Part shown: positions 1 through 64,000 of the stretch, piece by piece
Position numbering within the stretch: position 1 is the stretch's first letter
How the letters are laid out: the number at the start of each line of letters is the position of its first letter
Source: Streptomyces reniochalinae
GTDB lineage: Bacteria; Actinomycetota; Actinomycetes; Streptomycetales; Streptomycetaceae
DNA length: 64,000 nucleotides
Reading direction: 5' to 3'
Assembly: GCF_003323735.1 (NCBI RefSeq)
Contig: NZ_QOIM01000036.1
Coordinates: forward strand, 62,001 to 126,000
Notes under the pieces: generated by a model
The model's input: only the letters and a program-made list of their open reading frames with translations
The model's database searches: none
What the model was told of the DNA's origin: nothing
Translations under genes and position numbers: made by a program

Positions 1-209
1 CCTCAGGCCCGTGGCCTGCGGTGAGGCACCGAGAGCTGACTTCCCCCGCGGCCCGAGCGCCATGTCCCCTCCCTCCGCGGTCACTCGACCGGTGGCCCCG
101 CCGAGCGCGGCCCGGCAGGTGGCGGACACGGGCGCCACCGCGTGCGGCCCCGTGGAAGACACGGCAGAGGCAGACCGCGTGGCTCACCTCAGCGCCGTGC
201 CGCGTGGGC
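1..209. other. Left edge, no gene recognised
   Basis: This stretch lies downstream of nanE. I see no reading frame with recognisable family features; the open frames across it are compositional. A 10-bp palindrome CTCACGTGAG (209-218) overlaps the nanE stop codon. The end of a gene starting beyond the left edge cannot be excluded. Confidence 0.4.
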
Positions 210-941
210 TCACGTGAGAGCCGTCGCGAAGCGGGTGGCCAGCGCGGCGGGTGCGGTGATGGCCGTGCCGACGACGGCGGCCCAGGCTCCGGCGTCGAGG
301 GCGGCACGCGCGTCCGCCGGTGTGCGCAGCCGCCCTTCGGCGCAGACGGGCACCCGCACGCGGGGCGCCAGCGCGCGGACCAGCTCCAGGTCGGGCCCGG
401 AGGACTGCGGGCTGTCCGCGGTGTAACCGGACAGGGTGGTGGAGATCAGGTCGGCGCCGAGCGCGGCGGCTCGAAGGCCCTCGTCCAGCGTGGAGACGTC
501 GGCCATGAAGAGCTTGCCCGCTTCGTGGACGGCGCGGACCGTCTCGGCGAGGGGGCGTCCGTCCGGGCGGGGGCGCGCGGTGGCGTCGACGGCGACCACG
601 TCGGCACCGGCGCGTGCGATGGCCCGTGCGTGGCCGGCGGTCGGGGTGATGTAGACGCCGTCGGCGCCGTCCTTCCACAGGCCGATGAGGGGCAGGTCCA
701 CGACGGCGCGGACGGCCTCGACGTCCTCGACGCCCTGGATGCGGACCCCCGCCACGGGGGCACCCGCGCAGACGGAGGCGGCGATCGCGGCGATGTGGGC
801 GGGGGAGCGCAGCGGGTCTCCGGGCGGTGCCTGGCAGGAGACGATCAGCCGGCCGCGCACCCCCGCGAGCAGGGCGTCGGCGCGTGCGGTGGGCATCGTG
901 GTGCGGCTCGGCGGTGCGCTGCCGGTCGCGGGCTCGCTCAT
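210..941 (-). CDS. nanE: N-acetylmannosamine-6-phosphate 2-epimerase
   Basis: This 243-residue TIM-barrel enzyme should convert ManNAc-6-P to GlcNAc-6-P, the step joining sialic acid or ManNAc salvage to amino-sugar catabolism. The family's catalytic lysine sits in the LWKDG motif (K90) and the conserved glutamate in CAEGR (E202). The phosphate-binding C-terminal region (GAWAAVVGTAIT) is intact. Length is normal for NanE. It overlaps the end of nanK by 4 bases (ATGA), so the two are translationally coupled and it is the last gene of the nanR-nanK-nanE operon. No N-acetylneuraminate lyase is visible, so the natural input may be free ManNAc, or nanA lies elsewhere. Confidence 0.93.
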   Translation of the reverse strand: MSEPATGSAPPSRTTMPTARADALLAGVRGRLIVSCQAPPGDPLRSPAHIAAIAASVCAGAPVAGVRIQGVEDVEAVRAVVDLPLIGLWKDGADGVYITPTAGHARAIARAGADVVAVDATARPRPDGRPLAETVRAVHEAGKLFMADVSTLDEGLRAAALGADLISTTLSGYTADSPQSSGPDLELVRALAPRVRVPVCAEGRLRTPADARAALDAGAWAAVVGTAITAPAALATRFATALT

Positions 942-2002
942 GGTGCGTCCTTTGTCGACGAGGGGGTGCGTGGGTGTGCGGTGCCGCCCGGGCCGGTCGC
1001 CCTGGCGGGCTCCTCCCGCAGGAGGGCGGCGGCGCCGACGACGGCCGCGCGGGGACCGAGGGCGGCCGGCACGGGACGGAGGCGGGAGGGACCCGGCAGC
1101 AGCTCGGCGGCGAATGCCTCGGTCAGCGGACGCCAGAACGGTGCGCCGACGGAGGCGACTCCGCCGCCGATCACCACCCGCTCGGGGTCGAGGGTGTTGA
1201 CCAGGCCCGCCAGCGCACGGCCCAGCGCGCCCGCCCCCTGAGCGAGTACTTCACGGGCCGTCGCGCTCTCCTCCTCGCCCTGACGGCTGCCGCCTTGCCC
1301 GCCACCTCCAGCCTGGGCACCCTCTGCCGCCTCTCCGGCCAGTGCCGCCACGTGCCGCAGGTCGACCGGGTGTGCGGCCCCGGTCCGTTCCGCGAAGCGG
1401 GCGGCGATGGCGGGTCCCGAGGCGATGGCCTCCAGGTGCCCTGAGCGTCCGCAGTTGCAGGGGCGTCCAGCGGCCTCGGGCACCGCGATGTGACCGAACT
1501 CGCCGGCCGTCCAGTGCTCACCGCGCAGCAGCCGGCCCCCGGTGACGATGCCGCCCCCGATGCCGGTGCCGACGCTGACGTAGAGCGCGGTCGTGCAGCC
1601 TGCGCCGGCGCCGTGTACCTGCTCGGCCAGGGCGAAGACGTTGGCGTCGTTGTCGGCCGCCACCGGCATGCCCAGTCGCGCCGCCAGCTCCTCGCCCAGC
1701 CGGGTGCCGGCCCAGCCGGGCAGCAGGTCGTTGGCGGAGACGACCGTGCCGTCGTCCCGGTTGACGACGCCTCCGGTGCCCACGCCGAGACCCGAAGCCC
1801 GTTCGTACCCGGGGAGTTCGCGGACGGCCTGGGCGATGGCGTCAAGGACGGCCACCGGGCCCTGCGCGGCCGGGGTGGGCCGGACGGCCGACGCCAGCAG
1901 CGTGCCGTCCTCCGCCACCAGCCCCACGGCGATCTTGGTGCCGCCGACGTCGGCGCCCACGCGTGTGCGCGCTTCCCAGGACGCTCTTACCCGGCCGGTC
2001 AT
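938..2002 (-). CDS. nanK: ROK-family N-acetylmannosamine kinase
   Basis: A 354-residue ROK sugar kinase expected to phosphorylate ManNAc at the 6-hydroxyl with ATP, feeding NanE. It shows the phosphate-binding motif near residues 17-23 (GADVGGTK), catalytic Asp119 in NDAN, and the ROK zinc region H171...C182-x-C184. The third cysteine of the usual CxCGxxGC motif is replaced by His189, which could still bind zinc. Residues 223-248 form a Gly/Glu-rich low-complexity insertion. The ATG at 2002 overlaps the nanR stop by 4 bases, which fixes the start; the frame stays open further upstream but that is spurious. Substrate is inferred from the nanE partnership. Confidence 0.88.
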   Translation of the reverse strand: MTGRVRASWEARTRVGADVGGTKIAVGLVAEDGTLLASAVRPTPAAQGPVAVLDAIAQAVRELPGYERASGLGVGTGGVVNRDDGTVVSANDLLPGWAGTRLGEELAARLGMPVAADNDANVFALAEQVHGAGAGCTTALYVSVGTGIGGGIVTGGRLLRGEHWTAGEFGHIAVPEAAGRPCNCGRSGHLEAIASGPAIAARFAERTGAAHPVDLRHVAALAGEAAEGAQAGGGGQGGSRQGEEESATAREVLAQGAGALGRALAGLVNTLDPERVVIGGGVASVGAPFWRPLTEAFAAELLPGPSRLRPVPAALGPRAAVVGAAALLREEPARATGPGGTAHPRTPSSTKDAP

Positions 2003-2712
2003 GAGCGGGCCGTCCTGCGGACGGTGAAGCGGATGTCGTACCGGTCCGCGCGGTAGAGGGTGGTGGTCGCCTCGACGGGGCTCTCGCGGCGGTCGAGGCC
2101 CACGCGCTGCACCCGCAGGCCCGAGCTGCCGACCGGCACGCCCAGCAGCGCCGACTCGGTCTCGGCCAGATCCACGGCGCGCACGATCTGCTCGGCGGAG
2201 CCGATTTCCAGACCGTGGCGGACGCTCAGCAGCTCGTAGAGCGACCCGCTCAGGTCCTCCTCCGCCAGCCCCGGCACCCGTTGGGCGGGCAGGTGGACGG
2301 TCTCCAGGCACATCGGCGCCCCGTCGGCCAGCCGCAGCCGGCTGACGCGGACGACCTCCGCCTCGGGGTCGATCTCCAGCAGCCCTGCCACCTGCCGTCC
2401 CGCCCGTACCGTCCCGGCGGCCAGAAGGCGTGAGGCGGGCTCCAGGTCGCGGTCGCGCATGTCCTCGGAGAAGGAGGTGAGGGCGAGAGACTTGGAGACC
2501 ACGGCCGGCGCGACGAACGTGCCGGCTCCCTGCACGCGGTAGACGGCGCCGGCGGCCTCCAGCGCGTCCAGGGCCTGGCGCACGGTGTTGCGTGAGACGC
2601 CGTGGCGGGCGGAGATCTCCCGCTCGGTGGGCAGCGGCGTGTGCGGTGGCGAGCCGGCCATCTCGGCCAGCAGCGTCATCCGCAGCTCCTCGTACTTCGG
2701 CTGTCCGGCCAC
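1999..2712 (-). CDS. nanR: GntR/HutC-family regulator of the nan locus
   Basis: A 237-residue regulator with an N-terminal GntR winged helix (LPTEREISARHGVSRNTVRQ) and a C-terminal UTRA effector domain that typically binds phosphorylated sugars. I chose the GTG at 2712 because a GGAGGGG ribosome site lies just upstream and the protein then begins directly at the helix-turn-helix domain; an ATG at 2769 is in frame but lacks a site. It is the first gene of the nanR-nanK-nanE operon and is divergent from a sugar permease, so it probably controls both. GlcNAc-6-P or ManNAc-6-P is the likely effector, by inference. The name nanR is given from context only. Confidence 0.82.
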   Translation of the reverse strand: MAGQPKYEELRMTLLAEMAGSPPHTPLPTEREISARHGVSRNTVRQALDALEAAGAVYRVQGAGTFVAPAVVSKSLALTSFSEDMRDRDLEPASRLLAAGTVRAGRQVAGLLEIDPEAEVVRVSRLRLADGAPMCLETVHLPAQRVPGLAEEDLSGSLYELLSVRHGLEIGSAEQIVRAVDLAETESALLGVPVGSSGLRVQRVGLDRRESPVEATTTLYRADRYDIRFTVRRTARS

Positions 2713-2755
2713 GCTCGCCCCTCCAATGGGTGTCCGCCGTGCACGGCGGCTGACG

Positions 2756-2839
2756 ATCATAGGTACCAACCAATATGGGAAATATTACGAGAGACCTTGT
2801 GTGAAGCCAAGTGGGCTGCAAGATTGGTACCTGCCAATC
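2756..2839. promoter_or_regulatory. Divergent nanR/permease operator region
   Basis: GATTGGTACCTGCCAATC (2822-2839) is an inverted repeat with 6-bp arms. The nonamer TTGGTACCT in it (2824-2832) recurs in inverted orientation at 2761-2769, about 63 bp away. A -10-like TATGAT for nanR lies on the minus strand at 2756-2761, next to the second copy. The arrangement suits binding by the GntR/HutC regulator at two sites about six helical turns apart. Confidence 0.5.
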
Positions 2840-2876
2840 AGGGGGGTGCTCCGAGGATGTCGAGAAGGGACGCGCC

Positions 2877-4280
2877 ATGACGTCACCCAGCTGTACGGCC
2901 GCGCAGCGCGACGGAGCCGCCCTGAGGCCGGTCCTCGGCGTGACACTGGTGGCGGCGCTGGGCGGGCTGCTGTTCGGCTACGACACCGGCGTCATCTCCG
3001 GAGCGCTGCTGGCCATCGAGTCGGACTTCGAGCTGTCCGCCTTCAGCTCAGGCGTCGTCGTCAGCTCCCTCCTGGTCGGCGCGATGGCCGGCGCCGCCGG
3101 CGCGGGTGGTCTCGCCGACCGCCACGGGCGCCGTCCGGTGCTCGTCGCTGCCGCCGCGATCTTCACCGTCGGTGCCGTCCTCGCCGCCCTGGCCCCCTCT
3201 GCGGTGGTTCTCACGGCCGCCCGTGTGGTGCTCGGCCTGGGCATCGGCGTCGCCTCGAACCTGGTCCCGGTCTTCATCGCCGAGCTCGCGCCGCCCCGCT
3301 ACCGGGGACGGCTCGTCGGACTCAACCAGTTGATGATCACCTTCGGTATCGTCCTGGCCTACGTCGCCAACTACGCGCTGGAGAACGTCACCCACAGCTG
3401 GCGGTGGATGTTCGGGCTGGCCGCGCTCCCCGCGCTCCTCTTCGGCATCGGCATGCTGCTACAGCCGGAATCACCGCGCTGGCTGGCGCTCAACAGCGGC
3501 CAGGAACGTGCCCGCGCCGTTCTCGCCCGGCTGCGCGGACACAGCGACACCGCTGCTCTCCAGGCCGAACTGGCCGACATGGCCGCCACCTCCACCACGC
3601 GGGGAAACGGCGCACGCGGTGCGGGACGGTGGCGGGCTCTGACCGCGCGCTCGGTGCGTCCCGCCATCGTGGCAGGGGTCGGGCTGCAAATCCTCGGGCA
3701 GGCGTCCGGCGTCAACACGGTGATCTACTACGCGCCGAAGATATTCCAGAGCAGCGGTCTGGGATCGTCGTCCGCCATCCTGGCAACCGTCGGGGTCGGC
3801 GTCGTGAACCTGCTCATGACGCCCGTCGGGATGGCCGCCGTCGACCGGTTCGGCCGCAAGAAGCTGCTCGCGAGCGGCGCCGCGGTGATGACGGCCGCAC
3901 TCGCCGGACTGGCCGCCACGCTCGCCGCCGGAGGCCAGAACTCCTCCTGCGCCTGGCTGGCCGTCCTGTGCGTCGTCGTCTTCGTCGCCGCGGTGGCCAC
4001 CACACTGAACGTGGTGGTCTTCATCATCCCCTCCGAGCTGTATCCGCAGCGCATCCGCGGTACGGCCATGAGCGCCACGATGTTCTCCAACTGGACGATG
4101 AACTTCGTGGTCTCCCTCACCTTCCTCACCCTGCTCGACGCGCTCGGCGGCCCGAACACCTTCGCCCTCTACGCAGCCGTGTGCGCGCTCCTGACCCTCT
4201 TCGCGATCCGGCGCATCCCCGAGACGCGCGGCAAGAGCCTGGAGGAGATCGAACGCGAACTCGCCTCACGCACGGCCTGA
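2877..4280 (+). CDS. MFS sugar porter, candidate amino-sugar permease
   Basis: A 467-residue, 12-helix proton symporter of the MFS sugar-porter family. Family hallmarks are present: FGYDTGVISGALL in helix 1, DRHGRRPVL after helix 2, PESPRWL before the central loop, DRFGRKK in the second half, and the C-terminal PETRGKSLEEIE. The ATG at 2877 follows a GAAGGGA stretch. It is transcribed divergently from nanR, so it probably imports the ManNAc or related sugar handled by NanK and NanE. This would be an alternative to the TRAP, ABC and SHS-type sialic acid transporters of other bacteria. The substrate is inferred from position only. Confidence 0.85.
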   Translation: MTSPSCTAAQRDGAALRPVLGVTLVAALGGLLFGYDTGVISGALLAIESDFELSAFSSGVVVSSLLVGAMAGAAGAGGLADRHGRRPVLVAAAAIFTVGAVLAALAPSAVVLTAARVVLGLGIGVASNLVPVFIAELAPPRYRGRLVGLNQLMITFGIVLAYVANYALENVTHSWRWMFGLAALPALLFGIGMLLQPESPRWLALNSGQERARAVLARLRGHSDTAALQAELADMAATSTTRGNGARGAGRWRALTARSVRPAIVAGVGLQILGQASGVNTVIYYAPKIFQSSGLGSSSAILATVGVGVVNLLMTPVGMAAVDRFGRKKLLASGAAVMTAALAGLAATLAAGGQNSSCAWLAVLCVVVFVAAVATTLNVVVFIIPSELYPQRIRGTAMSATMFSNWTMNFVVSLTFLTLLDALGGPNTFALYAAVCALLTLFAIRRIPETRGKSLEEIERELASRTA

Positions 4281-4298
4281 GGTGCCCAGCCGGGCAAC

Positions 4299-4324
4299 AC
4301 CCCCTCGACCACGGGCGCGGGGGT
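4299..4324. terminator. Possible bidirectional terminator
   Basis: A short hairpin (arms ACCCCC and GGGGGT) lies in the 43-bp gap between two convergent MFS genes. It has no U-tract, which is usual in high-GC actinobacteria. It could serve both transcripts. Confidence 0.35.
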
Positions 4325-5733
4325 CACGCCGTGGAGGAGGGGTGCACCGCGCCCGGCGCGTCCGAGGACGTGCTCGCCTCCGCCGGCGGCGGGGACGGCG
4401 GACGGGGCGCGGAGCTGCGCGGGCGGCGGGTGCGGGGGCCGAAGACCGCCAGGGCGAGCGCGCCGACGATCCAGGTGCCCGCGATGAACCAGAAGACGCT
4501 CTGGTACCCGGTCCGGTTGTAGAGCGCCGCGATGACCAGGGGGCCCGCCGCGTTGGAGAGCCGGCCGATGCCGTAGGAGATGCCGGTGCCCAGGGCGCGG
4601 CTGCGGGTGTCGAAGAGCTCGGGGGAGTAGGCGTAGGCCAGCGCCGTGTAGCCGCGTTCGAAGAGGTTGACCAGGAACCCGAAGCAGACGATCAGCAGCG
4701 GGTCGAAGGTGAGACCGTACAGCAGCCCGCACCCCGCGATGACCACGGCGAAGGCGGCCAGGCACCACTTGCGTTCGAACCGGTCGGTCACCAGCGCCGC
4801 GAGGTAGGACCCCAGGGGAGCGCCGACGGTCGTGAGCGCCACGTAGAAGACCGACTTCTCGACGCTGATGCCTTCCTTGGCCAGCAGGGTGGGTGCCCAG
4901 CTGGAGTAGCCGAAGAAGCCGATGGTCTGGGTGACCCACAAGACGGTCAGCAGGAGGGTCGGTGCGAGGTACTTCCACCGCAGCAGCAGTCTGAGCGGCG
5001 CCTTGGCGCGGTGGGGCTCGTCGACAGGCGGCCGGGGCGGGGGCAGCGGCCCCTTTTCGGCGGCGACCTGGGTCTCTATCGCGGTGAGCACCGCGTCGGC
5101 ACGCTGGTGGTCGCCCTTGCTCTCCAGCCAGCGCGGCGACTCCTTGAGGTGCCGCGCGAACAGGAGCAGCAGGATGCCGAGCGCGCCCCACAGGTAGACC
5201 AGGCGCCAGGTCCCCTCGCCGAGCGGAACGACGGCGCTGGCGATCAGGTTGGTGACGGGGGTGCCGCAGATGCCGATGACGATGGCGTAGGCCTGGAACT
5301 TGCCGCGGACGGCCGCCGGATACATCTCGTTGACGTAGATGACGGCCACGACGGTCATCGCGGAGAGGCCCGCCGAGGTCAGGACGCGGAAGACACCGAG
5401 CGAGACCAGGTCCCAGGAGAAGACGGCGGCGAAGGAGAAGAGCCCGAAGCCGGCCGTCGTCCACAGCAGCGCGTTCTTGCGCCCCCACCGGTCGGCGAGG
5501 GCCCCGGCGGTGACGGAGCCCACGAACATGCCGACGAAGGAGAGTGAGGTGACGTAGGCGATCTGGTTGACGGTGACGCCCCACAGGTCGATCAGCTTGG
5601 GGGCTGTGGTGGCGAAGCTGTTGATGTCGGCGAACTCGAAGAAGTACGCGAAGGAGACCGCGAGCAGGGTGAGCTTGTGGAACCGGGAGACGGGCAGTCG
5701 ATCCAGCCGGTTCACCGCGTTGGAGTGCTGCAT
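4324..5733 (-). CDS. MFS permease of the pyrone-dicarboxylate operon
   Basis: A 469-residue MFS transporter with 12 predicted helices. Motifs include DRWGRKNALLW after helix 2, a SPRWLESKGDHQRAD central loop and DRFERKW in the second half, as in sugar/aromatic-acid porters. The C-terminal tail is long, rich in Pro and Ser. It is the last gene of an operon for 2-pyrone-4,6-dicarboxylate and 4-oxalomesaconate catabolism, 42 bases after ligI. It is therefore a good candidate importer of pyrone dicarboxylate, gallate or protocatechuate. No extradiol dioxygenase is nearby, which slightly favours uptake of the pyrone itself. Substrate is inference. Confidence 0.82.
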   Translation of the reverse strand: MQHSNAVNRLDRLPVSRFHKLTLLAVSFAYFFEFADINSFATTAPKLIDLWGVTVNQIAYVTSLSFVGMFVGSVTAGALADRWGRKNALLWTTAGFGLFSFAAVFSWDLVSLGVFRVLTSAGLSAMTVVAVIYVNEMYPAAVRGKFQAYAIVIGICGTPVTNLIASAVVPLGEGTWRLVYLWGALGILLLLFARHLKESPRWLESKGDHQRADAVLTAIETQVAAEKGPLPPPRPPVDEPHRAKAPLRLLLRWKYLAPTLLLTVLWVTQTIGFFGYSSWAPTLLAKEGISVEKSVFYVALTTVGAPLGSYLAALVTDRFERKWCLAAFAVVIAGCGLLYGLTFDPLLIVCFGFLVNLFERGYTALAYAYSPELFDTRSRALGTGISYGIGRLSNAAGPLVIAALYNRTGYQSVFWFIAGTWIVGALALAVFGPRTRRPRSSAPRPPSPPPAEASTSSDAPGAVHPSSTA

Positions 5734-5775
5734 GAGGTGGCCTTGTCGAGAAGGGGGCGGGGGCCGTGCCGGCGG

Positions 5776-6696
5776 TCAGCGGTGTGCGTCGGGCCAGTAG
5801 AGCCGCGTCGGGTTGGCGACGAGCAGCTTGTGCCGCGCTTCCGCGGTGGGCGCCACGTGCGGCAGGTGATCGACCAGCAGCCCGTCGTCCGGCATGTGGT
5901 CGGTGAGGTTGGGGTGCGGCCAGTCGGTGCCCCACAGCACGCGGTCGGGGAACTCTGCGACCACGCGGCGGGCGAAGGGCACGACGTCGGTGTAGGCCCG
6001 GCGCCGCCCCTCGGTGGCCGGCGGTCCGGTGCGGCTGAGCCGCTCGGGGCAGCTGACCTTCACCCAGGCGTCCTGGCGCGCGCAGAAGCGCAGGAACCGG
6101 CTGAACTCAGGCCCCTCGACGGGTTTGCCGACATCGGGGCGTGCCATGTGGTCGATCACCAGCGGCGTCGGCAGAGAGGCGAAGAAGGTCTCCAGTTCCG
6201 GCAGCTCGGCACCGTCGAAGTACAGGACGACGTGCCAGCCCAGCTCGGCGACTTTCGCGGCGATGGTGGAGAGGCCGGCCATCGAGCCGGTCTCGACGAG
6301 TCGGCGCAGGAAGGTGAAGCGGACGCCGCGTACCCCGGCCTCGTGCAGGGCGCGCAGCTCGGTTTCCGTCACGTCCGGGCGTACGGTGGCGACGCCGCGG
6401 GCCCGGTCGCCCGCCGTGTGCAGGGCGTCGACCAGCGCGGAGTTGTCGGCTCCGTGGCAGGTCGCCTGCACGATGACGTTGCGGCTGACGCCGAGGTGGT
6501 CGCGGAGCGCGAAGAGGTCTTCCTTGCCCGCGTCGCAGGGGGTGTACTTGCGCTCGGGAGCGAAGGGGAAGGCGGCTTGCGGCCCGAAGACGTGGCAGTG
6601 GGCGTCCACGGTGCCCGGGGGCAGGGTGAAGGCCGGTGCGGAGGGTTGCGGGCACCAGTCCAGCCAGTGGGGGCTCTTGGGTGCGAGTGCGGTCAC
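5776..6696 (-). CDS. ligI: 2-pyrone-4,6-dicarboxylate lactonase
   Basis: A 306-residue amidohydrolase that should hydrolyse 2-pyrone-4,6-dicarboxylate to 4-oxalomesaconate. It closely resembles Sphingobium LigI as I recall it, including the DAHCHVFGP start of the barrel (H33, H35), VIDHMARPD (H183) and WGTDWPHPN (D258), which correspond to the known active-site positions. The GTG at 6696 follows a GAGGAGA ribosome site. It lies between the ligK-type aldolase and the MFS permease in a five-gene operon whose other enzymes use its product, which strongly supports the call. Confidence 0.93.
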   Translation of the reverse strand: MTALAPKSPHWLDWCPQPSAPAFTLPPGTVDAHCHVFGPQAAFPFAPERKYTPCDAGKEDLFALRDHLGVSRNVIVQATCHGADNSALVDALHTAGDRARGVATVRPDVTETELRALHEAGVRGVRFTFLRRLVETGSMAGLSTIAAKVAELGWHVVLYFDGAELPELETFFASLPTPLVIDHMARPDVGKPVEGPEFSRFLRFCARQDAWVKVSCPERLSRTGPPATEGRRRAYTDVVPFARRVVAEFPDRVLWGTDWPHPNLTDHMPDDGLLVDHLPHVAPTAEARHKLLVANPTRLYWPDAHR

Positions 6697-6832
6697 GAGG
6701 TCTCCTCGGCGGTGTCGTCCCCGCCGGTCGAGCGGCCGGGGAGGGGCATGGCGGGGGTACGGGCGCGCGAGCGTCCGCGCGCGAGAGGCGGGGCCGCCGG
6801 CGCGCCACGAGGGCGGGCGGGCGCGTCGGGCG

Positions 6833-7516
6833 TCAGTCCACGTACCGCAGCCCTGCGGCCGCGAGCGGTTCGCGCATGCCGTAGATGTCCAGGCCGAGTT
6901 CCCCGGCGGCGAAGCGTGCGCGTTTGCCGGCTTCGTTCTCCTCCCGGGCGCGTGCCGCGTCGGTGACCTCCCGAAGCCGTTCGGCGGGAACGACGACGAC
7001 GCCGTCGCTGTCGGCTGCGACCACGTCGCCCGGGCGGACGAGGGCGTTGGCGCACACGACCGGAACGTTGACAGAGCCGACAGTGGCCTTCACGGTCCCT
7101 TTCGCGTTGACGGCCCGGCTGAAGACGGGGAAGTCCATGGCCTCCAGCGCGTCCACATCGCGGCAGCCCCCGTCGATCACCAGGCCGACCGCGCCGCGTG
7201 CGCGCACCGAGGTGGCGAGCAGCTCCCCGAAGAACCCGTCCTCGCACTCGGTGGTGCAGGCGGCGACCAGCAGGTCGCCGGGGCGCAGCTGTTCGGCGGC
7301 CACGTGCAGCATCCAGTTGTCGCCGGGCTGGAGGAGCACGGTGACGGCCGTGCCCACGCAGACGGCCCTGGGGTAGACGGGCCTGATGTAGGGGCGCATC
7401 AGGCCGGTGCGGCCCATCGCCTCGTGCAGGGTGCTGACCCCGTACGGGGCGAGCGCTTCGACGTCCTCGCGGGGCGGGCGGTCGATGGTGCGGTGTACGA
7501 CTCCGATGTCGTGCAT
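6833..7516 (-). CDS. ligK: 4-carboxy-4-hydroxy-2-oxoadipate aldolase (RraA-like)
   Basis: A 227-residue RraA-fold class II aldolase that should cleave 4-carboxy-4-hydroxy-2-oxoadipate to pyruvate and oxaloacetate. It keeps the family's active site: the loop around GELLATS and the Arg119-Asp120 pair in VIDGGCRD, which bind metal and substrate. From memory it is nearly colinear with LigK/ProA/GalC over its whole length (HEAMGRTGL, LLQPGDNWMLHVAAEQ, YGMREPLAAAGLRYVD). The ATG at 7516 is the natural N-terminus of the family; the open frame continues upstream only by composition. It lies 23 bases downstream of ligJ. Confidence 0.93.
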   Translation of the reverse strand: MHDIGVVHRTIDRPPREDVEALAPYGVSTLHEAMGRTGLMRPYIRPVYPRAVCVGTAVTVLLQPGDNWMLHVAAEQLRPGDLLVAACTTECEDGFFGELLATSVRARGAVGLVIDGGCRDVDALEAMDFPVFSRAVNAKGTVKATVGSVNVPVVCANALVRPGDVVAADSDGVVVVPAERLREVTDAARAREENEAGKRARFAAGELGLDIYGMREPLAAAGLRYVD

Positions 7517-7539
7517 GGCGGGGCGGTTCCTTCCGCGGG

Positions 7540-8565
7540 TCAGCGGCCCTGCGCGGTCAGCAGGGTGTCCAGACGGGGGTAGACGGTGCGGGCGTTGTGT
7601 TCCTGGAGCGCGGCCAGGTCCTCCTGCGGCAGCCCGGCCGCCGCGAGGTAGCGGCGGGTGTCGTCGAAGTGGTGGCCGGTGCGCGGATCGACGCCGCGGA
7701 CGGCGCCGATCATCTCCGAGGCGAACAGCAGGTTCGCGGCGGGTACGACCCCGAGCAGCAGGTCGATGCCCGGCTGGTGGTAGACGCAGGTGTCGAAGAA
7801 GACATTGCCCAGCACGTGTTCTTCGAGCGGAGGCTTGCCCAGGGCCTCGGCCAGGCCGCGGAAGCGTCCCCAGTGGTAGGGCACGGCCCCGCCGCCGTGC
7901 GGGACGATCAGGCGCAGCGTGGGGAAGTCGGTGAACAGGTCGCCCTGGACGAGCTGCATGAACGCTGTCGTGTCGGCGTTGAGATAGTGCGCGCCCGTGG
8001 TGTGGAAGGCGGGATTGTCGCTGGTACTGACGTGGACCATGGCCGGTATGTCGTATTCGACCAGCTTCTCGTAGAGCGGATACCAGGCGCGGTCCGTGAG
8101 CGGCGGCGCCGTCCAGTGACCGCCGGAGGGGTCGGGGTTGAGGTTGACGGCGACCGCCCCGTACTCCTCGACGCAGCGCACGAGTTCGGGGACGCAGGTG
8201 GCGGGGTCGGCCCCGGGGGACTGCGGGAGCATGGCCGCGGGGGCGAAGCGCCGCGGGTAGAGCTCGCTGACCCGGAAGCACAGCTCGTTGCACAGGGCGG
8301 CCCAGGCGGCGGAGGTGGCGAAGTCGCCGAGGTGGTGGGCCATGAAGGAGGCGCGGGGCGAGAAGACCGTCAGGTCGATTCCGCGTTCGTCCATCAGCCG
8401 CAGCTGGTTCGGCTCGATGCTCTGGCGCAGCTCGTCGTCGCTGATGCGCAGCTCGGCGGGCGACGGCTCGGGCCCGCGGCCCCCGAGTGCGGCGAGCTGC
8501 CGCTCGCGCCACGCCCCCAGCGCCGGTGGAGCGGTGGTGAAGTGACCGTGGCAGTCGATGATCAT
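7540..8565 (-). CDS. ligJ: 4-oxalomesaconate hydratase
   Basis: A 341-residue zinc-dependent amidohydrolase-fold hydratase that should add water to enol 4-oxalomesaconate, giving 4-carboxy-4-hydroxy-2-oxoadipate for LigK. Metal and active-site residues known for LigJ are visible: H6 and H8 (DCHGHFTT), H178 (MVHVST), H223 (VPHGGGAVPYHW) and E284 (FASEMIGA). The match to LigJ as remembered runs end to end. Its ATG overlaps the stop of the upstream tautomerase gene by 4 bases. Only the LigJ (amidohydrolase) type is present; the unrelated GalB-type hydratase is not seen. Confidence 0.93.
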   Translation of the reverse strand: MIIDCHGHFTTAPPALGAWRERQLAALGGRGPEPSPAELRISDDELRQSIEPNQLRLMDERGIDLTVFSPRASFMAHHLGDFATSAAWAALCNELCFRVSELYPRRFAPAAMLPQSPGADPATCVPELVRCVEEYGAVAVNLNPDPSGGHWTAPPLTDRAWYPLYEKLVEYDIPAMVHVSTSDNPAFHTTGAHYLNADTTAFMQLVQGDLFTDFPTLRLIVPHGGGAVPYHWGRFRGLAEALGKPPLEEHVLGNVFFDTCVYHQPGIDLLLGVVPAANLLFASEMIGAVRGVDPRTGHHFDDTRRYLAAAGLPQEDLAALQEHNARTVYPRLDTLLTAQGR

Positions 8566-9737
8566 CGCAGTGCTTCCTCCCGGTTGGCTGTGTGCCGGGG
8601 AACGAGCACGTCCCCGGCCATGAGCAGGCGCGCGGTGCGCACCAGCGCGGCCCGGGTGACACCCGGCCCGCGGGCGGTGTCCAGCCCGAGCGTCACGGTG
8701 AACTCGCCCGAGGGGTGCTCCACGGAAACGGCCGCGTCCGTGCCCGTCACACCGGCTGCCAGCTCGTGCGCCACGGAGCCCTCCAGCACACAGGCGGTGG
8801 CCGCGGTGACGGCGGCCAGGACGCCGATGGAGGTGTGGCACACGTGCGGAATGAAGCTGCGGGTGCTGAGGGTTCCGCCGGAGGCTGGCGGCGAGATCAG
8901 GGTCATCTTCGGGTAGTTGCGCCCGGTCACGTCGCCGAGGCCCATCAGCTCCCCGCACGCCAGCCGCAGCTCTTCGAGGCGGTCGGTGAGTTCGCGGTCG
9001 GCATCGAGTTCCGCGACGGTCTCGCGGCCGGTGCGGCCGAGTGCCGAGGCGGCGACGAGCACCAGCGGCATGCCGTTGTCGATGCAGGTGACCTCGACGG
9101 TTCCGAGCCCGCTCAGGCACACCCGGTCCCTGACCCGCCCTGTGGGCAGCAGCTCCGCGCACACGGAGCCCGCCGTGTCGAGGAAGGCGATCTCGACGGG
9201 GGAGGCGGTGCCGGGGACGCCGTCGACGTGGGCGGAACCCTCGTAGGCGACGTGGCGCCGCCCGGCGGCGTCGGCGGGTGTGCGTACGCGGATCTCGGCC
9301 CGCAGCCCGGTGTTGAGCGTCAGGACGCGGGCGGTCGTCAGGTCGCCCTCCGGTGCCAGCAACCCTGCCTCCAGGGCGAACGGGACGACGGCCGCGAGCA
9401 TGTTCCCGCAGTTCGCGGTGGTGTCGACGCGGTCGCTGTCCGGTTGGAGCTGGGCGAAGCGGAATTCGAGGTCGATGCCGGGACGGCTGCTCGGCCCGAC
9501 GATTCCGGCCTTGCTGGTGAGGGGTGTGGCGCCGCCCAGGCCGTCGATCTGGCGGGGGTCGGGCGAGCCGAGAGCGGCCAGCAGCACGGCATCCCGGGCA
9601 GCGGGGTCGGCGGGCAGGTCGGCGGCGCGGAAGAACGGGCCGCGGGAGGTCCCGCCGCGCAACAGCCAGCAGGGGACGGCGACCTGGCTGCCGTGCAGCC
9701 GGGTCCCTGGTCCCTCTGGGTGGCTCGTGTGGTGCAT
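8562..9737 (-). CDS. galD: 4-oxalomesaconate tautomerase (PrpF/GalD family)
   Basis: A 391-residue PrpF-family isomerase with a diaminopimelate-epimerase-like fold. In this context it should interconvert keto and enol tautomers of 4-oxalomesaconate before hydration by LigJ. Conserved family motifs are RGGTSRGPFF (27-36), QIDGLGGATPLTSK (K76), and TTANCGNML (C110). I chose the ATG at 9737 over the in-frame ATG at 9800: the latter lies inside the promoter, whereas 9737 follows a GGAAGG site and a recognisable -10/-35 pair. It is the first gene of the operon. A PrpF role in 2-methylaconitate isomerisation is less likely because its neighbours are all Lig/Gal enzymes. Confidence 0.85.
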   Translation of the reverse strand: MHHTSHPEGPGTRLHGSQVAVPCWLLRGGTSRGPFFRAADLPADPAARDAVLLAALGSPDPRQIDGLGGATPLTSKAGIVGPSSRPGIDLEFRFAQLQPDSDRVDTTANCGNMLAAVVPFALEAGLLAPEGDLTTARVLTLNTGLRAEIRVRTPADAAGRRHVAYEGSAHVDGVPGTASPVEIAFLDTAGSVCAELLPTGRVRDRVCLSGLGTVEVTCIDNGMPLVLVAASALGRTGRETVAELDADRELTDRLEELRLACGELMGLGDVTGRNYPKMTLISPPASGGTLSTRSFIPHVCHTSIGVLAAVTAATACVLEGSVAHELAAGVTGTDAAVSVEHPSGEFTVTLGLDTARGPGVTRAALVRTARLLMAGDVLVPRHTANREEALR

Positions 9738-9771
9738 GGTCGGCCTTCCGTCCGGGTGTCGCGATGTGGAC

Positions 9772-9801
9772 AAGCTAGCTGTCGATGAAATTGTTGACAA
9801 T
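9772..9801 (-). promoter_or_regulatory. Promoter and operator of the pyrone-dicarboxylate operon
   Basis: On the minus strand, TTGTCA (9795-9800) and TAGCTT (9772-9777) are separated by exactly 17 bp. The inverted repeat ATTGTTGACAAT (9790-9801, arms ATTGT/ACAAT) overlaps the -35 hexamer. This is the shape expected for a GntR/FCD operator, so the divergent regulator probably blocks RNA polymerase here. The predicted transcript would start about 28 bases before the galD start. Confidence 0.6.
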
Positions 9802-9900
9802 ATCTCCGATGAAAAAGTTGGCGAGGATGTCGGTGAGGCGCCCGGCGCCGTTAGACTGCGTGACGATCACAGGACGTCGCAGCGACCAGGGGCGGGTGGA

Positions 9901-10572
9901 GTGGGGCAGAACCGGGCCACAGGACAGGCGGGACGCGGCACGGTCGTCCGCGGTATCCGGCAGGCCCTCGCGGCAGGGGACATGGCGCCGGGGCAGCGGC
10001 TCGTCGAACAAGAGCTGGCAGACACCTTCCACGCCACCCGCAGCTCCGTCCGTGAAGCGCTACAGGAACTGGCGGCCGACGGACTCGTCGAGTTGATCCC
10101 GCGGCGCGGGGCGCGCGTCAGGGTGATCTCCGTCGAGGACGCGGTCCTCATCACCGAGTGCCGCGCCGTGCTGGAGGGGCTGTGCGCACGGCGCGCGGCC
10201 GAGCGGGCGACGGAGAAGGACAGGACCGTACTGCGCGACATCGGCACGGCCATGGAGGACGCCGTCGACCGGGGGGAACTGGAGACCTACTCGGCACTCA
10301 ACCGCCGGCTGCACGAGCTCGTCGCCCGGGTCAGCGGGCAGACCGTCGCCGAATCCCTGCTCGACCGCCTGAACGGACAGATGGTCAGGTACCAGTTCAG
10401 GCTCGCTCTGCGGCCAGGACGACCCACCCAGTCACTGCCCCAGCACCGGGCCATCATCGACGCGATCCTCGCCGGCGACCCCGCCGCCGCCGAGCGCGCC
10501 GCGCGCGCCCACCTCGACAGCGTCATCGAACAACTGCGGGCCACCCCGGGCCCGTCGCCGCACCTGACCTGA
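9901..10572 (+). CDS. GntR-family regulator with FCD domain
   Basis: A 223-residue regulator. The N-terminal winged helix (LVEQELADTFHATRSSVREA) is followed by an all-helical FCD effector domain (residues about 80-210) with the expected metal/ligand histidines and acidic residues (LNRRLHELVARVSG, LPQHRAIIDAILAGD). The GTG at 9901 follows a GGTGGA site. It is divergent from the galD-ligJ-ligK-ligI operon and is its obvious candidate repressor. Likely effectors are pathway dicarboxylates such as pyrone dicarboxylate or 4-oxalomesaconate, by inference. Confidence 0.85.
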   Translation: MGQNRATGQAGRGTVVRGIRQALAAGDMAPGQRLVEQELADTFHATRSSVREALQELAADGLVELIPRRGARVRVISVEDAVLITECRAVLEGLCARRAAERATEKDRTVLRDIGTAMEDAVDRGELETYSALNRRLHELVARVSGQTVAESLLDRLNGQMVRYQFRLALRPGRPTQSLPQHRAIIDAILAGDPAAAERAARAHLDSVIEQLRATPGPSPHLT

Positions 10573-10840
10573 GCCCGCGGACCGGCCGCGCACCGCCCCG
10601 CCCCCGCCTGCGAGCCGGCGCCGCACGGGGCTCAGGGCACCCGGGCTCGGGCCGCACGCGCGCTGAGGTCGTGTGCCGCGCGGCCCGCCGCCGCGCCCAT
10701 CTTTCGGTTCCGAGGGCGGCGGACAGCGCGTCGTGGGAGGCGCCCCACCCGGTCCCCGGCGCGTTCCCCGACCGCACGGGGACTTTCTCCTCGCCGGGTC
10801 GGCGGGCCGCCTCGTCGCTCGCCGAGCCGTTCCCACGCCG

Positions 10841-10872
10841 TATAGCATCAGCGTTCATGTCGAACGCTGATG
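10841..10872. promoter_or_regulatory. Inverted repeat with the start codon in its loop
   Basis: CATCAGCGTTC (10846-10856) and GAACGCTGATG (10862-10872) are perfect 11-bp arms around ATGTC, which contains the ATG of the next gene. A TATAGC -10-like hexamer lies at 10841-10846, so transcription could start within a few bases of the ATG and give a leaderless mRNA. The repeat could be a repressor operator covering the start site or an RNA hairpin at the initiation codon. Confidence 0.55.
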
Positions 10873-11231
10873 AGCTGCTCGTGGACATCGCCGCCATGGT
10901 GGAGTCGGAGCAAACAAATCAGATGCCTTTGACCGTCGTCGCCCACGGAGCAGTGATCACGGGACGACTGGCGCCGGAGGCGATGTGGAGGCAACGGGTG
11001 GCGGAGGTCCTGAGGGACTCCGAACGGCTGCCCCCGTTCGCGTCCCTGTTCCTGGGGACGTCACGGGGCGCTGGGCCGCAGCGCGCCGAACCCCCCTCCT
11101 ACCTGCACTTTCACGTCGCCCGGATCCTCCAGGGGACGGTGGGCATCCCGGAGACGGGCGGGATGTACCGCATCGCCATCAAGGACGTGAGCGCGTGGAC
11201 GATGGGGGACCTCAGCTACTCGGACCAGTGA
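10857..11231 (+). CDS. Small protein resembling gas vesicle accessory GvpU
   Basis: A 124-residue soluble protein. The pattern LTVVAHGAVITGRLAPEAMW in the first half and YLHFHVARILQ...GMYRIAIKDVSAWTMGDLSY at the end recalls GvpU-type proteins, which have a beta-rich fold and accompany gas vesicle clusters in bacilli. No gas vesicle gene is present here, so that role is doubtful, and the similarity was judged by eye. The ATG sits in the loop of a perfect inverted repeat and next to a -10-like element. The gene is isolated, with a convergent ribokinase downstream. Confidence 0.55.
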   Translation: MSNADELLVDIAAMVESEQTNQMPLTVVAHGAVITGRLAPEAMWRQRVAEVLRDSERLPPFASLFLGTSRGAGPQRAEPPSYLHFHVARILQGTVGIPETGGMYRIAIKDVSAWTMGDLSYSDQ

Positions 11232-11232
11232 G

Positions 11233-11255
11233 GCGCGGGCCCTGCGGCCCCGCGC
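11233..11255. terminator. Hairpin between convergent genes
   Basis: Arms GCGCGGG and CCCGCGC form a GC-rich stem in the 27-bp gap between the GvpU-like gene and ribokinase. It is a plausible bidirectional terminator without a U-tract. Confidence 0.4.
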
Positions 11256-11258
11256 GCG

Positions 11259-12164
11259 TCACGGGGTGTGGCCCGCCAGCAGGGCCTCCACCTCGTCGCG
11301 CCCGGCGAGAGATGGCTGCGCGCCCGCGCGCGTCGTGCTGATCGCGGCTGCCGCGCAGGCCCAGCGCGCGGCGTCCGCGAGGGTGCGCCCCTCCGCCAGG
11401 GCCACCGCGAGTGCCCCGCAGAAGGAGTCGCCGGCCGCCGTCGTGTCGACGGGGCGCACGGGGAACGCCGGGATGTGCAGGCTCGCCGTGCCCTCCAGCA
11501 GCAGTACCCCCTCGCCGCCGAGCGTGACGACGACGGCGCCCGCGCCGGTGAGTGCGCCCGCCGCCGCGGTCACCTCCTCCAGCGTCTCGGGCACGGTCGG
11601 GGCGCCGGTGAGGGCGGCCAGCTCGGTGCGGTTGGGCACGAGCAGGTCGACGTGGGGCGGTGGCTGGGCGCCCTCGACCGCGGGTGCCGGGTTGTACAGG
11701 ACGGTACCGCCGGCCAGCCGCGCCGCCGCGTGGTTGGCCTCGTCGGGGACCTCCTGCTGGAGGATGGTGACGGCGGCGCTCCGCAGCAGGTCGCCGGCCG
11801 CGTCGCAGTCCTCGGCGGTGAGGCGGGCGTTGGCTCCGGGGCTGACGATGATGGTGTTCTCACCGGCGGGCGATACGGCGATCAGCGCGCGTCCCGTCGG
11901 CGTTCCCGGCGTGCGGCGGATGTGCGTGGTCTCGACGCCCTGGCCCCGGGCGGCCTCCAGCATGACGGCGGCCGCGTCGTCGTCTCCGACCCGCCCGACG
12001 AAGGCCACCTCACCGCCGGCTCTGGCGGCGGCGACAGCCTGGTTGGCGCCCTTGCCGCCGGGATGCTGGGCCATGTCGCCGCCCAGTACCGTCTCACCCG
12101 GCACCGGATGGTGGGGCACGGGCGCGACGAGGTCGAGGTTGAGGCTTCCGACGACTGCGATCAC
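11259..12164 (-). CDS. rbsK: Ribokinase (PfkB family)
   Basis: A 301-residue PfkB-family kinase that should phosphorylate ribose released from nucleosides. It has the N-terminal GSLNLDLV strand, the substrate-binding GGKGANQAVAAARAG motif, NPAPA, the PNRTE motif and the catalytic DTTAAGDSFCGALA near the C-terminus. The GTG start at 12164 overlaps the LacI regulator's stop by 4 bases (GTGA) and follows GGAGACGGAG. Divergent nucleoside hydrolase and permease genes suggest a nucleoside to base plus ribose to ribose-5-phosphate pathway. Confidence 0.9.
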   Translation of the reverse strand: MIAVVGSLNLDLVAPVPHHPVPGETVLGGDMAQHPGGKGANQAVAAARAGGEVAFVGRVGDDDAAAVMLEAARGQGVETTHIRRTPGTPTGRALIAVSPAGENTIIVSPGANARLTAEDCDAAGDLLRSAAVTILQQEVPDEANHAAARLAGGTVLYNPAPAVEGAQPPPHVDLLVPNRTELAALTGAPTVPETLEEVTAAAGALTGAGAVVVTLGGEGVLLLEGTASLHIPAFPVRPVDTTAAGDSFCGALAVALAEGRTLADAARWACAAAAISTTRAGAQPSLAGRDEVEALLAGHTP

Positions 12165-13237
12165 TGGGCTGACTCCGTCTCCGGGCGCGTTGCCGGGGCT
12201 GACTTCGGTGTGTGAGAGGCGCTCGACCGGCCCGTGGAGGCGCGCACGACGAGCCGGGGCGCGAGGCGTATCGACCGCCGTGGCCCCGCCTGTTCGCTGA
12301 CCGGCCGCCGGTCGAGCAACCGCGCCGCCTCGGCGGCCAGTTCGGCCACCGGCTGCCGCACGGTCGTCACCGCGGGATCGGCGAGATCCGCGAGCGGAAT
12401 GTCGTCGAATCCGGTGACGGCGACCTCGCCCGGCACGTCGGCGCCGAGCTGGCGCAGCCGCTGCAACGCCCCCACGGCGATGAGGTCGTTGGCGCAGACG
12501 AGCGCGTCGGGCCGCTGAGCGGCGGCCCGTTCGGTCCAGATCCGGTCCACGGCCGCCCGCCCCCACGCCACCGAGAAGTCGCCGAGCGCGACGCGCCCCG
12601 GTGCCTCGGGATCCAGCGCGCCGGCTCCGGCCTCGTAGGCGGTGCGGCGTTCGGCCGCGGCCGAGGCGGTGCCCGACGCTCCGACGAAACAGAGCCTGCG
12701 GCGCCCCTCGGCGGCCAGGTGGTCGAGGACGAGAGCCATCCCGGCGGCGTTGTCGACGGCCACCGAGTCGGCGACCCCGGGGCCGCAGCCGCGGTCCAGC
12801 AGGACGAGTGGCACGCGGGCCGCCGCGGCGGCGACCGCGGTCCGGCTGTGCTGCTCGTGGGCCGGGATGACCACGAGCGCGTCGACCTGCCTGTCCAGCA
12901 GGGCGGAGATGTGGCCGGCCTCCGCCTTCGGATCGTCGTCGCAGTCCGCCAGCAGCACGGCCCGCTCGTCGGCGTGCAGCGCGTACGTCAACTCCCGGAC
13001 GAGCGTCGGGTAGAAGGGGTTGGTGATCTGCGGCAGGACGAGGCCGATGGTGCCGGTCGAGCGGCTGCGCAGGGCGCGGGCGACGTGGTTGGGGCGGTAG
13101 CCGAGGTCCTCGACGGCCTGCCGCACCCGCGCGGCGGTCGCGGCCCCCACCGGGCGGCTGCCGGCCAGCACGCGGGAGACGGTGGAGACGGAGCAGCCGG
13201 AGGCGCGAGCCACGTCGTGGAGCGTCACATCGGCCAT
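12161..13237 (-). CDS. LacI-family regulator of the nucleoside locus
   Basis: A 358-residue LacI-family regulator. The N-terminal helix-turn-helix and hinge (TLHDVARASGCSVSTVSRVL, then RPNHVARALRSRSTGTIG) are followed by a type I periplasmic-binding-like effector domain (residues about 60-330) with the typical ANDLIAVGAL and VTGFDDIPLA motifs. It is co-transcribed with ribokinase and divergent from nucleoside hydrolase. Two AACGTT-centred sites flank the divergent promoter. Ribose or a nucleoside is the likely inducer, by inference. Confidence 0.9.
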   Translation of the reverse strand: MADVTLHDVARASGCSVSTVSRVLAGSRPVGAATAARVRQAVEDLGYRPNHVARALRSRSTGTIGLVLPQITNPFYPTLVRELTYALHADERAVLLADCDDDPKAEAGHISALLDRQVDALVVIPAHEQHSRTAVAAAAARVPLVLLDRGCGPGVADSVAVDNAAGMALVLDHLAAEGRRRLCFVGASGTASAAAERRTAYEAGAGALDPEAPGRVALGDFSVAWGRAAVDRIWTERAAAQRPDALVCANDLIAVGALQRLRQLGADVPGEVAVTGFDDIPLADLADPAVTTVRQPVAELAAEAARLLDRRPVSEQAGPRRSIRLAPRLVVRASTGRSSASHTPKSAPATRPETESAQ

Positions 13238-13317
13238 TTCTTCCCCTCTCCTCGACTCCCTCGACCGGTCCGCCGGCGTTCCGGCAGCGTGACGGCGGGC
13301 GACGGCCGGATACGGGC

Positions 13318-13454
13318 GGCAAACGTTATCAGCAGGGTGGCACGGAGCCCAGAGCGCAGATCACCGGCCCCTTCCTGCGGACATGGTGAGACAGCTCATA
13401 CACCCGTTGACATCGGAAGAGGAGAGTCCGCACAGTCTTCGGAGAACGTTTGCC
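13318..13454. promoter_or_regulatory. Paired LacI-type operators
   Basis: GGCAAACGTT (13318-13327) and its exact reverse complement AACGTTTGCC (13445-13454) lie at the two ends of the divergent promoter region. Each contains the AACGTT palindrome core common in LacI-family operators. One is about 80 bp from the lacI-type start, the other directly before the nucleoside hydrolase start. Their mirror orientation suggests looping or coordinated repression. Confidence 0.6.
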
Positions 13455-13468
13455 ATGGAAGGGCCCCT

Positions 13469-14416
13469 GTGACCAGAAAGATCATCCTCGACTGCGACCC
13501 GGGACACGACGACGCGATCGCCATGCTCCTCGCGCACGGCAACCCCGATGTCGAACTCGTCGCCGTCACCACCGTCGTGGGAAACCAGACCCTGGAGAAG
13601 GTCACCCGCAACGCCCTGTCCGTGGCGCGCATGGCCGGTATCACCGGGGTGCCGTTCGCCGCCGGCTGCCCGCGGCCGCTCGTACGCGACGTCGAGACGG
13701 CGCTGGAGATCCACGGCGAGTCCGGTCTCGACGGCCCGCTGCTGCCCGAGCCGCGGCTCGAACTCGACCGGCGGCACGCCGTCGACCTCATCATCGACAC
13801 GGTCATGGCGCACGAGCCCGGCGAGATCACCCTCGTCCCGACGGCGGGCCTGACCAACATCGCGCTCGCCGTGCGCAAGGAGCCCCGCATCGCCTCCCGC
13901 ATCCGCGAGGTCGTCCTGATGGGCGGCGGCTACCACCAGGGCAACTGGAGCGCGGTCGCCGAGTTCAACATCATCATCGACCCCGAGGCCGCGCACATCG
14001 TCTTCAACGAGTCCTGGCCTGTCACCATGGTCGGGCTCGACCTCACCCACCAGGCGCTGGCGACCCCCGACGTCGTGGAGAGGATCGCCGGTGTCGGCAC
14101 CCGTCCCGCCCGCTTCGTCGGCGAACTGCTCGACTTCTTCGGTGCGACCTACCGCGAGGCCCAGGGCTTCGCGCACCCGCCCGTGCACGACCCGTGCGCC
14201 GTCGCGTACGTCATCGACCCCGACGTGATGACCGTGCGCAAAGCCCCCGTGGACATCGAGCTGTCCGGCGGTCTCACGCTCGGCATGACCGTCACCGACC
14301 TGCGCGCCCCCGCCCCCGACGACTGCCACACGCAGGTCGCCCTCGAACTGGACCGCGACCGCTTCTGGGGCCTGGTGGTGGACGCCCTCGAGCGGATCGG
14401 CGACGTGACCGAGTGA
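13469..14416 (+). CDS. Inosine-uridine-type nucleoside hydrolase
   Basis: A 315-residue hydrolase that should split ribonucleosides to base and ribose. The calcium-binding signature DCDPGHDDA (D8, D10, D14, D15) is at the N-terminus, and the family's ALAVRKEPRIASRIREVVLMGGG and NIIIDPEAA regions and the late HDPCAVAYV histidine-aspartate motif are present. The GTG at 13469 follows GGAAGG. Its stop overlaps the start of the MFS gene (GTGA), so hydrolysis and transport are coupled. Ribokinase on the other strand would use the ribose. Base preference cannot be read from sequence. Confidence 0.92.
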   Translation: MTRKIILDCDPGHDDAIAMLLAHGNPDVELVAVTTVVGNQTLEKVTRNALSVARMAGITGVPFAAGCPRPLVRDVETALEIHGESGLDGPLLPEPRLELDRRHAVDLIIDTVMAHEPGEITLVPTAGLTNIALAVRKEPRIASRIREVVLMGGGYHQGNWSAVAEFNIIIDPEAAHIVFNESWPVTMVGLDLTHQALATPDVVERIAGVGTRPARFVGELLDFFGATYREAQGFAHPPVHDPCAVAYVIDPDVMTVRKAPVDIELSGGLTLGMTVTDLRAPAPDDCHTQVALELDRDRFWGLVVDALERIGDVTE

Positions 14417-15867
14417 GTGCGCCGACCTCGGCCGACGCCCGTGGCACGCGGGCGCGGCCGGTGCGCGTCGGCGTACTCGTCACCGCGCTCCTCGTCGCCT
14501 GCTTCGCCTTCCAGCTGAACGCGAGCATGCTCAGCCCCGCGCTGAGCAGCATCGAGCGGACGCTGCACGCCAGCTCGGCCGAGATCGGCCTCACGCAGAC
14601 GGCGTTCTTCACCTCCGCCGCGCTCTTCTCGCTCTTCCTCCCGCGCCTCGGCGACTTCGTCGGACGGCGCAGGGTACTGGCCGGCATGCTCGCCCTCATG
14701 GCCGTCGGCTGCGTGGTCGCGGCGCTGGCACAGAGCGTGCCGATGCTCTTCGCCGGCCGCATCATCCAGGGCGTCTCGGGGCCGACGGTGCCGCTGTGCC
14801 TGATCATGCTGCGGGTCGAGGTGAGCGATCCGAAGAAGTACGGCACCCTGCTCGGCGTCATCACGGCCGTCAACGGCGGCATCGCCGGGATCGACTCCCT
14901 CGCGGGCGGCTACCTCGCCGACCACCATGGCTTCCAGTCGGTCTTCTGGGCGATGGCGATCGTCGCCGCGGTCGCCACCGTGCTGGCGGTCACCATGACC
15001 CCGGAGTCGAGGGCGGACCCCGACACGGTCGACGGGGACCGCGCCGCGGCCCGCATGGACTGGCCGGGTGTGGCGCTGCTGGTCGTCTCCGTCGGTGCCC
15101 TGCTCATCGCTCTGAACGAGGCGGGCAAGCTGGCGGCCGCGCACTGGCCGCTCGTCGCGCTCCTCGTCCTCGTCGCCGCCGTCGCCTTCGCGCTCTTCTG
15201 GCGTACGGAGAGCCGCAGCAGTCACCCGCTCGTCGCCACCCACCACCTCAAGCGGCGTGCCACGTGGGCGACCCTGCTCACCACGGTGCTCACCATGACC
15301 GGCGTGTTCGCCGTCATGAACGGACTCATCCCCGCCTTCGCCCAGGACGCGGCGGCAGGTCTGGGCATGTCCGCCGAGCAGTCGGCCTGGTGGACGCTGA
15401 CTCCGTACGCGCTGGCCGGGCTCGCCATGGGGCCTCTGGCGGGGCGGCTGGCGGCCACGTTCGGCTACGGGCGCGTGCTCCGCTTCGGTCTGATCGGCGC
15501 CGCCGCGACCGTCGTGCTGATGGTCGCCACGCTGCACGATGAGTCGCGGGCGATGCTTTTGGCGGCCTCACTGCTGGTGGGCGTCGCCTACGCGGGCGTC
15601 GGCAACATCGTCCTCAACGGGCTGGGCATCGTGCACTCGCCCCGCGAGAACCCCGGCTTCCTGCCCGGGCTCAACGCGGGCGCCTTCAACCTCGGCTCCG
15701 GCCTCAGCTTCGCGGTCCTCTACGCGGTCAAGACCGCGGCCCAGCCCGCGGACCAGGGGTCTCCCGCAGGCTACGAGGCGGGCATGGTCGCCGGCGTCGT
15801 CCTCATCGCCGCCGCGGTCGCCACGTCCTTCCTCATCCCCAAGCCGGTGGAGGCGGAGGCACGCTGA
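14413..15867 (+). CDS. MFS transporter, candidate nucleoside permease
   Basis: A 484-residue MFS transporter with about 14 hydrophobic segments, of the DHA2-like size class. It has GRRRVLAGM after helix 2, and GRIIQGVSGPTVPL in place of the drug-efflux antiporter motif. The GTG start overlaps the nucleoside hydrolase stop by 4 bases. Position in a ribokinase/LacI/nucleoside hydrolase locus points to nucleoside or base movement, either uptake of the substrate or export of the released base. Sequence alone does not settle direction. Confidence 0.82.
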   Translation: MSAPTSADARGTRARPVRVGVLVTALLVACFAFQLNASMLSPALSSIERTLHASSAEIGLTQTAFFTSAALFSLFLPRLGDFVGRRRVLAGMLALMAVGCVVAALAQSVPMLFAGRIIQGVSGPTVPLCLIMLRVEVSDPKKYGTLLGVITAVNGGIAGIDSLAGGYLADHHGFQSVFWAMAIVAAVATVLAVTMTPESRADPDTVDGDRAAARMDWPGVALLVVSVGALLIALNEAGKLAAAHWPLVALLVLVAAVAFALFWRTESRSSHPLVATHHLKRRATWATLLTTVLTMTGVFAVMNGLIPAFAQDAAAGLGMSAEQSAWWTLTPYALAGLAMGPLAGRLAATFGYGRVLRFGLIGAAATVVLMVATLHDESRAMLLAASLLVGVAYAGVGNIVLNGLGIVHSPRENPGFLPGLNAGAFNLGSGLSFAVLYAVKTAAQPADQGSPAGYEAGMVAGVVLIAAAVATSFLIPKPVEAEAR

Positions 15868-15956
15868 GGCGGGGCCCGGCACGGCCCGGCCATCCGGGCA
15901 GGGGAGGGGACCGCCCTCCGGTGCAGGGGCCCACCGCCGGTGCGGAAGCCTGGCAG

Positions 15957-15996
15957 CCGGTGTCCCTGACGGGTGGCCGGTGTCCCTGACGGGTGG
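15957..15996. repeat. Tandem 20-bp duplication
   Basis: Two perfect head-to-tail copies of CCGGTGTCCCTGACGGGTGG occupy this span in the intergenic region after the MFS gene. No function is apparent. Confidence 0.85.
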
Positions 15997-16082
15997 ACTG
16001 ACTCGCAGGTCACGCGCACCTGCGACGGTGCCCGGCACCCGTGCGGCGGCGAGACGGCCGCAGTTCCCTCGGCCGTGGGCTA

Positions 16083-16292
16083 GGGAGTGTCTTCAAAGTA
16101 GCGGCGTCCGCCCGGAGGGCGGGCCTGGCGGTGTCTGGTGCGTGCGCTCGCAAGGCGGAGGAGGGAGTCCCTGCGTGGGGGCACCTCCCGGGGCGAGCGA
16201 AGCCGAGCCCTGGGGGAAGCGGCGACCGACGACAACGCCGCGAGCGTGCGTGCCAGGCGCCGCCAGGCAGGCGGGACTTTGAAGACACGACC
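16083..16292. mobile_element. MITE-like element with 17-bp terminal inverted repeats
   Basis: A 210-bp non-coding block. Its ends GGGAGTGTCTTCAAAGT (16083-16099) and ACTTTGAAGACACGACC (16276-16292) are inverted repeats with 13 perfect inner bases and two mismatches near the tips. TA dinucleotides flank both sides (16081-16082, 16293-16294), within CTAG contexts, like the target duplications of IS5- or IS630-type elements. The inside holds the GGGGGCACCTCC and GCGAGCGAAGC strings frequent in Streptomyces intergenic repeats and no transposase. It is probably a non-autonomous element mobilised in trans. Confidence 0.7.
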
Positions 16293-16419
16293 TAGGAGCC
16301 CTGGTCATGGTCCGCTGCCGCTTCGTCGTCCGCGGGGCCAGGTGCCGGCAGCGGTGTGACGCGCTCGCGGAGACCGGGAACCGTGCCCCGGCCGGACGCC
16401 CCGGCCGGACAATGCCGGG

Positions 16420-16878
16420 ATGGCCCTTCCCAGAATCCGCGTCGCCGCATACGTGGTGCGTCATCGCACCGCCCCCGAACTGCTGGTGTTCGATCACGTC
16501 GGAATGCCGGAGGCCGGCACCCAGGTCCCCGCGGGGGGTGTCAGGCCCGGCGAAGGACTCGAAGAAGCGGTCCTTCGTGAAGTCGTCGAGGAAACCGGTC
16601 TGCGAGGAGTCACCGTGCTCCGGCTCATCGGCGAGGAGGACAAGCCGCACCCCGATACGGGGCAGCCGCGGCGCACCAGCTTCTTCCACCTCCAGGCACC
16701 GCCTGAAGGACCTGATGCCTGGGAGCACCGCGTCCACGGCGACGGATCGGACACCGGGCTCACCTTCGCCTGCCGGTTCCTCCCCGTTCCGCTCGCACTG
16801 CCACTGGCGGACGGCCAGGACGTATGGCTCGGACGCGTCGACCCCCGCTGGGCCACCGGTACCGACGCCGGTTGGTAG
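16420..16878 (+). CDS. Nudix hydrolase
   Basis: A 152-residue Nudix-fold protein. The box GX5EX7REUXEEXGU is complete as GVRPGEGLEEAVLREVVEETGL, read in two overlapping halves between residues 40 and 61, with the metal-binding REVVEE glutamates. The substrate, a nucleoside diphosphate linked to another group, cannot be predicted. The gene stands alone, downstream of a MITE-like element and followed by a strong terminator hairpin. Confidence 0.9.
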   Translation: MALPRIRVAAYVVRHRTAPELLVFDHVGMPEAGTQVPAGGVRPGEGLEEAVLREVVEETGLRGVTVLRLIGEEDKPHPDTGQPRRTSFFHLQAPPEGPDAWEHRVHGDGSDTGLTFACRFLPVPLALPLADGQDVWLGRVDPRWATGTDAGW

Positions 16879-16895
16879 CAGGCCGCACAGGAGAC

Positions 16896-16929
16896 GGCCC
16901 CGGCTGGAGGGGGGATTCCAGCCGGGGCC
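16896..16929 (+). terminator. Strong hairpin terminator after the Nudix gene
   Basis: GGCCCCGGCTGGA and TCCAGCCGGGGCC form a perfect 13-bp stem with an 8-base loop, 17 bases after the Nudix stop codon. There is no U-tract, as is common in Streptomyces. Confidence 0.8.
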
Positions 16930-17027
16930 TGTTCGTGGGTGGCGTGCGGGAGGGCGGTCGCCTCTCGGCGAGTGGCTCCGTGGGGCTTCAGCCGAACGAT
17001 CTTCCCCACGGGCTATAGGTGAGGCCC

Positions 17028-17042
17028 GGGGACACTGTCCCC
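17028..17042. promoter_or_regulatory. Short palindrome in the Nudix-BCCT gap
   Basis: GGGGACACTGTCCCC is a 7-bp inverted repeat around one base, next to a TATAGG hexamer (17014-17019). It could be an operator or a small hairpin. No gene start that fits was found nearby. Confidence 0.3.
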
Positions 17043-17198
17043 TCCCGCAGCCACACCGATGTCAACGGGGGGCAGCGCCGGATTGTTCCGCCCGCTCGCC
17101 GCTGTGCCTGTGATGTGTGGCATAGGCAACCACTCGGGCACCCCGTGGCTTCCCGCGCTCGGCACGCCACGCGACGGGCCCCGGGCGGCGGGGGCGGC

Positions 17199-18947
17199 TC
17201 ACTCGTGGTCGGAGGTCACCAAGCCGTTCTCCGACTCCTTGGACGCCGTGGCTTCAGGGGCCACGGGAGCGTCCTCGGCCGCCCGCGACCCGGGTGGCGG
17301 GACAGCGGCGGTCGGCGGCCCGGGAGCCAGGACGCCCTGTTCCAGAGCCATCTCCTTGGCCACGCGCGGAGCGGTCCACAGCGTCGGGAGCATGATGAAG
17401 CCGACGGGCACGGCCGTGACCACGATGAACGACTGGAGCGCCGTGATGCCGCCGTCACCGACGAGAATGAGCACAGCAGCTGCCGCACCCATCAGCAGGG
17501 CCCAGAAGGCGCGTACCGCCCGGGTGGGCTCGCCGAACTTCGTTCCGGCGGCGGCGATGCTGTACGACATCGAGTCGGTGGTGGTCACCACGAACGTGAT
17601 GGTCAGCAGCAGCAGCGCGACCGCGACGACGGCGCCCATGGGGAGCTGCTCGGCCATGGAGATGACCGCCGCGTCCATGCCCACGGCCTTGAGCGGGCCC
17701 GAGATGGTGCCGGGGCTGCGCTGCTCCAGGAAGATGCCGGTGCCCCCGAAGACGGTGAACCAGAACATGGTGGCCAGCGGCGGAATGATGGCGGTGGAGA
17801 CCACGAGGTCGCGCACCGTACGGCCCCGGGAGATGCGTGCCACGAAGATGGACATCAGCGGCCCGTAGCCGAGGAACCAGCCGAAGAAGAAGACCGTCCA
17901 GGAGCCGAGCCACGCGTGGTCGCCCCGGTTGAGGGCGAGCGGCACGAAGTCCCGCGCGTACTGGCCGAGCCCGCCGAGGAAGGAGTCCAGCACGAAGCCC
18001 AGGGAGCCGAGCACGAGGAAGACGGCCATGAGGGCGACAGCGAGCCAGACGTTGGCCTTGCTGAAGAACTGGATGCCGCGGCTGACACCACTGGCGACGG
18101 ACAGCACGGCCACGACGGTCAGCAGGACGATGACACCGAGTTGCACGGGGTAGCCGCCGGAGATGCCGAACACCTGGGAGAGCCCGTAGGAGACCTGGAG
18201 TCCCAGGAAGCCGATCGGACCGACTGTCCCGGCCACCACGGCGATGACGCACACGACGTCGACCGCCGCCGCCAGCTTGGAGTGCCGGATGCGCTCGCCG
18301 AGGAAGGGGTACAGCAGCGTCCGGGGGCGCAGCGGCATGCCGCGCTCCTGGCCGCGGATCATCACGATCGAGGCGAGGGTCCCGAGGACGGCCCAGGCGA
18401 GGAAGCCCCAGTGCGCGAAGCTCTGCGCGAGTGCCGCGTTGGCCGCCTGCCGGCTGCCGCTCTTGACGCCCTCGTAGAAGGGGGGCGTCTCGATGTAGTG
18501 CTGGACGGGTTCGCCCGCTGCGAAGAACACACCGCCGCCCGCGAGCAGCGTCGACATGATCATCGCGACCCACTGGAACCTGCCGTACTCAGGGCGTGCC
18601 CCGCTGCCGCCCAGCCGCACCTTGCCGAACCTGGAGAAGCCCAGCCACAGCGCGACGCCGAACGTCGCGAGCAGGAAGACCTGCCACAGCGGGCCGAACC
18701 AGCGTGCGGCGAAGGCGAAGACCGTGTCCACCACGTCGCCGGTGGCGGCGGGTGCGATCAGCGCGGCCAGGACGAACGCGAGGAGCAGCCCGCCGCTGAT
18801 CGCGAGCACCAGCACGTCGGTGCGTGAGCGGTCACCGGACGGCGGCGTGGCCGCTGCCGTATGACACCCTTCTTCACCGTCCGTGGTCGGCTCGGTCCCC
18901 GGGGGGACGGCCGCACCTGCGGTGGTTCGGGCGTTCGGAGTCGGCAT
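17199..18947 (-). CDS. BCCT-family transporter with altered aromatic box
   Basis: A 582-residue secondary transporter of the betaine/choline/carnitine family with about 12 helices and a Pro/Ala-rich cytoplasmic tail. The glycine-rich stretch AGGGVFFAAGEP (residues 136-147) and the signature ARISRGRTVRD (370-380) are clear. In the helix corresponding to BetP TM8, FFFGWFLGYGP replaces the Trp-rich box: only W357 is kept, while F355, F358 and Y361 sit where BetP has W371, W374 and W377. The ligand may therefore differ from glycine betaine. The start at 18947 has only a weak AAGGAA site. The TetR gene upstream may regulate it. Confidence 0.87.
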   Translation of the reverse strand: MPTPNARTTAGAAVPPGTEPTTDGEEGCHTAAATPPSGDRSRTDVLVLAISGGLLLAFVLAALIAPAATGDVVDTVFAFAARWFGPLWQVFLLATFGVALWLGFSRFGKVRLGGSGARPEYGRFQWVAMIMSTLLAGGGVFFAAGEPVQHYIETPPFYEGVKSGSRQAANAALAQSFAHWGFLAWAVLGTLASIVMIRGQERGMPLRPRTLLYPFLGERIRHSKLAAAVDVVCVIAVVAGTVGPIGFLGLQVSYGLSQVFGISGGYPVQLGVIVLLTVVAVLSVASGVSRGIQFFSKANVWLAVALMAVFLVLGSLGFVLDSFLGGLGQYARDFVPLALNRGDHAWLGSWTVFFFGWFLGYGPLMSIFVARISRGRTVRDLVVSTAIIPPLATMFWFTVFGGTGIFLEQRSPGTISGPLKAVGMDAAVISMAEQLPMGAVVAVALLLLTITFVVTTTDSMSYSIAAAGTKFGEPTRAVRAFWALLMGAAAAVLILVGDGGITALQSFIVVTAVPVGFIMLPTLWTAPRVAKEMALEQGVLAPGPPTAAVPPPGSRAAEDAPVAPEATASKESENGLVTSDHE

Positions 18948-19278
18948 GAGGTTCCTTGCGGGAGGGGTCAGTCGGGGAGGGGACATGACGCACCGCGAGG
19001 ACGCACGCGCTCTCGAGACGCAGGACCGCTCGGTGCGCGGGTCAGTGGGACAGGCTGCTACTCGCACCGCGGCGTGGTCAAATTCCGGACAGCCGGACAG
19101 CCCCCGTGACACCCCTCCTGACGTGCGGTTTCGCGTACCGCTGTGGAGCCGGTGGTTGAGAAGGATCACCCCGGGCCCGCCGGAACAGCCCGACGGAGCG
19201 CTACGAGGCCCCCTGGGGGAGGATTCCTCTCCCCGGCGCGCTCCGGCGGGCCACCCTCCTTGGAGTCGCCGGGCTGTC
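18948..19278. other. 331-bp gap with a structured segment
   Basis: No gene is seen. GGCCCGCCGGA (19174-19184) and TCCGGCGGGCC (19242-19252) are perfect 11-bp inverted arms enclosing 57 bases with further GC-rich pairing, including GGAGCGC/GCGCTCC. It lies between the TetR stop and the BCCT start, so it may be a terminator for TetR or part of the BCCT leader. It does not match a riboswitch class I can recognise. Confidence 0.4.
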
Positions 19279-19839
19279 CTACCGCTCCCGCTGCCGGGCG
19301 GGAGCGGTGATGCGGACGACGGCTTCCAGGGTCAGTGCGCGCTCGTGGGGCTCACGGGCCAGCGCGCGGTGGAGCGTCAGCCCCTCGATGAGCGCGTCGA
19401 GTTGGCGCGCCGTCTCCGGGTCGAAGTGCTTTTCCAGGTGGACGCGGCTGCGGCGCATCCACTCGTGGGTGAGTTCTCGGTACGACGGTTGGCGAGCGGC
19501 GAGGGTGTACAGCTCCTGGGTGAGCACCAGGTCGCGCGGGCTCTCCTCGGACAGCGCGTGGACGAGGTCGGCCACCGCCTCCCGGGCCTGGTCGCGGTCG
19601 GCCGCGGCGGCGAGGTGTGCGTCGAAGACGGCGACGATGTGGTCGGTGAAGCTGCGGAACGCGTCCTGGAGCAGCTGGTCGATGCCGCTGAAGTGGTAGG
19701 TCATCGAGCCCAGGGGAACACCCGCGCGCGCGGCGATCCTCCGGTGGGAGACGCGCGCGATGCCCTCTTCGGCGATGAGGTCGAGGGTGGCGGCGATGAT
19801 GCGTGCGCGCCGCTGCGGGTCCGTACGTCCGGTCGTCAT
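19279..19839 (-). CDS. TetR-family regulator
   Basis: A 186-residue TetR-family repressor. The N-terminal helix-turn-helix reads IIAATLDLIAEEGIARVSHR through RAGVPLGSMTYHFSG, with a helical ligand domain after residue 60. The ATG at 19839 starts just before the DNA-binding domain; the open frame upstream is arginine/proline-rich and implausible. It lies between an MFS gene and a BCCT gene on the same strand. Either may be its target; the lack of a divergent partner makes this uncertain. Confidence 0.87.
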   Translation of the reverse strand: MTTGRTDPQRRARIIAATLDLIAEEGIARVSHRRIAARAGVPLGSMTYHFSGIDQLLQDAFRSFTDHIVAVFDAHLAAAADRDQAREAVADLVHALSEESPRDLVLTQELYTLAARQPSYRELTHEWMRRSRVHLEKHFDPETARQLDALIEGLTLHRALAREPHERALTLEAVVRITAPARQRER

Positions 19840-20089
19840 GGCAGCAGACTCACAGGTTCCGGGCGGTCCTGGCGGGGTTCGCGGGGTTTCCCGACGGCGG
19901 TGGTGTGCCCTGCGGCGCTCGGTGTCCCGCGTGCCGCGCGCGGGCCGGCAGCGTCGCCGAGGTCCACGCCGGGCGGGCCGGTGAAGCCCCGGCCTGGCGG
20001 GATGTGGCGCCACATGACCCCGATCGTAGCCTGCTGACGTGGGGCGCGCGCATGCCCTGGTCCGAGGGGCCACAGGTCCCTGGCGCAGG

Positions 20090-21301
20090 TCAGCGACGCC
20101 TGGTCCGGAGGACCCCGGCGAGCGAGAGGACGAGAAGTCCGGCCAGGGGTACGACCAGCAGCCCGACGCGGAGGCTCGCCGCGTCGGCGACCAGTCCCAC
20201 GACAGGCGGGGAGAGCAGGAAGCCGAGCCGCATGAGCCAGGAGACGACGGTGAGCCCCGAGCCCGGCTTGAGCCCTGGAAGCTCGTCGGCTTCGTGCATC
20301 GCGGCGGGGACCAGCGTCGCGACTCCCAGTCCGGCCGCGGCGAAGCCGAGAACGGTGCCGGGCACGGTGGGCACGGCGAGCGCGAGGCCCATGCCGGCGG
20401 CGGCGATCAGTCCGCCGGTGCGGGCCACGGCCCGCTGTCCGAACCTGTCGACGAGGCGGTCGCCGACGAGGCGGCCGACGAACTGGGCCCCGACGAGGGC
20501 GATGTACCCGGACGCCGCGAGCGCGGCCGACGCGTGCAGCGAGCCGGCGAGGTAGAGCGCGGCCCAGGAGTTGCCCGCGTCCTCGACGAGCGAACCCGCC
20601 GTGGCGATGAGCACGAGTGCGGCCAGTACGCAGGCGGTGCGCGCACCTGTCGTCGTGCGCCGTACGGGCTGCGGGCCGCGGTCATCGGCGGCGTCGGCGT
20701 CCACGGCGGGCTCCGTGTCGGGCCCTGGCAGACAGAACCGCAGGGCGACGCACGCGGCGGCGGCGAACACGACGGCCGAGATCGCCAGGTGCTGTCCGCG
20801 GGGGAGGCCGAGCGCGATGGCGCCGGCGGCCATGCTTCCGCCCGTGACGGCCCCGATGGACCAGATGGCGTGGAAGGAGTTGATGATGGAGCGTCCGTAG
20901 CGGCGCTGCACCCGCAGGCCGTGGGCGTTCTGGGCGACGTCGGTGATCGCGTCCATCGCGCCGGCCAGGAACAGCGCTCCGGCGAAGAGGGCGACCGAGT
21001 CGGCCAGGGCGGCTGCCAGGATCCCTGCGCCGGTCAGCAGGGTGCTGCCGACGGCCACCCGCGCCGAGCCGAGCCGTCGTATGAGTACCCCGGCCGCCAG
21101 GCCGGCCGCTATGGCGCCTGCCGGGAACGCGGCCACGGCCAGCCCGTAGGTGGCGTTGCCCATCTGCAGGTCCGCCTTGATCTGCGGATACCTCGGCAGG
21201 AGGTTCGCGAACAGCGCTCCGTTGGTGAGGAAGAGGACGGCAACGGCTACGCGCGCCCGCCGCTCGGCTCGCGCAGGCCTGCGCAGTACGTCGACAGTCA
21301 T
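20090..21301 (-). CDS. MFS transporter, YbjJ-like
   Basis: A 403-residue MFS transporter with 12 predicted helices, similar in layout to YbjJ/FucP-like permeases (FLTNGALFANLLPRYPQIK at helix 1, RRLGSARVAVG after helix 2, DVAQNAHGLRVQRRYGRS mid-protein). The start is the ATG at 21301. A TATAGG -10-like element on the minus strand (21311-21316) lies so close that the transcript would be nearly leaderless. Substrate unknown; sugar or small-molecule export are both possible. Confidence 0.82.
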   Translation of the reverse strand: MTVDVLRRPARAERRARVAVAVLFLTNGALFANLLPRYPQIKADLQMGNATYGLAVAAFPAGAIAAGLAAGVLIRRLGSARVAVGSTLLTGAGILAAALADSVALFAGALFLAGAMDAITDVAQNAHGLRVQRRYGRSIINSFHAIWSIGAVTGGSMAAGAIALGLPRGQHLAISAVVFAAAACVALRFCLPGPDTEPAVDADAADDRGPQPVRRTTTGARTACVLAALVLIATAGSLVEDAGNSWAALYLAGSLHASAALAASGYIALVGAQFVGRLVGDRLVDRFGQRAVARTGGLIAAAGMGLALAVPTVPGTVLGFAAAGLGVATLVPAAMHEADELPGLKPGSGLTVVSWLMRLGFLLSPPVVGLVADAASLRVGLLVVPLAGLLVLSLAGVLRTRRR

Positions 21302-21310
21302 GCGCGGAAC

Positions 21311-21336
21311 CCTATAGTCAGAGCGTACGAACGTAC
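21311..21336 (-). promoter_or_regulatory. Promoter and operator of the YbjJ-like MFS gene
   Basis: GTACGAACGTAC (21325-21336, arms GTACG/CGTAC) lies just upstream of the -10-like TATAGG (minus strand, 21311-21316), in the usual position for a repressor acting on the -35/-10 spacer. The start codon follows about 10 bases after the -10 element. Confidence 0.5.
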
Positions 21337-21419
21337 ACTCCGTTCTGGTGCCGTACTCGCGGTGGCGCCAGGTCTCTTCGAGGGGCCCGGCCGCCGGTGG
21401 GGCGGCACCGGGCCCCACG

Positions 21420-21848
21420 TCACCGCACGGACCCGCCTGCCGTCCTCGCGCGTCCGGCCACGGCAGCAGCGCTGCGCTGACGGTGACGGCGAACGCCGTG
21501 GTCCACGAGCGCGCGCTCCACCACGGCCCCGGTGACCAGCGGGGCGAGGAAACCGGCGCACCCGGCGGTGATCTGCACGGCCCCGGCGACCGGGCCGTAA
21601 CGCGGCCCGGGAACCTCCTCGGCGCCGCGGGTCCGGGTCGACGAAGCAGTCGCGGTGCTCACTGCCGTATCGGTGAGGTGCTGGTGGATGAAGACCGTCG
21701 GCATCACCAGCCAGAAGTCCTCTGCGGCTTCCGGAAGCGGTGCGTCCGCGCTGCCGGACGGAGAGCGGCCCGACGTTGCCGCGCCCACGGGCATACCGTC
21801 CTTGGGCAGCCTTTCGCTCGCATCCACCCATTCCACCGTCGCACGCAC
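21420..21848 (-). pseudogene. Frameshifted remnants: small unknown protein and MFS C-terminus
   Basis: The 605-bp gap between two genes holds decayed coding sequence. The first 62 residues of this frame (WVDASERLPKDGMPV ... FWLVMPTVFIHQHL) look like a small conserved actinobacterial protein, but its expected continuation (EHRDCFVDPD) is in another frame near 21650. From about 21608 down, YGPVAGAVQITAGCAGFLAP resembles the last helices of an ACS-type MFS permease; the matching end, WTTAFAVTVSAALLPW, is again in a shifted frame near 21500. These are two gene fragments with at least two frameshifts. Confidence 0.5.
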
Positions 21849-21906
21849 GTCCGGCTCCCACGTCGTCTCCTCGGCCCGTCTGCCACGTACGGCCGTTGTG
21901 GCAGTG

Positions 21907-22485
21907 TCACCCCTCGGCGGCCGGTGGGTCGTCGAGGGCGGCGAGGTGGGCGGTGAGGTCGTCGGTGAAGCGTCCCAGCAGCCGGCCGAGATCCTGCCGG
22001 TCCTGATCGGGCCATCCCGCGAGGGCGTCGGCGAACCAGCCGACGAGCGTGCGCATGTAGCGCTCGGCCGCCGCGGTGCCCTCGGCGGTCGTCTCGACGA
22101 GGCGGGCTCGCTGGTCCTCCGGGTCGGTGACGCGCACGATCAGTCCGCGCCGCTGCAACTCGTTCACCTGCCGGGTGACGTGCGGCCCCACGACCTGCAT
22201 CCGTGCGGCGATCTCGCCGACACGCAGCGGCTGGTCGGACATGTGCAGCATGAGGAGCACCGACATCGCAGGACGGTCCACGCGGACCGCGGTGGCCTCC
22301 ATGGCGCGCTCGACCAGGCGGCCGCGGTTGAGGACGTTGCCGAGCTGGGTCAGCCGGGGGAGTACCGCGAGCACTTCCTGTTCGCGCAGCTCCCGCTGCT
22401 GTTCGCGCGGCTCCCGCTGTTCGCGCGGTTCCTGGCCGTGTGCGGCGCCCCGGGAGGTGGTCTCGTCCGGCTGAGGCGGGCTCAT
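21907..22485 (-). CDS. MarR-family regulator
   Basis: A 192-residue MarR-type winged-helix regulator. An unusual N-terminus (residues 14-36) is a run of Arg-Glu-Gln repeats (REQREPREQQRELREQE). The wHTH follows with DQPLRVGEIAARMQVVGPHVTRQV and the wing RVTDPEDQRARLVETT, where the DxRxR pattern is typical. It is divergent from an FAD monooxygenase, and two ATACCTA-type operators lie between them. It probably represses both genes and is released by an aromatic or antibiotic ligand. Confidence 0.88.
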   Translation of the reverse strand: MSPPQPDETTSRGAAHGQEPREQREPREQQRELREQEVLAVLPRLTQLGNVLNRGRLVERAMEATAVRVDRPAMSVLLMLHMSDQPLRVGEIAARMQVVGPHVTRQVNELQRRGLIVRVTDPEDQRARLVETTAEGTAAAERYMRTLVGWFADALAGWPDQDRQDLGRLLGRFTDDLTAHLAALDDPPAAEG

Positions 22486-22501
22486 CGCGTCTCCTTATTG
22501 A

Positions 22502-22589
22502 ATACCTACGTTAGGTATGTAATCGTGGGTCGAGGGCGCGGACGTTCGCGGGTCACGACGCCCTGAGGAAACATACCTACGTTACGTAT
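22502..22589. promoter_or_regulatory. Two MarR-type operators
   Basis: ATACCTACGTTAGGTAT (22502-22518) is a perfect inverted repeat with 7-bp arms around CGT. A second copy, ATACCTACGTTACGTAT (22573-22589), has one mismatch. They are 71 bp apart, one by each divergent start, which suits autorepression by the MarR protein together with control of the monooxygenase. Confidence 0.72.
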
Positions 22590-22632
22590 CCGGTCGGCGG
22601 CTCGTCCAGGCCCGGCCGGGAAGGGAGCACTC

Positions 22633-23832
22633 ATGGGCACGGCACCCGGGCGCACGATCCTCATCTCCGGCGCCAGCATCGCCGGACCGTCGCTCGCCTA
22701 CTGGCTCAACCGTCACGGCTTCGCCGTCACGGTGGTGGAGAAGGCCGACACCATACGCGTCGGGGGATACCCCATCGACATCCGCGGGACCGCCCTGGAA
22801 GTGGTCAGCCGCATGGGCCTGCTCCCGCGCCTGCGCGCCGCGCATGTCGACAGCCGCACCATCACCTTCGTCGACGCCGACGGCGACCGCGTCGGATCGG
22901 TCAGGCCCGAGGTCATCACCGGCGGCGTCGAGGGCCGCGACCTCGAAGTCCGCCGCGGGGACCTCGCCGAGGCCCTCTACGACGCCGTCCGCGGGGACGT
23001 CGAGTTCCTCTTCGACGACTGGATCACCGCCCTCCACGACCACGACGGCGGGGTGGACGTGACCTTCGACAGCGGCGAACAGCGGACCTTCGACCTCGTC
23101 ATCGGCGCTGACGGACTCCACTCCCACACCAGGGGCCTGGCCTTCGGCCCCGAGGAGAAGTACCACCGCTATCTCGGCAACTGTTTCGCCGGCTTCACCA
23201 TGCCCAACCACCTCGGTCTCTCCCACGAGGCCCTGATGTGGAACACCCCGGGCAAGGGCGCGGTCCTCTACGCCGTCGGCGACGGCGACCACGTGCACGC
23301 GTTCCTCAACTTCGCCCGCCCCGAACCGCCCTTCGACGCCTTCCGTGACCCCGAGGCCCAGCGTGACCTGGTGGCTTCCGTCTTCTCCCAGGACGCGTGG
23401 GAGATTCCGCGCCTGGTCACCGCCATGCGGCGCGCCGACGACCTGTTCTTCGACGTCATCAGCCAGATCCGCATGCCCCACTGGTCGAGCGGACGGGTCG
23501 CCCTCGCCGGCGACGCCGCCCACGCTCCGTCCTTCCTCTCGGGCCAGGGCTCCAGCATCGCGCTGGTCGGCGCCTACGTCCTCGCCGGTGAACTGGCCTC
23601 ACACGCCGACCACTCGACCGCCTTCACGGCGTACGAGGAGCGCACACGCGCGTTCGTCGAGCTGAACCAGGCGCTCGCGACCACCGGAGGCGCCCACGTC
23701 CTTCCCGGCACCGCCGAGGAACTGGCACGGCGCAACCAATCCCTGCGTGACCCGGCGCCTCTCCCCGACGACCAGGACTGGGCCGCCACCACGGCGCTCA
23801 CTCTCCCCGACTACGCCGACGTCCGTCGGTGA
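22633..23832 (+). CDS. FAD-dependent monooxygenase, aromatic hydroxylase/TetX type
   Basis: A 399-residue class A flavin monooxygenase. The N-terminal dinucleotide-binding motif reads ISGASIAGPSLAYWLNRHG, a variant of GxGxxG with serine and alanine replacements. The second FAD motif GRVALAGDAAHAPSFLSGQG is intact, as is the DG-like motif GADGLHSHTR near residue 155. A GGAAGGGAG site precedes the ATG. It is divergent from a MarR regulator with two operators between them, a layout common for inducible hydroxylases that modify aromatic compounds or antibiotics. Substrate unknown. Confidence 0.88.
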   Translation: MGTAPGRTILISGASIAGPSLAYWLNRHGFAVTVVEKADTIRVGGYPIDIRGTALEVVSRMGLLPRLRAAHVDSRTITFVDADGDRVGSVRPEVITGGVEGRDLEVRRGDLAEALYDAVRGDVEFLFDDWITALHDHDGGVDVTFDSGEQRTFDLVIGADGLHSHTRGLAFGPEEKYHRYLGNCFAGFTMPNHLGLSHEALMWNTPGKGAVLYAVGDGDHVHAFLNFARPEPPFDAFRDPEAQRDLVASVFSQDAWEIPRLVTAMRRADDLFFDVISQIRMPHWSSGRVALAGDAAHAPSFLSGQGSSIALVGAYVLAGELASHADHSTAFTAYEERTRAFVELNQALATTGGAHVLPGTAEELARRNQSLRDPAPLPDDQDWAATTALTLPDYADVRR

Positions 23833-23900
23833 GGGAAGGTCCGCTAGGTTGTCGTTCTCGTGAGGGCGTCAGAGGGTAACTTCCCGGGAGAGGCGGGCGG

Positions 23901-24425
23901 ATGACGGGGCGCAGGGCGGGTTCGGCGGTCGTCGCGGCGGTGGCGTTGGCGCTGCTGGTGGGCGGCTGCGGCAGCGACGGGGAGCCCGCCGGGGGCGGGG
24001 AGAAGAAGGCCGGGCGTTCCCAGCCGGAGAACCCCGCGGACGGCGCCGAGCTGTCGGGGGTGTGGTCCGCGCGTCCGACCGGTCAGGATTACACGCTGAT
24101 CATTGTCGGGGACAGTGCTCTGATGCAGTGGGACAAGGGCCAGAGGGGGCTGTGCGACGGCCAGGTCACCACCACGGGGTCGGTCACCGAGGTGGTCCTT
24201 CAGTGCGCCGGTGACACGGAGGAGGGGCGCGACAAGGGCGCCATCGAGTCCGCTGATCCCAAGAGCATGCGGGTGAACTGGAACGGCGAGTTCGGCAGCA
24301 CCTCCTTCACCCGGGTTGCCGACGCCCCCGCCGAACTGCCCGAGACCCCCGACGACGTGCCGGGTCTGCGGGAGGCGCTGGAGAAGCTGCCCCGGGGCAC
24401 CCACGTCCCGGACGAGCTTTCCTGA
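23901..24425 (+). CDS. Secreted lipoprotein of unknown function
   Basis: A 174-residue protein with a signal peptide (residues 1-24, twin-arginine-free) ending in lipobox LVGGC, so it should be lipid-anchored outside the membrane. A Gly/Glu-rich linker (25-48) leads to a small beta-rich domain (about 50-145) with ELSGVWSARPTG and two cysteines (LCDGQ, LQCAG) that could form a disulfide. A GGGAGAGGCGGG site precedes the ATG. I do not recognise the domain. It stands between the monooxygenase and a convergent ROK gene. Confidence 0.75.
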   Translation: MTGRRAGSAVVAAVALALLVGGCGSDGEPAGGGEKKAGRSQPENPADGAELSGVWSARPTGQDYTLIIVGDSALMQWDKGQRGLCDGQVTTTGSVTEVVLQCAGDTEEGRDKGAIESADPKSMRVNWNGEFGSTSFTRVADAPAELPETPDDVPGLREALEKLPRGTHVPDELS

Positions 24426-24466
24426 GGCGAGGGCGGTTCCGGGCCGCAGCTGGTGCCGGCCTCGCC
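24426..24466. terminator. Possible hairpin between lipoprotein and ROK gene
   Basis: GGCGAGG (24426-24432) and CCTCGCC (24460-24466) can pair in the convergent gap, with CCGG/CCGG inside the loop. A weak terminator candidate. Confidence 0.3.
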
Positions 24467-24533
24467 GGGTGGGGTCATCCCGCCGCAGGCACGGCAGGGC
24501 GCCTCGGGCCTTCGTCCCGCTGCCCGAACCGCC

Positions 24534-25805
24534 TCACCTGGCGCGGGCGTTCGGTGCCCCCAGCGCCGGCGGCGGAGCGGATTCCGGCGCGCGGCCGCCC
24601 GCGTCGAGGAAGCGGGTCAGCGGAAGGGTGGCGGCGCCGACGGTGACCGCGTCCGGGCCGAGGCGGCCTAGCTCGACAGTGGTGCGGGCCGCCGGGTGGT
24701 GCAGCGCGCGCTCCTCGGTGGCCGCGCGCACAGCGGGCAGGATGCGGCCGCCCAGCAGCAGTCCGGCCCAGCCGGCGAGGACGATGCGTTCGGGGCTGAA
24801 GAGGTTGACCAGGTCGGCGATGCCCGCACCGAGAAAGCGGGCTGTCTCGGCGAGGACCGTCTCGGCGCTCGGGTCCGCCGAACCGACGAGATCGGCCAGT
24901 CCGCTCTCCTGGTCACCCCGTGGACTTCCCCCCGCGGCGCGCCAGCGCTCCAGCACGGCCGAGGCGCCGACGTACGCCTCCAGGCAGCCGAGGGCACCGC
25001 ACCGGCAGCGCCGCCCGTCCAGGTGGACGGTGGTGTGTCCCCACTCGGCGGCGCCGCGGGACGCGGTGCCGTAGGCGCTGCCGTCGGTGATCACGCAGGA
25101 GCCGACCCCGGAGCCGATCAGCGCGACCACCGCGTCCCGCACGCCCTGCCCGGCGCCGAACCACATCTCGGCCTGACCGAGGGTCTTGGCGCCGTTCGAG
25201 ACGAACAGCGGCGTCCGTGCCGGAAGCCCGGCCTCCTCGCGCAGTCGCGCCTCCAGCGGCACCGCGTCCCAGCCGACCGTCTGGCCGTGCACGACGGCAC
25301 CCGAGCGCCCCGGGTCCTGCTCGACGATGCCGGGCACGCCGACGCCGATGCCCAGCGGCGCGGCGGCTCCCGGGACCCCGGCACGCGTGGCCTGGGCGCG
25401 CACGGCGGTGAGCCCGTCCGCGATCAGCCGCAGCACGTGCGTCATCGCGTGTCCGCCCTCGCGCAGCGGGTATTCGGCGCGTGCCCTCTCGGTCAGTGCC
25501 AGATCAAAGAGTTCAACGCGCACCCGGGTCTCTCCGACGTCCACTCCGATGAGCGTCCCGGCTGCCGGGGCGACCCTCAGCAGGGTGCGCGGCCTGCCGC
25601 CGTCGGAGTCGACGGAACCGGCCTCCTCCAGCAGTCGCTCGGCGAGGAGTTCGGAGGTGACGTTCGAGACGGAGGCGGAGCTGAGGCCGGTGGCGGGGCC
25701 CAACTCCTGGCGGCTGAGCGGCCCGTCGAAGTAGAGGCGGCGCAGCAGGGTGGCGCGGTTGCTGCGGCGCAGGTCGCGCACCGTCCGCCGTTTCTCGCCG
25801 GTCAT
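24534..25805 (-). CDS. ROK-family transcriptional regulator
   Basis: A 423-residue ROK repressor. The N-terminal winged helix (RATLLRRLYFDGPLSRQELG, GLSSASVSNVTSELL) precedes a sugar-kinase-like domain with GVDVGETRVRVELFD and the zinc motif CRCGALGCLE (complete CxCGxxGCxE). The kinase phosphate-binding motif is VGETR rather than GGTK, as expected for a regulator. The ATG at 25805 follows a GGAGGGAG site. It is divergent from a sugar ABC transporter plus GH1 beta-glucosidase operon, with a long inverted repeat between them. Confidence 0.9.
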   Translation of the reverse strand: MTGEKRRTVRDLRRSNRATLLRRLYFDGPLSRQELGPATGLSSASVSNVTSELLAERLLEEAGSVDSDGGRPRTLLRVAPAAGTLIGVDVGETRVRVELFDLALTERARAEYPLREGGHAMTHVLRLIADGLTAVRAQATRAGVPGAAAPLGIGVGVPGIVEQDPGRSGAVVHGQTVGWDAVPLEARLREEAGLPARTPLFVSNGAKTLGQAEMWFGAGQGVRDAVVALIGSGVGSCVITDGSAYGTASRGAAEWGHTTVHLDGRRCRCGALGCLEAYVGASAVLERWRAAGGSPRGDQESGLADLVGSADPSAETVLAETARFLGAGIADLVNLFSPERIVLAGWAGLLLGGRILPAVRAATEERALHHPAARTTVELGRLGPDAVTVGAATLPLTRFLDAGGRAPESAPPPALGAPNARAR

Positions 25806-25934
25806 CTGGCTCCCTCCTCGCGGTGGCCGCGCCACGGCTCGCCGCTGCCGGTCCCGTACGCGTGCGCGGTGCCGGTCGCGCGGTCCGCGGGGCAACTTAC
25901 CGGTGCGCGATGTCTTGACGGGCAATTCTTTCAC

Positions 25935-25961
25935 TACTTAACTCACGCTCCAAGTTAAGTA
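25935..25961. promoter_or_regulatory. ROK-type operator
   Basis: TACTTAACT and AGTTAAGTA form perfect 9-bp arms separated by 9 bp (CACGCTCCA). It lies between the divergent ROK regulator and the sugar-binding protein gene. AT-rich arms of this type are common for ROK regulators and stand out in this GC-rich context. Confidence 0.7.
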
Positions 25962-26038
25962 CGAGCCGCCTTCAGGGGGTTAACGCCCCGGCCTTGAGGC
26001 TCGACGCTTCCCCACGCCTCCCGGAGGTGCCACAGGCC

Positions 26039-27355
26039 ATGCGCAGATTCCGTACGGCGGCAGCCGCCGCGCTCACCACCGCACTGACAGCCGCGCTCGC
26101 CTCCGGTTGCGGAGGGGGAACGACCACCGACGGCGCGGGCAGCAACGACAAACCCAAGGAGCTGACGTACTGGGCGACCAACCAGGCGTCCAGCCTCCAA
26201 AAGGACAAGAAGATCCTGAAACCGGAGCTGGCCAAGTTCGAGAAGCAGACCGGGATCAAGGTCAAGCTGGAGGTCATCCCCTGGTCCAGCCTGCTCGACC
26301 GCATCCTTGCCGCCGCCTCGTCCGGGCAGGGCCCCGACGTCCTCAACATCGGCAACACCTGGTCCTCGTCACTCCAAAAGAGCGACGCGCTGCTGCCCTT
26401 CGACGGCAAGAACATGGCGAAGATCGGCGGCAAGGGCCGGTTCAGCCCCTCCGCACTCGCCGCGACCGGCGCCGAGGGCAAGCCGCCGGCCGCCGTGCCG
26501 CTCTACTCGCTGACCTACGCGCTCTACTACAACAAGCAGATGTTCCGGCAGGCCGGTATCGACGAGCCGCCCAAGACCTGGAAGGAGCTGGTCGCCGCAG
26601 GCGAGAAGCTGACCGACGACGGGCACTACGGACTCGCGCTGGAAGCGGGCGACCCGGTCGAGAACGCCCACCACGCCTTCGTGTTCGCCAAACAGCACGG
26701 AGCCGACTTCTTCGACGCCTCGGGCAAGCCGACCTTCGACAAGCCGGGCAACGTCAAGGCCGTCAAGCAGTACGTGGACTTCCTGGCCGAGGACCGGATC
26801 TCCGCGAAGGGGAACGCCGAGTACGCGGCCCGCCAGTCGGTGCGCGACTTCGCCAAGGGGAAGGCCGGGATGCTGCTGTGGCAGGCCGCCGGCTCCCAGC
26901 TGCTGGGCAACGGCATGAAGCCGGCCGACTACGGCGTCGCCCCCGTCCCCGTGCAGTCGGTCTCCGACACCGGCGACCGGGGCACCACGTCCATGGTCGC
27001 GGGCATCAACCTGGCCGTCTTCAAGAACACCGACAACATCGACGGCGCGCTGAAGTTCGTGAAGTTCATGACCTCGGACGCCGAGCAGCACAAGCTCAAC
27101 ACCACCTACGGGTCCCTGTCCCCAGTGCGGGCCGCGCAGAAGGCGGCGCCCCGCGACAAGGACGAGAAGGTGATGCGCTCCGTACTCGCCGACAGCGCCG
27201 CCCCGCTGCCGCAGGTGCCCGACGAGTCGAAGTTCGAGACGCTGGTCGGCACCGCCATGAAGGAGCTGTTCGCCCAGGCGGCCGCGGGCCGGGAGGTCAC
27301 CACCGACTCCGTGCGCGAACGGCTCGCCAAGGCCCAGCAGCAGATGCGGAAGTGA
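26039..27355 (+). CDS. Sugar ABC transporter substrate-binding lipoprotein
   Basis: A 438-residue extracellular solute-binding protein, family 1. The signal peptide (1-22) ends in lipobox LASGC, so it is membrane-anchored. The mature part has the family pattern ELTYWATNQ, QGPDVLNIGNTW, YALYYNKQMF and the aromatic-rich C-lobe. I chose the ATG at 26039, after a GGAGG site, rather than 25994, because it begins directly with the signal peptide. It is the first gene of binding protein-permease-permease-GH1 operon. The GH1 enzyme suggests cellobiose or another beta-glucoside as ligand. Confidence 0.88.
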   Translation: MRRFRTAAAAALTTALTAALASGCGGGTTTDGAGSNDKPKELTYWATNQASSLQKDKKILKPELAKFEKQTGIKVKLEVIPWSSLLDRILAAASSGQGPDVLNIGNTWSSSLQKSDALLPFDGKNMAKIGGKGRFSPSALAATGAEGKPPAAVPLYSLTYALYYNKQMFRQAGIDEPPKTWKELVAAGEKLTDDGHYGLALEAGDPVENAHHAFVFAKQHGADFFDASGKPTFDKPGNVKAVKQYVDFLAEDRISAKGNAEYAARQSVRDFAKGKAGMLLWQAAGSQLLGNGMKPADYGVAPVPVQSVSDTGDRGTTSMVAGINLAVFKNTDNIDGALKFVKFMTSDAEQHKLNTTYGSLSPVRAAQKAAPRDKDEKVMRSVLADSAAPLPQVPDESKFETLVGTAMKELFAQAAAGREVTTDSVRERLAKAQQQMRK

Positions 27356-27362
27356 CGCTGCC

Positions 27363-28493
27363 GTGCCCCGCGGAAACCGCCCCTCGACCGCCGCGCCGGT
27401 GCCGGACCCCGGGACCTCGGCCCTCCCTCCTCCCGCGCCCGCCGGCGCGGCGAAGGACGCGCGGCAGGACACCCTGGCGAGCCCGGGTCACGCCCCCGCT
27501 CCGCCACCGCCTCCGTCACGGGAACGCGGCGCGTCCGCGCTGCGCGACCGGGTACGCCACGCGGGGCTGCCCTACCTGCTGCTCGTGCCGGCGCTGGTGC
27601 TCGAACTGCTGGTGCACATCGTTCCGATGGTCACCGGCATCACGATGGCGTTCCGGGACCTGACCCAGGAGTACATCCGCAACTGGGGCGCGGCGCCCTG
27701 GGCCGGGCTGGACAACTTCCACATCGCCGTGGACGTCAACGCCCCCGTGGGCGAGGCACTACTCCGTTCCTTCGCCATCACCTGCGCCTTCACCGTACTC
27801 GCCGTCGGACTCGCCTGGCTGCTGGGTGCCACCGCGGCGATCCTGATGCAGGACACCTTCCGCGGCCGGGGGCTGCTGCGCGCGCTGTTCCTCACGCCGT
27901 ACGCGCTGCCCGTCTACGCGGCCGTCATCACCTGGTCGTTCCTGCTCCAGCGGGACAACGGGCTGGTCAACCACGTGCTGCACGACCAACTCGGGCTCAC
28001 CGACGCACCGACCTTCTGGCTCGTGGGGGACAACAGCTTCGTCTCCCTGGTCGTCGTCTCGGTCTGGCGCACCTGGCCGTTCGCCTTCCTGATGCTGACG
28101 GCCGCCTTGCAGAACATCCCACGGGACGTCTACGAGGCGTCCGCGATCGACGGCGCCGGGATGTGGCGGCAGATCCGGCACATCACGCTGCCCGCGCTGC
28201 GGCCGGTCAACCAGGTTCTGGTCCTGGTGCTGTTCCTGTGGACGTTCAACGACTTCAACGTCCCCTTCGTGCTGTTCGGTAAGTCGGCTCCCGAGTCGGC
28301 CGACCTGATCTCCCTGCACATCTACCAGTCGTCCTTCGCCACCTGGGACTTCGGTGCCGGCTCGGCGAAGTCCGTCCTGCTGCTGCTGTTCCTGCTGCTG
28401 GTCACGGCGGCGTATCTGCTGCTGACCAGGGAACGCGCCCCGCGCGCCACCCGGTCCCGCGGTACCAGGCGAAGGAAGAGGGTCCATGTCTGA
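27363..28493 (+). CDS. Sugar ABC transporter permease, MalF type
   Basis: A 376-residue permease with six membrane segments after a long Pro/Ala-rich cytoplasmic N-terminus (about 65 residues). The EAA loop that contacts the ATPase is visible as EASAIDGAGMWRQIRHITLP. It begins with GTG 7 bases after the binding-protein stop, and overlaps the next permease gene by 8 bases. No ATPase gene is present in the operon; the shared streptomycete ATPase MsiK is the likely energy source, by inference. Confidence 0.88.
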   Translation: MPRGNRPSTAAPVPDPGTSALPPPAPAGAAKDARQDTLASPGHAPAPPPPPSRERGASALRDRVRHAGLPYLLLVPALVLELLVHIVPMVTGITMAFRDLTQEYIRNWGAAPWAGLDNFHIAVDVNAPVGEALLRSFAITCAFTVLAVGLAWLLGATAAILMQDTFRGRGLLRALFLTPYALPVYAAVITWSFLLQRDNGLVNHVLHDQLGLTDAPTFWLVGDNSFVSLVVVSVWRTWPFAFLMLTAALQNIPRDVYEASAIDGAGMWRQIRHITLPALRPVNQVLVLVLFLWTFNDFNVPFVLFGKSAPESADLISLHIYQSSFATWDFGAGSAKSVLLLLFLLLVTAAYLLLTRERAPRATRSRGTRRRKRVHV

Positions 28494-29484
28494 GGGCGTC
28501 CCGACCCCCGCGTCCGTCACCACCACCGCGTCCGTCACCCCCGCCGCCTCCACCCGTGGTGGCGCAGCCGATCGGCTCGGCAGCGCACGGCGTACGGCCG
28601 GCCGCGCCCGCCGCACGGGGCGCGGACGCCCGGTGCGCAGCCCGATGGCGGCGCCCGTCTCGTTCCTGTGGACCCGGCGGATCCTGCTGACGCTCCTGGC
28701 GGTCTTCGCCGCCACCCCGCTCTACGTGATGCTCAGCAGCTCTCTCAAGCCGCTCCAGGACGTGACAGGCTCCTTCCGCTGGATCCCCGCCCATCTGACG
28801 ATCCGCCCCTACCTGGACATCTGGGAGACGGTGCCGCTGGGCCGGTACTTCCTCAACTCCTTCATCGTCTCCGCCGCCGCGACGCTGTGCTCGGTGGTCG
28901 TGGCGACCTTCGCCGCCTACGCCGTCAGCCGCTACCGCTTCCGGGGCAAGCGCGTGTTCACCGTGACGGTGCTCTCCACGCAGATGTTCCCCGGCATCCT
29001 CTTCCTGCTGCCGCTGTTCCTGCTGTTCGTCAACATCGGCAACGCCACCGGCATCGCCCTCTACGGCTCACGCGGCGCGCTGATCCTCACCTACATGACC
29101 TTCACCCTGCCGTTGTCCATCTGGATGCTGGCAGGCTATTTCGACTCCATCCCCCGCGATCTGGACGAGGCCGCCCAGGTGGACGGGTGCGGAGCGCTCG
29201 GCGCGCTGTTCCGCGTCCTCGTACCCGCCGCCACCCCTGGCATCGTCGCCGTGGGCATCTACGCGTTCATGACCGCCTGGGGCGAGGTGCTGTTCGCCTC
29301 GGTGATGACCAACGACGTCACCCGCACGCTCTCCATCGGCCTCCAGGGCTACTCCACGCAGACCGAGGTCTACTGGAACCAGGTCATGGCCGCCTCGCTG
29401 GTGGTGAGCGTGCCCATCGTCGCCGGATTCCTGCTCCTCCAGCGCTACCTCGTCGCCGGCCTGACCGCCGGCTCCGTCAAGTGA
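28486..29484 (+). CDS. Sugar ABC transporter permease, MalG type
   Basis: A 332-residue inner-membrane permease with six helices after a Thr/Ala/Arg-rich N-terminal extension of about 55 residues. The EAA loop reads EAAQVDGCGALGALFRVLVP, and the C-terminal GLTAGSVK is typical of MalG-like subunits. It pairs with the preceding MalF-type subunit, whose gene it overlaps by 8 bases. Confidence 0.88.
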   Translation: MSEGVPTPASVTTTASVTPAASTRGGAADRLGSARRTAGRARRTGRGRPVRSPMAAPVSFLWTRRILLTLLAVFAATPLYVMLSSSLKPLQDVTGSFRWIPAHLTIRPYLDIWETVPLGRYFLNSFIVSAAATLCSVVVATFAAYAVSRYRFRGKRVFTVTVLSTQMFPGILFLLPLFLLFVNIGNATGIALYGSRGALILTYMTFTLPLSIWMLAGYFDSIPRDLDEAAQVDGCGALGALFRVLVPAATPGIVAVGIYAFMTAWGEVLFASVMTNDVTRTLSIGLQGYSTQTEVYWNQVMAASLVVSVPIVAGFLLLQRYLVAGLTAGSVK

Positions 29485-29547
29485 CCTCAGCCGCCGGGCC
29501 GGGGCGCCCGCCCCGGGCGACCCGCTGTTCCCTGCGAAAGGATCTCC

Positions 29548-30957
29548 GTGTCCGAGACGCACCGCTGCGCACCGCCCGCCCCTTCCTCCGACCGGCCGCA
29601 CGAGAGCACCGCTGACCTGCCCGACGACTTCGTATGGGGCGCCGCGACCGCCGCGTACCAGGTCGAGGGCGCGGTCGCCGAGGACGGCCGCTCGCCCTCC
29701 ATCTGGGACACCTTCAGCCACACCCCGGGCAAGGTGGACGGCGGCGACACCGGAGACGTGGCCTGCGATCACTACCACCGCTGGCCCGAGGACCTGAAGC
29801 TCATGCGCGAACTCGGGCTCGACGCCTACCGGTTCTCCCTCGCGTGGCCACGGGTGCTGCCCGACGGCGGCGGCCGGGTCAACGAGCGGGGCCTGAGCTT
29901 CTACGACCGGCTGACCGACGCCCTGCTGGAGGCGGGCATCACCCCCTTCGCCACCCTCTACCACTGGGACCTGCCGCAGATCCTCCAGGACCGGGGCGGC
30001 TGGCCCGCGCGGGAGACAGCCGAACGGTTCGGGGAGTACGCTGCGGTCGTCGCCGCCCGGCTCGGCGACCGCATCCACCACTGGGCCACCCTCAACGAGC
30101 CGCTGTGCTCCGCCTGGATCGGGCACTACGAGGGCCGGATGGCGCCCGGTCTGACCGACATGACCGCCGCCGTACGCGCCTCCTTCCACCTGCACCTGGG
30201 ACACGGGTACGCGGTCCAGGCGCTGCGCGCCCACGCGCCCGGCGCCCGCGTCGGCCTGGTCAACAACCTCACCCACTGCGAACCCGCCTCCGACGATCCG
30301 GCCGACGTCGCCGCGGCGCGGCGCTCCGACGGCCACGTCAACCGCTGGTGGTTGGACCCCGTCCACGGACGTGGCTATCCCGCCGACATGGTCGCGCTGT
30401 ACGGCACCGAGCCGCCCGCCCGCGACGGCGACCTGGAGACCATCGCGGCCCCGCTGGACTGGCTCGGCCTCAACTACTACTTCCGCAACGTCCTGCGCGA
30501 CGACCCGGAAGGCCCCTTCCCCAAGGCGCGGCCCGCCGCACTGGCGAAGGAGGCGCGGGTGACCGGCATGGGCTGGGAGGTGCACGCGGAAGGGCTCACC
30601 AGGACACTGCGCCGGATGACGGACGACTACGGCGCCCGCTGCCTCTACGTGACCGAGAACGGCGCCGCCTACCCCGACACCGTCGGCCCTGACGGCCACA
30701 TCCACGACCCCGAGCGCGTCCGCTACCTGGAGGAGCACCTGGCAGCCTGCGGCCGCGCCGTCCGCGAAGGCGTACCACTGGCCGGGTACTTCGCCTGGTC
30801 GCTGCTGGACAACTTCGAGTGGGCGTACGGCTACGCGCAACGGTTCGGCCTCGTGCACGTCGACTACCCGACGCAGCGCCGCACGATCAAGAGCAGCGGC
30901 CGCCGCTTCGCCGACCTCGCGTCGGCGCACCGGGCGAGGGCACGGAAGGCGGCCTGA
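29548..30957 (+). CDS. Beta-glucosidase, GH1
   Basis: A 469-residue family 1 glycoside hydrolase. The N-terminal signature [15 protein letters not shown] is followed by the acid/base glutamate in TLNEP (E184) and the nucleophile in YVTENGAAY (E370). The aglycone-site [15 protein letters not shown] motif is intact. There is no signal peptide, so it acts inside the cell on imported disaccharides. The GTG start follows AAAGGA. Position after the ABC genes and under the ROK regulator suggests hydrolysis of cellobiose or related beta-glucosides. Confidence 0.93.
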
Positions 30958-31114
30958 CACCCACGTCCCCTCGGCGCGCCCCTCCGGCACCGTCCGTACC
31001 GTCCACACGCCGGACGCCGGACGCCGGACGCCGCGGGACACGGGGGCGGGGCGGCAGGCCGGACGGGGAACGGGTCACGGGGGAGAACCGGAGGCAGCGA
31101 CCAACGTCTCCGGT

Positions 31115-31957
31115 TCAGCCCTGTCCGCAGCGATCGAGCGCAGCCCGCACCTGGTGGAGCCCCTCCGCTCTCCAGTGATCCCGGTCGGGCATCTGGTCGT
31201 CTCGGCGCCAGCGCCAGGCACAGAACATCGCCCAGTTCAGGGCGCGGCAGCGGTGGATGAGCCCGCGGTCAGCCCCCGGATAGTGCTCTGCCACTTCTTC
31301 GGGCGCGTGCGCGAGGTCGAACTCCACCGGCCCGCGGCAGCACGTGGCGAGGTCCACGAAAAGCGGCCCTCTCCTGGTGTTCAGGAGGTTGCCCGGGTGC
31401 GGCTCGCCGTGCAGCAACTGGTCGCCGGCTCTTTCGCCGCCGAGCGCGGTGCTCAGCCCAGCGAGTGTGCCGCTGAGAAGTGCCCGGTCGGGATCGGACA
31501 GCTCGCAAGACCGCTCCCGGTCGTTCACCTCCCTCAGCGCCACGGCGACCCGGCCGGTGACGTGCGGGGCGTCCAGGTCGAGCCGGCGCAGTGCAGCGTG
31601 GTGTCGCAAAAACGCCTCCGCGTAGTCGGCCGCCGCGATCTCGGGTCCGGCAGGCGGGTAGTAGGTCCACAGCGAGACGGCGAAGACATCGCGCACATGG
31701 ACCACGGGCTCGACCCGGGGCTCCAGCTCAGCGACGGGAGCTTGGACGTCGGCGAGGCGGCGAGCGAGCTCCACCTCGAACTCGGAGTCGGCCAGCTGCC
31801 CCAACGGCGCGACCCGGGCAAGGACATCGCAGGGAAGCAGGCGCAGCGCGACGCGGTCCGAGTTGTGCACGACGGTCACATCGTCGACCTGAAGGCCCAG
31901 ATCCGAAGCCGCCGTACGTCCCGTCTCAACCGCGCGGCTCAGCCCTGACGGATCCAT
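31115..31957 (-). CDS. Phosphotransferase-like (APH/choline-kinase fold) protein
   Basis: A 280-residue protein of the aminoglycoside phosphotransferase fold. The catalytic loop reads LLHGEPHPGNLL, where the usual catalytic aspartate of HGDxHxxN is glutamate, followed by the metal-binding FVDLATCCRGPVEFDLA. I recall other Streptomyces members with the same HGE variant, so this is probably a distinct subfamily rather than a dead copy. The ATG at 31957 follows GAGGGAGA. Substrate unknown; resistance is not implied. Confidence 0.7.
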   Translation of the reverse strand: MDPSGLSRAVETGRTAASDLGLQVDDVTVVHNSDRVALRLLPCDVLARVAPLGQLADSEFEVELARRLADVQAPVAELEPRVEPVVHVRDVFAVSLWTYYPPAGPEIAAADYAEAFLRHHAALRRLDLDAPHVTGRVAVALREVNDRERSCELSDPDRALLSGTLAGLSTALGGERAGDQLLHGEPHPGNLLNTRRGPLFVDLATCCRGPVEFDLAHAPEEVAEHYPGADRGLIHRCRALNWAMFCAWRWRRDDQMPDRDHWRAEGLHQVRAALDRCGQG

Positions 31958-32050
31958 ACCGTTCTCCCTCGCTGCCGAGTGTCCCACCCATTCGACCACC
32001 GATCGGCTCGGACGGTCCCGGGCGGTCGCCCACCCCGCGCTGCGATGGGC

Positions 32051-32076
32051 GCCTCACCCGCCATGGCGGGTGAGGC
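32051..32076 (-). terminator. Perfect palindrome terminator after the sigma gene
   Basis: GCCTCACCCGCCA and TGGCGGGTGAGGC are 13-bp arms with no spacer, 11 bases after the sigma-factor stop codon on the minus strand. A strong GC-rich hairpin without U-tract. Confidence 0.75.
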
Positions 32077-32087
32077 CCCCACGATGA

Positions 32088-32912
32088 TCAGGCCGGGTGC
32101 GTGCGTGTGGCGGGGCGCCCGTGTTCGACCTGGCGGCGGACGCGGTCGCAGCTCTTGGACAGCAGGCGGGAGACGTGCATCTGGGAGATGCCGAGCTCCT
32201 TGCCGATCCGCGACTGGGTCATGTCGCGGAAGTAGCGCAGGTAGAGCACCTTGCGTTCCCGCTCGGGCAGCGCACGCAGACACGGCTTGACCGCCTCGCG
32301 GGCGACCACGGTGTCGAAGCCGGCTTCCTTGCTGCCGAGCGTGTCGGCCAGGGAGAACCCGTCGTCGGAGCCGGTGGTGGCCGCGTCCAGGGAGAGGCTG
32401 CGGAAGCTGTCCATGGCCTCCAGGCCGGTGGCCACCTCTTCCTGGGTGAGTCCTGTGTGCTCGGCGATCCGCTCGGCCGAGGGCATGTGGTCGTCCGCCG
32501 CCGTGGTCAGCTCTCGGACGGCGGCGCGCACCTTGTTGCGCATCTCCTGCACGCGGCGCGGTACGTGGACATCCCAGGTGTGGTCGCGGAAGTGGCGGCG
32601 GATCTCGCCGGTGATGGTGGGCACGGCGTAGGGCACGAACGGGGTGCCCTGTGCGGGGTCGTAGCGGTCGACGGCCTTGACCAGGCCGAGGGACGCCACC
32701 TGTTCCAGGTCTTCGAGGTTCTCGCCGCGATTGCGGTACTTGGCGGCCAGCCTCCGTGCCATCGGCAGCCACGCCTCCACCAGCCGGGCGCTCAACTCCT
32801 CGCGCTCCGGTCCGTGCGGGAGGGTTGCCAGGCGCTTGAAGTCCTCTGCGGTGTCGGGGGCGTCGTTGTGGCTGTGGCGGGCTCGCTGGGGACGGTACCG
32901 AACGGCAGACAT
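32088..32912 (-). CDS. RNA polymerase sigma factor, SigB/SigF/SigG family
   Basis: A 274-residue sigma-70 group 3 factor. Region 2 shows LEDLEQVASLGLVKAVDRYDP and FVPYAVPTITGEIRRHFRD, region 3 the PRRVQEMRNKVRAAVREL segment, and region 4 the RYFRDMTQSRIGKELGISQM helix-turn-helix. The ATG at 32912 follows AAGGAGG. Such factors in Streptomyces control stress and developmental genes and are often held by anti-sigma kinases; none is encoded beside it. The hairpin downstream isolates it from the phosphotransferase-like gene. Confidence 0.93.
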   Translation of the reverse strand: MSAVRYRPQRARHSHNDAPDTAEDFKRLATLPHGPEREELSARLVEAWLPMARRLAAKYRNRGENLEDLEQVASLGLVKAVDRYDPAQGTPFVPYAVPTITGEIRRHFRDHTWDVHVPRRVQEMRNKVRAAVRELTTAADDHMPSAERIAEHTGLTQEEVATGLEAMDSFRSLSLDAATTGSDDGFSLADTLGSKEAGFDTVVAREAVKPCLRALPERERKVLYLRYFRDMTQSRIGKELGISQMHVSRLLSKSCDRVRRQVEHGRPATRTHPA

Positions 32913-33140
32913 GGAAACTGCCTCCTTGCGGTGTCGCTGACACGTGGACCACCGCGGGAGCAGCGGCTCGGGTGACACACCCAGGGCGCCGTCAACGGTC
33001 GCCTCCCGCGGATGTGCCTGTCCTCCCAAGCACGTGGTCAGCCTTCTAACCGCCATGCGGCCCCCTAAACCTCACAGCCACACAGGTCTCGGATCGGGCA
33101 TCGACGGCATCCGGCTGGCTACGGATCGGCTGCCGGTCGG

Positions 33141-33983
33141 CTACCGGGCCGGGGGAGAGGTGAGGAAGCGGCCCATCTCACGCGCCACGATCTCGGGCTC
33201 GTCCAGCATGGACAGCACGTGCGCGTCGGGTACTTCGGCATACTGGCCGGCCGGCAGCAACCGCGCCAGGCGGTGGCCGTGCTCGGGTGGCATCACGCGG
33301 TTGCCGGGCGACCACAGGACGAGGGTCTCGCCCGTGAACCCGCGCAGCGCCTCGGTGTCGCGTACGAGTTCCTCCTTGTCCAGGGCGCTGCGACAGTAGG
33401 CCAGAAGGTCGCGCCGGACGCCGGGTTCCCGGAGGAGAGGTGCGGTCCAGCCGCGCACCAGGTCGTCCGGCACCGGGCGGCGAGCCATCTGCCCGAACAG
33501 CACCGGCAGCCTGCGCAGCGCGCCGACGCGCAGTTGGCGGGCGGCGAACCGCAGCCCACCGGGGACGCGGGCGACGAGGGTCACCATCTTGCCGGGCAGG
33601 CCGGGCGGGAAGTTGTCGAACGCCTCGCACGGGAGGATCACCTGCCGGGCGACACGTTGGTCCCGGCCTCGGGCAGTGAGAAACAGCGCCCCGCCCCAGT
33701 CGGAGTGCACCAGCGTGACCGCGTCCAGGGCGAGGGCGTCGAGGAAGTCGGCAACGAGGTGAACCTGTCCGCGCAGGGTCAGGTCGGCGTCCGGGTTCAT
33801 CGGCCGCCGGTGGGACCCCAGCGGCAGCACGGGGCGTACGTAGGTGAATCCGGGCGGCAGCAAGGGCAGCACACGGTCCCACACCGTGTGGTCCATGAGC
33901 AGCCCGTGGAGCATCACGACCGGTGGGCCAGAGCCCACCGTGTCGTACTCGATGACACCGGCAGGCACCTCGACTTCGCGCAT
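33141..33983 (-). CDS. Alpha/beta hydrolase with aspartate nucleophile
   Basis: A 280-residue alpha/beta hydrolase. The oxyanion-hole motif is VVMLHGLLMDHTVWD. The nucleophile elbow reads LVHSDWGGAL, placing Asp95 where esterases have serine, as in haloalkane dehalogenases and epoxide hydrolases. A C-terminal catalytic histidine is in PDAHVLSMLDEP. It is divergent from a TetR gene, with a perfect 34-bp palindrome between them, so it is probably induced by the regulator's ligand. Substrate unknown. Confidence 0.87.
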   Translation of the reverse strand: MREVEVPAGVIEYDTVGSGPPVVMLHGLLMDHTVWDRVLPLLPPGFTYVRPVLPLGSHRRPMNPDADLTLRGQVHLVADFLDALALDAVTLVHSDWGGALFLTARGRDQRVARQVILPCEAFDNFPPGLPGKMVTLVARVPGGLRFAARQLRVGALRRLPVLFGQMARRPVPDDLVRGWTAPLLREPGVRRDLLAYCRSALDKEELVRDTEALRGFTGETLVLWSPGNRVMPPEHGHRLARLLPAGQYAEVPDAHVLSMLDEPEIVAREMGRFLTSPPAR

Positions 33984-33993
33984 AGCAGCTCCC

Positions 33994-34027
33994 GGTAGAA
34001 CGGTCTCTCTAGAGAGACCGTTCTACC
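33994..34027. promoter_or_regulatory. Perfect 34-bp palindromic operator
   Basis: GGTAGAACGGTCTCTCT (33994-34010) is followed directly by its exact reverse complement (34011-34027). It ends 9 bases before the TetR start and 11 bases before the hydrolase start. The AGACCGTTCTA half-site resembles known TetR-family operators. At this length it could bind two dimers. Confidence 0.85.
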
Positions 34028-34035
34028 ATGGACGC

Positions 34036-34722
34036 ATGGACACCGACGAGCGGATCGCCCTGGCGATGGCGGAACTTCTGCGCAAGCAGGGCTACGCCGC
34101 CACGGGCATCAACCAACTCGCCCGCGCGGCAGGCGCGCCCACCGGATCCCTCTACCACCACTTCAAAGGAGGGAAGCGCGAGATCGCGGCGGCCGCGCTG
34201 CGGCAGACCGGAGCCGCGTACATCCAGCTGCTGCCGTTGCTGCTCGACGCACACGACGATCTCGCGACCGGTATCGAGTCCCTGTTCGCCGAAGCCGCCG
34301 AGGACATGCGCGACACGGGGTGGGCCAACATGTGTCCGGTCGGCACGGTCACAGCCGAGACCGCCGACACCGAGCCCGAACTGCGCAAGGTCGCGGCGGA
34401 GGTGATGGAGACCTGGGTCGAGGTGGGCAGCCGGTACTTCACCGCACGCGGGCTGTCCGAGGCGGACTCCCGCACCGTCGTCTTCGCCGTGCTGTCCGCC
34501 CTCGAAGGAGCGTTCATCCTCGCCCGGGGGATGCGCTCGGCCGAGCCGTTCCGGGCCGCCGGACGCACGCTCGGGACCTACGTCGCTTCGCTGCGCGACG
34601 AACAGCCGAAGACACCGGCCCGGACGCGCGCACAGACCGGGCAGCGCCACCACGCGCCGGTGCCCCGGGGAGAGAGCCCCGGGCCACCGCGTGCGCGTCA
34701 GACGCCGAACGCGGCCGGGTAG
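34036..34722 (+). CDS. TetR-family regulator
   Basis: A 228-residue TetR-family repressor. The helix-turn-helix reads YAATGINQLARAAGAPTGSL followed by YHHFKGGKREIAAAAL, typical of the YxAF/LmrA-like subgroup with its C-terminal domain around TGWANMCPVGTVTAET. The C-terminus is a Pro/Arg-rich tail of about 35 residues. The ATG at 34036 is in the reading frame of the family; an ATG at 34028 is in another frame. It shares a 34-bp palindromic operator with the divergent hydrolase. Its 3' end overlaps the convergent GNAT gene by 25 bases. Confidence 0.9.
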   Translation: MDTDERIALAMAELLRKQGYAATGINQLARAAGAPTGSLYHHFKGGKREIAAAALRQTGAAYIQLLPLLLDAHDDLATGIESLFAEAAEDMRDTGWANMCPVGTVTAETADTEPELRKVAAEVMETWVEVGSRYFTARGLSEADSRTVVFAVLSALEGAFILARGMRSAEPFRAAGRTLGTYVASLRDEQPKTPARTRAQTGQRHHAPVPRGESPGPPRARQTPNAAG

Positions 34723-35207
34723 CGGATGGTGCCTGTGGGGAGGTCGCGTGTCTCGTCGAGAGGCATGGCCATCATGGCCTCGTCGGGCACCTCGAAGGGC
34801 GCGCGGATGCCGAGGCGGGAGGCGCGGGTGAAACCGAACCGCGGGTAGTAGCCGGCGTGCCCCAGTACGACGACGAGGTGCTCTCCCATGTGCCTCGCGG
34901 CGTCGAGCGCGGCACGGATGGCGGCGGACCCGGCGCCGGTGCGCTGGAACGACGGCAGCACCGCGCAGGGGGCCAGCGCGAGGGCGGGTCGGCCGTCGAC
35001 GTGGCAGCGGGTGAGCAGCGCGTGTCCGACCGGCGTGCCGTCAGGAGCGGTGGCCACCATGGACAGGCCGTCGATCCACGCCTCCGGGTCGGCGCGCAGG
35101 GCTTCGACGAGGTCGGCTTCCTCCGGGGTGGGAAACGCCGCGAGGACGATGTCGCGGATGGCGGTGATGTCGTCGACGGTCTCGGTCCGTGTGGTCCACG
35201 TGGTCAT
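34698..35207 (-). CDS. GNAT N-acetyltransferase, YhbS-like
   Basis: A 169-residue GNAT-fold acetyltransferase. The acetyl-CoA pyrophosphate loop is QRTGAGSAAIRAALDAAR, and the family-specific VVVLGHAGYYPRFGF segment matches YhbS-type proteins. The ATG at 35207 begins directly before strand 1 (TTRTETVDDITAIRDIVLAAF). Its end overlaps the convergent TetR gene by 25 bases. The substrate is unknown. Confidence 0.85.
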   Translation of the reverse strand: MTTWTTRTETVDDITAIRDIVLAAFPTPEEADLVEALRADPEAWIDGLSMVATAPDGTPVGHALLTRCHVDGRPALALAPCAVLPSFQRTGAGSAAIRAALDAARHMGEHLVVVLGHAGYYPRFGFTRASRLGIRAPFEVPDEAMMAMPLDETRDLPTGTIRYPAAFGV

Positions 35208-36054
35208 GGAGTCATCGCTCTCGTCGTCGTGGTGGGGGAGGAGGTGGCAGCGACCGGCGGCCCGCAGGGCCTGGGGGCGCGAAGGCGTGGACACACGCCT
35301 CGTCGCAGCCGTGGTCCGCCGCGAGATGGGCCGGGCGCGATGAGTAAGAGGTTGAGACAAGGTTTGAGGCAACGTGAAGGCCCTTGAACGGGGACCCCGA
35401 TGCGCACGCCGGTGCTCCCGTCCGTGAGCCGTCAGGGCTCGCACACAACGGGGGTCAGCTTCGGGTCAGACCGGGGCCCGGGACGTGAGGATGGTCCGGC
35501 GGGCACCGCACACGGCAGTGGCCTCTACGACGGTCATCAACTCACCTCCCCCATCGGTCCCCGCAGCCGGCCCGGTCGCCGCTGCGCGGCCCAACGTAAC
35601 ACGCGCCTTCCCCGCGGGCCCGGTCGCCGCCTGGGCGGAGCGGCGGCGCGCGGCGCGGCTCCAGCTGTGGCGGGTGGCGGGCGACGGGTGGCGGGTGCGG
35701 GCGGCCGGGTGCGTGCGGCTACGTGCCGGATGTGTCCGCCTCGGCATCACAGCGCTCGCGCACCGGCCGCCGTCACCGTGTTGCCGCCGTCACCGTGTCG
35801 CCGCGGAGCCCGACTCGTGGTGCTGGGAAGCGGCAGCGAGGAGGGCAAGTGTCGTACCGGCGTGCGCCCGGACACCGTCACGGGGTCCAGCCCATGTCTC
35901 ATGCGGCTGCTGCGGCGGCGGGCGGGGCCGAGGTATGTGGCACACACATGGCGATCGATGTGTGCCTGTTGACGAGCGGCCGTGTCCCTGGGTGACACCG
36001 CTCCCTGAGTGATACCGCGCGTGTCTCCAGGGACGAACGTATCCCGAGCGGTTC
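35208..36054. other. 847-bp stretch without a confident gene
   Basis: Open frames here are compositional, and the DNA contains short imperfect GC-rich repeats (such as CCGCCGTCACCGTG around 35768-35800). The only item with translation signals is a 23-codon frame on the minus strand (35466-35537). No RNA gene was recognised. Confidence 0.45.
35466..35537 (-). CDS. Possible 23-residue peptide with a strong ribosome site
   Basis: A short frame (MTVVEATAVCGARRTILTSR then APV) begins with ATG at 35537, preceded by GGGGGAGGTGA at good spacing. That is the best Shine-Dalgarno sequence in an otherwise gene-poor 847-bp stretch. It does not resemble the leader peptides of sulfur genes that I know. It could be a small protein, a leader peptide or chance. 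Confidence 0.22.
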   Translation of the reverse strand: MTVVEATAVCGARRTILTSRAPV

Positions 36055-36804
36055 TTACTCGGCCTTGTCCTTGTCGCCCTGTTTCCCGGTCGTTGCCGTG
36101 GTCGTCGAGGCGCTCGGAGTGAGTGCGGTGTAGAAGACCGAGCTGCCCTGCTTGCTGCGCTGGGCGGCGTTCTTGGCCACCAGGTTCTCCAGAGTGGTGC
36201 GCACGACGGTGGTCTTCACGGCGCGGCCGGGGTGCTCCTTGTCGAGAGCCGTGGTGATTTCCGCCGCCGAACGCGGCTCGCCCTGCTGCTCCAGGTGGGC
36301 GCGGACGAGTTCGACCAGGGTGGGCTGGACCGGCTTGGCAGCGGGCTTCGTGGCTGACTTCCGGGCCGACTTCTGGGCGGGCTTCTGTGTCGCCTTCGGC
36401 GCGGACTTCTTGTTCTGTGTGGACTTCTTCTCCTCGGCGTTGGCGGTCTTCTTACCCGCGTCGGCGCCCGTCTTACCCGCGCCGGCGTCCGCCGAGCCGC
36501 CGCTCGTCGCCGTGGTCGCCGCCGCACGCGTCCGCTTGCGCTTGGCGGGCTCGCGGGCCGGCTTCTTGCGCGGGGACGGCACGGCAGCGGCATCCTTGGG
36601 TGCGGTGGGTGCCACCGTCACCCCCAAAGCCTGCTGCATGTTCAGCAGAATGGTGTGGTCGCGCTTCAATGCGGCCAACCGCTCTTCCATTGCCGAGATC
36701 TCGGCGGTGAGGCGCTCCTGTTCGCTGGTGTTGTGTTCGAGGTCTTCGGTCAGTCGTTCGGTGTACTGCGACGTGAGGTCTGCGGGGGTGGTGGTGTCGG
36801 TCAT
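36055..36804 (-). CDS. Coiled-coil, Lys/Ala-rich linker, winged-helix protein
   Basis: A 249-residue protein in three parts. Residues about 8-62 form a heptad-rich coiled coil (EDLEHNTSEQERLTAEISAM, EERLAALKRDH). Residues about 75-165 are a disordered, strongly basic Lys/Ala/Pro linker like those of histone-like or nucleoid proteins. Residues about 168-232 look like a winged helix (QPTLVELVRAHLEQQGEPRS, AVKTTVVRTTLENLVAKN). It is probably a DNA-binding oligomer, perhaps nucleoid-associated; I cannot name a characterised homologue. The ATG at 36804 follows a GGAAAGG site. Confidence 0.7.
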   Translation of the reverse strand: MTDTTTPADLTSQYTERLTEDLEHNTSEQERLTAEISAMEERLAALKRDHTILLNMQQALGVTVAPTAPKDAAAVPSPRKKPAREPAKRKRTRAAATTATSGGSADAGAGKTGADAGKKTANAEEKKSTQNKKSAPKATQKPAQKSARKSATKPAAKPVQPTLVELVRAHLEQQGEPRSAAEITTALDKEHPGRAVKTTVVRTTLENLVAKNAAQRSKQGSSVFYTALTPSASTTTATTGKQGDKDKAE

Positions 36805-37199
36805 GGCGTTTGCCTTTCCACAATCGGGAGACGGTGAGTGGGCCCGGGAGCGGGCCGGAGAAGTCGGGGGCACATCATCGCTGGCACGGGCACCGCCGCA
36901 CCACAGTGTGCAGTGACTTCTACACCATGCTGGGCCATAGAGATAGTACGGCCGAGCAATACCGGTAGTTCCGCGGGTGGTGATGTCGGCACGTGGTGGT
37001 GGCTCCCTTCCCGCTTGCGCGCACTCACGGCAACACCGCTTTCCTCGGTTGCGGACTTGTCGCTCTGGCTCTCGGACCCGCACATACCGGTGTCATGCCG
37101 CGGCTTGCAACATGGCAGCGGCGCACGGGACTTCACCACCACATGTGCCACCTCAGCGCAGGCTCTACACAACAAACACCGGGACGGAATCCGGGCCGT
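36805..37199. other. 395-bp gap, no gene seen
   Basis: Contains the upstream region of the winged-helix gene and the downstream end of the FtsX-type permease. A relatively AT-rich patch near 36930-36965 (CCATAGAGATAGTACGG) could hold the promoter of the former. No inverted repeat or RNA was noticed. Confidence 0.4.
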
Positions 37200-39713
37200 T
37201 CACTCGGCGCTGGTGGCGCGCAGCATCGGGATACGAGCGGCCCGACGGGCGGGGACGACGGAGGCGAGAGTGCCGATCAGGGCCGTCGCGGCGACGGAGG
37301 CGGCCAGTTGGGCCCATGGCACGACGAGCGTCAACCCGCCCTGGCCGAGCACCGCCGCGGTGCCGATGGCGAGGCCGGATCCCAGCCCGAGCAGGCACCC
37401 GAGCAGCGCGATGACCAGTGCTTCGAGACGCAGCAAGGGACCGACTCGGCCGCACTCCCAGCCGATGATCCGCAACAGCCCGATTTCCCGGACACGTTCG
37501 TGGACCGCCATGCCCATGGTGTTGACCACACCCAGGCAACCGATGACCACGGTGACGCTGAGGAGCGCGTAGACCTGCGTCAGCAGCGGGGCCGTACCGG
37601 CGGACGCCGCGGCCCGCACGTCGGCGCGGTCCTGGACGAGGAGCGCGGGGTTGTCGAGCGTCTCGCGGATCTGTGTGCGCAGCGCGTCGGCGCGTCCCGG
37701 CGCGGCATCGACCAGCACGGAGGCGACGCGGGGACTGTCCTGAGCCACGGTGGGCTCGGGCAGGTCGTGTGCGGAAACGAGCGCGGGTGTCACGGTGTCG
37801 GGACCGTCGTACAGCGCGACGACGGGCAGGGAGGTCCGGGTGCCGGAACCGCCGAACGTGCCGGTGACGCGGGTGCCCAGCCGCCAACCGCGTTCCCGCG
37901 CGAGGTCGGTGGTGACGGCGATGCCGTCGTCGAGGCGGTCGAGGGACCCCGCACGGACGGTCAGCGAAGTCACCTCGCGGACGGTGCCGGGGTCGACGCC
38001 CGTGACGGTCAGGTCGTCCTCACCGTCGGCCGGCCGGAGTGTGGCGCGGACGAGAGGGCTGACGGCCTGTGCCCCGGTCACTTCCGCCACCCTCTTCGCG
38101 GTGTCCGGGCCGATCTCACCGAAGTCGACAGCGGTGATGCGCAGGTCCGAGGTCATGCGGGCGGCGGCCTCCTGCTCGTCGTGGTGGTCGACCGCGGTGA
38201 TGGCCATGGTCAGCGCGCTGACCATGGCGAGCCCGATCATCAGGGTGGTCACGGTCGCGGCCGTGCGGCGCGGGTTGCGGCGGGCGTTCTCCACAGCGAG
38301 AGTGCCGCGCACCCCGGCCAGGCGCCTCAGCGGCACACGCAGGAGGGAGGTGAAGCAGAGGGCAAGCAACGGAGCGAGCAGGATGAGTCCCAGCAAAAGG
38401 ACGGGGGCGGCGGCGAAGACCGTGTTCGGGTCGTCCGCCGCGATGGCGAGCAGAACAACGCCGGCCGCGGTGACGGCCGTACCGGCGATACCGCGGCGGC
38501 GCAGCGGCCCCTGGCCCAGCCCCTCTCCTCCCGTGCGGAGCGCCGCGACGGGCGGCACGGCGCCCGCGCGGCGTGCGGGAAGGTAGGCGGAGACCATGGT
38601 GACACCGATACCGACCCCGAACGCCGCGAGGGGAGCGGTGACGGAGTCCAGCCGCAGGGGCACCGCCGGTCCGCCGCCGCTGCCGGTGACGCCGAACAGC
38701 GCGTTCAGCACCGCCGCGACACCGGTCCCCAGCCCGTAGCCGAGTGCGGAGGCGAACGTGCCGACGAGGAACGCTTCCGTGAGCACCTGCCCGGTCACCT
38801 GCCGGCGCGTGGCACCGACGGCGCGCAGCAGCGCGTGTTCGCGCGCGCGGGCCGCGCCGAGCATGGTGAACGTCGTGGCGATGAGGAACGTCGACACGAA
38901 GAGGGCGACTCCGGCGAAGCCCAACAGCAAGGTGGTGCGTTTGTCCCCGCCGTTCAGTGCGGAGGCGGCGGCGTCGTTCTCCGCGCGGGTGCTGACGTCG
39001 GCGTCCGCGGGCAGCACCGCCGCAGCGCGTTCGGCGAGTTCGGCGGCCGAGGTGCCGCGCGCGGCGGTGAGACCGATCTGCGCGTAGGTGCCGGGCGCGG
39101 CCGCGAACCGGTGCTGCGCGGTGCGCGGGTCGAAGGCGGTGAGAGTGCCGCCGGTCGCCGTACGCGGGTCCTCGGAGGCGAAGACACCGACGAGCCGCGC
39201 GGTGCGGGCCGTGCCTTCGACGACGACGCGCACACGGTCGCCGACCCGGTGCCCGGCACGGGCGGCGGCGCCGGCGTCGACGGCGATCTCACCCCCGGTA
39301 CGGGGACCGTGCCCGGCGGTCAGCGGGTAGCGGGGGTCGGTGCCGTTCCGCCCGGGGACCCAGTTGACCCCGATCGCCGGCCGCTGTTCTCCCACGAGGG
39401 CCCCGTCCCGCCCGACCAGGTGGGCGCTGCCCTCCACGCTGCCGCGGGCGGAGGCGACACCGGGCAGGGCGCGCAACTGACGCAGCAGCGCGTCGTCCAG
39501 GCGAGTGCGCTCATCGCCGGAAGAGCGCCCGGGATCCATGCGGACGGAGACGTCGGCCTGTGCGCCACCGCGGCCGCCGTCCAAGGCCGCGGCGGCGGAC
39601 TGACTGTAGAGCAACGAGCCCGTCACGAAGGCCACACCGAGCACGACAGCGAGGCCGGGAAGGAGGAAACGGATCCTGTGGGCGACGAGAGCACGCAGTG
39701 CGGAGCGGAACAT
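37200..39713 (-). CDS. FtsX-type ABC transporter permease
   Basis: An 837-residue permease of the MacB/FtsX type with two FtsX domains: an N-terminal helix (residues 12-38), a large extracellular domain, three helices around 270-390, four-helix centre around 405-470, a second extracellular domain, then three helices at the C-terminus. The conserved motifs REHALLRAVGATRRQV and VREIGLLRIIGW mark the two FtsX units. Such permeases normally pair with an ATPase for lipoprotein or antibiotic-peptide export; none is adjacent. A divergent NarL-type two-component system probably controls it. Four 11-bp direct repeats precede the start. Confidence 0.87.
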   Translation of the reverse strand: MFRSALRALVAHRIRFLLPGLAVVLGVAFVTGSLLYSQSAAAALDGGRGGAQADVSVRMDPGRSSGDERTRLDDALLRQLRALPGVASARGSVEGSAHLVGRDGALVGEQRPAIGVNWVPGRNGTDPRYPLTAGHGPRTGGEIAVDAGAAARAGHRVGDRVRVVVEGTARTARLVGVFASEDPRTATGGTLTAFDPRTAQHRFAAAPGTYAQIGLTAARGTSAAELAERAAAVLPADADVSTRAENDAAASALNGGDKRTTLLLGFAGVALFVSTFLIATTFTMLGAARAREHALLRAVGATRRQVTGQVLTEAFLVGTFASALGYGLGTGVAAVLNALFGVTGSGGGPAVPLRLDSVTAPLAAFGVGIGVTMVSAYLPARRAGAVPPVAALRTGGEGLGQGPLRRRGIAGTAVTAAGVVLLAIAADDPNTVFAAAPVLLLGLILLAPLLALCFTSLLRVPLRRLAGVRGTLAVENARRNPRRTAATVTTLMIGLAMVSALTMAITAVDHHDEQEAAARMTSDLRITAVDFGEIGPDTAKRVAEVTGAQAVSPLVRATLRPADGEDDLTVTGVDPGTVREVTSLTVRAGSLDRLDDGIAVTTDLARERGWRLGTRVTGTFGGSGTRTSLPVVALYDGPDTVTPALVSAHDLPEPTVAQDSPRVASVLVDAAPGRADALRTQIRETLDNPALLVQDRADVRAAASAGTAPLLTQVYALLSVTVVIGCLGVVNTMGMAVHERVREIGLLRIIGWECGRVGPLLRLEALVIALLGCLLGLGSGLAIGTAAVLGQGGLTLVVPWAQLAASVAATALIGTLASVVPARRAARIPMLRATSAE

Positions 39714-39726
39714 CGGTAGCGTCCTT

Positions 39727-39770
39727 CGGACGGGAATCGGACGGGAATCGGACGGGAATCGGACGGGAAG
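39727..39770. repeat. Four 11-bp direct repeats upstream of the permease
   Basis: CGGACGGGAAT is repeated in tandem at 39727, 39738 and 39749, with a fourth copy ending in G at 39760. The array begins 14 bp before the permease start codon. An 11-bp period places each copy on the same face of the helix, which is how cooperative regulators such as the adjacent response regulator may bind. It could equally be a simple repeat in the 5' leader. Confidence 0.7.
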
Positions 39771-40010
39771 AGGCGGGAAACGGCGGGACAGACGGGACGC
39801 GCACGGGCCGACGTGGAACAGGCGCGAAGGGAACAAGAGGCGGGCCAGGCAGGCGGACGGGACGCGGCCGCATGCCTCGCAGCACCTGCCGTGACGATCC
39901 TGGGCGCCGCGCAGGGCGCCGCGGATCGACCGAACTGCCGAATCCCCGACGAGGCGCCTCGACCGAATGACCGAGGTGTACGAAACCGTGCTGCCGTAGC
40001 GTGACCTGGC

Positions 40011-41198
40011 ATGATCTCCGCTCTCACCGCCCGGCCCCGCCCGCGGCACGTGCTGCTGGGCCTGACAGGCGCGGCGCTCGGTGTGCTCGTCGTCATGGAG
40101 GGGCTCAACGCACCGCTTCGGCCGGTGGCCGCGCTGACCATGGCCTCCGGCCTGCTGTGCCTGAGCGCGCCGGCCGCGCCGCAGCGCCACTTCCCGCGCC
40201 AGGCGGCCTGGGCCGTGGCCGGCTCCGCGCTGGTGACCGCGGTGGGGGCGTTGACGACGCACCGCCCGGAGAACACGCCCGGCATGGTGGAGGCCGGAGC
40301 ACTGCTGATGGTGCTCGTCCGGGCCGTGCGGCGCTGCCCACCCCGGCAGGCGATGCTGCTGGGCGCCGTGTCCGCCGCCGCGGCTGTGGCGCTCCCGCTG
40401 CGTATCGAGCGCTGGGACAGCCTGACACTGCTGGTCATGACCGTGATCGCCTGCGTCGGTGTGCCGTTCGCCGTCGTGCTCGGTCTCTGCCTGCGGCTGC
40501 GGGATGCGCTGCGCGCGCGGGAACGGGAGTCCTTCCTGCGCGAGCAGCGGCTGGGCTACGCGCGTGACCTGCACGATTTCGTCGCCCACCACGTCACTGC
40601 CATCGTCGCGCGCACCCGCGCCGCGCGCTTCGCAGCCGGGGCCGGACAGGCACCGTCGGCCGAGGACCTGGACCGGATGCTCGCGCAGATCGAGGAAGCC
40701 GGCTCGCAGGCACTGGGTTCGATGCGGGCGATGGTCTCCTCACTACGGGACACCTCCGCGCCCGCTCCGACGCGCCCACCGGGCGACCCGCAGGTGCTGC
40801 GGGACCTGGTGGAGGAGTTCGGCCGAACCGGCGCGCGGGCCGAACTCAGCCTCGACCCGCGGCTGGCCCAGCGGCCTCTGCCCCCGGAGACGGGAACCAC
40901 CGTGCAGCGGGTGGTGCAGGAGTCGCTGACGAACGTGCGCCGCCACGCGCCCGAGGCCACGCGCGTCACAGTGCGTGTGGTGCCGCGCCCTGACGACACG
41001 CTGGAGGTGGAGGTGACCGACGACGGACCCCAGGACACGGCGGCACCCGGCTCCGCGGACGGCGGGGGGTTCGGCCTCGTCGGACTGACCGAGCGCGTCG
41101 AGGCGACCGGCGGAACCCTCACCACAGGGCCGCGGCCGGGCGGCGGATGGCGCGTCCTCGCCGTGCTGCCGGCCAAGGACGCCGCCCCGAGCCGCTGA
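40011..41198 (+). CDS. NarL-type sensor histidine kinase
   Basis: A 395-residue membrane histidine kinase. Residues 13-165 hold five or so hydrophobic helices, with little extracellular sequence, as in intramembrane-sensing kinases. The HisKA_3 phosphoacceptor is H188 in YARDLHDFVAHHVTAIVART. The ATPase domain has QESLTNVRRHAPEATRV (N box), VTDDGP, and GFGLVGLTERVEATGG. It is followed by a response regulator 23 bases downstream and divergent from an FtsX-type permease, a common arrangement for cell-envelope stress detoxification modules. Confidence 0.9.
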   Translation: MISALTARPRPRHVLLGLTGAALGVLVVMEGLNAPLRPVAALTMASGLLCLSAPAAPQRHFPRQAAWAVAGSALVTAVGALTTHRPENTPGMVEAGALLMVLVRAVRRCPPRQAMLLGAVSAAAAVALPLRIERWDSLTLLVMTVIACVGVPFAVVLGLCLRLRDALRARERESFLREQRLGYARDLHDFVAHHVTAIVARTRAARFAAGAGQAPSAEDLDRMLAQIEEAGSQALGSMRAMVSSLRDTSAPAPTRPPGDPQVLRDLVEEFGRTGARAELSLDPRLAQRPLPPETGTTVQRVVQESLTNVRRHAPEATRVTVRVVPRPDDTLEVEVTDDGPQDTAAPGSADGGGFGLVGLTERVEATGGTLTTGPRPGGGWRVLAVLPAKDAAPSR

Positions 41199-41221
41199 GC
41201 CGGCCCTGTGTGCCTGGGAAC

Positions 41222-41971
41222 ATGTCCGGCATGACGATCCGGGTACTCATCGCCGACGACCAGGAGATGGTCCGCGCCGCGTTCCGTATGATCCTCGACT
41301 CCCAGCCGGACCTGGAGGTCGTCGCGGAGGCGGCGGACGGCGCGTCCGCCGTCGAGCAGGCGCGCAGCCTGCGCCCCGATGTGTGCCTGCTCGACATCCG
41401 GATGCCCGGCCTGGACGGGCTGGACGCCACGCGGCTGCTCGCGGGCCCGGGCGTCGAGGACCCGCTCAAGGTACTGATCGCGACCACCTTCGACCTCGAC
41501 GAGTACGTCTACCGCGCGCTGCGCGACGGCGCGTGCGGTTTCCTGCTCAAGGACGGAGCACCGGGGCTGCTGACCGAGGCCGTACGGGCCGCGGCGGCAG
41601 GCAACGCGATGATCTCCCCGTCCGTAACGGTCCGGCTACTCGCCCGGATGGCCACGGGCGGCGACACCGACCCCGCGGCGCACCGCACACCCGGCACACA
41701 CCACGACACCGACCGTGCGCGGTGTCGCCCCCGCCCGTCGTCCGGCGGTCCCGCCGCACCGCACGAGCCGCTCACGCAGCGGGAGCTGGAGGTGACCCGG
41801 CTGGTGGCGCGGGGACGCACCAACGAGGAACTCGCCGCCGAACTGTACGTGTCGCTGTCGACGGTGAAGACGCACCTGGGCAACGTCCAGCGCAAGCTCG
41901 CCGCGCGGAACAGGGTGGAGATCGCCGCCTGGGCGTGGGAGCACGGTGTCTGCACGGCCGGACCGGACTGA
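41222..41971 (+). CDS. NarL/LuxR-family response regulator
   Basis: A 249-residue response regulator. The receiver domain has the acidic pair in IADDQEMV and the phosphoacceptor Asp58 in LLDIRMPGLDG. The C-terminal LuxR helix-turn-helix is LTQRELEVTRLVARGRTNEE and SLSTVKTHLGNVQRKLAARN. The linker (about residues 147-178) is long and rich in His, Pro and Arg. Two in-frame ATGs (41222, 41231) are possible starts; neither has a strong ribosome site. It forms a pair with the preceding kinase. Confidence 0.9.
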   Translation: MSGMTIRVLIADDQEMVRAAFRMILDSQPDLEVVAEAADGASAVEQARSLRPDVCLLDIRMPGLDGLDATRLLAGPGVEDPLKVLIATTFDLDEYVYRALRDGACGFLLKDGAPGLLTEAVRAAAAGNAMISPSVTVRLLARMATGGDTDPAAHRTPGTHHDTDRARCRPRPSSGGPAAPHEPLTQRELEVTRLVARGRTNEELAAELYVSLSTVKTHLGNVQRKLAARNRVEIAAWAWEHGVCTAGPD

Positions 41972-42095
41972 CCAGGACCCACGGCACCGGCGTGGTTGCC
42001 GCGCCGAGGGGAACCCGGGGACGTGCCCGCAGCGTATCCACGACAACAGCGCGTATGGGCAAGGAACAGCGCGTATCGACGAAAGGGGATCCGGG

Positions 42096-42305
42096 GTGGG
42101 AAAGGACTTCTCCGTCGGAGACCACGTCAGGTGGAACTCCGAGGCCGGACACGTCGAAGGCGTCATCGTCAGGAAGCACACGATGGATGTGGAGTACAAG
42201 GGCCACATGCGCCGGTGCACCGAGGACGACCCCCAGTACGAGATCAAGAGCGACAAGACGGATCACGTCGCGATGCACAAAGGGAACGCCCTGACGAAAC
42301 TGTAG
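42096..42305 (+). CDS. DUF2945 (hypervirulence-associated TUDOR-like) protein
   Basis: A 69-residue protein matching the DUF2945 pattern: FSVGDHVRWNSEAGHVEGVI, a central Y-x-G segment, and DDPQYEIKSDKTDHVAMHKG near the end. These small beta-barrel proteins are widespread and functionally undefined. The GTG at 42096 follows GAAAGGGGAT. It lies after the response regulator, 124 bases downstream, and before a degraded WD40 gene. Confidence 0.85.
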   Translation: MGKDFSVGDHVRWNSEAGHVEGVIVRKHTMDVEYKGHMRRCTEDDPQYEIKSDKTDHVAMHKGNALTKL

Positions 42306-42336
42306 GGACGGGTGTGCCGTCCCTGCCCCACGCAGG

Positions 42337-43968
42337 GTGTTCGCGCCGGACCGCGCGGACGGGTCCGTACGCGGCTGTGCGGACACGGGGCGGGCCCGAG
42401 CCCTCCCCCCTCGCAGGGCTCGGACCTCGCCGTGGCCCTGTTCGGCCAGTCCCTCGGCCGGTTTCGACGGGACGGTGCGGATGTGGCGGTTCGGCGGGGA
42501 CGAGGGCATCGCGCCGCTGGGCAAGCCGCTGCGCGAACACACCGCCTCCGTGTGGACACTGGCCTTCTCGCCGGACGGTGACACCCTCGCCTCGGCCGGA
42601 TTCGACGAGACCGTGCGACTGTGGGACGCGTCAGAATCCGGGCATCTCCACCCGCTGGGCGAGCCGCTCACCGGACACGGCGAGGCCGTGATGTCGGTGG
42701 CCTTCAGCTCCGACGGCCGCACCCTGGCGACCGCGGGCAGGGACGACTCCCCGATCCTGTGGAACGTCGCCAACCCCGCGTACCCGCAACAGCTCGGCGA
42801 GCCGCTGACCGGTCACACGGAGGCCGTCTGGGAGGTGGCGTTCAGCCCCGACGGCCAGACCCTCGCCAGCACCGGAGCGGACCACAGCGTCCGCCTCTGG
42901 CACCGGCCGCCGACCGTCCTCACCGACTTCACCAACCCTCTGACCTCCGTCGCCTACAGCCCCGACGGCCGCCTGCTCGCCGCCGCCAGCACCGACGACG
43001 CACTGGTCCGCCTGTGGGACGTACGCGATCCGGGGCGTCCGCGCCGGCTGCCGCGCATGCTCGCCGGCCACGACGACGAGGTGCGGGCAGTCGCCTTCTC
43101 CCCGGACGGCCGTACAGTGGCCAGCGGCTCGAAGGACGGCACCGTGCGGCTGTGGGACGTCTCCGAGCCACGCCGTCCCTCCCCGCTCGGCTCGCCGTTG
43201 GACGCACACCACGGGAGCGCTCTCGCCGTCGCCTTCGCACCGGACGGCCGTACGCTGGCCACCGCCGGAGGAGACGAGACGGTGCGCCTGTGGAACCTCC
43301 GGCGGCCGCAGCACGTCAGTCCGCTCGGCAAACCGCTGCGCGGCCACGAGGAGGCCGTCACCTCCGTGGCCTTCGCCCGGGACGGCCGCACCCTGGCGAC
43401 CGGCGGTGAGGACCACACGGTGCGGCTGTGGCACGTGGGCGACGAGGCGGGCGCACGCCCCGCGGGCCGTGCGCTGAGGGGGTACGACCACACCGTCAAC
43501 GCCGTGGCCTTCTCGCCGGACGGCGCGACGCTGGCCACCGGCGGTGACGACCGTACGGTGCGGCTGTGGGACGTGCGCCGCCCCAGCCGTGCGCGGCCGC
43601 TGGGCGAGGAGTTGGCCGGGCACCGCGGGCCGGTCAGGACCGTGGCCTTCTCGCCGGACGGAAAGACGCTGGCCACCGGCGGCGGTGACACCACGGTCCG
43701 GCTGTGGGACGTGGCAGAGCCGGCGCATGCCGAACCCGTCGGGCAGCCGCTGACCGGGCATCTCGACACCGTCACCTCCGTCGCGTTCAGCCCCGTCGGC
43801 GACACCGTCGCCTCTGTCGGCTACGACCTGACAGCCCGGGTCTGGACCCTCGAACCCGGCCGTGCGGCGGACTCCGTGTGTGACCGCACCGGTGGCGTCC
43901 TCTCCCGCGCCGAGTGGGAGGAGCACCTGCCGCGACTCGCCTACCGCGAGGTGTGCGAGCCGCGCTAG
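42337..43968 (+). pseudogene. WD40 propeller remnant of a larger regulatory protein
   Basis: The open frame encodes ten complete WD40 repeats (for example VAFSPDGRTVASGSKDGTVRLW) plus one degenerate repeat at the front. The final segment (VCDRTGGVLSRAEWEEHLP) matches the C-terminus of large streptomycete proteins with XRE or kinase and nSTAND domains before the propeller. Those domains are missing. The first repeat is broken: the coding for LAVA and GQSL appears in a different frame (42422-42460) from AGFDGTVRMW, implying small deletions and a frameshift. No ribosome site precedes the GTG at 42337; translation from ATG 42481 is possible. Confidence 0.65.
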
Positions 43969-44090
43969 CCGGTTGTGCGACCGCCACGGCGAGGCCGGCG
44001 CCGAACCCGGGGCCACTGGGCAGCCGTCACCGACGCCTCGCCGCCGGTGACGGCTGCGCGTGGCGCTGTCCGCCGAGGGGCGCGGGCGAG

Positions 44091-45530
44091 TCAGCCGAAC
44101 CATCGGGTGAGGGCGCTTTCGAGGGGTTCCGCGTCCGTGCTGGACCAGGCGATGTAACCGTCGGGCCGGACCAGCAGGGCGTCGGCGCCTTGCGTGTCCT
44201 CGTCGGTCTTCGCGGTGACGTGCCGGACCCGGCCGGAGCGGCTCCCCAGCCGCCTCTCCTTGCCGTCCAGGGAGAGGAGCAGTCCCTGGCCCGCGTGCAT
44301 CAGGTCGCTGGCGCGGGCGGGGCCGTCGTCGGTGGTGAGGTGGTAGTCGGTGAGGCGGGGGCCGAGGCCGGGGTAGCGGAGGTCGAGTCCTGACATCATG
44401 CCGGAGACGTAGCGGTTGGTGTCGGGCAGCCGCAGCAGCTCCGTCATCAGGTCTCGGACCGCACCGGCGTCCTCGTCGTGCCCGGGGTTCAGGAGCAGTC
44501 CCTGCGCCCGGGTGTGCCGCAGCACGCGAGCGGCCACGGGATGCCGCTCGTCGTGGTAGCTGTCCAGCAGACCCGCGGGGGCCCAGCCGTGCACCGTGGC
44601 GGCGAGTTTCCAGCCGAGGTTGACGGCGTCCTGCACGCCCAGGTTCACCCCCTGGCCGCCGATCGGCATGTGGATGTGCGCGGCGTCCCCCGCGAAGAAG
44701 ACCCGCTTCTCGCGGTAGCGCTCGACCTGCCGTACGGCGTCGCCGAACCGCGAGGCTGCCCGCAGTTCGGCCAGCTCCGTCCGGGGCCCGTACACGGCCC
44801 GGAGCGCTTCGCTGACCTCCCCGGCGGTGACGGGCGCCTCACGTGGGGGGCCGTCGCCTGACAGCTTGCCGAAGAGCATGCGGTACAGGCCGTCGTCGTC
44901 CAGAGGGTGCAGGATCGAGAAGAAGCCGCCCGCTGAGCGGGGGTAGCGACTGAAGTGTCCGCGTGCGGTCGGTACGGCCTCGGACACGGACGCGAGGGTG
45001 AGGTCGGCGGCCACCGCGGACATCCGGCCCGCCCTCCCGGGGAAGTCCACGCCCAGCAGGGAGCGGACCGCGCTGTGGGCGCCGTCGCAGGCGACCAGGT
45101 AGCTGCCGTGAACGTTCCCGGCCCGCACTGAGTGCGCGTCCTGCTCGAGATCCGAGACCGTGTGACCGCGCAGCACCGGAACGCCTCGGCTGGTGAGGAG
45201 CCGTTCCAGGTGGGCCTCCAGCCGCGCCTGGGGGAGCCTGACCGGGTACGGGTGGCGGGTGTTCCAGGGGCGGCAGTCCAACTCGACGGGGAGCATGGCG
45301 AAGTGGCCGCCGACCGGGCGGTGGGCCCGCACTCCGTCGAGCAGTGGGTCCAGGAGGCCGCGCAGGTCGAGCACCTCGGCCGTGCGCGGTTGCAGACCTC
45401 CCGCGCGGGACTGCGTGCCGCGCTCACGCTCCTTCTCGAGGACCACGACCGAGATCCCGGCCAGGGCCAGTTCGTAGGCCAGCATCAGCCCGGTCGGCCC
45501 GGCGCCCACCACTATCACCTGGGTACGCAT
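44091..45530 (-). CDS. FAD-dependent aromatic monooxygenase, tetracenomycin/rifampicin hydroxylase type
   Basis: A 479-residue class A flavoprotein hydroxylase. It has the GxGxxG motif VVGAGPTGLMLAYELALAG, the DG motif VACDGAHSAVRSLLG, and the second FAD motif RVFFAGDAAHIHMPIGGQG. The thioredoxin-like C-terminal domain (residues about 385-479) is as in RdmE/PgaE and rifampicin monooxygenases. The ATG at 45530 follows AGAGGGGTGAG. It is divergent from a TetR gene, with a 17-bp-arm inverted repeat over the shared promoter. It may detoxify or tailor an aromatic compound. Confidence 0.9.
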   Translation of the reverse strand: MRTQVIVVGAGPTGLMLAYELALAGISVVVLEKERERGTQSRAGGLQPRTAEVLDLRGLLDPLLDGVRAHRPVGGHFAMLPVELDCRPWNTRHPYPVRLPQARLEAHLERLLTSRGVPVLRGHTVSDLEQDAHSVRAGNVHGSYLVACDGAHSAVRSLLGVDFPGRAGRMSAVAADLTLASVSEAVPTARGHFSRYPRSAGGFFSILHPLDDDGLYRMLFGKLSGDGPPREAPVTAGEVSEALRAVYGPRTELAELRAASRFGDAVRQVERYREKRVFFAGDAAHIHMPIGGQGVNLGVQDAVNLGWKLAATVHGWAPAGLLDSYHDERHPVAARVLRHTRAQGLLLNPGHDEDAGAVRDLMTELLRLPDTNRYVSGMMSGLDLRYPGLGPRLTDYHLTTDDGPARASDLMHAGQGLLLSLDGKERRLGSRSGRVRHVTAKTDEDTQGADALLVRPDGYIAWSSTDAEPLESALTRWFG

Positions 45531-45560
45531 CTCACCCCTCTTTTCCGCATCAAGTGCAAA

Positions 45561-45602
45561 CATGCACTCAGTCTACCTCGCCCTGGGTAGACTGAGTGCA
45601 TG
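45561..45602. promoter_or_regulatory. TetR operator with 17-bp arms over a divergent promoter
   Basis: CATGCACTCAGTCTACC (45561-45577) and GGTAGACTGAGTGCATG (45586-45602) are perfect arms around 8 bp. Each arm contains TAGACT, a good -10 hexamer, on the strand facing outward. On the plus strand this puts the start site at about the ATG of the TetR gene (45600), which lies inside the right arm, so that mRNA would be leaderless. Confidence 0.75.
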
Positions 45603-46229
45603 AACGAACGGACGGGTCTGCGAGAGCTCAAGAAGGAACGGACGCGGGAGACGATCGCCGAGACGGCGATCCGCCTGTTCCTGGCCAAGGGGTTCGACCA
45701 GGTCTCCGTCACGGAGGTCGCCGCCACGGCGGAGGTCTCCCGGCGGACCCTGTTCACCTACTTCCCGACGAAGGAAGACCTCGTGCTGCAACGGTTCGCC
45801 GACCACGAGAGCGAGGCCGCCCGCATCGTGCGCGCCCGCCCGGCCGGCCAGGATCCGCTGGAGGCCCTCCGCGACGCCCAGCTGGCGTCCTTGGAGCAGA
45901 GGGATCCGAACACCGGACTCAATGACACCCCGGAGACCAGGGCCTTCTTCCAGATGATCCTCGACACCGAGAGCCTGGCCGCGCGCCTGACCCGGTATGC
46001 CTCACGGGGCGTCGACGCGCTGGCCGAGGCGCTGCGGGAGGCGGGAGCGGACCCGTTGACCGCGCGTCTCACGGCGGCTCAGGTGCTCGCCGTGCAGCAC
46101 GAGTTGGCCTTTTTGAACCACGCCTGCCTCATGGACGGTTCGTCCGCCGACGACCGATACCGTGAGGCGGTCAGCGCGACCGAGCGCGCCTTCGACCTGC
46201 TGCGTCACGGGACGGCGGCCGGGCGGTAG
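45600..46229 (+). CDS. TetR-family regulator of the monooxygenase
   Basis: A 209-residue TetR-family repressor. The helix-turn-helix runs IAETAIRLFLAKGFDQVSVT to EVSRRTLFTYFPTKEDLV, with a helical ligand domain after residue 70. No ribosome site precedes the ATG; the -10 element TAGACT is about 7 bases upstream, so translation is probably leaderless. The start codon is part of the operator arm, giving tight autorepression. The divergent FAD monooxygenase is the obvious target. Confidence 0.9.
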   Translation: MNERTGLRELKKERTRETIAETAIRLFLAKGFDQVSVTEVAATAEVSRRTLFTYFPTKEDLVLQRFADHESEAARIVRARPAGQDPLEALRDAQLASLEQRDPNTGLNDTPETRAFFQMILDTESLAARLTRYASRGVDALAEALREAGADPLTARLTAAQVLAVQHELAFLNHACLMDGSSADDRYREAVSATERAFDLLRHGTAAGR

Positions 46230-46276
46230 GCGCGGCTCCACCGGCGTTGCGGCGGGAGTATTAGTGTTCGGGTCTC

Positions 46277-46834
46277 ATGACAAGTGCTGTGATCACACTC
46301 TGCGTCGCTCTGACGGGTTACTTCGCGACGTACCTCAACGGTCTGCGTCTCTCCCAGCGCGAACGCAGCCTGGAGCGGCTCAACCGGCAGCTGGCCGAGC
46401 TGTACGGGCCCCTGCTGGCCCTGGTCGAGGCCAACCACGGCGCCTACCGCATGTTCAGCCGGCTCCACCCCCGCGACGACGGCCGCAACCTCTTCCAGCA
46501 CCACCCGGACCGGCCCGGTGACCAGCCGCCCACCGACGAGGAACTGGCCGAGTGGCGGACCTGGACCGAGGCCATCATCCTGCCCAACCAGCGGGCCATG
46601 CGTCAGATCCTCACTACGAAGGCCGATCTGCTGGTCGAGCCCGAGATGCCCGGACTCCTGATGGAGCTGTACGTCTTCTCCGCCATCGACGAGATCGAGC
46701 TGCCCCGGTGGGTCACCGGAACCCGTACGCAACTGCCCCAGGAGTACCCGGCCGGTGCGGCCACCCGCTACGTGCGCGCACGCTTCGACGAGCTCAAGCG
46801 CAAGCAGACCCGGCTTCTCGGATCACGCGGGTGA
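46277..46834 (+). CDS. Membrane-anchored protein of unknown function
   Basis: A 185-residue protein with one N-terminal membrane helix (residues 3-22, VITLCVALTGYFATYLNG), then a charged helical cytoplasmic domain (LRLSQRERSLERLNRQLAEL through about 180). I do not recognise the family, though proteins of this layout with an ELYGPLLALVEAN segment are common in actinobacteria. It lies between the TetR gene and a methyltransferase on the same strand, 50 bases before the latter. Confidence 0.65.
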   Translation: MTSAVITLCVALTGYFATYLNGLRLSQRERSLERLNRQLAELYGPLLALVEANHGAYRMFSRLHPRDDGRNLFQHHPDRPGDQPPTDEELAEWRTWTEAIILPNQRAMRQILTTKADLLVEPEMPGLLMELYVFSAIDEIELPRWVTGTRTQLPQEYPAGAATRYVRARFDELKRKQTRLLGSRG

Positions 46835-46884
46835 GGGAAGGCGCCAGGCGCGGCCACGCGAGGACCGGGTGCGATGATCGAGCC

Positions 46885-47715
46885 ATGGCACGCCACACGC
46901 ACGGCACAGGAGACGAGGGGTACCTGTTGGACAACCGGCAGGTCGAGGCGGGGGAGCGGTTCACCGCACTGTCCCAGCTCTTCGACCCGTCGACGTTCCG
47001 CCACTTCGAGACGGTCGGCGTCGCCGAGGGGTGGCGGTGCTGGGAGGCCGGCGCCGGCGGAACCGCCGTGCCGGCCTGGCTGGCCCAGCGCGTCGGATCC
47101 GCCGGGCACGTGGTGGCCACCGACATCGACACCTCGTGGATGGGGCGGGCGGCAGGGTTCGCGGTGCTGCGTCACGACGTGGCGACCGAGGCGCCCCCGC
47201 CCGGTGGCCCCTTCGACCTCGTACACGCCCGACTGGTGCTGGTCCACGTCGCTGACCGGGACAGGGCCCTGCGGTCGATGGTCGAGGCGCTGCGCCCCGG
47301 CGGGTGGCTGATCGTGGAGGACGCCGACCCGGCGCTGCAACCCCGGATCTGCCCGGAGGAGTACGGGCCCGCGCAGGAGTTGGCCAACAGGCTCCGCCGT
47401 GGATTCCGCGCGCTCCTGCAACAGCGCGGCGCGGACCTGGCCTACGGGCGCAAGCTGCCGCGGACGCTGCGCGAGGCCGGACTGGCCGACGTGGAGGCGG
47501 ACGCCTACTTCCCGATCACCTCGCCCGCGTGCGCCGTGCTGGAGGAGGCCACCGTCCGCCAGGTCCGCGACAGGCTCGTCGCCGCGGGGCTGGCCACACA
47601 CGAGGAGATCGAGCGCCACCTGGCCAACATCGCCGCGGGCGGCCTCGACCTGGCCACCTCCCCGATGGTCTCCGCCTGGGGCCGACGGCCCCAGGCGGCG
47701 CACACGGCCCGGTGA
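46885..47715 (+). CDS. SAM-dependent methyltransferase, class I
   Basis: A 276-residue class I methyltransferase. Motif I is degenerate: CWEAGAGGTAVPAWLAQRVG, with EAGAGG replacing the usual ExGxGxG. The acidic strand-2 end is ATDIDTSW, and post-motif strands read FDLVHARLVLVHV and LRPGGWLIVEDAD. The N-terminal YLLDNRQVEAGERFTALSQL region resembles UbiE/COQ5-like small-molecule methyltransferases. The substrate cannot be predicted. It may be co-transcribed with the preceding unknown gene. Confidence 0.85.
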   Translation: MARHTHGTGDEGYLLDNRQVEAGERFTALSQLFDPSTFRHFETVGVAEGWRCWEAGAGGTAVPAWLAQRVGSAGHVVATDIDTSWMGRAAGFAVLRHDVATEAPPPGGPFDLVHARLVLVHVADRDRALRSMVEALRPGGWLIVEDADPALQPRICPEEYGPAQELANRLRRGFRALLQQRGADLAYGRKLPRTLREAGLADVEADAYFPITSPACAVLEEATVRQVRDRLVAAGLATHEEIERHLANIAAGGLDLATSPMVSAWGRRPQAAHTAR

Positions 47716-47857
47716 GCACGCGGCCTGGCGAGCGCGCCGCCGGCTGACCCGTACGCCTTCCGCCGGCCCTGCCCTGGCCATCGGCTCCGTTCGCCGAGGG
47801 TGAGGGGCTGCGGTGCCGGACGTCCGGCGCCCTGACGCCACTCTCCGGCGGAGGCCG

Positions 47858-49390
<1,533 letters not shown>

Positions 49391-49427
49391 CGCTTCCCCG
49401 TAGGTCATAACAGCGAAGCGGGGGACC

Positions 49428-50387
49428 ATGGTCGCCAACCTCTATGTCAGCAGGCAGTCCGACGTCCCGGTCTACCGTCAGATCGTCACGCAGCTGACGT
49501 ACATGATCGAGATGGGGCAGCTGCACGACGGCGAGCGTCTGCCCGGATCCCGTCTGCTCGCCGGCAACCTGGGCATCAACCGCAACACCGTGGCACACGC
49601 CTACAGCGAGTTGCGGTCGCGGGGCCTCCTCCAGGCCCGCGGGCGCAACGGCATGGTCGTCGTCGGCGGACAGCAGGCGCGCTCGGCCTCCGCGGCCCGG
49701 GAGCGGGCCCGAGCCGTCCTGGAGGCGGCAGCGCGCGAGTGCGTCGAGCTGGGGCTGTCCACCTCCGACATCCAGGAACTCGTGGCGGACTTCGCGGGGC
49801 GGGCGGCGGGCGCCGTACCCCGGGTGTCCTTCGTCGAGTGCAACGCCGACCGCGCCGGCTACTTCAGCGGCGAGCTGGAGAAGCACCTGGGCATCCCTGT
49901 CGAGCCGCTCGTGCTCGGCGAGTTCGAGGCCGCCGACCAGCACCACGACCTGGTGCTGACGACGTTCTTCCACCTCGCTGAGGCACGCGGCCTGCTGCGC
50001 CGTCCGACCACGGATGTCATCGCGATCGTGGTCGCTCCGCACATCCGCACGCTGCTCGAGATCGCCAAGGTGCCCAGAAGCCGCACGGTGGGCCTGTGGT
50101 ACGCGACCGACGACCAGGCCGCGAGCATCCGCGACTCCCTCACGCAGGCCGGCGTCACCAACATCGAGGTGCTGACCGGCACCACCGACGAGCATCTGCG
50201 GGGCATCGACCTTGTGGTCGTCCCCAGCGAGATGCCCGACCTCAGCGCGCGGTTCGCCGGGCGCGTACGTGTGATCGAGTTCGGCAACGTCCTCGACGCG
50301 GCCTCGCTCCGCATGGTGAGCGATGTGGTGCGCGACCTTCGGCCGGTCGCGCCGCCCCGGACGCGTACGCGTCCGCATACGCGCTGA
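49428..50387 (+). CDS. GntR-family regulator, candidate dgdA activator/repressor
   Basis: A 319-residue protein. The N-terminal GntR winged helix of the YtrA/MocR subtype reads VPVYRQIVTQLTYMIEMGQL and NLGINRNTVAHAYSELRSRG. The C-terminal part (about 95-305) is neither an aminotransferase (as in MocR) nor UTRA; it resembles a two-lobed ligand-binding fold (VSFVECNADRAGYFSGELEK, DVIAIVVAPHIRTLLEIA). It is divergent from dgdA, with two related palindromes between them. A dialkylglycine ligand is inferred. Confidence 0.8.
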   Translation: MVANLYVSRQSDVPVYRQIVTQLTYMIEMGQLHDGERLPGSRLLAGNLGINRNTVAHAYSELRSRGLLQARGRNGMVVVGGQQARSASAARERARAVLEAAARECVELGLSTSDIQELVADFAGRAAGAVPRVSFVECNADRAGYFSGELEKHLGIPVEPLVLGEFEAADQHHDLVLTTFFHLAEARGLLRRPTTDVIAIVVAPHIRTLLEIAKVPRSRTVGLWYATDDQAASIRDSLTQAGVTNIEVLTGTTDEHLRGIDLVVVPSEMPDLSARFAGRVRVIEFGNVLDAASLRMVSDVVRDLRPVAPPRTRTRPHTR

Positions 50388-50669
50388 CCTGCTGGGTCAT
50401 CATCCGGTTCCCCAGCCACCGAAGAGTACGTTCTCCCAGCCCGGCGGCCCCTGTCGTGACCTGTCCCGGTATCCGGTGGAGACCACGGGCGCCGTGGCCC
50501 GGCACGGCGAGCGAGCCCGCCGGCCCCGGCGGCCGTGACCGGGTGCGCGTGAGCGGTCCGGCCATCGCGCCGGGACGGCGCGGCCCCGCTCGCCGTGCCG
50601 GAAGTGCCGGTCGCGCATACGCTCGATCTGTCGCCTGCCGTCACAGCTGACCGGTCGAGAGGGGAACCC

Positions 50670-52094
50670 GTGGCCGTTCATCATGGTGCGCCCCGCCGGG
50701 ACACGGACGCCCGGCACGGGACACTGTCGGTCAACCCGTTCCACGTGGCGGCCGGCCCCGCCGGCATGCGGGCCACGCCCCCCGTGGACCGGATGCCCGA
50801 CGAGGCGATGGCGCCCGAGACCACGTACGGCCTCGTGCGCGACGAGTTGATGCTCGACGGCAACGCCCGGCTGAACCTGGCCACCTTCGTGACCACGTGG
50901 ATGGAGCCGCAGGCCGACGCGCTGATGGCCGAGTGCAGCGCCAAGAACATGATCGACAAGGACGAGTATCCCCGGACGGCGGAACTGGAGCGCCGCTGTG
51001 TGGCGATGCTCGCCGACCTGTGGCACGCCCCTGACCCTCGGCAGGCCGTGGGCTGCTCCACGACCGGGTCGAGCGAGGCGTGCATGCTCGCCGGGATGGC
51101 TCTCAAACGGCGCTGGTCACGCCGCGCCACGGGCAGGGACAAGACCTCTGCCGGCGACAGGCCCAACCTCGTCATGGGCGTGAACGTACAGGTGTGCTGG
51201 GAGAAGTTCTGCAACTTCTGGGAGGTCGAGCCCCGGCTGGTGCCCATGGAGGGGGAGCGCTTCCACCTGGACCCGCAGGCCGCGGCCGAGCTGTGTGACC
51301 AGAACACGATCGGTGTCGTGGGAATCCTCGGGTCCACCTTCGACGGCTCCTACGAACCGATCGCCGGCCTGTGTGCCGCGCTCGACGCCCTGCACGAGCG
51401 CACGGGACTGGACATCCCGGTGCATGTGGACGGTGCCTCAGGCGCGATGGTCGCGCCGTTCCTGGATCCCGACCTGGTGTGGGACTTCCGCCTGGAGCGC
51501 GTCGCCTCCATCAACACCTCGGGGCACAAGTACGGACTCGTGTATCCGGGGGTGGGCTGGGTGCTGTGGCGGGACGCCGAGAGCCTCCCGGCGGAACTGG
51601 TCTTCCGCGTCAACTACCTCGGCGGCGACATGCCCACCTACGCGCTGAACTTCTCCCGCCCCGGCGCACAGGTGGCGGCCCAGTACTACACCTTCCTGCG
51701 GCTGGGCCGGGCGGGCTTCCGGGCGGTCCAGCAGGCCGCACGGGACGTGGCGCACACCCTCGCCGAGGGCATCGCACGGCTGGACGACTTCCGCGTGCTC
51801 ACACGCGGGGACGACCTGCCGGTACTGGCCTTCACCACCGCACCGGGCGTCTCGGCCTACACCGTCTTCGACGTCTCACGGCGCCTGCGCGAGGACGGCT
51901 GGCTCGTCCCCGCCTACACCTTCCCGCCGCACCGGCAGGACCTTGCCGTGCTGCGCATCGTCTGCCGCAACGGCTTCACCGCCGACCTGGCCGGTCTGCT
52001 GCTCGACTCCCTGGACCGGCTGACGCCCGAACTGCGCCGCCAGCCGGGCCCGCTGGAGCAGGACGAGCGGAAGGCGACCGGCTTCCACCACTGA
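50670..52094 (+). CDS. gad: Glutamate decarboxylase
   Basis: A 474-residue PLP-dependent decarboxylase converting glutamate to GABA with proton consumption. The family layout is complete: FVTTWMEPQADALM near the start, KNMIDKDEYPRTAELE, GCSTTGSSEACMLAG, the PLP aspartate in HVDGASGAM, and the Schiff-base lysine K287 in INTSGHKYG. The C-terminus has the EDGWLVPAYTFPP segment. The GTG at 50670 follows GAGAGGGG. It stands alone on this strand, after the dgd regulator. No GABA antiporter is nearby. Confidence 0.92.
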   Translation: MAVHHGAPRRDTDARHGTLSVNPFHVAAGPAGMRATPPVDRMPDEAMAPETTYGLVRDELMLDGNARLNLATFVTTWMEPQADALMAECSAKNMIDKDEYPRTAELERRCVAMLADLWHAPDPRQAVGCSTTGSSEACMLAGMALKRRWSRRATGRDKTSAGDRPNLVMGVNVQVCWEKFCNFWEVEPRLVPMEGERFHLDPQAAAELCDQNTIGVVGILGSTFDGSYEPIAGLCAALDALHERTGLDIPVHVDGASGAMVAPFLDPDLVWDFRLERVASINTSGHKYGLVYPGVGWVLWRDAESLPAELVFRVNYLGGDMPTYALNFSRPGAQVAAQYYTFLRLGRAGFRAVQQAARDVAHTLAEGIARLDDFRVLTRGDDLPVLAFTTAPGVSAYTVFDVSRRLREDGWLVPAYTFPPHRQDLAVLRIVCRNGFTADLAGLLLDSLDRLTPELRRQPGPLEQDERKATGFHH

Positions 52095-52190
52095 GCCGCC
52101 CCGCCTCCGCGCGGCCGTCCCACGGTGATGCCGGCCTCCGCTCCAAGCTCCGCTCCGCCGCTGTGCCGTCCCCATGCCGGCGCGGTGCCG

Positions 52191-53054
52191 TCACTTGAGC
52201 CCGGACGTCTTGACGGACTCCACGATCTGCCGCTGGAAGGCGAAGAAGAGGAGCAGCATGGGCAGCGCTGCCACCGTCGCGGCCGCCAGGATGTAGTTCC
52301 AGTTGGATCCGTACTGCGTCTGGAACGAGGCGATGCCCAACTGCACGACCGTCAGGTCCTGGTCGCTGGTGGCGACCAGCGGCCAGACGAAGGCGTTCCA
52401 GTTGGCGAGGAAGAAGAAGATGGCCAGGGCGGAGAGGATCGGCCGGGACATCGGCAAGACGATGTTCCAGTACACCCGCCAGTGGCCGCAGCCGTCCACG
52501 ACCGCCGCCTCTTCCAGCTCCCTGGGCAGTTGGAGGTAGAACTGGCGCAGCAGGAAGATGCCGAAGGCGTTGAAGACGGCCGGGACGATCAGCCCGGCGT
52601 AACTGTCGAGCAGGTGCAGTTGGCGGGCCACCATGAACAGCGGGATCAGGACGACAGGCGGAGTGACCAGCAGCGTCGCGAAGATCGCTCCGAAGAGCTT
52701 GTCGCGCCCCGGGAAGCGCAGCCGCGCCAGCGCGTAGGCGGCCATCGAGTGGAAGAACAGCGCCACCACGGTGATCACCGCCGAGGTGAAGAAGCTGTTC
52801 CACAGGTAGCGCGCGAACGGTACCTCGGTGAAGACGTAGACGAAGTTGTCGAACGTGAAGTCGCGGGGGATCAGATTGCCGTCGGTGACGGTCGTCCTGG
52901 TCTTGAAGGACGAGGTGACCATCCACAGCACCGGGAAGAGGCTGATCAGCGAGACGACGACGGCCAGTACCGTCAGCCCGGTGCGGGAGGACACCGGCCT
53001 TCGCCTGCCGCCCGGTGTGCCGCCCGACCGGGTCGCCACGGTGTCACTCGCCAT
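52191..53054 (-). CDS. Sugar ABC transporter permease, MalG type
   Basis: A 287-residue permease with six membrane helices. The ATPase-coupling EAA loop reads EEAAVVDGCGHWRVYWNIVLP and the C-terminus VESVKTSGLK is typical of MalG-type subunits. Its start overlaps the end of the partner permease by 11 bases. It is the last gene of the GH172-binding protein-permease-permease operon. No ATPase is encoded in this operon. Confidence 0.88.
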   Translation of the reverse strand: MASDTVATRSGGTPGGRRRPVSSRTGLTVLAVVVSLISLFPVLWMVTSSFKTRTTVTDGNLIPRDFTFDNFVYVFTEVPFARYLWNSFFTSAVITVVALFFHSMAAYALARLRFPGRDKLFGAIFATLLVTPPVVLIPLFMVARQLHLLDSYAGLIVPAVFNAFGIFLLRQFYLQLPRELEEAAVVDGCGHWRVYWNIVLPMSRPILSALAIFFFLANWNAFVWPLVATSDQDLTVVQLGIASFQTQYGSNWNYILAAATVAALPMLLLFFAFQRQIVESVKTSGLK

Positions 53055-54012
53055 CGTCGAACCTCCCGCCTCTCGTGACCGTGAAGAGCACCGCCGAGAC
53101 GATGACCATGATCAGCACCAGGAACGAGCCCATGGCCGACGCGTAGCCGTACTCCCCGAAACCGAAGGCCTGTTGGTAGATGTAGAAGATGGCCAGGGAC
53201 GTGCCGTTCGCGGGGCCGCCGTTCGTCAGCACGAAGATCAGGTCGAGACCGCCGGTGAGGGCGGCGACCGTCGACATCAACAGCACGAAGAAACTGGTGG
53301 GGCGCAGCAGCGGCCAGGTGATGGTGCGGAAGGTGGTCCACGGGCCCGCGCCGTCGAGCCGCGCGGCCTCGTAGTACTCCCGGGGAATCTCTTGCAGCCC
53401 CGCCAGGAAAATGATCATGTAGTAGCCCATCATCACCCACACCGTGACGGCGATGACGCAGCCGAGAGCCAGGCCGGGACTGCCCAGCCAGGACGGGCCG
53501 TCGAACCCGGCGGCGCGCATGGCCCGGTTGACCACGCCGGTCTGCTCGTCGAGGAGGAACTTCCACAGCACGCCGACGACGACGAGGCTGATGACGTACG
53601 GCATGAACAGCGCGGTGCGAAAGGCGCCGACCCCCGGCAACCTCTGCTTGACCAGCAGTCCGAGACCGAGACTCACGCAGAACAGCACGGGCACGAGGAT
53701 CACCACGTACAGGCCGGTGATCTTCATGGAGTCCCAGAACAGCGGATCGCCCATCATCCGCCGGTAGTTGCCGAGCCCGATCCACTCGTAGGAGCCGAAG
53801 CCGCTGACCTGGAAGAAGCTCAGCGCGAAGGAGAGCACCATGGGGATCGCGACGAAGACCAGCAGCCCGAGCACGTCGGGCGCCAGGAAGAGCCCGGCGG
53901 CCAGCCACTCGCGGCGTTCGCGGCGCAGGCGCGGTCGCGGGCCCTCCGACGCGCTGGGGGCCCCGGCCGGTGCGGCGGTCTCGCGGCGTTCCGGTACGAC
54001 GACGCCACTCAT
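53044..54012 (-). CDS. Sugar ABC transporter permease, MalF type
   Basis: A 322-residue permease with six helices after a short Pro/Glu/Arg-rich N-terminus. The EAA loop is YEAARLDGAGPWTTFRTITW. The ATG overlaps the binding-protein stop by 4 bases. The subunit pairs with the following MalG-type permease, and MsiK is the likely ATPase, by inference. Confidence 0.88.
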   Translation of the reverse strand: MSGVVVPERRETAAPAGAPSASEGPRPRLRRERREWLAAGLFLAPDVLGLLVFVAIPMVLSFALSFFQVSGFGSYEWIGLGNYRRMMGDPLFWDSMKITGLYVVILVPVLFCVSLGLGLLVKQRLPGVGAFRTALFMPYVISLVVVGVLWKFLLDEQTGVVNRAMRAAGFDGPSWLGSPGLALGCVIAVTVWVMMGYYMIIFLAGLQEIPREYYEAARLDGAGPWTTFRTITWPLLRPTSFFVLLMSTVAALTGGLDLIFVLTNGGPANGTSLAIFYIYQQAFGFGEYGYASAMGSFLVLIMVIVSAVLFTVTRGGRFDDGE

Positions 54013-55385
54013 ATCAGGCTCGCCCCCTTGTAGCTCTCGGTGTAGGCGGCGATGGCCCCGGCGGCTCTCTCCGTCTCGCCTGCCACCCCGCGGTCGGCGA
54101 GCATGGTGCCCTGGATGGCGTCGGAGATCGCCTTGTAGACGACCGGGGGATAGCGCGGCTCACCACGGCCGCCGGGGAAGATCTCGTCCTTGAACCGCCG
54201 CATGACGGCCGAGTCGTAGCCGCCTTTGGCCGCGCCGCGCTCCAGCGCGCTCTCGCGCGGTGCGACATCGGACTTGGCGCCGACACACCAGTCCACCATC
54301 CGGTCCACGGAGTCGTCCTTCATGGATCCCAGTGCCCAGACACAGAACTCGGCCGCGGCCTCGGCGTCGCCGCTGCGGGCGTTGGCGGCGAAGGACCAGC
54401 CGCCCAGTGCGGTGAGGTACCTGCCGCCGGGGGGTACCGGCAGCTTGAAGACCCCGTACTTGAACGCGGGTGCGTACGCCTTGAAGCTCGCCACGTTCCA
54501 GATGCCCTGCTGCCACATGGCGACGTTGCCGCCCTTGAATCCGCCCACGACATCGCCGGCGGCGGGAGGGGTACGCGGTGCGATGCCGTGCCGTACCGCG
54601 TCCTGCCACAGCTGAAGGGCCTGGCGGGTGGCCTTGGAGTCGAAGGCGACCTCGCCGCTCTCGTCCAGGACCTCACCGCCGCCCTGCCACATCCACGGGT
54701 ACCAGGTGAAGTTCTGCAAATAGCCGGGGTTGGTCTCGAAGACGAGTCCGGCCCGGGTCTTGGCGCGCAGCTTGTCGCCGACGTCGAGCATCCGGTCCCA
54801 GCTGGTGGGGATGTCCCCCTCGGACAGGCCGGCCTTCTCCCACACGTCCTGGGCGTAGAACATGGCCAGCGGCTCGACCTCCATGGGGAGGGCGTAGACC
54901 CTGCCGTCGACCTTGCGGCTGTCGAGCGCGGAGCCGAAGTCGTCGACGGCCTCCTTCGCCATGTGCGGCGTCAGGTCGGCCAGCACGCCGCCGTTGTAGT
55001 AGCGCAGGAAGTCGCCGGGGGAGAGGAGGAAGATGTCGGGCCCCTCGCCGGTGGCGAAGGCGGACGGCAGCTTGAAGCTGTTGATGTAGGTGTTCCGCGG
55101 CAGGTAGACGAGGTCGATCTGTGTCTCGTGGGTGGCGTTCCACCGGTCCACGGTGTCGACGAACCACTTCGACTGTGCGTTGACCGCCGGGTCGGGCGAG
55201 CGCTGCGGTCCGTAGAAGTTCCAGAACCGCAGGCGACCCGTGCCGGCGCGGGCCGTACCGCAGCCGGTGAGCAGCGCCGGGGACGCCGCGGCCGCACCGG
55301 CGCCGGCCGTCGCGGTGAGGAATCGGCGGCGGGTGGCCCCGGGGGGTGCGGCCGCACGCTTGGCGGCGGCGCGGTGGTGGAGCAT
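54009..55385 (-). CDS. Sugar-binding lipoprotein with Tat-type signal
   Basis: A 458-residue family 1 solute-binding protein. The N-terminus carries a twin-arginine motif (TRRRFLTAT) followed by lipobox LLTGC, so it is probably folded before export and lipid-anchored. The mature region has LRFWNFYGPQRS, GEGPDIFLLSPGDFLRYY and EPLAMFYAQDVWEKAG as expected for oligosaccharide-binding proteins. It lies between a GH172 hydrolase and two permeases. The ligand is therefore probably an oligosaccharide cleaved by GH172. Confidence 0.87.
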   Translation of the reverse strand: MLHHRAAAKRAAAPPGATRRRFLTATAGAGAAAASPALLTGCGTARAGTGRLRFWNFYGPQRSPDPAVNAQSKWFVDTVDRWNATHETQIDLVYLPRNTYINSFKLPSAFATGEGPDIFLLSPGDFLRYYNGGVLADLTPHMAKEAVDDFGSALDSRKVDGRVYALPMEVEPLAMFYAQDVWEKAGLSEGDIPTSWDRMLDVGDKLRAKTRAGLVFETNPGYLQNFTWYPWMWQGGGEVLDESGEVAFDSKATRQALQLWQDAVRHGIAPRTPPAAGDVVGGFKGGNVAMWQQGIWNVASFKAYAPAFKYGVFKLPVPPGGRYLTALGGWSFAANARSGDAEAAAEFCVWALGSMKDDSVDRMVDWCVGAKSDVAPRESALERGAAKGGYDSAVMRRFKDEIFPGGRGEPRYPPVVYKAISDAIQGTMLADRGVAGETERAAGAIAAYTESYKGASLI

Positions 55386-55422
55386 GCGTGCGCTCCTGTC
55401 GAGGAGTGGGACGGGGTGGGGG

Positions 55423-56517
55423 TCAGTCGACTTCGAGTGCCGTCAGGTCCGGTGTGGCGGGGCGGGACCCGGGGGCGAGGACGGGGGCGTCGAGATAGAA
55501 CAGCGAGGTGCTGGCGATGTCGTCGCTGGTGTGCCGGTAGCGGTGCGGCAGGCCGTTGCCCTGTCCTGGGCCGATGCCGAGGCTCTGCACGGTCACCCGC
55601 AGGTCCGCGCCGAACCTGATGGGGTCCGGGACGTGCCAGCGGTACATCCCGAACCGCTGCTGGCTGCGGTAGAGCCCGTCGGGGCGCAGGATCTGGTTCA
55701 GCCCGAGATACGGGGTGGTGTAGGAGGTGTAGCCCTGGCCGGGGACGTCGAAGTTCCAGGCACCGCCGAAGTAGTCCTCGGTCCCGGTGCCGCAGATCGA
55801 GGGGTACGCGTCGCCGTCGAGGTAGAACTTCAGCTCGCCCTCGCCCCACCACCCCGGGCTGTTGACGCCCCAAGCGAGATAGGTGCCGACATAGCAGCCC
55901 GCGCCCGTCACACCGTCCAGCAGCGTGTGCACGTCGCCGTAGGGCACCGGATGGCTGCGCCGCCACTGGGCGTGGAACCAGGAGGCGTCCTTCTCGACGT
56001 CGCCCGACTCGTAGTCCACCTGGTAGTAGAGGGTGACCTTCTCGGCGCCGAGGTTCTCCAGGGTCAGACGCGCCCGGCGCCGGAAGGGCATCGGCCAGTA
56101 CGCGTTGAAGCCGCCGTTGGGGTTGGCGGCGACGGGAACGGACGAGACCTGGCTGAAGGTGTTCCAGCCGTTGCAGAAGAAGTCACCGAGCGGCACCTCG
56201 ACGGCCGGTTCCTCCTCGCCCTCCCAGTACATCCGCAGCAGGGTGCCGCGCCAGGCCGCGTGCGGGTCGGTGGTGCACCACAGGTGGCGGATGGTGCCGG
56301 GGCCCTCGATGTCGGCGAGCTCCGCGCTGCCGCCCGGCGCGATGTCGATGCTGGGGGAGATCTTCCAGCCAGGGCCCAGCCGCCCTGCCGCCACCGCGCC
56401 GGTGCCTTCCGTGGCACGGCCGCCGCCGGACTTGGCGCCGGTGAAGTTCTCGGCGCTGATGGAACGGCTCACGGCGCGCGTCCTGCGGGTGAGGCCGTCG
56501 AGTCCAAAGGTCGTCAT
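55423..56517 (-). CDS. DUF2961 glycoside hydrolase, GH172
   Basis: A 364-residue protein of DUF2961, now glycoside hydrolase family 172, whose known members act on difructose dianhydride or D-arabinofuranosides. Conserved segments include the GPGTIRHLWCT lid, WGEGELKFYLDGD with its glutamates, and GTGTEDYFGGAWNF, which holds the likely catalytic Glu. No signal peptide is present, so it acts in the cytoplasm on imported sugars. It is the first gene of an ABC operon, and divergent from a fucose-isomerase-like gene. That pairing suggests D-arabinose-containing glycans. Confidence 0.87.
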   Translation of the reverse strand: MTTFGLDGLTRRTRAVSRSISAENFTGAKSGGGRATEGTGAVAAGRLGPGWKISPSIDIAPGGSAELADIEGPGTIRHLWCTTDPHAAWRGTLLRMYWEGEEEPAVEVPLGDFFCNGWNTFSQVSSVPVAANPNGGFNAYWPMPFRRRARLTLENLGAEKVTLYYQVDYESGDVEKDASWFHAQWRRSHPVPYGDVHTLLDGVTGAGCYVGTYLAWGVNSPGWWGEGELKFYLDGDAYPSICGTGTEDYFGGAWNFDVPGQGYTSYTTPYLGLNQILRPDGLYRSQQRFGMYRWHVPDPIRFGADLRVTVQSLGIGPGQGNGLPHRYRHTSDDIASTSLFYLDAPVLAPGSRPATPDLTALEVD

Positions 56518-56621
56518 CGTCTCTTGCCCTCGTGGTGGGGTACGTGGCGCGCGCCGCGGTCTGGGACAGGCACCGTGGGACGCGGGAGAAGCGAGGCGGC
56601 ACCGGTCAGCGGCGCGGACTC

Positions 56622-56777
56622 GTGAAATCCATTTCACCGAAACCTAGAGAGGGCCTCCGAGGGTGTCAAGGGGTGGGCTTCCCAGGCCGTTGAGGACGCG
56701 GATACGGGCGAGTGCGTGGGCCTTTGACCGGGTCAAAGGTCATTGCCGTGCACGCCCTTGACCCTGAAATCGATTTC
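56622..56777. promoter_or_regulatory. Three palindromes in the GH172/isomerase promoter region
   Basis: GTGAAATCCATTTCAC (56622-56637) and GAAATCGATTTC (56766-56777) share the pattern GAAATCSATTTC, typical of LacI-family operators, one near each divergent gene. Between them CCTTTGACCGGGTCAAAGG (56721-56739) is a perfect 9-bp-arm palindrome of unrelated sequence. The 351-bp region has no gene. Two regulators may act here; neither is encoded beside it. Confidence 0.68.
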
Positions 56778-56868
56778 TGCCACTGTCCCAGGTCATGTCG
56801 GGGCCGACTGCCGCCTGTTCCGATCTGCCGACCCGCCCGGGGCCGGAAGTACGACCAACGGAGACCGC

Positions 56869-58503
56869 ATGACCACCTACGCCCTCCCCGAGCCCAGCCG
56901 ACCGCCCGCCGCCGAGCCGCACACCGTCTACACCGTGGCCAGCGGAGACCTGCGCCCCGCCGCCAACGCCACCTGCTGGCCCACCCAGGAGAAACTGGAG
57001 AGCGACCTCGCCGCGGCAGTCACGGGCCTCGGCTGGAACGTGCGCCGGGGCCACAATGTGGACCCGGACAAGGGCCACGGGTTCATCGACAGCCAGCGGG
57101 CGGGGATCGAGGTCTTCAAGCACCTGCCGCCCGAGGCGCCGCTGATCGTCGTCGAGGGCGTCTGGCAGTACAGCCACCACGTGCTGGCCGGACTGCGCAG
57201 CCATCGGGGACCCGTCCTGATCGTCGCCAACTGGAGCGGCGAGTTCCCCGGGCTGGTCGGCCTGCTGAACCTGGCGGGGAGCCTCACCAAGGCGGGGCGC
57301 GACTACGCGGTGCTGTGGAGCGCCGACTTCACCGACGACTGGGCCCGGCAGGGGCTGCGCACCTGGCTGGAGACCGGCACGCTCCGCCACGACACCGGCC
57401 ACGTGCGCCCGCTGCCCCCGCTCCCGCAGGACCCGGAGACGGAACTGGGCGCGGCGCTCGCCCGGCAGCTGCGCCAGGAGAAGGCGATCATCGGCGTCTT
57501 CGACGAGGGCTGCATGGGCATGTACAACGCCATCATCGACGACGAACTCCTCAACCCGCTCGGCGTCTACAAGGAACGCCTGTCCCAGAGCGCCCTGGTC
57601 GCCGAGATGCGGAAGGTGTCAGACGAGGAGGCCCAGCAGGTACGCGACTGGCTCGACCGCGCCGGCATGACGTTCCACACCGGCACGGACGAGGCCACCG
57701 AGCTGACCGACGCGCAGCTGCTCAGCCAGTTCAGGATGTACATAGCCGCGCTGCGGATCGCCGACGACTTCGGGCTCGACGCGGTCGGCATCCAGTACCA
57801 GCAGGGGCTCAAGGACACCGTGCCGGCCAGCGATCTTGCGGAGGGGCTGCTCAACAACGTCGAGCGCCCGGCCGTACGCAGCAGGGACGGCTCCCGCGAG
57901 CTGTACCCGGGCGTGCCCCTGCCGCACTTCAACGAGGTGGACGAGGGCGTCGCCGTCGACTCGCTGGTCACCAACCGCCTCTGGACGGCGATGGGCCTCG
58001 ACCCGGCCACCACGCTGCACGACATCAGGTGGGGCGAGGAGTACGAGGGCCGGTTCGTGTGGGTCTTCGAGATCTCCGGCTCGGTGCCCGCCTCCCACAA
58101 CGGCGGCTACGACAAGTCGTACAGCATGCGGCAGCCCCCGATGTTCTTCCCGCTCGGCGGCGGCACCCTCAGCGGCGTCTCCAAGCCGGGCGAGATCGTC
58201 TGGTCCCGGGTCTTCGTGATGGACGGCCGCCTCCACGTCGACCTCGGCCGCGGCACGTCGGTCGAGCTGCCGCCGGAGGAGACCCGGCGGCGGCTGGACG
58301 CCACCAATCCGCAGTGGCCGATCATGCACGCCGTGCTGCACGGCGTCAGCCGCGACCAGTTCATGGCCCGGCACCGCGCCAACCACCTCAACGTGGCCTA
58401 CGGAGCGGACGCGGACACCGCCGACAGGGCGCTGCGCGCCAAGGCGGCGCTCTTCGCCGAGCTGGGGGTCGAGGTGCATCTGTGCGGCGACGTGCGGTGG
58501 TGA
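56869..58503 (+). CDS. L-fucose/L-arabinose isomerase-like protein
   Basis: A 544-residue member of the FucI/AraA-like isomerase superfamily, which interconverts aldoses and ketoses with a divalent metal. Recognisable segments include [20 protein letters not shown], the central [11 protein letters not shown], and a C-terminal [15 protein letters not shown] with the conserved metal-region histidines. FucI also isomerises D-arabinose to D-ribulose. The ATG at 56869 follows CGGAG. Its position opposite a GH172 gene, with shared palindromes, makes D-arabinose a reasonable substrate. This specificity is inferred. Confidence 0.78.
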
Positions 58504-58570
58504 CCGCGCGGGCGGCGCCCGGACCCGCCTGGGGGGCGGCGCCCGCGAACGCCGCCCCGGTCGGTGCGGA

Positions 58571-58589
58571 GCCCGGCTCGTCGCCGGGC
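58571..58589. terminator. Hairpin between convergent genes
   Basis: GCCCGGC and GCCGGGC form a 7-bp stem with a 5-base loop between the isomerase stop and the aldolase stop. A plausible bidirectional terminator lacking a U-tract. Confidence 0.4.
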
Positions 58590-58623
58590 CCGAGCCCGGC
58601 CGCCTGAGAGCGTGTTGTCCCGC

Positions 58624-59319
58624 TCAGGCGCTGGTCCCGGCTGCCAGCTGCTCCCGCAGACGCTCCAGCGCCGCGGGCACGTCGTCGGCCTCGGCCAGCT
58701 CCCTGCCGATGCTCACGGTGAAGGCACCGGCGGCCAGCCAGTCGGCGGCGGTCTCCATCCGCACCCCGCCGGTCGCCATGATCCGGGCGCCCGGCAGTAC
58801 CGAGCGCAGGGAGCGCAGATACGCGGTGCCGCCCACATGCGCGGGGAAGAGCTTGGCGACGCCGCGCAGAGCGGCCGCCCGCAGCTCCGTCGGGCTGTGC
58901 CCGCCCTCGACGAACAGCCGGTCGGCCGCGTCCGCCACAGGCCGCACCTCGGGGACCTGGAAGGGGCTGACCAGGAAGTGGGCACCGGCCTCCAGCGCCG
59001 ACTCGGCGACGGCCGCCGAGGTGACGGTACCCAGCCCCAGCAGAACCGCGGACTCCTGCCGCGTCCACCGGGTGACCAGTCCCTGCCAGCCGGGTGTGGT
59101 CGCGGTGAACTCGAAGGCACGCACGCCCGCCTCCCACAACGTCCCCGCCAGCCGGTCGGCGCTCTCCGCGTCGTGGGCCCGCACGGTCGGTACGATCCGC
59201 GCCGTCTCCAGCCGGTCGATGACCGACCGCAGGGCGGGGGACAGATGGGCGGTGGAGCCGAGGTCCACGACGGGCTCGCCCTGGGTGCCGGGCGCCGCCG
59301 GCCGACGGGCGGCGCTCAT
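58624..59319 (-). CDS. KDPG/KHG-type aldolase (DgaF/Eda-like)
   Basis: A 231-residue class I aldolase of the Eda family. The Schiff-base lysine is in GVAKLFPAHVGG and the catalytic Glu in VRAFEFTATTPG; ARIMATGGVRMETAADWLAAG is the phosphate-binding end. Such enzymes release pyruvate from 2-keto-3-deoxy-6-phosphosugar acids. The ATG overlaps the HPr stop by 4 bases. Together with a DgaE-like ammonia-lyase two genes upstream it matches the DgaE/DgaF pair that degrades D-glucosaminate-6-phosphate in Salmonella. It is the last gene of the right-hand operon. Confidence 0.85.
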   Translation of the reverse strand: MSAARRPAAPGTQGEPVVDLGSTAHLSPALRSVIDRLETARIVPTVRAHDAESADRLAGTLWEAGVRAFEFTATTPGWQGLVTRWTRQESAVLLGLGTVTSAAVAESALEAGAHFLVSPFQVPEVRPVADAADRLFVEGGHSPTELRAAALRGVAKLFPAHVGGTAYLRSLRSVLPGARIMATGGVRMETAADWLAAGAFTVSIGRELAEADDVPAALERLREQLAAGTSA

Positions 59320-59591
59320 GCGGGGGCCGCGATACGGACGAGGGTCTCCAGCGCGCTGTCCGCGTCGTCTCCGCTGGCCCGCAGCACGATCTCGTCGCCG
59401 CAGCGGATGTTCAGCGTCATGAGCGACAGCACGCTGTGCGCCGGGACGCCGGCCGCCTGTGGCCCGGCGTCCGCGCGGGCGACGGTCACCTCGGCCGCCG
59501 CCTGGGCGGCCGCCTGGGCGAAGGCCGCCGCGGGGCGGGCGTGCAGGCCTGCCGCTTCGGTGACCTTGAGGCGTCGTTCGACCGTCATCAC
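59316..59591 (-). CDS. HPr-family phosphocarrier protein
   Basis: A 91-residue HPr-like protein. The active-site histidine lies in the canonical GLHARPAAAF motif, and the regulatory serine region reads AHSVLSLMTLNIRCGDEI. The GTG at 59591 follows AAGGAGA. Its presence inside an operon with PRD, SFCGS and DUF4310/4311/4312 genes suggests a dedicated PTS phosphotransfer chain. Streptomyces have a general HPr elsewhere, so this would be an additional, system-specific carrier. A 157-base gap separates it from the PLP-enzyme gene. Confidence 0.85.
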   Translation of the reverse strand: MMTVERRLKVTEAAGLHARPAAAFAQAAAQAAAEVTVARADAGPQAAGVPAHSVLSLMTLNIRCGDEIVLRASGDDADSALETLVRIAAPA

Positions 59592-59748
59592 GGGATGATC
59601 TCCTTGCGTGCGTAGGTGTCTTGTGCGGCGGGGCAGTGCGTGCGCGGGGGTGGCCGCTGAGGCGGCCGAGCACGGTGAGCAGGCGCGGTTCGGTGGAAGC
59701 CGGCGCGGGAGAGCCGGGGTCGGCGGGGGCAGTGCGGGTCAGCGGGGG

Positions 59749-60918
59749 TCAGTTCGGCGGTGCGGCACCGAGCAGCTCCCTCAGCCGGCGCACCACCGCC
59801 TCCTCTTCCTCCGGTGTCAGACACCGCGGGTCCACGGCCAGGCGGCCCGAGCCCGCGTGGTGGTCGCGGAGGAATACCGGGGGGCTGCCGGCGGCGAGTT
59901 CGGCCGCCAGCCCGGTCGCGTCCCGGCCCGCGCCTACCGGATCGACCAGCAGTTGTGCACGGTGGATGTCGCGGCCCGCCTCGTCGGGCACGACGCGGGC
60001 CGTGATGCCGGGCAGCGCGTCCAGCCGGACGGCCAGCCGTGCCATCCGGTCGTGGTGGCCGCCCTGGCCGCTCCGGCCGACCTGACCGCCGTCGGAGGGC
60101 GCGGCGTGCTCCCGCACCGCTCGCACCAGCCCGAGCACCGTCTCCTTGCCGACCTTCATCGGCCGGCCGATGCCGGCGTACTGGGCCCGGCAGGCGGCGA
60201 CCAGTGCCGCGGATCCGCAGACGAGACCCGACGTCGGGCCGCCGAGAGCCTTGCCACCGCTGAAGACGACCAGGTCGGCGCCGGTGGAGGTCCAGGCCCG
60301 CGGGTCCTCCTCCGCCGCGGCGTCGACGATCACGGGTACCCCGTGCTCCCGGCCCACCGCGACCACCTCGGCGAGGGACGGCATGCCCTTGTGCACCGCG
60401 TGGTGCGACTGGACGTACATCAGCGCCGCCGTGCGCTCCCCGACCGCCGCGGCGAGGTGCGCGGCGCGCACCTTGTTGGCCGAGCCGACCTCGACGGGCC
60501 TGCCGCCGCCGAGGGCGATCATCTGCCGGACAGGGGCCCCGAAGTGCACCGCGTGCCCCTTGGGCAGGACGACCTCGTGGGGCCGGCCGCCCGGATCGGG
60601 CAGCGCCTCGATCCTGGCCAGGTCCTCGCCCGCGATCAGCGCGGCGACGGCCAGTGCGATACCGGAAGCGGCGCCCGTGGTCGCACAGACGTCCTCGCTG
60701 CCCGTCGCCGCCGCCAGGTCGCGGCCCGCGGCCACGAGCAGCTCGTCCATGACCACGTGGCTGCGTGCGGCCTCGGCCATCGCCGCGATCACCCCGTCGC
60801 TGAGTCTGCTGCCGCCGAGCGCGGTCATCTTGCCGTTGCCGTTGAGGGCGGGGGCCAGGCCCAGTTCCTCGTACAGGGAGGACGGGGGAGCGGGGGTGGG
60901 GGAGAGGGAGTCGGTCAT
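59749..60918 (-). CDS. SelA-like PLP enzyme, D-glucosaminate-6-phosphate ammonia-lyase type
   Basis: A 389-residue fold-type I PLP enzyme of the SelA/DgaE-like family. Conserved features are GLAPALNGNGKMTALGGSRL near the N-terminus, the cofactor-binding CATTGAASGIALAVA, VIVDAAAEEDP, and the Schiff-base lysine in VVFSGGKALGGPTSGLVCG. DgaE converts D-glucosaminate-6-P to 2-keto-3-deoxygluconate-6-P plus ammonia; the aldolase downstream would cleave that product. The ATG follows GGAGAAAGG. In the Enterococcus version of this cluster a similar PLP enzyme is present, with unproven substrate. Confidence 0.83.
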   Translation of the reverse strand: MTDSLSPTPAPPSSLYEELGLAPALNGNGKMTALGGSRLSDGVIAAMAEAARSHVVMDELLVAAGRDLAAATGSEDVCATTGAASGIALAVAALIAGEDLARIEALPDPGGRPHEVVLPKGHAVHFGAPVRQMIALGGGRPVEVGSANKVRAAHLAAAVGERTAALMYVQSHHAVHKGMPSLAEVVAVGREHGVPVIVDAAAEEDPRAWTSTGADLVVFSGGKALGGPTSGLVCGSAALVAACRAQYAGIGRPMKVGKETVLGLVRAVREHAAPSDGGQVGRSGQGGHHDRMARLAVRLDALPGITARVVPDEAGRDIHRAQLLVDPVGAGRDATGLAAELAAGSPPVFLRDHHAGSGRLAVDPRCLTPEEEEAVVRRLRELLGAAPPN

Positions 60919-60950
60919 GGTGCCTTTCTCCGCTGTCGTGACGGGGGAGT

Positions 60951-61694
60951 TCACTTGCCGGTGAGGGGGAAGAACAGGCCGAAGAGCATCGCGCCGAGAA
61001 TGGCGCCGCCGGTCAGCGGCTTCTTCCACCAGTAGAAGAGCAGCGCGCCCAGGGTGGAGCCGAGCCCCACGGGGATGGAGGCGGTCGCGGCGGCGATGAT
61101 GACCAGGGGGCCCAGATACCGGCCCGCCGAGTTGCCCGCGCCCATCATCACGTCGGCGCCGAAGGTGGAGGTGTTCTGGGACGAGTTGACGGTCGCGCGG
61201 CGGATCAGCAGAATCACGCAGCCGATCGCGAAACCGACCGCCGCGCCGGTGGGCAGCGCCAGCCAGAAGTGCTCCAGGGGTGCGGTGACGCCGCCCGCCA
61301 GCAGCATGGCGGGGATTCCGATGCCCACCCCGGTCTGCAGGGAACCGCCGATGTCGAGGATGCCCACCATCGGGCCCTCGATGACGCGGGCGAAGAGGAA
61401 TCCCGCGCCGAAGGCGGCCGCGGCACCGTAACTCCCGTTCTCCATACCGCCTTTGAGGAGGGCGGTGACCGCGACGTCGCTGAAGGTGCCGGTGCGGTAG
61501 ACGTAGTAGAGGTGTGTGCCGGTGAAGATACCCGCCGCGAGGGTGGCCACGAAGAGCGGGAAGGCCCACTCCGAGAGCCAGAAGCTGCCCTCGCCGGGCG
61601 CCTTGGCGCCGTCCGGCGTGGTGGCGGGGGTGCGCTGCGCGCCGGAGGCGGCGGTCGCCGCGCCGGGAGTCGCGCCGGATTCCGCGTGCGCCAT
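60951..61694 (-). CDS. DUF4310 membrane protein
   Basis: A 247-residue integral membrane protein, about seven helices after a Gly/Ala-rich cytoplasmic N-terminus of about 40 residues. Segments such as AFGAGFLFARVIEGPMVG, LDIGGSLQTGVGIGIPAML and TFGADVMMGAGNSAGRYLGP match the DUF4310 family, known only from the conserved cluster around E. faecalis EF_0833. Its layout resembles a PTS EIIC/EIID-type membrane subunit, but homology is not established. The ATG at 61694 follows CAGGAG. It is 17 bases downstream of the DUF4311 gene. Confidence 0.82.
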   Translation of the reverse strand: MAHAESGATPGAATAASGAQRTPATTPDGAKAPGEGSFWLSEWAFPLFVATLAAGIFTGTHLYYVYRTGTFSDVAVTALLKGGMENGSYGAAAAFGAGFLFARVIEGPMVGILDIGGSLQTGVGIGIPAMLLAGGVTAPLEHFWLALPTGAAVGFAIGCVILLIRRATVNSSQNTSTFGADVMMGAGNSAGRYLGPLVIIAAATASIPVGLGSTLGALLFYWWKKPLTGGAILGAMLFGLFFPLTGK

Positions 61695-61711
61695 GCCTGT
61701 GCTCCTGCCTC

Positions 61712-62503
61712 TCAGTCCGTCGGGGTGGTGCCGGTCGCGTCGTGGAATCGGCTCAGCCAGTGCGGTACGTCGACCTTCATCTGCTGGAGCAGTTGGATGT
61801 CCACCCCGCGCAGCAGGGCGCTCACCGCGAAGAGGGCCACGACGGCGCCCACCAGCACCCGCGTCACCCGGGTGCGCCCCAGGTCGTCCAGGGCCTTGCC
61901 GACGACGATGCCGAGCACGATCCCGGGGACGGCGTTGCCCATCACGACATGCGCCAGGCCGCCCAGGGCGCTGCCCCAGCCACCGGTGCGCCGCCCCGCG
62001 TCCACGGCCGCCATCCAGAACACGATGGGCATCACGGGGTTGATCAGCCACTCGGACGCGGGCCCCAGCACCTCGGCCGCGACCTTCTGCAACGAGTGCG
62101 GGATCGAGGCCGCCGTGGTGTTGAGCACCGAGACCAGGACGAGGCCCACGCCCGCGCCGAAGAACGCCATGCGCCGGGGGTTGTGGAGCGTCTCGGCGAG
62201 GTTGCGGTTGCGGGTCATGGACAGCGCGGCCGCCCAGTGCGGCACGATGCGGTGGTCCACGTCGGAGGTCAGCGCGCCGGTGCCGACCGCGCTGGCCCAG
62301 GCGTTGAAGAAGAACCCGAAGCCGAAGGAGAAGTGCGCCACCGGGTCGTTCTCGCAGGCGTTCAGCTCGCCCAGTGTCCGGAACGCGCCCATGCCCTGCA
62401 CCTTGGGCGCGTGGAACATGCGGGCCACCCCGGCGGAGGCGCCGAAGCCGATGAGCGCGCCGATGACCATGGACTCCAGCAGGATGGTGAGGGTCTCGTT
62501 CAC
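61712..62503 (-). CDS. DUF4311 membrane protein
   Basis: A 263-residue integral membrane protein with about six or seven helices. The hydrophilic segment VQGMGAFRTLGELNACENDP and the later RNRNLAETLHNPRRMAFFGA are characteristic of DUF4311 (EF_0832-type), found only beside DUF4310 and SFCGS genes. It probably forms the transport channel with DUF4310. The start is a GTG at 62503. It is 7 bases from the DUF4312 stop, so the genes are tightly coupled. Confidence 0.82.
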   Translation of the reverse strand: MNETLTILLESMVIGALIGFGASAGVARMFHAPKVQGMGAFRTLGELNACENDPVAHFSFGFGFFFNAWASAVGTGALTSDVDHRIVPHWAAALSMTRNRNLAETLHNPRRMAFFGAGVGLVLVSVLNTTAASIPHSLQKVAAEVLGPASEWLINPVMPIVFWMAAVDAGRRTGGWGSALGGLAHVVMGNAVPGIVLGIVVGKALDDLGRTRVTRVLVGAVVALFAVSALLRGVDIQLLQQMKVDVPHWLSRFHDATGTTPTD

Positions 62504-62510
62504 GGCCGTC

Positions 62511-62846
62511 TCACCTCATGCGCAGCGCGTGCTGGAGCGGGGTCAGCCGCTCCTCGCGCACGGTGAAGTCGACCGCGTCCAGGTCCAGTGCCGCGACCCG
62601 CACCTCCATCCGGAGCGTCAGCGAGAAGCGGGACCTGGTGCGGGCGAACAGCAGGCCGAGGAAGCGCTCCCGCCAGCGGTGCTCGACGGCCTCGACGACT
62701 TCCAGATCCACCGGCTCCACGCGGAAGCACACGCCGGTGGTGCGCTCGCCCGCGGCCTGCCGCACCCGGGCCATGGCGTCGGCGAACGCCTTGTCGCGCG
62801 TCGGGCCCGTGCCGGTGAGCCGCAGGATGTGCCGGGTGTGCTTCAT
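62511..62846 (-). CDS. DUF4312 protein
   Basis: A 111-residue soluble protein of the EF_0831/DUF4312 type. The N-terminus KHTRHILRLTGTGPTRDKAF and the central VEAVEHRWRERFLGLLFART are recognisable. No membrane segment. Its start overlaps the SFCGS gene by 4 bases. A cytoplasmic component of the transport complex is the simplest role, analogous to a PTS EIIB or EIIA domain, though no fold evidence is visible. Confidence 0.82.
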   Translation of the reverse strand: MKHTRHILRLTGTGPTRDKAFADAMARVRQAAGERTTGVCFRVEPVDLEVVEAVEHRWRERFLGLLFARTRSRFSLTLRMEVRVAALDLDAVDFTVREERLTPLQHALRMR

Positions 62847-63208
62847 GCCGACTCCCCCAGCTTCCGCAGCAGCGCCTCGGTGACCGCGTAGCCCAGCTCC
62901 TCGCTGTCCAGGAACCCGAAGCCGAGGACGGTGCGGCCCTGCTCGACCGCCGTGACGCCCGCCTGGGCCGTGCGCATCCCGAACTCGATGTCGTGGCCGT
63001 ACTTGGCCTTCGCCGTCACCGCGCCGGCCCCGCCGCTGCCGCAGAAGGAGATGCCGAGTGCGGCGCCTTCCGCGGCCATGACGTCCCCGACCTTCATGTC
63101 GGCGCCGGGTCCCGGGATCAGCACGGGTTCGGCGCCCGCGGCCCTCACCCCGTCGGCGACGGCCTGTCCTTTGCCCAGCCGGTGCCCGATCACGATTTTG
63201 ACGCTCAT
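62843..63208 (-). CDS. Glycine-rich SFCGS family protein
   Basis: A 121-residue soluble protein of the SFCGS family (EF_0830 type). The diagnostic ISFCGSGGAGAVTAKAKYGH motif spans residues 53-72, with a cysteine that could be a phosphorylation or thiol site, as in PTS EIIB domains. Starts MSVKIVIGHRLGKGQAVADG, which recalls an EIIB-like alpha/beta fold. The ATG follows AGGAGA. It sits between the PRD gene and DUF4312 in an order I recall from the Enterococcus and Aeromonas clusters. Confidence 0.85.
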   Translation of the reverse strand: MSVKIVIGHRLGKGQAVADGVRAAGAEPVLIPGPGADMKVGDVMAAEGAALGISFCGSGGAGAVTAKAKYGHDIEFGMRTAQAGVTAVEQGRTVLGFGFLDSEELGYAVTEALLRKLGESA

Positions 63209-63226
63209 GTGTGTCTCCTGGTCTCT

Positions 63227-63628
63227 TCAGTGGGTCTCGGAAGCGGACGCGTGCGCCACCTCGAAGTGCAGCGCGAACAGCAGGACCTCGCTGTCGGGCG
63301 GGGTGAAGGAGCGGGGCGCGCAGTAGGCGTCGACGAGCCGCCTGGCCGCGGTCAGCCGTGCGCTGGGCACTTCCTCGTAGAGGAGGCCGTCGAGTTCCGG
63401 CAGGCTCTCGCGGTCGCGGACCCGTCTGACGAAGGCCAGCGAGTGCACGGCGAGGGCCAGCAGCCTCTCGTCGTCCAGGCGCACCTCCTCCTGCCGGGCG
63501 TGCGAGAGGATCAGCGGGAGCAGCTCGTCGAGTTCGGCGCGGTCCTGGGCGCCGACGGGTGTGGTGTCGGCGACGTTGGCCGCCAGCCGCTCCAGTACCT
63601 CGGCGGCGCGCCGGGGGGCGGGGGTCAT
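63227..63628 (-). CDS. PRD-domain protein (EF_0829 type)
   Basis: A 133-residue all-helical protein with a single PTS regulation domain (VRLDDERLLALAVHSLAFVR, FALHFEVAHAS), lacking any DNA-binding part. Stand-alone PRD proteins of this size are known from the same uncharacterised cluster. The conserved histidines (LAVHS, ALHFE) are candidates for phosphorylation by HPr. The ATG follows GGGAGGAG and overlaps the amidohydrolase stop by 4 bases. PRDs are rare in Streptomyces. Confidence 0.78.
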   Translation of the reverse strand: MTPAPRRAAEVLERLAANVADTTPVGAQDRAELDELLPLILSHARQEEVRLDDERLLALAVHSLAFVRRVRDRESLPELDGLLYEEVPSARLTAARRLVDAYCAPRSFTPPDSEVLLFALHFEVAHASASETH

Positions 63629-64000
63629 ACCGTCTCCTCCCGGTGGCTGACCGGGTGGGGCCGGCCCGCGACGACGGAGCCGCGCGGCAGGAGGACGCGG
63701 TCCCCCTCGTACTGCTCGCCGTCCGCGTCGGTGAGCGCCAGCGGACCGTCACGCAGCTCCAGCAGGCTCAGGTCCGCGAGCGCGCCGGGACGCAGGGTGC
63801 CCAGGTCGCCCCCGGCTCCGAGCACCCGGGCCGCTCGCGAGGTCGCGCAGGCCAGCACCTCGGTGAGCGGCATCCCCAGCGCCAGCAGTTTGCTCAGCGT
63901 CTCGGTGAGCGAGTGCACGGGGCCGTGCGTGTTGCGGTTGTGCAGGTCGGTGCCGGCCGTCCAGGGCCTGATTCCGGCGGCCAGGGCCCGCCTGGCCGTG
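63625..64000 (-). CDS. Amidohydrolase, C-terminal part, cut by window edge
   Basis: The last 124 codons of an amidohydrolase; the N-terminus with its metal-binding HxH lies beyond the right edge. The visible part has the family's TAGTDLHNRNTHGP motif (with the catalytic/metal Asp), followed by the TETLSKLLALGMPLTEVLAC helix and the GTLRPGALADLSLL C-terminal strand. It resembles the EF_0837-type amidohydrolases of the same cluster, related to dihydroorotases and deacetylases. It may remove an acyl group or open a ring before the PLP enzyme acts. Confidence 0.82.
   Translation of the reverse strand, partial: TARRALAAGIRPWTAGTDLHNRNTHGPVHSLTETLSKLLALGMPLTEVLACATSRAARVLGAGGDLGTLRPGALADLSLLELRDGPLALTDADGEQYEGDRVLLPRGSVVAGRPHPVSHREETV

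Follow-up and report, generated by a model that had tools for sequence, protein, structure and literature searches.

The window analysed here is a 64-kb stretch of Streptomyces reniochalinae contig NZ_QOIM01000036.1, whose positions 58624-64000 hold, on the minus strand, nine genes of one direction in the order amidohydrolase-prd-sfcgs-duf4312-duf4311-duf4310-dgaE-hpr-aldolase. The original prediction of such a cluster was confirmed, with every gene present and its family recognised by HMM, and all nine reading frames are unbroken. The operon is bounded by a divergent iclR gene, and HMM scans against NCBIfam and Pfam found no kinase gene in it. The description of the genes as mostly overlapping was an overstatement, as 4-nt overlaps occur at three of the eight junctions and the others are gapped by 7-160 nt. 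A search with TIGR03577-TIGR03583 placed SFCGS, DUF4311 and DUF4310 above the family cut-offs and left DUF4312, the PRD protein and the amidohydrolase (TIGR03583) below them. The proposed family assignments were upheld by the HMM scans; the aldolase is of the PF01081 KDPG type and not of the DgaF/EF_0839 type that most clusters have.

We found relatives of DUF4311 encoded in at least 529 genomic stretches. Gene context was counted in 84 loci, namely L009, four plasmid-collection records (of six found) and 79 distinct loci representing the best 80 of the 529 confirmed stretches, a choice biased toward close relatives. The loci span at most 10 kb per side, some less, and a gene sharing its place with a better match was omitted, so that the counts are lower bounds; the DUF4310 gene of L026, seen earlier and absent from the final count, is an example. 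The alignments were thinned (75 of 84 sequences for SFCGS, 63 of 80 for DUF4312, 60 of 77 for DUF4310, 63 of 85 for DUF4311 and 62 of 76 for PRD), and the tree was built from 38 rows. Because the same gene order is found again across phyla, the cluster is not a product of chance. At L031, L081, L082 and L094 the five-gene core prd-sfcgs-duf4312-duf4311-duf4310 stands without the enzyme genes within the fetched 20 kb. A weak PF14188 match in G298 (L011) lay, by eye, within a prepilin-peptidase-like ORF and was discarded. This type of operon is widespread yet uncharacterised: among CC0, CC BY and CC BY-SA papers in PMC we found no publication on the SFCGS, DUF4310, DUF4311 or DUF4312 families, and in NCBIfam of June 2026 four of the five core families still bear the name "conserved hypothetical protein", the other one being called simply "PRD domain protein".

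The amidohydrolase/deacetylase of the cog3964 type (NF006689/TIGR03583 family) occupies 63625-64000 within the window; the rightward extension that had been suggested showed that its gene runs to contig position 126767 (window-equivalent 64767) and is complete with 380 aa. The protein exceeds the NF006689 cut-off (402.6 bits versus 371) and not that of TIGR03583 (325.6 versus 432.2). It aligns over nearly its full length with the solved relatives 8wzy, 2ogj and 2ics, with which it has in common HxH, Lys, His, His and Asp positions that we take to bind metal. The DgaE/SelA-like enzyme (59749-60918) passes TIGR01437 (395.8 bits, cut-off 385.3). When aligned with Salmonella DGL (7lc0/7lce), it retains a lysine, presumably the PLP Lys, as well as the pair of histidines (His162/163 in DGL) and all three arginines of the phosphate cluster (Arg301/332/346 in DGL; its own Arg320, Arg351 and Arg365 as numbered from the alignment). 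Judged by these residues, the active site of DgaE is DGL-like. The roles of the His pair and the arginines are described in passages of PMC9529869, and the residue-level match supports the original prediction that DgaE acts on a phosphorylated 2-amino-2-deoxy sugar acid. The KDPG/KHG-type aldolase (58624-59319) was recognised by the Pfam scan (PF01081, 91.4 bits, cut-off 27.8) and passes none of the nine NCBIfam models matched. It stands where most non-actinobacterial clusters have DgaF, to which it is unrelated: aldolases of the DgaF/EF_0839 type (KDGP) were seen in 61 of the 84 loci and in none of the 14 actinobacterial ones (lower-bound counts), four of which (L018, L024, L025 and L039) have neither aldolase type in view.

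The two membrane proteins of the core are clear family members, DUF4311 (61712-62503, GTG start) with 374.8 bits against TIGR03580 (cut-off 301.1) and DUF4310 (60951-61694) with 310.0 bits against TIGR03579 (cut-off 215.5). A hydropathy window detects only four strong hydrophobic segments in DUF4311 and three in DUF4310, figures that do not fix the count of membrane passes. The predicted structure of DUF4311 is all-helical and has no match among solved structures (Foldseek E 1.9 and VIA Z 4.2 at best). No relation was found between DUF4310 and DUF4311, and neither matched SrlA or SrlE, as a glucitol-type EIIC might, in a low-sensitivity comparison of profile with single sequence. A weak match of DUF4311 to DUF2232 in 43 of 63 non-independent members (best 0.0014) was given no weight. 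The small DUF4312 protein (62511-62846) misses its TIGR cut-off (72.2 versus 89.7 bits) and passes Pfam PF14189 (67.9 versus 27). It has no strong hydrophobic segment and gave no match as an SrlB-like EIIA, again by the low-sensitivity comparison of profile with single sequence; since no His or Cys is invariant among 63 sequences, a phosphocarrier role of DUF4312 seems unlikely. Pfam scans revealed no EIIA, EIIB or EIIC family in the five core proteins of the operon at E 0.001, and no EII family for aligned members of the core families at E up to 10, where three sets comprise the best 25 of 31, 36 and 66 families.

The SFCGS protein (TIGR03577/PF14272; 62843-63208; 158.5 bits, cut-off 141.1) had been proposed for structural comparison with PTS EIIA and EIIB, and turned out to be recognisable as neither. 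Its predicted structure resembles RpiB/LacAB instead (Foldseek E 2.8e-4; VIA Z up to 12.2, rmsd 3.4, 118 residues aligned), with VIA ranks 1-22 all held by RpiB/LacAB-type entries and the next row at Z 8.3. Profile comparison with RpiB (hhalign E 5.9e-5, probability 65%) indicates moderate homology at the sequence level. Cys56, in the FCGSGGAG loop, is invariant in 75 SFCGS sequences and aligns with the catalytic Cys of RpiB, and the Gly-rich loop is retained. Missing from SFCGS are RpiB's Asp-His pair, its His99/Asn100 pair and its C-terminal arginines, residues whose roles we take from passages of PMC3755991. Model, profile and invariant cysteine together indicate that SFCGS is a member of the RpiB/LacAB isomerase superfamily that has lost the remaining isomerase residues. 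As for EIIB, PTS_IIB was not among the 14 Pfam families matched by the 75 members at E up to 10, no EIIB appeared in the best 50 of 1064 Foldseek matches (E up to 10) or in the best 50 of VIA, and a low-sensitivity comparison of the profile with the single SrlE sequence gave nothing.

We determined that the cluster is genetically coupled to HPr and EI. The HPr of the operon (59316-59588; TIGR01003, 70.5 bits, cut-off 47.9) is encoded by one of two HPr genes in the genome and carries the motifs GLHARP and HSVLSLM, which we take to be the active-site His and the Ser-46 region. The original prediction regarded a system-specific HPr as unusual, which did not hold: HPr is the rule in actinobacteria, where all 14 loci have it, nine as separate genes and five fused to the DgaE C-terminus. 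To our knowledge such HPr-DgaE fusions have no earlier description, and they would physically join the PTS to a catabolic enzyme. Overall, HPr occurs in 35 of the 84 loci (L026, with HPr at the contig end, added by hand; L014, with a match on the opposite strand, excluded) and is not visible in 49. EI is encoded in ten of the 84, nine detected by motif and L052 by BLAST. On the Bartonella plasmid, the cluster includes an HPr-EI fusion and a regulator, the sole BglG-type one scanned, with an EIIA_2 domain and PRDs. All 50 cluster-bearing genomes searched (50 of the 79 fetched loci) contain EI, compared with 73 of 198 sampled Actinobacteria, a comparison confounded by kinship, as all seven same-genus genomes listed besides our own have EI. 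The predicted PTS link is strong. A separate PTS IIC gene lies nearby in seven of the 84 loci and a sugar kinase gene in six, and either could provide the phosphate there.

The stand-alone PRD protein (63227-63628) stays below the TIGR03582 cut-off (33.5 versus 69.4 bits), the match being clear and in the expected place. Alone it scores no better than E 0.2 with the Pfam PRD model, and 59 of 62 aligned family members match that model at E up to 10 (best 1.1e-9). His62 and His121 are invariant in these 62 relatives and coincide, in a weak alignment (E 0.0068), with histidines of a BglG-type PRD. By tblastn the gene is present in 78 of the 84 loci, 13 of the 14 actinobacterial ones included, and by eye also in L039, the fourteenth.

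In our reading, to which we give about an even chance, the operon would import and degrade an N-acylated 2-amino-2-deoxy sugar acid, its five-gene core forming a PTS-linked importer that would feed the deacylase, the ammonia-lyase and the KDPG aldolase. Phosphate from PEP would pass via the single EI of the cell to the operon's own HPr, from there to the PRD protein (His62/His121) and to Cys56 of SFCGS, and finally onto the substrate as it enters through DUF4310/DUF4311. The cytosolic amidohydrolase would then remove the acyl group to free the amine, DgaE would eliminate ammonia to yield a 2-keto-3-deoxy acid 6-phosphate, and the aldolase would split this into pyruvate and a triose phosphate. 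While gene content and conserved residues can be read directly from the sequence, we infer the transport, the order of phosphotransfer and the acyl and sugar-acid chemistry; the PRD protein or HPr may have regulatory roles alongside. In favour of this reading are the DGL-like active site of DgaE, the operon's lack of a kinase gene, the HPr and EI links, the PRD gene kept by all 14 actinobacterial loci, the weakly aligned pair of PRD histidines, the loci where the core stands without enzyme genes, and the SFCGS protein, with the RpiB Cys and Gly loop kept and the other residues gone. Against it count the absence of EII families from the core proteins, the isomerase-type fold of SFCGS and its moderate sequence homology to RpiB, the unmatched DUF4311 model, the loci with no visible HPr, those with a IIC or kinase gene of their own, the four actinobacterial loci with no aldolase in view, and the kinship behind the EI comparison.

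Clustered PTS genes could, on the other hand, have a regulatory purpose only. DUF4310/DUF4311 would then be an ordinary secondary transporter, a kinase encoded elsewhere would phosphorylate the substrate inside, and phosphorylation of the PRD protein would switch the transporter or its regulator. Known systems treated in passages of PMC4987338 use PRDs for regulation, most non-actinobacterial loci have a BglG-type regulator (66 of all 84 loci), that of Bartonella with PRDs and an EIIA_2 domain, and the six kinase genes and the lack of EII families in the core proteins agree with this. Yet, a BglG-type regulator was found in none of the 14 actinobacterial loci, and still they keep the PRD gene; they keep HPr as well, even as an ammonia-lyase fusion, and our operon is without a kinase, so that we think this possible and rather doubtful. 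Much the same doubt attaches to a substrate other than an N-acyl amino sugar acid, with the amidohydrolase cleaving an ester or other group and DgaE using another phosphorylated 2-amino acid. The nearest solved amidohydrolases bear conflicting names (dihydroorotase, adenine deaminase, amidase), DgaE scores 349.3 bits against a cut-off of 600 for the DGL equivalog, and its closest solved relative, 8t7j, which has no name beyond putative selenocysteine synthase, deviates at the His pair. However, the active site of DgaE matches DGL, and a KDPG-type aldolase fits the conversion of an amino-aldonate phosphate to a keto-deoxy acid phosphate. We consider it unlikely that SFCGS is a working RpiB-superfamily sugar-phosphate isomerase or epimerase, adding a catabolic step and carrying no phosphate. 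The fold match, the catalytic Cys and the Gly loop would suit such an enzyme, but the remaining isomerase residues are gone, passages of PMC3755991 report essentially no activity left in LacAB D8A and H9A, and SFCGS accompanies the membrane genes even where enzyme genes are missing. That the cluster is a decaying acquired remnant, functionless here, is highly improbable. Its rarity among relatives would fit this, the DUF4311 cut-off being exceeded in only one of 61 and one of 396 genomes, both times our own, yet all nine frames are intact, catalytic residues are kept and a single supported group (100/99) unites the actinobacterial copies across Streptomyces, Microbacteriaceae and Amycolatopsis.

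The proposed importer operon shares its five-gene core, amidohydrolase and DgaE with the EF_0829-EF_0839/AHA_3910-3915 cluster (TIGR03577-TIGR03583, function unproven); SFCGS, DUF4311 and DUF4310 exceed the cut-offs of that type, with DUF4312 and PRD in order. It differs in the KDPG aldolase (PF01081) taking the place of DgaF/EF_0839, in the inclusion of HPr, in the divergent iclR gene in place of a BglG-type regulator, and in the amidohydrolase gene, which heads the operon and does not lie behind duf4310. The Salmonella dgaABCDEF system handles D-glucosaminate via a mannose-family PTS, DGL and DgaF, as described in passages of PMC9529869 and PMC4987338. A DgaE-type lyase with matching active site, and hence an expected phosphorylated amino sugar acid, is common to both, whereas our operon has no mannose-family EII genes, another putative importer, an extra deacylase and a different aldolase. 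With the RpiB/LacAB isomerases (PF02502) SFCGS has in common the predicted fold, Cys and Gly loop, and it lacks their Asp-His pair, His99, Asn100 and C-terminal arginines, as does DUF2620. The latter belongs to the yhf operon of E. coli, which includes yhfY (PRD), yhfU (DUF2620) and yhfT (membrane protein) and whose annotation reads uncharacterised or putative. Both operons have a stand-alone PRD protein (hhalign E 6.7e-6 versus our PRD profile) and an RpiB-like Cys protein beside a membrane protein; a 7-sequence DUF2620 profile matches SFCGS at E 1.8e-5, and the single YhfU sequence gave nothing (E 0.32). In contrast, the enzymes differ and YhfT has no profile similarity to DUF4310 or DUF4311, a single-sequence hint of YhfT as fused DUF4311/4310 (E 0.0029) having vanished with a 7-sequence profile. 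The S. reniochalinae genome also has YhfT and DUF2620 on another contig (C33). We tentatively suggest, at less than even probability, that the core and yhf (PRD-DUF2620-YhfT) represent an undescribed class of PEP-dependent importers, in which an RpiB-type isomerase stripped to its Cys and anion-binding loop acts as a phosphocysteine EIIB-like carrier and a stand-alone PRD as an EIIA-like carrier, and in which some actinobacteria have HPr fused to the ammonia-lyase consuming the phosphorylated product. An importer function of the core would mean a further class of amino sugar acid transport, present in Bacillota, Pseudomonadota and Actinomycetota, and the probable RpiB ancestry of SFCGS and DUF2620 would connect our uncharacterised operon with the equally uncharacterised yhf operon of E. 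coli K-12.

The nine-gene operon of Streptomyces reniochalinae (genome of 7.69 Mb) runs on the minus strand from window-equivalent position 64767 to 58624 in the order amidohydrolase, PRD, SFCGS, DUF4312, DUF4311, DUF4310, DgaE-like lyase, HPr and KDPG aldolase. HMM scores confirmed the family given to each of the nine genes in the original prediction, and extension beyond the right edge of the window completed the amidohydrolase, previously seen only in part, followed by a divergent iclR gene starting at 64846. Three of the eight junctions are 4-nt overlaps, the remaining ones being gaps of 7 to 160 nt. In the HMM scan, PRD and DUF4312 score below their own TIGR cut-offs; the amidohydrolase lies over the cut-off of NF006689 and under that of TIGR03583, DgaE over that of TIGR01437 and under that of the equivalog model for DGL (the DgaE-type ammonia-lyase known from Salmonella), and the aldolase over that of Pfam PF01081 and under those of all NCBIfam aldolase models. 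The operon is real and of a known yet uncharacterised kind, present here in variant form. Downstream of it, genes for an ABC sugar permease, a solute-binding protein and a DUF2961 protein (window 53044-56637, minus strand) probably represent a separate sugar-use locus. A 586-aa ORF on the plus strand (window 56743-58503) faces the operon end and weakly matches the L-fucose isomerase C-terminal domain (29.0 bits, below the cut-off of 29.3).

DUF4311 proteins are scarce among related genomes: one of 61 relatives and one of 396 sampled Actinobacteria carry a member over the cut-off, each time S. reniochalinae itself. A scan of GTDB species genomes yielded at least 529 confirmed DUF4311 relatives, and the best 79 distinct loci were retained. 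Among these best 79, Bacillota are in the majority, accompanied by 13 Actinobacteria and some Pseudomonadota, and the nearest cluster is that of Streptomyces diacarni (DUF4311 99% identical). Plasmid records (six found, four opened) add clusters from Bartonella, Enterococcus, Klebsiella and Aeromonas. In a 38-row tree of DUF4311, a branch supported at 100/99 separates the 14 actinobacterial rows from all others.

Gene counts over the 84 loci compared are lower bounds. DUF4312 and DUF4311 are each encoded in all 84, SFCGS in at least 83, DUF4310 in at least 81 and PRD in at least 78, plus one (L039) read by eye; the amidohydrolase was detected in at least 79 and DgaE in at least 78. The DgaF-type aldolase (at least 61 loci) and the BglG-type regulator (at least 66) occur in none of the 14 actinobacterial loci. 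In turn, the PF01081-type aldolase is found in ten of these 14 and in one other locus, neither aldolase type being found in the remaining four (L018, L024, L025, L039), while IclR accompanies at least 11 loci, every one actinobacterial. In L031, L081, L082 and L094 the BglG-PRD-SFCGS-DUF4312-DUF4311-DUF4310 block stands with neither amidohydrolase nor DgaE in about 20 kb, so the five genes from PRD to DUF4310 form a unit of their own. We also observed a cut cluster in Aeromonas caviae (L014, 8938-10343), which lacks amidohydrolase and DgaE and in which the DgaF aldolase end directly follows the start of DUF4310, and a tandem pair in Brevibacillus daliensis (L035, 1823-5531 and from 5802), the first copy having no detected PRD and DgaE.

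The possibility, raised in the original prediction, that SFCGS resembles a PTS EIIA or EIIB was not borne out: the top hits of the SFCGS model (70 sequences, mean pLDDT 93.7) are RpiB/LacAB structures (Foldseek E 2.8e-4; VIA Z 12.2, rmsd 3.4, 118 residues). VIA ranks 1-22 all belong to the RpiB/LacAB superfamily, and the following row has Z 8.3. Evidence independent of the model comes from Pfam: with an E limit of 10, 36 of the 75 SFCGS members hit LacAB_rpiB (best 5.7e-5) and 35 hit DUF2620 (best 0.0047), the S. reniochalinae protein being in neither set. In profile comparisons, SFCGS matches a profile of 27 RpiB sequences (E 5.9e-5) and one of seven DUF2620 sequences (E 1.8e-5), DUF2620 matches RpiB (E 1.1e-4), and SFCGS against YhfU alone gave no match. 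The invariant Cys56 of SFCGS falls on the RpiB catalytic Cys; the Asp-His pair, His99/Asn100 and C-terminal arginines of RpiB are lost in SFCGS and DUF2620 alike. In a study of LacAB, D8A and H9A are essentially inactivating and Cys65 is the proposed base (PMC3755991). Profiles and model together point to SFCGS as an RpiB-like protein. The retained Cys and Gly-rich loop would also be what a phosphocysteine carrier needs; the boldest reading, which we consider rather doubtful, is that SFCGS is such a carrier derived from an isomerase.

As for the membrane proteins, DUF4311 was modelled from 59 sequences (pLDDT 84.6, pTM 0.74) as all-helical; no PDB entry matches the model convincingly (lowest Foldseek E 1.9, highest VIA Z 4.2), which is no proof of a new fold. 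Weak matches to DUF2232 (best E 0.0014) were seen for 43 of 63 alignment members, which are not independent of each other.

The amidohydrolase can be aligned with 8wzy, 2ogj and 2ics, with which it shares the metal-ligand positions; no signal peptide was seen on by-eye inspection of its sequence. DgaE aligns over its length with Salmonella DGL (7lc0/7lce) and keeps the PLP lysine. A study of DGL describes the pair His162/His163 and a phosphate cluster of Arg301/332/346 (PMC9529869). As DgaE retains in that alignment both histidines and all three arginines, its substrate should be phosphorylated. No kinase gene is present in the operon, and its aldolase is KDPG-like. As for E. faecalis EF0839, a role in amino sugar metabolism is a guess of the literature, with some Tn-seq signal (PMC7701990).

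The proposal of a PTS-type importer stands in part. In its favour is the association with HPr and EI; against it, HPr was not seen in 49 of the 84 loci, and a separate PTS IIC gene lies near seven and a sugar kinase gene near six. The 35 loci with HPr comprise all 14 actinobacterial ones, 20 of Bacillota (Paenibacillus, Brevibacillus and relatives) and Bartonella. Five of the actinobacterial loci (L017, L019, L024, L025, L039) encode a DgaE that ends in an HPr domain (Pfam HPr E 2.6e-19 to 1.1e-21, alongside SelA); their dispersal in the actinobacterial DUF4311 tree suggests more than one event of fusion or fission. EI is encoded in ten of the 84 loci (nine by motif, L052 by BLAST), in Bartonella as an HPr-EI fusion; the BglG-type regulator of the Bartonella cluster combines PRDs with an EIIA_2 domain. 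S. reniochalinae itself encodes two HPr proteins and one EI. EI was found in 50 of 50 cluster-bearing genomes searched (of the 79 loci) versus 73 of 198 sampled Actinobacteria, a comparison confounded by kinship; the case that would have refuted a PTS link, a cluster in an EI-less genome, was not encountered among these 50. The best reading, to which we give an even chance, is that an acylated amino sugar acid would be imported with phosphotransfer coupling and then broken down by the operon enzymes.

The yhf operon of E. coli K-12 (L130, 8033-13423) encodes a stand-alone PRD protein (YhfY; E 6.7e-6 against our PRD family profile), the DUF2620 protein YhfU and the membrane protein YhfT. The same trio is present in S. 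diacarni (L136), and in S. reniochalinae YhfT adjoins an RpiB-like DUF2620 protein on another contig (C33:71089-72381 and flanks). Profile comparison detected no relationship of YhfT with DUF4310 or DUF4311, so the pair of PRD and RpiB-like Cys protein recurs with differing membrane partners. These YhfT-DUF2620 loci of E. coli, S. diacarni and S. reniochalinae represent a second uncharacterised system, whose two kinds of small protein are those of the operon described here.
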